Origin: a virus
Length of the DNA: 21,818 nucleotides
Strand: one strand, 5' to 3'
IMG/VR virus record: IMGVR_UViG_3300033996_000046
Location: 1-21,818 of that record
Shown: piece by piece, positions 1-21,818 of the stretch
Numbering within the stretch: position 1 is the first letter of the stretch
Layout of the letters: every line of letters begins with the position of its first letter
The notes under the pieces: generated by a model
Database searches by the model: none
Told to the model about the DNA's origin: nothing
What the model saw: only the letters and a program-made list of their open reading frames with translations
Program-made: the position numbers and the translations under genes

Positions 1-346
1 CTGTCAGCCTGTTAGCAACAGCGGTCACCTTTTTATTGGCAAAATCCAAATTAGCTGATGCTTGACCAGTCTCAGCAGTGCCTGCGGCAGCGGTAGCGCT
101 ACGCAAAGTTTGTGGATTTACTTGGGCAGCTTGTTCAACAACTTGTCGTTGTGCTTGCAACAATAATGGATTCATCTGTTGTGCTTGCTCAACCTGCTGC
201 TGAGAGGCTTGCAACTGCAAAGGATTGATCTGCTGGGCCTGCTTGTATGCTTGGGCAGCGCCTGCCACATTCATCATGTCAGACAGCGACATTCCTGGCA
301 CGGGTTTGCCCGTGTTGCCAATTGGGGTTATGTTGAAATCAGCCAT
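1..346 (-). CDS. Partial internal virion/ejection protein (N-terminus, P22 gp20/gp16 position)
   Basis: The frame starts at the ATG at 344-346 and stays open to the left edge, so only about 115 N-terminal residues are visible. It starts MADFNITPIGNTGKPVPGMS and then becomes very rich in Gln and Ala. Three copies of an 18-residue unit follow, with Asn-Pro at residues 41, 59 and 77 and a trailing V-E-Q-A in the first two. The gene begins 3 bases after the stop of the gp7-like gene, the place where P22 carries gp20 and then gp16, whose products are ejected with the DNA. The Gln/Ala-rich helical composition fits that class. Assignment rests on position and composition; no catalytic motif is visible. 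The start lacks a Shine-Dalgarno sequence and is preceded by an A-rich stretch. Confidence 0.75.
   Translation of the reverse strand, partial: MADFNITPIGNTGKPVPGMSLSDMMNVAGAAQAYKQAQQINPLQLQASQQQVEQAQQMNPLLLQAQRQVVEQAAQVNPQTLRSATAAAGTAETGQASANLDFANKKVTAVANRLT
113..232 (-). repeat. 54-nt in-frame repeat in the ejection protein gene
   Basis: Codons for residues about 39-78 repeat with an 18-residue period. Asn-Pro recurs exactly every 18 residues (41, 59, 77), preceded by Gln-Ile, Gln-Met or Gln-Val. Eighteen residues make about five helical turns, so the repeat probably forms a regular amphipathic helix. Confidence 0.7.
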
Positions 347-349
347 TTT

Positions 350-1159
350 TTATGCAACTTCATATTGTTTAAAACTTGAACCAAGTGGCTGTGCATATGC
401 AGGCACATTCATAGCGTTAGCATTAGCAATTTGTGAAGGTGAGTAACTAGACCCTTGTGGTCTTAACAAACTTGCCAAGGTAGCACCACTTCCAAGTCCC
501 TGTAAGCCTCCTGCCGTAGCCTGTGCAGCACCAATGTTGCCAGCACCCAGAGCCGTAGCCCCACCGATGCCAAGTTGACCAAGATTAGAAGCTGTACCAA
601 CACCTACGTTTCCAATATTGGTTGTAGCGGTTTGCCCAATGCCAGCTAGGTTAGACAGGCGGTTGTAGATGTTTGTTTTTTGGCTTTGGCCTTGGTTAAA
701 TATGTTTTGCTGCTGAGACATATAGTTTTGCAGAGCATTCTGATAGGCATTGCTTGCGTAATCTTCAGCAAACTTAGTCCTAGCCAAATCAATGTTGCTG
801 CCACCGCCACCAACGTTCATTGCTTGACCAGTAGCGCCTAGCCCTTGCTGTTTCATAAACTCGTAGTTTGGCGCTAGGTTTGTTTTCAAATCCGCTGCCG
901 TAAACGGTTTGTAATCAGGTTGCTGCTCAGTAAAGTACGGAAGCATACTTTGCAGGCTGGTCAACGCTCCTCCACCGGCAGTACGGTACGGCAGTTGTTG
1001 GGCATTGAGAATGTCAAACATTTCTCTTTGCTGTTTGGCTGCGTCTTGCGTAGCTTGAAACTGAAGTTGGCCACCTTGTGTAGCAGCCTCGGCTTGTTTT
1101 TGAGAACCTAAAAAGCCCAATAATGCGCTACCGCCAATTGCTGCTGCTACCCAAGTCAT
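350..1159 (-). CDS. Internal virion/DNA ejection protein, P22 gp7-like
   Basis: A 269-residue protein. Residues 2-18 are a hydrophobic, glycine-containing segment (WVAAAIGGSALLGFLGSQ) followed by a Gln/Ala-rich helix of about residues 20-55. This is the usual start of phage ejection proteins of the gp7 class, which leave the capsid with the DNA and are thought to help form a channel through the host envelope. The middle is rich in Asn and Gln, and residues about 165-235 form a Gly/Ala/Asn-rich stretch. It follows the cupin gene with an ATGA overlap and has a strong AAGGAG site before its ATG. In P22 gp7 lies directly before gp20, matching the gene that follows here. The family call is by architecture and order, not close identity. 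Confidence 0.75.
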   Translation of the reverse strand: MTWVAAAIGGSALLGFLGSQKQAEAATQGGQLQFQATQDAAKQQREMFDILNAQQLPYRTAGGGALTSLQSMLPYFTEQQPDYKPFTAADLKTNLAPNYEFMKQQGLGATGQAMNVGGGGSNIDLARTKFAEDYASNAYQNALQNYMSQQQNIFNQGQSQKTNIYNRLSNLAGIGQTATTNIGNVGVGTASNLGQLGIGGATALGAGNIGAAQATAGGLQGLGSGATLASLLRPQGSSYSPSQIANANAMNVPAYAQPLGSSFKQYEVA

Positions 1160-1584
1160 GTCAACTCCTTCAGTTTTAACTTATTTGATGAATCAAACAA
1201 CGCTGCTGTGTCTGGTTCAATCAATTCAGTTTCAATGTCATCTAAATCTGTTTTATCAGTGCGGTGGATCGTAATACCAATCGCATCAGTTACCGCTAGT
1301 GTCACCCGCTTAGTGCCTGGCTTGCTTTCCACCACATCACCAGCGTACAAGTGTTTCATGCCGCCTTCTGTCCAGGCGATTATTTCACCTTTGGCGCAAA
1401 GAAAGAAGTGCGGCTCTTTATGCACCTTGCCCACAATCAGCGTCCCAGCTGGTCGATAAACTTTTCGCAGGTACATCCCTGGACTAAATGAATGCTCTGT
1501 CACCAACTCAGCCTGCGGCATTGCCGCCATTTCGCTTTGCAGGCGTTCAATCTGTTCTTTGCTGACTTGCGTAACAAGGTTCAT
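1156..1584 (-). CDS. Cupin-fold protein at the gp14 position
   Basis: A 142-residue protein with a single predicted cupin domain at about residues 45-110. Cupin motif 1 is seen as GKVHKEPHFFLCAKGEI, with His55, His59 and Gly66. Motif 2 is seen as AGDVVESKPGTKR, with Gly82, Pro89 and Gly90, and a late His107. The two histidines could bind a metal, but the full glutamate/histidine set is not clearly present, so enzyme activity is uncertain. The gene overlaps both neighbours by ATGA junctions, so it is translated with the virion operon. It sits between the gp26-position fibre gene and the gp7-like gene, where P22 has gp14. A structural or assembly role is therefore more likely than metabolism. 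Confidence 0.7.
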   Translation of the reverse strand: MNLVTQVSKEQIERLQSEMAAMPQAELVTEHSFSPGMYLRKVYRPAGTLIVGKVHKEPHFFLCAKGEIIAWTEGGMKHLYAGDVVESKPGTKRVTLAVTDAIGITIHRTDKTDLDDIETELIEPDTAALFDSSNKLKLKELT

Positions 1585-2372
1585 CCAACCACCCAGGCTG
1601 CGCCATTGTCAAACACTGGACAGACTACAGCACCGCCGCCCGTAGGAGCCGCCAAGAACACAGGCGCTAGGGCATCAGTTACCCATGATCTGCGGCCTTG
1701 TGTACCGGCTGCTGGAAGCGTTGCCACTGTGTAAGCTGCGCCTAGTCCATTACCGCCATTGGCTACAGGCAGAATGCCCGATACATTGGTTGTCAGACTA
1801 GCAAAGGTTGTAGACGTTGTTCCCGTACCGCCGTTGGCTATAGGCAGGATGCCGCTAACTTGCGTTGTTAGGCTTACGCCACTGAGCGTCCCGCCGAGCG
1901 TCAAATTGCCTGACGTAGTGACCGTGCCTGTTAAGGTAATGCCGTTGACCGTGCCCGTGCCGCCAACGCTAGTCACCGTGCCGACAAACTGGTCATTACT
2001 GGTGATGGTGAAGCTGGGGTATGTTCCGGTCACCACCGTTGTGCCTGCGCCCGTCAGCACTACCGTTAAGTCTGGCAAGCTGTTGGTTACCGTGATAGTT
2101 CCAGACCCATTGGTCACAGTAATGCCGGTGCTGGCTGTCAGCGTCCGCAATGTGTAGCCAGTGCCGTTGCCAATTAGCAGTTGGCCATTTGTTGGGATGG
2201 CAGACAGTCCCGTGCCGCCGCTGGTAACTGGCAGCGCTGAATTTACGTTAGCAGTGATGAATGTTGGGTTCATCAGCCATTGCATCCAGGGGATACTTGG
2301 CCTACCCGTATTGGCGTCCAAAAACGCCGCATATGGGATATTGATGTTGTTATTGGGGAGTGCGGTTGCCAT
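1581..2372 (-). CDS. Fibre-like tail protein at the gp26 (needle) position
   Basis: A 263-residue protein rich in Thr, Gly, Val and Asn. The N-terminal 40 residues (NNINIPYAAFLDANTGRPS, then WMQWLMNPTF) match an attachment segment common in short-tailed phage fibre proteins. The body carries repeated motifs of the LPVxNGGTG type: PVTSGGTGL near residue 48, LPIANGGTGT near 176 and LPVANGGNGL near 200. The C-terminal 50 residues (from AYTVATLPAAGTQGRR) resemble a widespread phage fibre end domain. The stop of gp10 and this start overlap as TGATG. In P22 the needle gp26 follows gp10, so this may plug the tail or act as a fibre. The long coiled coil expected of gp26 is absent. Confidence 0.7.
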   Translation of the reverse strand: MATALPNNNINIPYAAFLDANTGRPSIPWMQWLMNPTFITANVNSALPVTSGGTGLSAIPTNGQLLIGNGTGYTLRTLTASTGITVTNGSGTITVTNSLPDLTVVLTGAGTTVVTGTYPSFTITSNDQFVGTVTSVGGTGTVNGITLTGTVTTSGNLTLGGTLSGVSLTTQVSGILPIANGGTGTTSTTFASLTTNVSGILPVANGGNGLGAAYTVATLPAAGTQGRRSWVTDALAPVFLAAPTGGGAVVCPVFDNGAAWVVG

Positions 2373-4060
2373 CAGTTATCCCCAGCACTAGCCTTCAAAT
2401 TTGCACTGATGATCACTGTTTTGACAGGCGCTGAAATGCTGACTTCAAACACTCGATCACGGCCCCAACCTAACCGCCGCCAAATAGCACGGTTGTTGTA
2501 CTGCCCCATTTTGCCAATAGATGTCCAATGCTCACTTGACCAGGTGCTGCCGCCATCAGATGACCAGCGCAGCATGGCCTGTGGATCGTAACCAGGCGTA
2601 GCTGGGTATTGCTCAGTAACAATCTCGGCGCCAGCTGTATCAGGCCCACTGTAAGCAAACGTCACCAACGATTCAAAACCATCGCCAGCCTCAGTGGTGA
2701 TTTCATCGCCGCTTTCTGTTGCTAGGTACTGCCAATCAAACTCTGCAATCAGTTGGTAGCTTGGGCCAGCTGGTGGAACGTTTGCCAATTCGGTGACAAT
2801 GCCATCAGCAGTTTGCTCTGGTGTGACGCCAAGCCCAACGCCTGGTTGGAATTGAATTTGCAATTCATCAAAGTATTGACGCTGGAAGTCAGCTACCAAG
2901 TGAGGCGCTCTGCGTAGCCTGCGAATTGTTGCGCCATCCTCGGTGTAAACAGCGTTCTCAATGCTGTACAGCTTGCCGTTTTGGTAGTCACCAACAATGT
3001 ACCGATTGGCAAAAAACGCACCGCAGTTTGACCGATGCCGACTATAAACACCGTTTGAAAATGCCAACCACTTGTGCCAGCTTTTGGTGGACAGGTCATA
3101 CACCCAGGTCAAATTAATGGTTGGAAATGTAACAACGTACATTTCATGGCCTTCAATCTGGTACGTGTAGGCAATAGCATCACTTGTGTATTGGCCAATC
3201 AATGTTTGTTCAACAGCATGAGTTGATATGCGAACCCAGGTGTATCCCTCCATCATTTCAATCGTGCCATTACCGCGGGTGTCTTTTGCTACACAAACAA
3301 AACTATCACCAAAACGTGCCAATGAAAACCGTGCGTTGATGCCGCTTTGTGACGTTGTGCCGGGAACCCGTTGAAATGGGAAAGATGTAATGCCAGCAAT
3401 AACGTTACCAACGTCTGTCCAAACCTCAGTGGTTGTCTCACCCAACAGATAGACCTGCCTGCGGTCAACGATAAGGCTTACCAAAAGGTCGCTAGAGCCA
3501 TCAGCCGTGCCGTAGAGCGCTAAAGATGATGAGGCAAGGCCAAGGTCGCTACACGCCCAGTTTTGCGTTCCTGGCTCGTTGTACAGAAAATAATTGTCAA
3601 CCTGATCTGTGACGTTTGCGCCTTGCCACGGGCCATCAGTGCTTGGCAACACTGCAAAGGTGTTTGTGGCTGCAATCCAGGTGTAGCGATTAGCACCGTC
3701 TACGATGTAAGCGGTCAAGCCGTTGTTGGTCGTGATGTTGTCGCTGATGGATACTGGGCCAGTGCTGCTAGACAACGTGCCAATTAGTGTTGCCGCCATG
3801 CTAGTGTTGACCGAGTAAACACTAGCGCCAGATACTGCTATCAGGATCTGTTCACCCGACATGGTATGCAAGCCGCGAACCTCTGCCGCTGCCAACTGCG
3901 TTTGCAGGGTCAGACCAGGGGTTGGGTACAGCGCTACAACGCCCCGTTCACCAGCCTGCTTTTGAGGATTAATCTCCGCATAGAAATTGATGCACTCTTG
4001 AGCATCTTGATAAATAGAAGGGGCTTCGTATGAAGTCCCAACAAAACCAAAATCTGGCAT
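2372..4060 (-). CDS. Packaged DNA stabilisation protein, P22 gp10-like (tail hub)
   Basis: A 562-residue protein, slightly longer than P22 gp10 (about 470). The N-terminus (MPDFGFVGTSYEAPSIYQDA, then QECINFYAEINP) is a recognisable start for this family, and a phrase near residue 46 (YPTPGLTLQTQ) is also typical. The body has beta-propeller-like segments rich in Trp, Gly and Tyr, such as GDYQNGKLYS and a Trp-His-Lys-Trp stretch. gp10 closes the portal vertex after packaging and forms the hub that holds the tail needle and fibres. It lies after gp4 as in P22, but with an extra fibre-like gene between. There is a 1-base gap to the upstream stop. Confidence 0.88.
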   Translation of the reverse strand: MPDFGFVGTSYEAPSIYQDAQECINFYAEINPQKQAGERGVVALYPTPGLTLQTQLAAAEVRGLHTMSGEQILIAVSGASVYSVNTSMAATLIGTLSSSTGPVSISDNITTNNGLTAYIVDGANRYTWIAATNTFAVLPSTDGPWQGANVTDQVDNYFLYNEPGTQNWACSDLGLASSSLALYGTADGSSDLLVSLIVDRRQVYLLGETTTEVWTDVGNVIAGITSFPFQRVPGTTSQSGINARFSLARFGDSFVCVAKDTRGNGTIEMMEGYTWVRISTHAVEQTLIGQYTSDAIAYTYQIEGHEMYVVTFPTINLTWVYDLSTKSWHKWLAFSNGVYSRHRSNCGAFFANRYIVGDYQNGKLYSIENAVYTEDGATIRRLRRAPHLVADFQRQYFDELQIQFQPGVGLGVTPEQTADGIVTELANVPPAGPSYQLIAEFDWQYLATESGDEITTEAGDGFESLVTFAYSGPDTAGAEIVTEQYPATPGYDPQAMLRWSSDGGSTWSSEHWTSIGKMGQYNNRAIWRRLGWGRDRVFEVSISAPVKTVIISANLKASAGDN

Positions 4061-4061
4061 A

Positions 4062-4730
4062 TCAAGCTGCTACAGCTTTAATCACTGCAAAGTTGAAGAC
4101 CGGCGTTTCAGTGGTTGTGCCGCCAGTAGTGCGAAATGTCAGGTTAAAACTTCCTGCCGCCACTGCTGTCACCATTAGGTCGTACAGATCAGTACCTGAC
4201 TTTTGGTTCAAGATGATCACATCGGTAGCGGCCACGGTGCTGTTGGTCACAGTAAAGGTTGCCGCAGTCGTTGTTCCTGCTGCGCTGAACATGGTGATTG
4301 CACCAGTTGTTTTGTTAAGCGTCACGCCTGTTGTGCGGCTGGTTGCTTGGGTAACAGCACCGCCAGCGCCTGTTGCGTAGCCTACGCCTGTTGTGCCAGA
4401 GGATGTGACTGCACCAGTTACTGCTAGGCTTGTGCCAGTGGCTGCACCGATTACTGGCGTGGTCAACACCATGCCCGTGCTGGTACAGGCGCTGATATTT
4501 CCTGACGTTACCGTGCCAAGCACAGGCGTAGTCAACACCATTGAAGTGCTGGTACAAGCACTGATGTTGCCGCTGGCAACCGTTCCCAACGCAGGCGTCA
4601 CCAATGCAGGGCTGGTGAACAACAGGGTTTTGCTGATGCTTTTGGTTGTGCCAGCTTGGACAAAAGGAACAATGTCGGCAGCGTTGATGACGGTAGCAAC
4701 GGGCAGAGTAGAAATGGCAACAGTAGTCAT
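4062..4730 (-). CDS. Repetitive fibre-like protein inserted between gp4 and gp10
   Basis: A 222-residue Thr/Val/Ala/Gly-rich protein, probably exposed on the virion. Residues 1-42 (ISTLPVATVINAADIVPFVQ and following) look like an attachment region. Residues 45-94 hold a tandem repeat with a 23-residue period containing LGTVxSGNISACTST. Residues about 118-222 form a beta-rich domain starting GYATGAGGAVTQATS, with TTGVTLNKTTGAITM and ending NFAVIKA. That domain is also recognisable in the protein at 17205..17636. The gene has an AAGGA ribosome site and lies 12 bases after gp4 and 1 base before gp10, an unusual place because P22 has gp10 directly after gp4. Likely a fibre or decoration protein, possibly acquired. 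Confidence 0.65.
   Translation of the reverse strand: MTTVAISTLPVATVINAADIVPFVQAGTTKSISKTLLFTSPALVTPALGTVASGNISACTSTSMVLTTPVLGTVTSGNISACTSTGMVLTTPVIGAATGTSLAVTGAVTSSGTTGVGYATGAGGAVTQATSRTTGVTLNKTTGAITMFSAAGTTTAATFTVTNSTVAATDVIILNQKSGTDLYDLMVTAVAAGSFNLTFRTTGGTTTETPVFNFAVIKAVAA
4449..4598 (-). repeat. 69-nt in-frame tandem repeat in the fibre-like gene
   Basis: Thr-Pro followed by an LGTV-type motif recurs at residues 45, 68 and 91, an exact 23-residue (69-nt) period. The first two units are nearly identical (LGTVASGNISACTSTSMVLT against LGTVTSGNISACTSTGMVLT); the third degenerates. Such repeats suit fibre shafts and can change length by recombination. Confidence 0.8.
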
Positions 4731-4742
4731 AATAATCCTTGT

Positions 4743-5711
4743 TTAACGGAAACCGCCATCCATGATAAAGCCAGCATCTTTGGCTTTGCCAACCATCAGG
4801 GCATCAGGATAACGCGAAACTTGTGGTGGACGCATATTGGTGCGTTTGATCGTGGCCTTGGCCTGGGCAGCAAATGCGTTGATCATTGCAATGGTTGTCT
4901 GGCTAGTCTTGCCGTACATTGGCATCAAACGTTCAGCCAAGCACCACCGCAGCGCATTGTTGTAGCCTTGGGGCAGCTGAATAGAGTCAGCATGGCCGTT
5001 GAACTGCCGAAAGATGGTTTGAGTGAACAAGTGCAATTCGCCCTGGCTAGGGTTTGGATAGACAAACAATGTCCCCAAGACTTCGCTAGGCTGGTAGTAG
5101 ATCGCCTTGGCCCACGGCCCACTCAGCTGCTTGATGCCAATGCTCTGATATTCCTCTGCGCCCAAAATGGCCACAGGATAGTCTAGGTAACCGCCAGCAA
5201 CAGAACTGCCGCCTTGCATTGTGGCAATACGGACAAACCCGCTTTCAATGGTCAGGGGACGCTCGTAGTAAGCTGCAATCGTGGTGCTAGCCGCTGTTTG
5301 GTTAGTGCTGACAGTGTATGTGCCTGCCTCATTAACATTGCCGCCTGCGCCCGTTGTGAATCCCACAATGGTGGTTCCTGCGGTGATGCCAGTGCCTGAC
5401 AGTGTTTGACCAATCGCTATAGCGCCTGATGTGATGGCAGTGACTGTCAACGTTGTGCCAGCAATAGATCCTGTGAACGATGCGCCTACCTGACCACCTG
5501 GGCCGATGGTGTACTGCACTTGGTTGGGCGTTGTTGGAAAAATGATCTCAGTCTTATAGAAGACCATCATGTTTTCGTTTGACCACTGAGCGCACATATC
5601 GTTCAGCATATCGAACGCATCTGCCGAATCTGCTGCCGCAGGGGTTTCCCCCGCAGCTAGAGCGCCAACGTCCTTCAGCGCCCGATTAATGATGTCTTGG
5701 GGGGTTGTCAC
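4743..5711 (-). CDS. Tail accessory factor, P22 gp4-like, with inserted domain
   Basis: A 322-residue protein. The N-terminal helical part ([20 protein letters not shown], then [20 protein letters not shown]) is the hallmark of the gp4 head-completion family, which binds the portal ring after packaging. The conserved region resumes after residue 150 and runs to the C-terminus, including [17 protein letters not shown]22 gp4 is about 166 residues. Part of the excess is an inserted beta-rich block at about residues 78-147 ([20 protein letters not shown], then [20 protein letters not shown]), of a type found in many phage structural proteins. It starts 4 bases inside the end of the small beta gene and precedes the extra fibre gene. 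Confidence 0.85.
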
Positions 5712-6025
5712 AGCCCTTGCCCTTGCGTAACGTAGACCACCGCGGTGCTGCTTGCAGTGATGCCTGTAAAGAATGTTCCTTGAGGAAAACTCATCACTTC
5801 AACAGCGCCAGCTACTAATGGAATGCCGGTGGTTACAGATGCAGCTGTCACAGCAATTGCTGACGTTGTACCAGTTCCCAAAAACACGGTCACAGCACCA
5901 GTATTGACAAACCTAAAATTAGTGTTGACCACATTGGATGGGTTGGGCTGCACTGCCGTTGGCGCACTGGTTGCGCCGGTAAAGTTAACTGTTAGGCCAA
6001 GTGGTTGGAATGCTTCTTGTGTCAT
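5708..6025 (-). CDS. Small beta-rich virion-associated protein
   Basis: A 105-residue protein, almost all Thr, Val, Ala, Gly and Phe, with alternating hydrophobic residues throughout, suggesting a single beta-sandwich. There is no signal peptide, transmembrane helix or catalytic motif. It ends with an ATGA overlap into the gp4-like gene and starts 9 bases after the HExxH gene. The location in the head-completion/tail block and the composition suggest a minor capsid or tail decoration protein. I do not recognise the family with certainty. Confidence 0.75.
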
Positions 6026-6034
6026 GTTTGTCTT

Positions 6035-6298
6035 TCAAGGTTGTTCAGCGGCTCGTGCCTCAACTTCATACGGATTCATTTTATAGCCATAGCGCAGTAG
6101 CCAATAGCCATACTTGATAGCGTAGATCAGTTTGCCATCGCGTTTCATCTGCTCCAGGTGCTTGCGCTCGTGCCTGATCAGGGCATCGTGTTGCTCGTAA
6201 CCTGGCGCCATGTAGATCACGCCCCAAAAGCTAGTCCAGCCCTGGAAGCCACAGGCTTTCATGTATCGCAAAATCAGGCCAGAGGCGGTGCGGATCAT
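6035..6298 (-). CDS. Small phage protein with HExxH motif
   Basis: An 87-residue protein. I chose the ATG at 6296-6298 because it makes an ATGA overlap with the stop of the upstream gene; a longer open frame exists but its extra residues are in shadow. The motif His43-Glu44-Arg-Lys-His47 matches the HExxH zinc site of metallopeptidases. A conserved-looking tail, NPYEVEARAAE, supplies a possible third zinc ligand (Glu78 or Glu80), as in gluzincins. Small proteins with this layout are common in phage virion gene blocks. Whether this is an active peptidase or only retains the fold is unknown. Neighbours are the 78-residue conserved protein and a small beta protein. Confidence 0.75.
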   Translation of the reverse strand: MIRTASGLILRYMKACGFQGWTSFWGVIYMAPGYEQHDALIRHERKHLEQMKRDGKLIYAIKYGYWLLRYGYKMNPYEVEARAAEQP

Positions 6299-6531
6299 GG
6301 CTTGGCAGCAGCCTTGTAAGCAGTCACCACAGCCGCTGTGTGCGTTGCTTTGCAAATAGCCTTTACACGGGCATCCTCGGCGCTGTAGTCGTCACCGGGG
6401 GCAACAACGTGGCGGTGGAACGTGCCGCTAATCTGCTTGCCATCTTCCATGATGGCAGTCTTGGTGCGAACTTGCACGGAACCGTTTTCCAAGATTTCAA
6501 TCAAATCAACAGAGATAACTTTTTCTAACAT
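6295..6531 (-). CDS. Conserved small phage protein of unknown function
   Basis: A 78-residue protein, starting MLEKVISVDLIEILENGSVQ. The first half is a predicted beta meander (VQVRTKTAIMEDGKQISGTF). It is followed by a short HRHVVAPGDDYSAEDARVKA segment and an Ala-rich C-terminal helix. I recognise the pattern from many proteobacterial phages, where it lies in the tail or head-completion block. A clear AAGGAAA ribosome site lies 5-6 bases before the ATG, downstream of two RNA hairpins. It ends in an ATGA overlap with the HExxH gene. Confidence 0.8.
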   Translation of the reverse strand: MLEKVISVDLIEILENGSVQVRTKTAIMEDGKQISGTFHRHVVAPGDDYSAEDARVKAICKATHTAAVVTAYKAAAKP

Positions 6532-6549
6532 ATCATTTCCTTGTTTCCA

Positions 6550-6569
6550 GCCTGACCATCCAGTCAGGC
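6550..6569 (-). other. Intergenic hairpin (perfect 7-bp stem)
   Basis: GCCTGAC and GTCAGGC form a perfect 7-bp stem around a 6-base loop. It lies just upstream of the ribosome site of the 78-residue gene. There is no T-run, so it is not a classical Rho-independent terminator; it may be a processing or stability element. Confidence 0.6.
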
Positions 6570-6576
6570 ATTAAGG

Positions 6577-6593
6577 CTGGTGGGCCGCACCAG
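6577..6593 (-). other. Intergenic hairpin (perfect 6-bp stem) after tailspike stop
   Basis: CTGGTG and CACCAG pair perfectly around a 5-base GC-rich loop, starting 5 bases after the tailspike stop. It is the first of two hairpins in a 67-base spacer. No T-run follows. Confidence 0.55.
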
Positions 6594-6598
6594 TACGG

Positions 6599-8089
6599 TT
6601 AATCAAGAGTTAGGTACGAACCATTGATGCGAATAGCAGCTGCGGTGTCCATAGCAACTGCTGCATATGTGCCGTTGTTTATGGCACCTAACGCACCAAA
6701 TGTCTGACCAGCGGTTAATCCAAAAGTTGCTTGCCCTGTAATCGTTAAACCGTTTGCCCAAACCCACCCTACTGGCACTGGTTGATCATTGATTGGTGCG
6801 TAAGGAAAGCCAGCAATTTGAATATCACCAGTTCCTGTGTGCGCCGACCAATCAATCACTAATTGAAATGTAACAATGTTTCCGTTTTTTACATACGTTC
6901 CGTTTTGTGCGCTGTATGTACCAGTTCCAGCAGTTGTTGTACCTTGGATTACAGGTGTAAATGATCTTTCAACGCCTTCAACCAAAGTAACAAATTGATT
7001 CGCAGCAACTTGAACAACGCCGTTCCCAACGGTTTGGTTACCCGACACGACAACATTAGAGACTATATTTGGTGCAGTGTTTGTGCAGTTAATCTCAATG
7101 CCGCCATAAGTGTTGTCGCAGCAATTATTACCAGTAATAACAATATTACTTAGAAATCCAACTGTATCAACGCGAAATTCAATTCCGCTGCGCGTATTTA
7201 CAAGACATACATTTCCTGTAACTGCAATATAGGCTATGCCCACACCAGAAATTGATCCGTAGTTTGCTTGCTCGAAATAGCCGATCCCGCTGGCACCACA
7301 ACTAAGAATAGTGTTGTTTGCGATCACATGGTTGCCACTAGCAACGCCAGCAGACGAAATGAAAACGCCATTCTGTTTGCAGTTTTTGATTACGTTATTT
7401 GCAATGGTCAGGTTAGAGCCAGATATAGCAGACACAATGCCAGCCCCCACCGAGAGAGCTTGTGCAGTAATACCAATGTCTCTGATATTGCAGTTGACAA
7501 TCTTTACTCCGTTGCACTGATCTCCATACAAACTAATGCCGTACTGTGCATAATTTTTTACTGTTACGTTGTCAATCGTTGCCTCAATGTCTGATGTTGT
7601 AGTTGGGGTAGACCCAATCATCATGATTCCAGACTCAAACGTGTCAGTTTCTTCTGATGTGACAAGCGATTTGCCGCCGTCTAGTGTAAGATCACGCATC
7701 ATAAATTTAACGTAAGGCGGTATGACCGTCACGGTGTTGGCGCGTGTACCCAGCACGTTCTGAATCAGACTTGATGGGCCGCTGCCAATGATGGCGCAGT
7801 TGTTTGCAGAGATAAGTATCTGTGCCCCAAATGGGGACTGAAGTGCTGCCACCCCAGACACGTTCAAAGTAACGTCAGCCGCCAACCAAAGCGTAGTACC
7901 ATCAACTGACAACGTGACCTTACCGTTTAGGTTGTAAGTACCCGAGGGCACATACACCGTGCCGCCATTGGCAACAGCAGCATTGAATTCAGTGACAGAA
8001 GACGCTACGCCAGTGGAGTCAGCGCCAAAGTCTAAGACGTTGAAGGCCGCGCCCTCAATCATTGAGTATGATACTTTGGTAAGTGACAT
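6599..8089 (-). CDS. Tailspike with pectate-lyase-type beta-helix
   Basis: A 496-residue protein. The N-terminus (MSLTKVSYSMIEGAAFNVLD, then FGADSTGVASS) is a common phage tailspike lead. It runs into the VYVPSGTYNLNGKV motif of the pectate-lyase superfamily right-handed beta-helix. The centre, to about residue 370, has the spaced Asn/Gly/Val pattern of parallel beta-helix rungs (NNVIKNCKQNGVFIS, ITGNNCCDNTYGGIEI). The last 125 residues (TAGTGTYSAQNGTYVKNGNI onward) form a separate beta-domain like that ending the upstream fibre protein. Tailspikes bind and often cut host surface polysaccharide; no catalytic residues can be assigned by eye. The start overlaps the preceding stop as TAATG. Confidence 0.85.
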   Translation of the reverse strand: MSLTKVSYSMIEGAAFNVLDFGADSTGVASSVTEFNAAVANGGTVYVPSGTYNLNGKVTLSVDGTTLWLAADVTLNVSGVAALQSPFGAQILISANNCAIIGSGPSSLIQNVLGTRANTVTVIPPYVKFMMRDLTLDGGKSLVTSEETDTFESGIMMIGSTPTTTSDIEATIDNVTVKNYAQYGISLYGDQCNGVKIVNCNIRDIGITAQALSVGAGIVSAISGSNLTIANNVIKNCKQNGVFISSAGVASGNHVIANNTILSCGASGIGYFEQANYGSISGVGIAYIAVTGNVCLVNTRSGIEFRVDTVGFLSNIVITGNNCCDNTYGGIEINCTNTAPNIVSNVVVSGNQTVGNGVVQVAANQFVTLVEGVERSFTPVIQGTTTAGTGTYSAQNGTYVKNGNIVTFQLVIDWSAHTGTGDIQIAGFPYAPINDQPVPVGWVWANGLTITGQATFGLTAGQTFGALGAINNGTYAAVAMDTAAAIRINGSYLTLD

Positions 8090-8616
8090 TACGCCACCTC
8101 ATAAATAGCAGTGCCGCGCAATATTGCGCCGGACAAATTTGTGTTACTAAACACTACGCCACCACTAGCCACTAAAAAGAAAGTAGCAGCATTATTGTCA
8201 ACAGTTCCGGAAAAAAGCCCCGAAGCCGTAGTAAAACTTATGGAAACTGGGTGTATGCTTACGGCTGAATTTTGCGATGTAAATGGAAGGCCAGCAACAC
8301 GGGCGTTTGATGCGCTTACAGTTGCTGGGTATGTTACTCCAAAACTAGCATACACCATTTTTCCAATTCTGACATATGTAGCTGCCGCTACTGTCAAACT
8401 AAGCCCCGCACCTGATCCGTCTGAAGGCGTCCAAGTGCCTTCTTCATAGTCAGCCAGCAACTCGCTTGTGCCTGTGCCTGATGTGGCAGAAAAGTCGATG
8501 CCTTTGCCTGCTGTGCCGATGATGAGGTTGCCGGTGGACAGGGTAACGTCACCGGGCAAGGTGATTGGCGTTGCAATCTGGCTGGCGTTGATGACTGAGG
8601 AAGTAGTCTTTAGCAT
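8089..8616 (-). CDS. Tail fibre protein with C-terminal receptor-binding-type beta domain
   Basis: A 175-residue protein. The N-terminal 60 residues include LSTGNLIIGTAGKGIDFSAT and SELLADYEEGTWTPSDGSG, phrases common in phage tail fibres. The rest is a beta-sandwich-like C-terminal domain (ATYVRIGKMVYASFGVTYPA onward) similar in pattern to the end of the adjacent tailspike. It lacks its own attachment domain, which seems to be encoded by the gene just upstream. It ends in a TAATG overlap with the tailspike, implying coupled translation. The likely role is receptor recognition as part of a multi-protein fibre. Confidence 0.75.
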   Translation of the reverse strand: MLKTTSSVINASQIATPITLPGDVTLSTGNLIIGTAGKGIDFSATSGTGTSELLADYEEGTWTPSDGSGAGLSLTVAAATYVRIGKMVYASFGVTYPATVSASNARVAGLPFTSQNSAVSIHPVSISFTTASGLFSGTVDNNAATFFLVASGGVVFSNTNLSGAILRGTAIYEVA

Positions 8617-8624
8617 GGCGGTTC

Positions 8625-9083
8625 CTAGTTGTAAACAACTTCAATAATGGATGTAAATGGCGGTGCTTGGCTGAAAGTCACCGTGCCGCTGGTGACCGTG
8701 TAGGTGTTGCGGTTTTGGTAGACGCCATTGATGTAAATGGCGGTGAAGCCGTTTACCACCGAGAAAGCAGTTGTTGTCCCGTCACCCGTAGCATTAGAGG
8801 CAAAAGTGCTGCCGTTGATGTTGTCAACCGTCCAGATCAGCACATTGGTGCTGTCGTACAAAGCAAATTTATAACTAGCTGCGCCAAGCCACACATTGGC
8901 CTCGCCGCGGCTGTCTAGGATGATAGGGTTAGTGTTGGCAATGTTGCCAGTGGAATCGGTGTAGGACGCTAATGGCGTGGTTGTGCCAGCAGCGTAGGTG
9001 TACAGCTTCCCTCCCGATAGCGGTGCGCCGTTCAGATCAAAGAATTGCAGCTTGGGCGTTGGGGCTAGGGTTGTAGTTGCCAT
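8625..9083 (-). CDS. Tail fibre N-terminal attachment-type protein
   Basis: A 152-residue protein. Residues 10-90 hold the motif series PKLQFFDLNGAPLSGGKLYT, SYTDSTGNIANTNPIILDSR and ANVWLGAASYKFALYDSTN. This domain forms the N-terminal, virion-proximal part of many long fibre proteins. A second beta-rich region (about 100-152) contains YINGVYQNRNTYTVT. Here the protein stops soon after these domains, where other phages continue into the distal fibre. It starts 11 bases after a terminator T-run and has no Shine-Dalgarno sequence, only an A-rich leader. Confidence 0.8.
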   Translation of the reverse strand: MATTTLAPTPKLQFFDLNGAPLSGGKLYTYAAGTTTPLASYTDSTGNIANTNPIILDSRGEANVWLGAASYKFALYDSTNVLIWTVDNINGSTFASNATGDGTTTAFSVVNGFTAIYINGVYQNRNTYTVTSGTVTFSQAPPFTSIIEVVYN

Positions 9084-9094
9084 AATTTTTTAGT

Positions 9095-9130
9095 AAAAAA
9101 GGGAACCGCCCTTGCGAACAGTCCCCTTTT
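9095..9130 (-). terminator. Rho-independent terminator after the coat/decoration genes
   Basis: Read on the minus strand, AAAAGGGGAC pairs with GTTCCCTTTT (10 pairs including one G-U) around a 14-base loop, followed by a run of six T. It lies 20 bases after the decoration gene stop. The plus strand also has a T-rich exit, so it may work both ways. Confidence 0.75.
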
Positions 9131-9149
9131 GTTTTTGATGAAACAGAGT

Positions 9150-9581
9150 TTAAAACGCTGTGAAATCAGTACCGTAGACAAAAACGTCAATCGTGCCGCC
9201 AGAAACAGCAGTTCCAACCCGGACGTAGAACACCTGGGCTGAAAGGTTAGCCGTTCCAGTAGCCGCTACCACCGTGGATTTGGTGACATAGGCTGCGCTG
9301 GTGTTGCTGGTCAGTGTTGCGTTGGTCACAATTTCAGTACCCGTGCCGCCTGGGCCTGTCCACAGTGCCAAAGCACCAGCAGAAACATCTTTGTTGGCAT
9401 CAGTAATGATGACATTGGTGATGTTGTAGCTGGTTGTGTTGATGACCGGCAGGGTGATTGCCGCATCGCCTGTGGCATTGATGGAAACGCCGGTTGCGTA
9501 AGCAATCAAACGGATAGCCTGGTTGCTGGTTAAGCCTTGTGGGTGGGCGGTGACTGTCGTTGCTGCGCCTGGATTTGCCAT
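9150..9581 (-). CDS. Probable capsid decoration protein
   Basis: A 143-residue protein, rich in Thr, Ala, Val, Asn and Gly, with alternating hydrophobic residues typical of beta-sandwich virion proteins. It begins MANPGAATTVTAHPQGLTSN and has no signal peptide. It follows the coat gene by 24 bases, has a strong AAGGAGT ribosome site, and is followed by a terminator. It therefore closes the portal-scaffold-coat transcript. Genes directly after the coat gene often encode head decoration or stabilising proteins. The function is inferred from position; I do not recognise a family. Confidence 0.75.
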   Translation of the reverse strand: MANPGAATTVTAHPQGLTSNQAIRLIAYATGVSINATGDAAITLPVINTTSYNITNVIITDANKDVSAGALALWTGPGGTGTEIVTNATLTSNTSAAYVTKSTVVAATGTANLSAQVFYVRVGTAVSGGTIDVFVYGTDFTAF

Positions 9582-9605
9582 GATAGTTACTCCTTGTGGT
9601 AGGTG

Positions 9606-10853
9606 TTAAGCGGCAACCCGGCAAGCAAGCTCGGGGTACAGCGGAGCCCAACCGTAGAGAACGTCTACGCGAGTTGGGATCGAATCGTTGTTGATAGTGT
9701 ACTGCCGCACAACCCGCATTGACAGACCCAGTTCCTTGTCGGAAGCACGGCCAGCAAAGTGAACACCATCAGGCAACTCAAGATCAGCGCAAGCCATCGT
9801 GAAGGCATTTTTGTGCATCACAATGTTCTGTGGAGAAACAACGCCGGTGTTGTTGAACGGAGTCACTACTGCGGCAGCGCTAGTGCTGTTGACCACCACA
9901 TTCTGGAATTGACCAGCAGTAATCACAGCAGGGCTGACGATCACAGAAGTCGTGCCAGAGGTTGCAACCGTTACATCAGCCTGGACAACAAAACTACGCA
10001 GACGGTTGGAGCCGTAAGCAGCGCGATTCTGTGGGTTGGCTGCAAAGATGTTTGCAATGGTGATGGTGTCGCCTTGCTTCAGGCCAGCCGTGGCAGTGGT
10101 GGCAGTCAGAGCAATGGTGGACGTTGACGCCCAGCCGCTGGTCAGGAAGCCGGTTGCCGTGGTGGTAGCGCAAGCAAGGGTAGCAGTAGCGTAGGAGCCA
10201 AAAGTCTGGCTAACAACGTTCTGATCCATCTTCCACATCATGCCTGCCGAGTCCTTGCCCATCAAGCCCTTCTCGTATTGCTTGGCAATGGTGGTGCTTG
10301 GCACGAACAGACCTTTCAAGCTGTCCACAATGGTAGCGCCAGTAAACGGCTCAATGATGCAAGCCCTGCGGCCATCACGGGGAGCGCCCTCGGAGTCCAG
10401 GTATGCGCCAGCGGTCAGGTAGGTCAGCAAGCTGGTGGGGACAGTACCGGCAGTACCGACAATGTTGGCAGTGTTGTTTTTGGCCATAACCAAACCATCA
10501 CGGTCAATCTTGTTGGCGATAGCAGCAACAGCTGGTTTCAGCACTCGATCACTGAAGCGGTCAAGAGACAACGCCAGATCCTGCGTAGTGAACTGGGTGT
10601 CAACGTGGAACTGCGTGGACAAAGTAACGGGAACAGAAGTTTCGTTAAAGTCTTCCACGTTCAACGCTGGGCCAGAAGTGCCAATGAAACGGCCAGGGCG
10701 ACGGACATTCAATGTCGCGCCAATCTTTGCGCCGGTTACAGCAAACTGGTCGTCATAGTTACGTTCGACTTGGCTCGTGAAAGTCAACTCGTTTTCCAAG
10801 ACCATCAACGCTTCGTTGGTGATCATGCTAATGGTAAGCAAATTATTTGCCAT
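9606..10853 (-). CDS. Major capsid (coat) protein, P22 gp5 family
   Basis: A 415-residue protein, close to the 430 residues of P22 coat. The N-terminus (MANNLLTISMITNEALMVLE, then NELTFTSQVERNYDDQF) and the phrase GATLNVRRPGRF are characteristic of this HK97-fold family. The Thr/Ala-rich region at about residues 220-345 matches the inserted I-domain of P22 coat. The C-terminus (YTINNDSIPTRVDVLYGWAP) is also family-like. The protein builds the icosahedral shell around the scaffold. An AGGA ribosome site lies about 7 bases before the ATG; the scaffold gene ends 20 bases upstream. Confidence 0.93.
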   Translation of the reverse strand: MANNLLTISMITNEALMVLENELTFTSQVERNYDDQFAVTGAKIGATLNVRRPGRFIGTSGPALNVEDFNETSVPVTLSTQFHVDTQFTTQDLALSLDRFSDRVLKPAVAAIANKIDRDGLVMAKNNTANIVGTAGTVPTSLLTYLTAGAYLDSEGAPRDGRRACIIEPFTGATIVDSLKGLFVPSTTIAKQYEKGLMGKDSAGMMWKMDQNVVSQTFGSYATATLACATTTATGFLTSGWASTSTIALTATTATAGLKQGDTITIANIFAANPQNRAAYGSNRLRSFVVQADVTVATSGTTSVIVSPAVITAGQFQNVVVNSTSAAAVVTPFNNTGVVSPQNIVMHKNAFTMACADLELPDGVHFAGRASDKELGLSMRVVRQYTINNDSIPTRVDVLYGWAPLYPELACRVAA

Positions 10854-10873
10854 GATAAATCCTAAAAAAATGG

Positions 10874-11761
10874 TTATCGAATCTGCCCATTAAGTCTACC
10901 TGCTTTCCAGGCTTGATAGCTGCCATGAAACTGCCCATCAGCAGCCAAAGCAACATCACGCCCGTTAGCGGCTGACCGAATAGGACTAATCGGTGCGCTT
11001 GCTCTACTTCTCTGCACAACAGGTTTTGAGTCTTGTTTCTCAAACATAGCCTCTAACTTCCCAATCTGTCGCAGCTGTGCGGCTGGCGTCATCCCTTGCA
11101 GCTTTTCAACGAATTCGGGATTGTCAGCAAGGTGATACAGCAGCTGTGGCCCAACATCTGACTCAAAGATGGCATCGCGCACTTCATTAACTACCGTCAT
11201 GTCTGCGCTTTTGACCACTTGCTCAAAGTTTGGCATCGTTGCTTTGGCCTGGTTAACCCGTTCTGACCAAGTATTTAATACCTGCTCTTTCTCGGCTTGC
11301 ACTCTGGCCTGTACTGCCTTCTGTCGTTCTTCCCCTAATCGCTGGTCAACCTTGTAGTCTGTCAATGCCTTGGCATATTCAAACATATCGGTAAACTGGC
11401 TTGGGTCTGGTTCGGCTTCGCCCTTGGGGGCTTGTTTCCGTTCCATTTCTGCTAACCGCTGTTCTAGGCTTACCCTGGCTTCGCGCTCCCGCATCGCTTC
11501 TTGCTTTGCTTCATCACGGGCCTTGGTTACTGCCTCAAACCGTCGCTCAATCTTAGGTCGCCTTTTTTCCTCTGTTGTTTGCTGCTCTTCACTGGCTGGT
11601 TCACTCTGACTGTCATCGTCCAGCGGCTCTATTGTTTCAATAGCCTCGCGTGGCGGTTTGTCAGCTAAACCTAGTTTTTCAGCTTGGAATTCAGCTAAAT
11701 TTTCGCTAGTGACCACACTGGCCTCTAGTCTTTTCTGTACTGCACTTACTTCTTCAGACAT
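10874..11761 (-). CDS. Capsid scaffolding protein
   Basis: A 295-residue protein, highly charged and almost all alpha-helical. Residues about 65-170 are dense in Glu, Lys, Arg, Ala and Gln (ARVSLEQRLAEMERKQAPKG is typical), forming coiled coil. The C-terminus is basic (YQAWKAGRLNGQIR), as expected for the coat-binding end of P22-type scaffolds. P22 scaffold is 303 residues. It lies between portal and coat, exactly as in P22. The start has a GGAG site 7 bases away. The protein helps coat subunits assemble into procapsids and then leaves the head. Confidence 0.88.
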   Translation of the reverse strand: MSEEVSAVQKRLEASVVTSENLAEFQAEKLGLADKPPREAIETIEPLDDDSQSEPASEEQQTTEEKRRPKIERRFEAVTKARDEAKQEAMREREARVSLEQRLAEMERKQAPKGEAEPDPSQFTDMFEYAKALTDYKVDQRLGEERQKAVQARVQAEKEQVLNTWSERVNQAKATMPNFEQVVKSADMTVVNEVRDAIFESDVGPQLLYHLADNPEFVEKLQGMTPAAQLRQIGKLEAMFEKQDSKPVVQRSRASAPISPIRSAANGRDVALAADGQFHGSYQAWKAGRLNGQIR

Positions 11762-11781
11762 GGATTACTCCAAGGATTTGC

Positions 11782-11799
11782 CCCGTAAGAACCCACGGG
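11782..11799 (-). other. Weak hairpin in the portal-scaffold spacer
   Basis: CCCGT and ACGGG form a 5-bp stem around an 8-base loop in the 80-base portal-scaffold spacer. It has no T-run. The spacer also holds a T-rich stretch just after the portal stop and the scaffold ribosome site. No promoter was recognised there. Confidence 0.35.
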
Positions 11800-11834
11800 T
11801 CGGGTTGGGGCATTATTACCCAAAAACAAAAGGT

Positions 11835-11851
11835 TATGCAACTATTGCATA
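11835..11851 (-). other. Inverted repeat spanning the portal stop codon
   Basis: TATGCAA and TTGCATA form a perfect 7-bp stem with the portal stop codon TAG as the loop. A T-rich stretch with two short T-runs lies just downstream. It could be a weak terminator or a stability element that lowers read-through between portal and scaffold. Confidence 0.5.
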
Positions 11852-13944
11852 GGTTGGATTAGCGGATTTGCTCCTTCGCTTATGTCTTGGATGCCAAATT
11901 GAGCGTATGCGGCTTGCTCTTGGTTCATCTTTTCAATCTCCATTAGCAGCTGGTCAGGCGGCATTCTGGCAATTAACATTTTGACCAATGCCTCAATCTC
12001 AGTGCGATTCTGTGTAGTAACCCGACGAATGTTTTCATTGTTAACGCGAGCCTCTGCGATTGTTTCGGTGTTATGCGCCCGTGCAGTCACATCCATCAAC
12101 TTGCGCTTAGTTTCGCCTTCGTCCTTCAACTGCGCCACTTGCATACGATTATTGATCTCCAGCTGGGCGGCTTGAAGTTGTTGCTGCATCTGTTCAAGTT
12201 GTTGCTGCTGTTGGGCAAGCTGCATCTGCACCTGTGGCGGTATATCTGATTTCTCGTCAATCTGCGCCATTGGGTTTCTAGCGGCCAGCCGGTCAGCAAT
12301 AACGTCAGCACCAGGAAAGTCCATGTTCCTGAACACCAGATCGCCAGCCAGGTCAAACAGTTCCTTGTTGCCGGTCAGCAAAGGCATCATGGCTTCCACG
12401 GCCTGCTGGCGCTTGGATTGAAAGCCTGGGCCAGTGTCCATCACAACGTCATACTCGCCCACGGTCACATCGTTTAACACTTCGCCCACCGCGGTTTGTT
12501 CGTTGATGGTGGTCATGTCAGGTTGTCCATCGCTGCCAATAATCCGCATCACGCGCTGGGTGTCGTAAATCTTAGGGATTAAATCCAGCAAAATCTTGCC
12601 CGTATGCTTAATGCTGCGGGTCAAGTTGTCGTAGAAATGGAAGTTGCTTAGATCAGTCTGGCTCTGTTGGCCTTGAAGCGCTTTGCCGCTGATGTTGCCG
12701 CTTGGCAGTTGATTGGGGTCTAGGATACCTAGCACCATCTGCAAGTCAGTGTTAATTGCATTCGCGGCGTCCATGATGCCAGCAGGCGGCGATTCGGGCT
12801 GTAGGCGCACTGGAACTGGCGCAGGCTGTCCTTCTATGTCTTTTTGCTTATAACGCAGCACGGGGCTGCTCTTGATGTTTGCCAGCGCCCATTCGTTCTC
12901 GTGGCCTTCGTCTTGGCCTTCAGCAAGCAACCATTTGGCCTTTGGAGCCAGGGCAATGCTTTCGGTCATGCTGGTGCGCCAGAAGTTGTACATCCGCTGT
13001 GGGTCTTTGGCAAACCGCACCAAGCCATACTTCTTGCGCCTGTCATCAACGATCACTTGAGCGCCATACACCGGCACAATTGGGATGTACTTACCGTCCC
13101 AAGTCTTCTCTTCCAAGATTTCAAGCGCGGTCATTTTGCACCACTTCACTGCCCTGCGGAAACTCTCGCGGGTATCAATCACCGTCAGACCAGCCGCGGC
13201 TACTCGCTCGAGGAATCGGTCACTGTCAGCAAATCCGCTGCTACCGTCACTCAATAAATACAGCTTGGCCTTCTCGCGGGTAACGTAAAAATATTCAGCA
13301 ATCCGAATGTCTTCTTTGGTCACCCAGCTGGCTGCGTTGTCACCAGTGCTACGGTGAGTGAAGTTAGCCCCATCATCAGCGTCTGGGTACATTTCCTTGA
13401 AAACCGTTTTGCTTAACAGTGTCGTAACAAGGCAACGCTCGGCATCTGATCCGTCTGGTCTTACGCTGTTAGGGTCAAAGTAGACCGTGAACGGGTTATC
13501 AATGGCGTCAATGTAGATTTCTTGGTCAAACGAATCTTCGCTGACGTATTTGGTATTGACGCGCCAGTAGCCCCAACCCATGCGGACAGCGTAGTCAAAA
13601 GCGGTGTCGTAGGCGGTGTCGGCGTTGCTGTTAACCTCAATATGACGGGTGATACCTTCCAGCACCTGGGCAATCTTGTAATCCGCCAAGTTGTTAACAG
13701 GATGAACCTTGATGCGGGGGCGCTGCTGGCGCTGCTGATTGGTCACCTGGCGCACATAAGCATCAATCTTGTTGATGGTCAGGCACGGCCTTGCTTCAAG
13801 ATTCCTGCTGTTTTGGATCTCCACCGGCCATTGATCGCCAGCTGCAAACCGTATGTCTTGCAGGGCTTCGCTACGATTGGTGCTGTCGCTGTCGTTCACC
13901 AGCTGCCAAAACTTGATGGCATCGTCAATACGTGGATCATTCAT
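11842..13944 (-). CDS. Portal protein, P22 gp1-like
   Basis: A 700-residue protein, close to the 725 of P22 portal. Family phrases include LQDIRFAAGDQWPVEIQNSR, LEARPCLTINKIDAYVRQVT and the NQQRQQRPRIKVHPV stretch near residues 70-87. Another is DAIDNPFTVYFDPNSVRPDG. Residues about 570-600 are extremely Gln-rich and helical, consistent with the C-terminal barrel of P22-type portals. The portal is the dodecameric ring for DNA entry and exit, and it docks terminase, gp4 and scaffold. It starts 9 bases after the large terminase stop and is followed by the scaffold gene. Confidence 0.93.
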   Translation of the reverse strand: MNDPRIDDAIKFWQLVNDSDSTNRSEALQDIRFAAGDQWPVEIQNSRNLEARPCLTINKIDAYVRQVTNQQRQQRPRIKVHPVNNLADYKIAQVLEGITRHIEVNSNADTAYDTAFDYAVRMGWGYWRVNTKYVSEDSFDQEIYIDAIDNPFTVYFDPNSVRPDGSDAERCLVTTLLSKTVFKEMYPDADDGANFTHRSTGDNAASWVTKEDIRIAEYFYVTREKAKLYLLSDGSSGFADSDRFLERVAAAGLTVIDTRESFRRAVKWCKMTALEILEEKTWDGKYIPIVPVYGAQVIVDDRRKKYGLVRFAKDPQRMYNFWRTSMTESIALAPKAKWLLAEGQDEGHENEWALANIKSSPVLRYKQKDIEGQPAPVPVRLQPESPPAGIMDAANAINTDLQMVLGILDPNQLPSGNISGKALQGQQSQTDLSNFHFYDNLTRSIKHTGKILLDLIPKIYDTQRVMRIIGSDGQPDMTTINEQTAVGEVLNDVTVGEYDVVMDTGPGFQSKRQQAVEAMMPLLTGNKELFDLAGDLVFRNMDFPGADVIADRLAARNPMAQIDEKSDIPPQVQMQLAQQQQQLEQMQQQLQAAQLEINNRMQVAQLKDEGETKRKLMDVTARAHNTETIAEARVNNENIRRVTTQNRTEIEALVKMLIARMPPDQLLMEIEKMNQEQAAYAQFGIQDISEGANPLIQPMQ

Positions 13945-13953
13945 GGTTATTCC

Positions 13954-15213
13954 TCAATTCATCCAGCTGCCTGCGACTTCGGCAATGGCTTTTGGTTTGC
14001 GTTTGTGCGGTTCCCGAATCATAAGGCCAATATATCTAAAGGCGTCTGCCCCGTGGCTGTAGTGGTCGTGCAGTGGGTTTCTGCTGAACTGTCCAGTGTC
14101 TGGATCTACTTCATAGCGATAGTGGCGCAGACAGGCTAATCCATCAGCTGCGTGTTCTCGGTCAAAGTAGCAGTTAGGGAATATTGTTCTGGCTGCGTTG
14201 ATGCTGTCCACTACGGGAACCCTCGGCAATATCTCTGTTTTGTACCCTGCCGCACGGACAATATCGTCAATGCTTCGGCCAGATGCTGCCAGTGTTTTAT
14301 TCTCAGCGTCATGTGGTAGCCATACCTTGTCGTAGTGGTAGCCATAGGTCTGCATGGTTGCTAAGTAATAGCTGATAGTCTTTTGACTGTCCTCAATGTA
14401 GCGAATAAGCCTTGTTTCCATGCCTACAAACTGCAAGAACCATATAGCAGTGCTATCAGACCAACCCAAGTCAAAAACAGCGTGTACGGGCTTTGTGGCG
14501 TCAAATGGAACCCGGCAGATGCGTCCATCCTTTTCGGCCTGCTGCATTTCCTTGGCAAAGATGGCCCCGTCTACTGTTTGGCGGCACAAACCTTCCCAAA
14601 CCTGGTTATACGATTCTTCATCCCTTTGCTTGAGCGAATCCTTCTCCAACCGTAGCGTTTCAGGGAACCAAGGGTTATCTGACCAGTTCACCTTAATCTG
14701 GATGCAGTCATCAGGCGGCTTGACCACAAAGCGCTGGTAAGTCTCGTCTGTCTCAAGTTCGGGGTTAAAGCTAACCCAGATCTCGCTGCCTTCTTTGCGA
14801 ATCGTTGGAATCAAGACGTTCCAGGATAGGCGGCTGACCGTGCTTCCTTCCTCTACCCAACAAATATCCACTCCCTCAAAACTTTTTATGTTGCTGATGT
14901 TGTTCTTTAGACCAGCAAATGCGAACTCAGTGCCGTTTGCGCCTCGGATGCTGGCCTGGGTGATCTCGTAGAAGCTGTGCAGGTTTAGCGCCTCTATCTG
15001 GTCGCACAGGAGCTTGTGTACGCTGTCTTTGATGCTGGTTTGATACTCACGGGCACAGAGTATGCGGATTGGCTCCTTGGCCCCTTTAATCAGTAGCGCT
15101 CGAGCAATGCCCCAAGACTTAGCACCGCCCCTACCGCCGTAGCAGACCTTGTACCGACTGCGTTGGAACAGGCTTTGCAGCTTGAGTGGAAACTCTGCTT
15201 TGACTTCACTCAT
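13954..15213 (-). CDS. Terminase large subunit (ATPase and nuclease)
   Basis: A 419-residue protein. Walker A is GGRGGAKS at residues 26-33. Walker B is ICWVEE at 117-122 (VDICWVEEG), and the coupling motif SFNP lies at 148-151. The C-terminal RNase H-like nuclease is marked by Asp248 (FDLGWSD), Asp302 (HDAENK) and Asp390 (HGADAFRY). The layout matches the PBSX/Terminase_3 type. The enzyme cuts concatemeric DNA and drives it into the procapsid through the portal. It starts 8 bases inside the small terminase gene, so translation is coupled. Confidence 0.95.
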   Translation of the reverse strand: MSEVKAEFPLKLQSLFQRSRYKVCYGGRGGAKSWGIARALLIKGAKEPIRILCAREYQTSIKDSVHKLLCDQIEALNLHSFYEITQASIRGANGTEFAFAGLKNNISNIKSFEGVDICWVEEGSTVSRLSWNVLIPTIRKEGSEIWVSFNPELETDETYQRFVVKPPDDCIQIKVNWSDNPWFPETLRLEKDSLKQRDEESYNQVWEGLCRQTVDGAIFAKEMQQAEKDGRICRVPFDATKPVHAVFDLGWSDSTAIWFLQFVGMETRLIRYIEDSQKTISYYLATMQTYGYHYDKVWLPHDAENKTLAASGRSIDDIVRAAGYKTEILPRVPVVDSINAARTIFPNCYFDREHAADGLACLRHYRYEVDPDTGQFSRNPLHDHYSHGADAFRYIGLMIREPHKRKPKAIAEVAGSWMN

Positions 15214-15541
15214 TAGGCTTTACGAATGTGACCTGGATGCCTTGGAGCGCTTCACCGTCTTTGCCGGTTATCTCTTGCTTGACAGTCTCGGCCCATCGCA
15301 GCTGGGTCTTTGTCCACCAGATTAGTGCCGTGGTATCGCCGCTGGTTGCCTTGTCAAACAGTGTCCTGGCTATCTGCCCATTTGCTTTGGCTTTGCCCAG
15401 GTCTAACTCGGTGCGGTAGTGCTTGCGGAGCGTCTTATCGTCTATCCCAACCAATATAGCTATCTGCTCATGGGGCAAGCCTAACCCGCTGGTGCTTTCA
15501 ACCAGGCGTTGCTTTTCAAAGGTGACTTCATGCTCAATCAT
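15206..15541 (-). CDS. Terminase small subunit-like HTH protein
   Basis: A 111-residue protein. A helix-turn-helix lies at about residues 20-50 (LPHEQIAILVGIDDKTLRKH). The next helices (GKAKANGQIARTLFDKATSG) and the phrase ALIWWTKTQLRW are typical of phage DNA-packaging proteins coded next to the large terminase. It probably recognises the packaging site. The ATG at 15539-15541 has no Shine-Dalgarno sequence; an AT-rich TATATA lies just before it. Transcription may come by read-through from the right, because I see no good minus-strand promoter in the 75-base spacer. Confidence 0.85.
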   Translation of the reverse strand: MIEHEVTFEKQRLVESTSGLGLPHEQIAILVGIDDKTLRKHYRTELDLGKAKANGQIARTLFDKATSGDTTALIWWTKTQLRWAETVKQEITGKDGEALQGIQVTFVKPNE

Positions 15542-15587
15542 TTTATATAGGGGAAATGTGATTGCACTTGCTGCTCTTTAATTGTCG

Positions 15588-15616
15588 TTGACGTTTAGCT
15601 GGCTAAACTATACAAT
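15588..15616 (+). promoter_or_regulatory. Near-consensus sigma-70 promoter on the plus strand
   Basis: A -35 box TTGACG at 15588-15593 and a -10 box TACAAT at 15611-15616 are separated by exactly 17 bases. Each box differs from consensus at one position. It points at the only plus-strand gene. A perfect 16-bp palindrome fills almost the whole spacer. Confidence 0.75.
15593..15608. promoter_or_regulatory. Perfect 16-bp palindrome (candidate operator) between -35 and -10
   Basis: GTTTAGCTGGCTAAAC consists of 7-bp arms with a 2-base centre. It occupies the spacer of the plus-strand promoter. A dimeric DNA-binding protein here would block RNA polymerase. No second full copy was seen in the window. 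Confidence 0.65.
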
Positions 15617-15622
15617 GTGAAA

Positions 15623-15829
15623 ATGACACTATCGCCAATCGTCAACACAGACGTAAAAATTCCAGCCAAGATGCTTGAGGCGCTTACCTTGCATGAAATG
15701 CGGTGCGTTGTCACTGGCATTGAGTCTGTTACGCAAGAGTCCGTTAAAGCATTCCTGCTTGAGCGATATGGGGCAAAGTTGGCAAACAATTTCAAACCTG
15801 AATTCTTGTTCAGTAGCCAAGCTGTCTAA
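15623..15829 (+). CDS. Small plus-strand protein, probably leaderless, unknown function
   Basis: A 68-residue protein starting MTLSPIVNTDVKIPAKMLEA and containing LTLHEMRCVVTGI and ESVKAFLLERYG, which look like real amphipathic helices. I prefer the ATG at 15623 because it sits 7 bases after the -10 box, where transcription should start. A GTG at 15617 is also in frame but would precede the transcript. This is the only supported plus-strand gene in the window and it points against its neighbours. The last 20 bases overlap the end of the convergent 445-residue gene. No known domain is recognised; a small regulator is possible but no clear helix-turn-helix is visible. Confidence 0.6.
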   Translation: MTLSPIVNTDVKIPAKMLEALTLHEMRCVVTGIESVTQESVKAFLLERYGAKLANNFKPEFLFSSQAV

Positions 15830-17147
15830 GCATTTTTTCGGTAATCACGCCAGCGTAGGGCTTCATTGAGATTGATCTCATATCGGCGTCACTAGGCATC
15901 CTTGGGTCAGCAATGTTCCGTGCTTTGGCGTACTCAGGCAGCATTTCAAAGATGCTGGTGTCTTTGCTTACAGTGCCAATGCCTCGGCCTGGTACGCCAC
16001 TTGGGTAAGCAGGATGGCCAGATTCTGTGATGATTGGCTTACCAGCATATATCTCACCGACATTCATAATGCCACCTTGACGGGCTTCTAACTGTGCTGG
16101 GTCTGATATTGCTAACCGTGCGCTTCCAATATTTAAACCGCCTTCATCACGAAATTTCTTGTCCATCTTGTCTTTGATGGCTTTACGGGTCAAATCTGGC
16201 ATTTGCCTAAATTGATCAACGCTTGCGGGATTAGATACACCCGCCCAATCAGGGATGTATTGCTTTATCATTTTGTTTAATTGCTTTTTTTGCATCTTGC
16301 CCATAGACGCATCAGCATAGGCCAACATGGTTTCGCCTGTCATTTGGGCAAAATCACCACCAGTGGGAGCCATGCGATATGGCAAATACAACGGGTCTTG
16401 CCCTGTTGCAGCCTTAATTTCATCAGCGTATTTCATCAACGCTTTTGCTGGTTGCTTGCCAGATGCCCAAACTTGCCCAGGGTTGTTGAACATATAGTCC
16501 TGACCACCAAGCAACTCTACTGGCCTGTTGAACTGCACATCGTCAATTCCAACCAATTTGCCACCAGCTGCCGTGCGATCAGCCATGCTTGTGATAAATG
16601 GCCTGCCTTCAAAGTCTGCTAACGAAACTGTAGGCGCATTTGCCGCACCAGGATTCAATTGAACATCCCGAGTCATGGCCTGCATCCTGGCCTGCTCATT
16701 TACCCTCGGATCGTATCTTGGATCAAAAGCACCAAACCCGCTGCGGCCAGCTGGTGGTAGCGCATAGCTTTCTGCACCCCTGCTCATGCCTTGCAGCATC
16801 TCAGCGCCCATACCGCCACGTTCCATAATCTGCGGCACAGAACGCTCTGCAAGTCGTTCACCGGCTCGTCCTACAGCCATAGCGCCTGTCTTGGCAGGGC
16901 CAAAGAATGGCATCATTTGCAGTGCTGTGCCAAGCGGGAACCCTATCTCAGCGCCTGCTCTTGCTCTTGCGGTGTTTGGGTCTAATACGCTGCCCTGCTG
17001 GTCTGGTGCTGTTCCCATCAATCCAGACAGTGCGCCGTAAACCTCGGGTGCTTGTTGGCGCAGGTAAGGTTCTGCTGGACGCTGCAACATTTTTGCGCCC
17101 ATGACACTGCGGTTGGGCAGAAACGTATTCAGGCGATTGTTAGCCAT
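15810..17147 (-). CDS. 445-residue phage protein with polyvalent-protein-like C-terminal region
   Basis: The first 130 residues are Ala/Gly/Met-rich, including GFPLGTALQMMPFFGPAKTG. From about residue 165 the sequence becomes globular: LADFEGRPFITSMADRTAAG, PVELLGGQDYMFNNPGQVWA, DPLYLPYRMAPTGGDF and MTGETMLAYADASMGK. Similar phrases occur, from memory, in domains of large polyvalent proteins of phages and plasmids that are thought to enter the host cell. No catalytic motif can be fixed by eye. It lies just upstream of the terminase genes but is separated from them by the plus-strand gene. It may be a virion-carried or injected protein. Confidence 0.7.
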   Translation of the reverse strand: MANNRLNTFLPNRSVMGAKMLQRPAEPYLRQQAPEVYGALSGLMGTAPDQQGSVLDPNTARARAGAEIGFPLGTALQMMPFFGPAKTGAMAVGRAGERLAERSVPQIMERGGMGAEMLQGMSRGAESYALPPAGRSGFGAFDPRYDPRVNEQARMQAMTRDVQLNPGAANAPTVSLADFEGRPFITSMADRTAAGGKLVGIDDVQFNRPVELLGGQDYMFNNPGQVWASGKQPAKALMKYADEIKAATGQDPLYLPYRMAPTGGDFAQMTGETMLAYADASMGKMQKKQLNKMIKQYIPDWAGVSNPASVDQFRQMPDLTRKAIKDKMDKKFRDEGGLNIGSARLAISDPAQLEARQGGIMNVGEIYAGKPIITESGHPAYPSGVPGRGIGTVSKDTSIFEMLPEYAKARNIADPRMPSDADMRSISMKPYAGVITEKMLRQLGY

Positions 17148-17204
17148 GATGTATATCCCTGCTGGCAGGCAGCATCTGACTGATAAGGTTTTGGCCAGGA
17201 AACA

Positions 17205-17636
17205 TTAACTTGCAACGTGAAGAATTGAAAAGTTAATTTTTAAAGTGTCAGTGTATGCGTTGCTTGATACATTATCTAAATTGATTGTAAATGCACCATT
17301 GGTCACCGTTACCACAGCAATAAGGTAAGCAAACGTAGCGGTAGCACCAGATGCAATATTGACAATAACAGTATCCAACGCAGACACTTGGCTATTATTC
17401 ACAACAAACGCAACCTTAGCATTTGGGGCCATTTGCGCGTTGGTAGTTGTAATAGTGCCAGCAGTTTTGTTGATTGTTACTGCTGACGCTTTGTTTCCAG
17501 TCTGGGTCACTGTGCCATAAGCGGTGTTTGCGTAACCAAGTTGTTGCACAGCATAAACCGTATTTGCGCTAACAGTGTCCGCGCCAATGATGTCTTGATC
17601 ACGATATGCAACACCAATTGCTATTGAATTAGACAT
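17205..17636 (-). CDS. Beta-rich surface/decoration-type protein
   Basis: A 143-residue protein. Its first 13 residues (MSNSIAIGVAYRD) match 11 of 13 residues of the protein at 17803..18420. From about residue 33 it carries a beta domain (LGYANTAYGTVTQTGNKASA, VTINKTAGTITTTNAQMAPN, ending KINFSILHVAS). That domain matches in order the C-terminal domain of the fibre-like protein at 4062..4730. Such domains are frequent in head fibre or decoration proteins. It starts 5 bases after the coiled-coil gene and has no Shine-Dalgarno sequence, so it may depend on upstream translation. Confidence 0.7.
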   Translation of the reverse strand: MSNSIAIGVAYRDQDIIGADTVSANTVYAVQQLGYANTAYGTVTQTGNKASAVTINKTAGTITTTNAQMAPNAKVAFVVNNSQVSALDTVIVNIASGATATFAYLIAVVTVTNGAFTINLDNVSSNAYTDTLKINFSILHVAS

Positions 17637-17641
17637 ATTTT

Positions 17642-17803
17642 TTAATCAACACAAGTGATTGAATCTGGTTTGTCTAATTGCGCCAACCAGTACCCGCAAT
17701 CTTGGATTGCTCCAATAACAGCGTTTAACTCAGATCGCAGTTCTTGTTCTTTTTTAACAAGTTCTGCAACCCGAATGTTAATGGCTTCTTTGTTAACAAC
17801 CAT
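17642..17803 (-). CDS. Small coiled-coil protein of 53 residues
   Basis: A 53-residue protein starting MVVNKEAINIRVAELVKKEQ, with a heptad-like helix over residues 5-30 and then GAIQDCGYWLAQLDKP. It starts in a TAATG overlap with the stop of the upstream 205-residue gene, which supports real translation. It lies between the two genes that share an N-terminal sequence. Function unknown; a chaperone, linker or oligomerisation partner is possible. No signal peptide or membrane helix is present. Confidence 0.65.
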   Translation of the reverse strand: MVVNKEAINIRVAELVKKEQELRSELNAVIGAIQDCGYWLAQLDKPDSITCVD

Positions 17804-18420
17804 TATGCTGCAATTGCAACAGTTGAATACAACGGCAGATAACGGACACCATCAGGTGTAACAACTTTGATTACCTGAACAGGGCGAGCCGTTGAACCAG
17901 TAGTTGTGTCAGCCAGCAGCTTGCCAGTTCCCTTAGTCACACCAGCCAGGTTAAACAACGTTCCGCTAGTGTCAAACGTTGCCTTGTCAGCACCATAAGA
18001 ACTCAAGTAAAAAAACGATGTGTTGGTGCCAGTGACAGCGCCAGTAGGCATCCCAATCTCACACTCCATTGCAGCGTAGGTGCCTTGGGTGCAAGCCGCA
18101 GACATAACAATCTCGCCAACCGTGCCTGATGCCAGGCCAGTGACACGACCAGAAGCGCCAAACGCTAGATAGCCGTACAGAGCCGTTAGGTAAGCACCAG
18201 CAACTACATTAACGTTTTCAACGGCTTTAATTGAAAAGCCCACGCCACCAGCCGCAGAAAGCGTTTCAGTTGCAACGAAAGCAGAGGCGTCCACGCTGCC
18301 GGTATTTGCACTGGTTGAAGTAATGCTGGCTGCAGGGCCATTAGTGCTTGCGCCACTAACCGACAAAGACACAAATTCAGGGTCAGCGTATGCGACACCA
18401 GTTGCGATTGAGTTGGACAT
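17803..18420 (-). CDS. Beta-rich structural-type protein
   Basis: A 205-residue protein, rich in Ala, Thr, Ser, Gly and Val. It starts MSNSIATGVAYADPEFVSLS, sharing its first 13 residues almost exactly with the protein at 17205..17636, and then diverges. The body alternates hydrophobic and small polar residues, as in phage capsid decoration proteins. A short phrase near the end (PDGVRYLPLYSTV) is unusual. The ribosome site is AAAAGGAAA before the ATG. It forms a TAATG junction with the coiled-coil gene. The location, before terminase rather than beside the coat gene, is unlike P22. Family not recognised. Confidence 0.7.
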   Translation of the reverse strand: MSNSIATGVAYADPEFVSLSVSGASTNGPAASITSTSANTGSVDASAFVATETLSAAGGVGFSIKAVENVNVVAGAYLTALYGYLAFGASGRVTGLASGTVGEIVMSAACTQGTYAAMECEIGMPTGAVTGTNTSFFYLSSYGADKATFDTSGTLFNLAGVTKGTGKLLADTTTGSTARPVQVIKVVTPDGVRYLPLYSTVAIAA

Positions 18421-18432
18421 GATGTTTCCTTT

Positions 18433-18705
18433 TTAACAGTTCCAGTTTTTGAGAGATGCCTTTGCCCGTTCTGCTGGGCCTTTGGCGTTTTGAACCACCC
18501 CTTCCATCCTTGCACAAAAGCTGGCTTTGCGGCCTGCATCTGCTTTGGTCTTAGGGTTAGGGGCTGGTGGTTTCAGATTTGAGTTGTTTGCTGCGTTGTA
18601 AGCTGCACGGCCAGCCGCTGTCATACCAGCGCCCTTTTCTACGGGGTTGTAGTTCTTGCCTTTACCTGTCGTGGTGTGGGCAATAGGTTTGTCGTGTTTT
18701 GCCAT
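18433..18705 (-). CDS. Small basic phage protein, DUF6321-like
   Basis: A 90-residue protein, rich in Lys, Ala, Asn and Gly. The motif GKGKNYNPVEKGAGMTAAGR followed by AAYNAANNSNLKPPAPNPKT is typical of a phage family I recall as DUF6321. Further on are Cys residues in ASFCARMEGV and at the last position (Cys90). No known function; the basic composition suggests nucleic acid or capsid contact. It starts in a TAATG overlap with the 54-residue gene upstream and ends before the structural-type gene. Confidence 0.75.
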   Translation of the reverse strand: MAKHDKPIAHTTTGKGKNYNPVEKGAGMTAAGRAAYNAANNSNLKPPAPNPKTKADAGRKASFCARMEGVVQNAKGPAERAKASLKNWNC

Positions 18706-18869
18706 TATTTCTTAGCGGTTTTGGCACTGGCCTTGAACGCCGCGGCAGTAGGTGCGCCCTTGGCGCCTGGTGACCTCATGCGCTCCGGTGTCTTGCCAGC
18801 ATCTTTTTGGCGCTCAATGCGCTCCTGCTTGGCGTGAATGTTGGCATACAGCCCTGGTTTAGTCGCCAT
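18705..18869 (-). CDS. Tiny basic phage protein of 54 residues
   Basis: A 54-residue protein, starting MATKPGLYANIHAKQERIER and ending in a Lys/Ala-rich tail (AAFKASAKTAKK). The pattern LYANIHAKQERI followed by SPGAKGAPT is familiar from many proteobacterial phages, where it is of unknown function and often sits beside the DUF6321-like gene, as here. A GGAG site lies 7 bases before the ATG, within the end of the GroES-like gene (11-base overlap). The stop overlaps the next start as TAATG. Both junctions support it as a real gene. Confidence 0.75.
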   Translation of the reverse strand: MATKPGLYANIHAKQERIERQKDAGKTPERMRSPGAKGAPTAAAFKASAKTAKK

Positions 18870-19128
18870 CTTCAAACTCCACTACCGCACAAATGTCGGC
18901 TTCTTGAATAATTTGGTAATCCTGGCCATTTTCTGTCTGAGTCGGCCAGTTCAGATAGTCGCCGTTGCCGTACTTGATAAAATCACCAACCGCCACATCC
19001 GTCACCAGTGGGCCTACGGCCACCACAGTGCCTTCGTTGAAGGGTTCCTTGTTGTCAATGTAGATCAGGTCGCTTAACTTGCGAACTTGGGGCTTTACAA
19101 CAACACGGTCACGCAGGGGTTTGAACAT
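18859..19128 (-). CDS. Phage-encoded GroES-like co-chaperonin
   Basis: An 89-residue protein from the ATG at 19126-19128. A longer frame begins with TTG at 19162, but the family N-terminus MFKPLRDRVVVKPQ (GroES: MNIRPLHDRVIVK) fixes this start. Other matches are EGTVVAVG near residue 31 (GroES GEVLAVG), VAVGDFIKYGNGDYL near 45, and EADICAVVEF near the end (GroES SESDILAIVE). The mobile loop, which carries an Ile-Val-Leu tripeptide for GroEL binding, is shorter here with Leu21-Ile22-Tyr23 at that place. It probably caps host GroEL to help fold coat or tail proteins, as gp31 does in T4. It overlaps its upstream and downstream neighbours by 20 and 11 bases. Confidence 0.85.
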   Translation of the reverse strand: MFKPLRDRVVVKPQVRKLSDLIYIDNKEPFNEGTVVAVGPLVTDVAVGDFIKYGNGDYLNWPTQTENGQDYQIIQEADICAVVEFEDGD

Positions 19129-19345
19129 TTTTACGCTCGTACTTTCGTTTGATTCGTGCAACAACTTGCGGTTTGCTGGTGTCGGTCATTATGTCGTAGA
19201 CAGGCACTTCTGCAACTTTTCTGTCTTCAATTGCAGCAAATTGACCGCACCAATCATTTCGGTGTTTGTTTTGAGTCATTGGATACAACCGACAGACGCC
19301 CATGATGGCCTGGTCTTGGAAGTATTTGCACCCAGAACAATTCAT
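19109..19345 (-). CDS. Small four-cysteine protein, possibly zinc-binding
   Basis: A 78-residue protein starting MNCSGCKYFQDQAIMGVCRL. Cys3, Cys6, Cys18 and Cys33 could bind one zinc or an iron-sulfur cluster in a CxxC-type ribbon. The C-terminal half is basic (VVARIKRKYERKNVQTP). It starts in an ATGA overlap with the upstream 54-residue gene and runs 20 bases into the GroES-like gene. Similar small N-CxxC proteins occur in other phages, but I do not know a function. A nucleic-acid-binding role is plausible from the Cys set and the basic tail. Confidence 0.75.
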   Translation of the reverse strand: MNCSGCKYFQDQAIMGVCRLYPMTQNKHRNDWCGQFAAIEDRKVAEVPVYDIMTDTSKPQVVARIKRKYERKNVQTPA

Positions 19346-19506
19346 TGGCTGCTCTTGCGCCCGTGGTCGTAGCAGCTGCCGCCGTTGGATTTGCCGCCGC
19401 TGTAGTTCATTGGCGCAGGCGCTTTGGCCTTCATCATTGGCTGCATTGGTGCTTTTTCAGCCTTTTTCGGCTCCATCTTTTCCATCTTTTCCATTTTGCT
19501 ATCCAT
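19342..19506 (-). CDS. Tiny Met/Lys-rich protein of 54 residues
   Basis: A 54-residue protein, starting MDSKMEKMEKMEPKKAEKAP, with nine Met and eleven Lys. The tail is Gly/Ser-rich and holds one Cys (GGSCYDHGRKSSQ). It is predicted to be mostly disordered. Support for a real gene is a GGAG ribosome site 6 bases before its ATG, a 2-base gap from the DUF5856-like stop, and an ATGA overlap with the four-cysteine gene. Its function is unknown. Repeated GATGGAAAA codons at the start suggest slippage-prone DNA. Confidence 0.65.
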   Translation of the reverse strand: MDSKMEKMEKMEPKKAEKAPMQPMMKAKAPAPMNYSGGKSNGGSCYDHGRKSSQ

Positions 19507-19508
19507 GT

Positions 19509-19871
19509 TTACTCCAAAAAGCGCAGTCGGTACAGAGTAGAGTTAATGAGTTCTGCGATTTCATCAACAATGTTTTGCAATTCTGTGTCTTCAGGCAATG
19601 ACACTCGTGCCTCGGTTACAAACGCCTGGATGCCTTGCAGATAAGCAATCGGGTCAGTGGCGCTATGGAATTCTTCTGGGTATTTTTTAATCTTCTCGTA
19701 CTTGCCCTGGAAGTTTTCAGCAAACTTGTCGGTCAGTTCAACAATCTGCGGGTAATACTTGCCCAGCGCCTTGTGCTTGCTGTAGCTGTCGGTACTCAAG
19801 TGGAGTAGATGCGTCACCGTGCTGCTGTGGAACAGCTGGGCAATGAACTCGGCAATATCGTCAATGTTCAT
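19509..19871 (-). CDS. Helical phage protein, DUF5856-like
   Basis: A 120-residue protein, all-helical by composition. The phrase HLLHLSTDSYSKHKALGKYY at residues 20-39 matches the core of a phage family I recall as DUF5856. It resembles the first helix pair of ferritin/Dps-like four-helix bundles, with spaced His residues. Other parts are EFHSATDPIAYLQGIQAFVT and a C-terminal amphipathic helix. Metal-binding residues cannot be confirmed. It starts 36 bases after the YbcO-like gene with a weak GGA ribosome site. Its role is unknown; DNA protection or metal handling would fit only if the ferritin-like fold is real. Confidence 0.7.
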   Translation of the reverse strand: MNIDDIAEFIAQLFHSSTVTHLLHLSTDSYSKHKALGKYYPQIVELTDKFAENFQGKYEKIKKYPEEFHSATDPIAYLQGIQAFVTEARVSLPEDTELQNIVDEIAELINSTLYRLRFLE

Positions 19872-19907
19872 AAGTGTCCAAAAAACGGGGACTAGCTAGG
19901 GGTATCG

Positions 19908-20183
19908 TCAATATAACACTTCTTTTGTCTTTTCATGCGCTGCTTGCCACATTGCTTGGCGTTCTTCTTTTGTCAATGTGTGGCCCTGGTCAACTTCCCA
20001 ATGACACGTTTGGCATAACGCGGCCACGAGGTTGTCATCAGCTTTGATGCCTCGTCCCTTTCCGCCGCCCCAGTTGCTGTGCGCTGCCTGCACCATTTCA
20101 CCGCTGCCGCAGTGCTGGCAATCAAGCTGCGCCACCCGTTTTAGCAAGGCTTTGTCGCGGACATAAGCGTGTTTAGGAAACAT
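19908..20183 (-). CDS. YbcO-like recombination endonuclease (HNH-type)
   Basis: A 91-residue protein. The zinc/HNH-type core is C22-x2-C25 (DCQHCGSG), the AAHSNWGGGKGRGIKADD segment with His35, and C57-x2-C60-H61 (LCQTCHWEVDQG). This matches the YbcO/DUF1364 family of small phage nucleases found beside ninB in lambdoid phages, proposed to act on recombination intermediates. P22- and lambda-like phages carry such genes in the nin region, so the neighbourhood agrees. The start overlaps the end of ninB by 11 bases. Confidence 0.82.
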   Translation of the reverse strand: MFPKHAYVRDKALLKRVAQLDCQHCGSGEMVQAAHSNWGGGKGRGIKADDNLVAALCQTCHWEVDQGHTLTKEERQAMWQAAHEKTKEVLY

Positions 20184-20580
20184 TGATGCCCTTATCTGCG
20201 GCCCAAGCGTTGAGGAATTCTATGAACTCGCTGCTCTCCGCTGTCGTGAATTTGTGGCTTTGCAGGCCAAGCTGGACGATTCTTTCGCCATCCAGACTCG
20301 GGCAGACCTTGCCAATCTTGCGGTTTGTGTCGTGCGCCCACTGGTCTATCAATAATCTTTTCCAATCGTCTGCTGTCCAGGTGCTGCCAGCCGTGGCCAT
20401 TTGCTTGGCTATTTTGTCGATCATGCTGTGAAACATTGAATTCTGTTCCACGCTGCGCTTGCTCTGCTTGATCTCAATCGTCATCCGGTGGCCGGCAATC
20501 AGCATTGATTTCAGCATCGGCCAAACCACAGTCATCATTTCTTTGTGTGCCTGGACAGGTTCCCAGCAAGTGACTTTCAT
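20173..20580 (-). CDS. ninB: NinB-family recombination mediator
   Basis: A 135-residue protein, close to the about 146 residues of lambda NinB (Orf). The phrases KQSKRSVEQNSMFHSMIDKI, WKRLLIDQWAHDTNR and LQSHKFTTAESSEFIEFLNA are typical of the family. NinB binds single-stranded DNA and the host SSB and helps load recombinases during phage recombination. It is translated with the upstream nuclease through an ATGA overlap, and with the downstream YbcO-like gene through an 11-base overlap. This makes a compact DNA recombination set. Confidence 0.88.
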   Translation of the reverse strand: MKVTCWEPVQAHKEMMTVVWPMLKSMLIAGHRMTIEIKQSKRSVEQNSMFHSMIDKIAKQMATAGSTWTADDWKRLLIDQWAHDTNRKIGKVCPSLDGERIVQLGLQSHKFTTAESSEFIEFLNAWAADKGINVS

Positions 20581-20843
20581 TTCAAAACTCCAATCATGCG
20601 TAAAGCGGCCTCAGAGCCGTCAATTCTCGCCAAGGTACTACCAGACCAATTCTTAAAAAAATCGTCTTGTAAGGCCGTTAAACGCTTTCTAGGGCCATCT
20701 TTGACCTCAATCAGAAACGTGTGGCCTTTGTAGCCGACTAAAAGGTCAACAGGTAGGCCAATGATCCAGACGTAAGCGCCAGCTGCCCGTAAAGCCGAAA
20801 CGATCTCTTGCTGGTTTTTGTCAACCCTGGCTGCGTGTCTCAT
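20577..20843 (-). CDS. VRR-NUC-type PD-(D/E)XK nuclease
   Basis: An 88-residue single-domain nuclease. The opening RHAARVDKNQQEIVSALRAA with an aromatic segment after it, then PVDLLVGYKG (Asp33) and FLIEVKDG (Glu46, Lys48), gives the PD-(D/E)XK core D-x12-E-x-K. Small stand-alone phage proteins of this type are related to VRR-NUC domains, often with a role in processing branched DNA. It starts in an ATGA overlap with the preceding small gene and overlaps ninB likewise. With NinB and YbcO it suggests a recombination/repair cassette. Confidence 0.85.
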   Translation of the reverse strand: MRHAARVDKNQQEIVSALRAAGAYVWIIGLPVDLLVGYKGHTFLIEVKDGPRKRLTALQDDFFKNWSGSTLARIDGSEAALRMIGVLK

Positions 20844-21046
20844 TTCAGCGCCTTAATTCGTTCGATGATCATTGATCGCAATCCCGGAAAATCCTGATCC
20901 AGTTCGGCAAACCGTCGCAGCAGGTAATCCCGTCGCCCGTCTTTCAGGGCTTGATCCCCACCAGCTAACGCCATCAGTGCGTATGTCGATATCAATGTCT
21001 CCAGTGAGTTCAAGTGCGCTTGTGATGTCGGCTTCAGTGTGGTCAT
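20840..21046 (-). CDS. Small helical protein of 68 residues
   Basis: A 68-residue protein, starting MTTLKPTSQAHLNSLETLIS and rich in Leu, Ala, Arg and Asp, with a helical C-terminal half (RRDYLLRRFAELDQDFPGLR). It is linked to the nuclease gene by an ATGA overlap, which supports translation, but its own ribosome site is weak (AGCAGG 2 bases before the ATG). It overlaps the 80-residue frame at 20853..21095 by 194 bases in another frame. Its sequence looks more protein-like than the end of that frame. Function unknown. Confidence 0.6.
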   Translation of the reverse strand: MTTLKPTSQAHLNSLETLISTYALMALAGGDQALKDGRRDYLLRRFAELDQDFPGLRSMIIERIKALK

Positions 21047-21095
21047 GGCCTGCTCTGGTTTCGTCTAGCAACTTGTGGGCTTGAAAATAGTTCAT
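20853..21095 (-). CDS. Small phage protein of 80 residues with overlapping 3' half
   Basis: The N-terminal 32 residues (MNYFQAHKLLDETRAGHDHT, then EADITSALELTGD) resemble the start of a small helical protein frequent in Burkholderiales phages, where it normally ends soon after ALELTGD. Here the frame runs on for about 47 residues of low-quality sequence (WWGSSPERRATGLPAATVCR) that overlap the 68-residue gene. The ATG has a clear AAAAGGA site 7 bases away. I think the start is real and the tail is probably a lost stop or an extended overlap. Function unknown. Confidence 0.5.
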   Translation of the reverse strand: MNYFQAHKLLDETRAGHDHTEADITSALELTGDIDIDIRTDGVSWWGSSPERRATGLPAATVCRTGSGFSGIAINDHRTN

Positions 21096-21148
21096 GCTAT
21101 TCCTTTTGTAGCTATAACGTCAATATCCATGCGGGTTAGAGGCATATT

Positions 21149-21391
21149 TCACCACTTTTCATCGGGTTGTTTGTACCAATCAGCAACAGGCTTACTCAGA
21201 GGCTGACGGTCTGCCCATTGTTTGTAAGTTGATGTGCTTTCCGTCTTCGGCTTTGCGCCCCACTGGTGATGGCTGCACTTCGGTGGCGATCCTTCCATGC
21301 GTACCGACCACAAGTTAAAACAGCCGTTGACGCTGCAAAGCAGGCTTGGGCCGTCATCACGGTTTTTTGATTCTGGTGGTGCAAAACTCAT
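21149..21391 (-). CDS. Small Cys/His zinc-binding phage protein
   Basis: An 80-residue protein, starting MSFAPPESKNRDDGPSLLCS. I chose the ATG at 21389-21391, which forms an ATGA overlap with the replication gene, over an upstream ATG inside that gene. Cys19 and Cys24 (CSVNGC), then CSHH about 15 residues on, make a C-x4-C...C-x-H zinc site. The rest is basic and Trp-rich, with YKQWADRQPLSKPVADWYKQ near the end. Phages of related hosts carry such a protein just after the replication initiator. It may help replication or bind nucleic acid; not proven. Confidence 0.75.
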   Translation of the reverse strand: MSFAPPESKNRDDGPSLLCSVNGCFNLWSVRMEGSPPKCSHHQWGAKPKTESTSTYKQWADRQPLSKPVADWYKQPDEKW

Positions 21392-21818
21392 TTTGTGTAC
21401 TTCCCATCTATGATTTTTTGAAAGTTGGTGGCATTCATTACCCATTCCAGATCAGGCCGCCACGTTCTGCCTGCTGTTTCAAAACCGTTTGACAAGCTAG
21501 TGTCTCGGGCAATGTAGCCAAAAAAGCTGTCCCACCACTTAATGCCTGCTTGCTCAGTCTGGTAACCGTCGGGGCTGTACTGGCTTGGCTTGCTGGCCTG
21601 GTTCCATCGCTGCTTGGTGTTTGCTCGGCGTGATCCTTCCCAGCTTCTCGGCTGCGCCAGGTGCGGTAAGTGCTTTGCCCAAAGTTTCAAAATCTCCTCT
21701 TGCGGACAGGCCATCAGCTTTGCTGTGGACAAAGTAGCTTTAGCTACTGGTATTAATAATGGTTCTTGGTTATTGGTTATTGGTTCATGGTTGCTATTAG
21801 GGGGTGTTAAGGGTGGCA
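21388..21818 (-). CDS. Partial replication initiator-like protein (C-terminal end)
   Basis: The frame is open to the right edge, giving about 142 C-terminal residues; the true start is outside the window. An internal TTG at 21730-21732 is not needed as a start. The visible part begins with a Pro/Asn-rich linker (NHEPITNNQEPLL), followed by a compact C-terminal region: KLMACPQEEILKLWAKHLPH, NTKQRWNQASK, GIKWWDSFFGYIARDTSLSN, DLEWVMNATNFQKIIDGKY. This resembles the end of O-like or DUF1376-type phage replication proteins, whose N-terminus binds the origin. The linker DNA holds tandem repeats. The gene precedes the small zinc protein. Confidence 0.75.
   Translation of the reverse strand, partial: PPLTPPNSNHEPITNNQEPLLIPVAKATLSTAKLMACPQEEILKLWAKHLPHLAQPRSWEGSRRANTKQRWNQASKPSQYSPDGYQTEQAGIKWWDSFFGYIARDTSLSNGFETAGRTWRPDLEWVMNATNFQKIIDGKYTK
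21733..21748. other. Perfect 16-bp palindrome beside the tandem repeats
   Basis: AGTAGCTTTAGCTACT has 7-bp arms and a 2-base centre. It lies inside the replication gene, separated from the tandem heptamers by only nine AT-rich bases. It may be part of a replication origin. Confidence 0.6.
21758..21792 (-). repeat. Five tandem 7-bp repeats (candidate iterons)
   Basis: Read on the minus strand, the heptamer AACCAWN occurs five times without gaps in 35 bases. The frame through it encodes part of the NHEPITNNQEPLL linker of the replication protein. The coding period and the 7-bp DNA period coincide over 21 bases. Confidence 0.75.

Follow-up and report, generated by a model that had tools for sequence, protein, structure and literature searches.

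A small gene facing the late genes of a P22-like phage and its predicted leaderless, Cro-repressible promoter

Why would a phage carry, within a block of late genes, a small gene on the opposing strand with an operator-bearing promoter of its own, and which protein would bind that operator? We examined the window, a 21.8-kb (21,818-nt) virus record of a P22-like freshwater phage (IMG/VR IMGVR_UViG_3300033996_000046), whose minus strand encodes a terminase (PF04466), a P22 portal protein (PF16510) and a P22 coat protein (PF11651). ORF68 is alone on the plus strand, and every other credible gene of the window is on the minus strand; these coordinates agree with the original prediction of a sole plus-strand gene amid a minus-strand block, between a 445-residue gene and the terminase. 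In our main reading, to which we assign a probability of roughly 0.7, the locus is an early, Cro-repressible promoter with a leaderless gene, whose small product would be a partner of the late g445 protein. The features are as follows.

15206..15541, minus strand: terminase small subunit gene, terS (phrog_309, 3.2e-15), the divergent neighbor in the window's phage clade only
15588..15593, plus strand: -35 box TTGACG, unchanged across 13 sequences
15593..15608, plus strand: operator dyad GTTTAGC-TG-GCTAAAC, predicted Cro-type switch operator and top matrix site of the window
15611..15616, plus strand: -10 box TACAAT, 6 nt (GTGAAA) ahead of the ATG at 15623
15623..15829, plus strand: ORF68, between terS and g445, encoding a 68-residue protein of a new family with an SPIVNTDVK motif
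15810..15829, both strands: tail-to-tail overlap of ORF68 and g445, 20 nt, with the spacing kept at most loci
15810..17147, minus strand: g445, a late gene of 445 residues and the obligate convergent partner of ORF68

Promoter and predicted start of ORF68

The ORF68 promoter has the layout TTGACG-TTTAGCTGGCTAAACTA-TACAAT-GTGAAA-ATG with an N17 spacer, and the proposed TTGACG-N17-TACAAT promoter is thus present at 15588–15616, where it is invariant in relatives. A promoter match at 10 of 12 positions is unremarkable alone (3 seen vs 4.8 expected in 4 kb). A given 29-nt promoter would contain a dyad with 7-bp arms and a loop of ≤4 nt with a probability of ~0.005, and the window contains seven such dyads. 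The weight of the promoter evidence is conservation, not consensus-scan significance: a search of IMG/VR with the ORF68 protein and a separate search with the promoter and dyad pattern identified the identical 12 contigs, and the -35 box, the dyad and the -10 box show zero variation in a 13-sequence alignment. Conservation of the palindrome and of the ORF in relatives, one of the points on which the original prediction had staked itself, is therefore borne out, as both are kept in those same 12 contigs. The dyad shares its first base with the end of the -35 box, and 2 nt separate it from the -10 box. A palindrome does occupy the spacer, as had been proposed; it was described as a perfect 16-bp palindrome, which is off by two bases, as its 7-bp arms flank a non-symmetric TG center (14/16 positions symmetric).

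ORF68 resembles a moron in having its own promoter and in being inserted between genes that are adjacent in relatives; terminator-like sites in this region of the window, which bear on whether it also has a terminator of its own, occur at chance level only. In one relative (L093), a different small gene lies between terS and the ORF68 unit, and homology restarts at ~15564, just upstream of the promoter, so that promoter and ORF travel jointly with the 3' end of g445, as a single block.

Given a -10 box exactly 6 nt before the ATG, the canonical +1 position is the A of the ATG at 15623. The same exact spacing recurs in 17 of 34 ORF68 promoter clusters, and for this reason we consider that the ORF68 mRNA probably starts at the start codon, in keeping with the leaderless transcript originally predicted. 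The remaining clusters have a Shine-Dalgarno (SD) sequence with a promoter further upstream, or a gene in front. In related phages, the operator abuts the -10 box of cro in most of 15 cases. As a separate observation on those cro regions (L311–L323, G001 and G002), cro itself looks leaderless in all 15 phages, with a -10 box 5–8 nt before the ATG and no SD sequence. In phage PY54, RACE identified the cI and cro transcripts as leaderless mRNAs that begin at the AUG (PMC4488713).

The dyad as a predicted switch operator

To score the dyad, we used a matrix of 21 switch operators from other phages, which were picked by eye from switch regions and then scored; all ORF68 sites were left out of the matrix, as were a tested phage's own sites. 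The window dyad ranks first in 21.8 kb at 13.2 bits, and a first-order model gives 0.21 expected sites at this score per window, or 8e-4 per 80 nt. In the close relative G001, the ORF68 site ranks fourth, straight after that phage's three switch operators; it ranks first in G004, fourth in G002, and second in G003 and G006, and in G002, G003 and G006 one other site scores equal or slightly above. ORF68 sites score below their cognate switch operators and differ by one base per arm from TTAAG (TTTAG). The exact dyad occurs as a single copy in each of six phage records searched. By this scoring, the promoter appears to be operator-bearing, as originally predicted, with a dyad that reads as an operator of related phages' switch regions.

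In the relatives G001 and G002, the switch region is divergent and contains a P22_Cro gene (PF14549, above cut-off), and its early and cro promoters carry dyads of the form TTAAG-N4-CTTAA; P22_Cro scores above cut-off in 13 of 28 related records. To be a symmetric site that matches operators beside a Cro-family gene of the same phage type, as the dyad does, is one mark of a P22/N15-type Cro operator. In G012, another plus-strand gene occupies the same slot, and its 14-nt operator, ATAAGTTGGCTTAT, is identical to that phage's early operator. The dyad is probably a binding site for the switch repressor of its own phage type. As its likely binder we favor the Cro-type repressor of the phage's switch over a host regulator or the 68-residue protein; since the window stops short of the cro of this phage, the repressor is deduced from two near relatives, G001 and G002. 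The idea that the locus is a self-contained regulatory unit does not hold if the likely binder is the phage's Cro-type repressor, and ORF68 is also half of an obligate pair with g445. We found no tyrosine integrase in eight long records and, in a non-exhaustive look at records, recognized no CI-type repressor, so that a full lysogeny switch is unproven.

A second operator class follows a second repressor class. Phages G007, G009 and G010 have a different helix-turn-helix (HTH) gene at the switch and switch operators of the form TCTAGC-N5-GCTAGA, and at their ORF68 promoters the -10 box is covered by TCTAGC-N5-GATAGA, one mismatch from the switch operator. Among 24 records, the class-2 operator occurs at ORF68 in 12 of 14 that hold class 2 vs 0 of 10 that lack it (Fisher 3e-5, a value to be read with the records being related and the 12 falling into about four promoter clusters, hence not independent), and a reversed-pattern control for the class-2 search gave zero. 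The two exceptions, G036 and G044, have class-2 operators elsewhere and none at ORF68. In G008 and the phages with SD-type ORF68 starts, the operator search gave nothing clear. Class-2 phages also have an extra perfect operator outside the switch (G010:27460, G007:22262 and G009:15717), located downstream of a helicase-like gene, either inside small genes or between them.

This covariation bears on three other explanations of the dyad. That it is incidental, with ORF68 a simple moron gene under a constitutive promoter, draws on the 12 of 17 leaderless ORF68 clusters that have neither known operator. However, between the window's clade and L115, 13 of 13 dyad bases are kept as against 9 of 16 other promoter bases, with flanks that are unalignable; together with the switch-operator score and the class covariation, this makes an incidental dyad unlikely. 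The 68-residue protein might instead bind the dyad and repress itself, given that dyad and ORF68 are strictly linked within the window's clade, yet most ORF68 homologs with leaderless promoters lack this dyad, class-2 phages have a different operator at ORF68 that matches their own switch operators, and ORF68 has no HTH family match and only weak fold matches. We regard such self-repression as very improbable. The dyad resembles the KorB operator, TTTAGC-S-GCTAAA, which has a 1-nt center, and the KorA operator, GTTTAGCTAAAC, and a KorA/KorB-type regulator from the host or a plasmid might therefore bind it. The center here is the 2-nt TG, on which ground we rejected identity with a KorB or KorA operator; moreover, the dyad agrees with the switch operators of this phage group, which have N4 spacing, and the operator changes along with repressor class, and we give a KorA/KorB-type binder hardly any credence.

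ORF68 and its partner g445

Using profile searches, we confirmed the ORF68 family at 132 places in IMG/VR, with kept members at 44–100% identity; a 49-member alignment (A3) has a near-invariant SPIVNTDVK start. Based on this conservation and on dN/dS values of 0.12–0.28, ORF68 is a real, new protein family and, as the original prediction had it, a genuine opposing gene. We found no match to the family in Pfam, PHROGs, INPHARED phages, plasmids or PADLOC, and no relatives in the bacterial genomes, annotated phages or plasmids searched. A first structure model had low confidence. A second model (pLDDT 81) is predicted to be all-helical; compared with the PDB it had no match, and one uncharacterized viral protein, A0A6J5NJ72, matched the model with a TM of 0.84 and an E value of 4.6e-3. 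BRCT-like sequence matches in the PDB (E 0.75–1) were rejected, as they disappeared with a deeper profile and the model is all-helical. Close relatives hinted that synonymous sites near the ORF68 5' end are under special constraint, an idea that we rejected because it fails in distant members.

Could the transcript rather than the protein be the product, acting as an antisense RNA or, by convergent transcription, limiting expression at the 3' end of g445? The tail-to-tail overlap is conserved, and an ORF68 transcript must enter g445 unless terminated. Against this, distant pairs combine strong amino-acid constraint with relaxed synonymous sites (dN/dS 0.12–0.23, pS 0.57–0.63) and the overlap is merely 4 nt in several members, which leaves the transcript a very unlikely product.

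The g445 family occupies 344 places in IMG/VR, and we used the best 80 of these to count pairing. ORF68 faces g445 at 79 of these 80 loci, and the remaining one is cut by the contig end, giving 79/79 testable loci. Starting from ORF68, a g445 family gene was found tail-to-tail at nearly every locus examined; the overlap is 20 nt in most loci. The divergent neighbor of ORF68, by comparison, varies and may be terS, an unrelated TerL gene, a scaffold gene or another gene. A conservation profile divides g445 into an N-terminal leader that varies and a core that is conserved (approximately residues 130–445), and the leader also occurs in other proteins that occupy this slot in relatives. As an aside, the leader precedes other C-terminal regions (L007 151–438, L006 739–1284 and L135 4188–5585), like that of a modular delivered effector.

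The two products may also be physically linked. One form this could take is that ORF68 is the immunity protein or antitoxin to g445, with g445 a packaged, ejected effector of the polyvalent type, a reading compatible with our main one. Its appeal lies in the obligate pairing and in the swappable g445 leader, which is common to other slot proteins; one slot protein of a relative also has a weak ART-PolyVal match, and polyvalent proteins are injected and have their genes near those of the virion (PMC5512222). However, the ART match is below cut-off, and neither ORF68 nor g445 matches a toxin, antitoxin or polyvalent domain: g445 and its homologs had no Pfam or PHROG match and no known polyvalent domain, the feature that marks polyvalent or ejected effectors, and our searches of Pfam, PHROG, toxin/antitoxin families and polyvalent domains found no sequence signs of g445 toxicity or packaging. 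Antitoxins are usually encoded in the operon of their toxin, whereas ORF68 and g445 are convergent and have no toxin-antitoxin (TA) family match, unlike a type II TA system. We consider the antidote role possible, if doubtful. An extended version would have g445, delivered with the virion as a late effector, and its antidote ORF68 form a tail-to-tail module shared across phages whose packaging genes are unrelated, with the timing of the antidote set by the resident switch repressor and the promoter re-acquiring a matching operator after transfer; we offer this as speculation that is unlikely to be right as a whole.

Proposed mechanism and known systems

Under the main reading of an early, Cro-repressible promoter, host RNA polymerase would use the ORF68 promoter, which is of the sigma70 type, along with the early promoters early in infection. 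As the switch repressor accumulates, the early genes, cro itself and the ORF68 promoter would be shut. Repression of ORF68 would remove opposing transcription by the time polymerase passes through the late operon g445-terS-terL-portal. The 68-residue protein would be early and self-limited, and it may act with or on g445 made later from the facing gene.

Elements of this arrangement occur in known systems. Phage lambda cI is expressed from PRM, an operator-bearing promoter, as a leaderless mRNA; ORF68 shares the operator-bearing promoter and, by prediction, the leaderless mRNA, whereas it is not a recognizable repressor and no lysogeny genes were identified. The telomere phages PY54, phiKO2 and N15 have a Cro-family repressor with short palindromic operators (PMC4488713, PMC4997575), a likeness that, with the leaderless cI and cro, would extend to ORF68. 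However, their operators lie at the switch and a replication gene, and the ORF68 site is remote, in a late cluster and on the opposite strand. In CP-933P, the accessory system paaR2-paaA2-parE2 is under PaaR2/YdaS, with a lambdoid switch, a leaderless regulator gene and the Cro-like YdaS (PMC8630535); there a phage switch runs an accessory system, as is predicted for ORF68, but its genes are inside the immunity region and ORF68 is far from the switch. The stoperators of Cluster A mycobacteriophages are repressor sites at a distance from the main operator, with a motif that varies in step with the repressor of the phage (PMC6550527), as the off-switch ORF68 site is predicted to do. They are many, asymmetric and elongation-stopping, in contrast to the single symmetric site inside one promoter at ORF68.

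The late-region accessory gene is apparently wired to the early switch, with an operator that tracks repressor specificity from phage to phage, making the ORF68 system a testable case of how mobile phage genes come under a new phage's control. The two genes form an abundant, unnamed family (344 g445 and 132 ORF68 places in IMG/VR) that is absent from the annotated phage records searched, and they provide a large number of probable leaderless phage genes for comparison.

Phage morons are accessory genes with their own promoter between late genes. ORF68 is likewise an accessory gene with its own promoter amid late genes, in a slot whose content varies among relatives, but its promoter appears wired to the phage switch and it has an obligate convergent partner. 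The slot upstream of terS (15542–17147) is a cargo site, with contents that vary in L005, L006, L007, L032, L035, L044 and L048; among these contents is a plus-strand gene (MQTKLSQVKAAY...) that is unrelated and has a promoter of its own. At 15539–15560, terS has no visible SD sequence and has TATATA a few bases before its ATG, so that its start may also be unusual. A GroES-like (Cpn10) gene lies among the late genes at 18859–19164.
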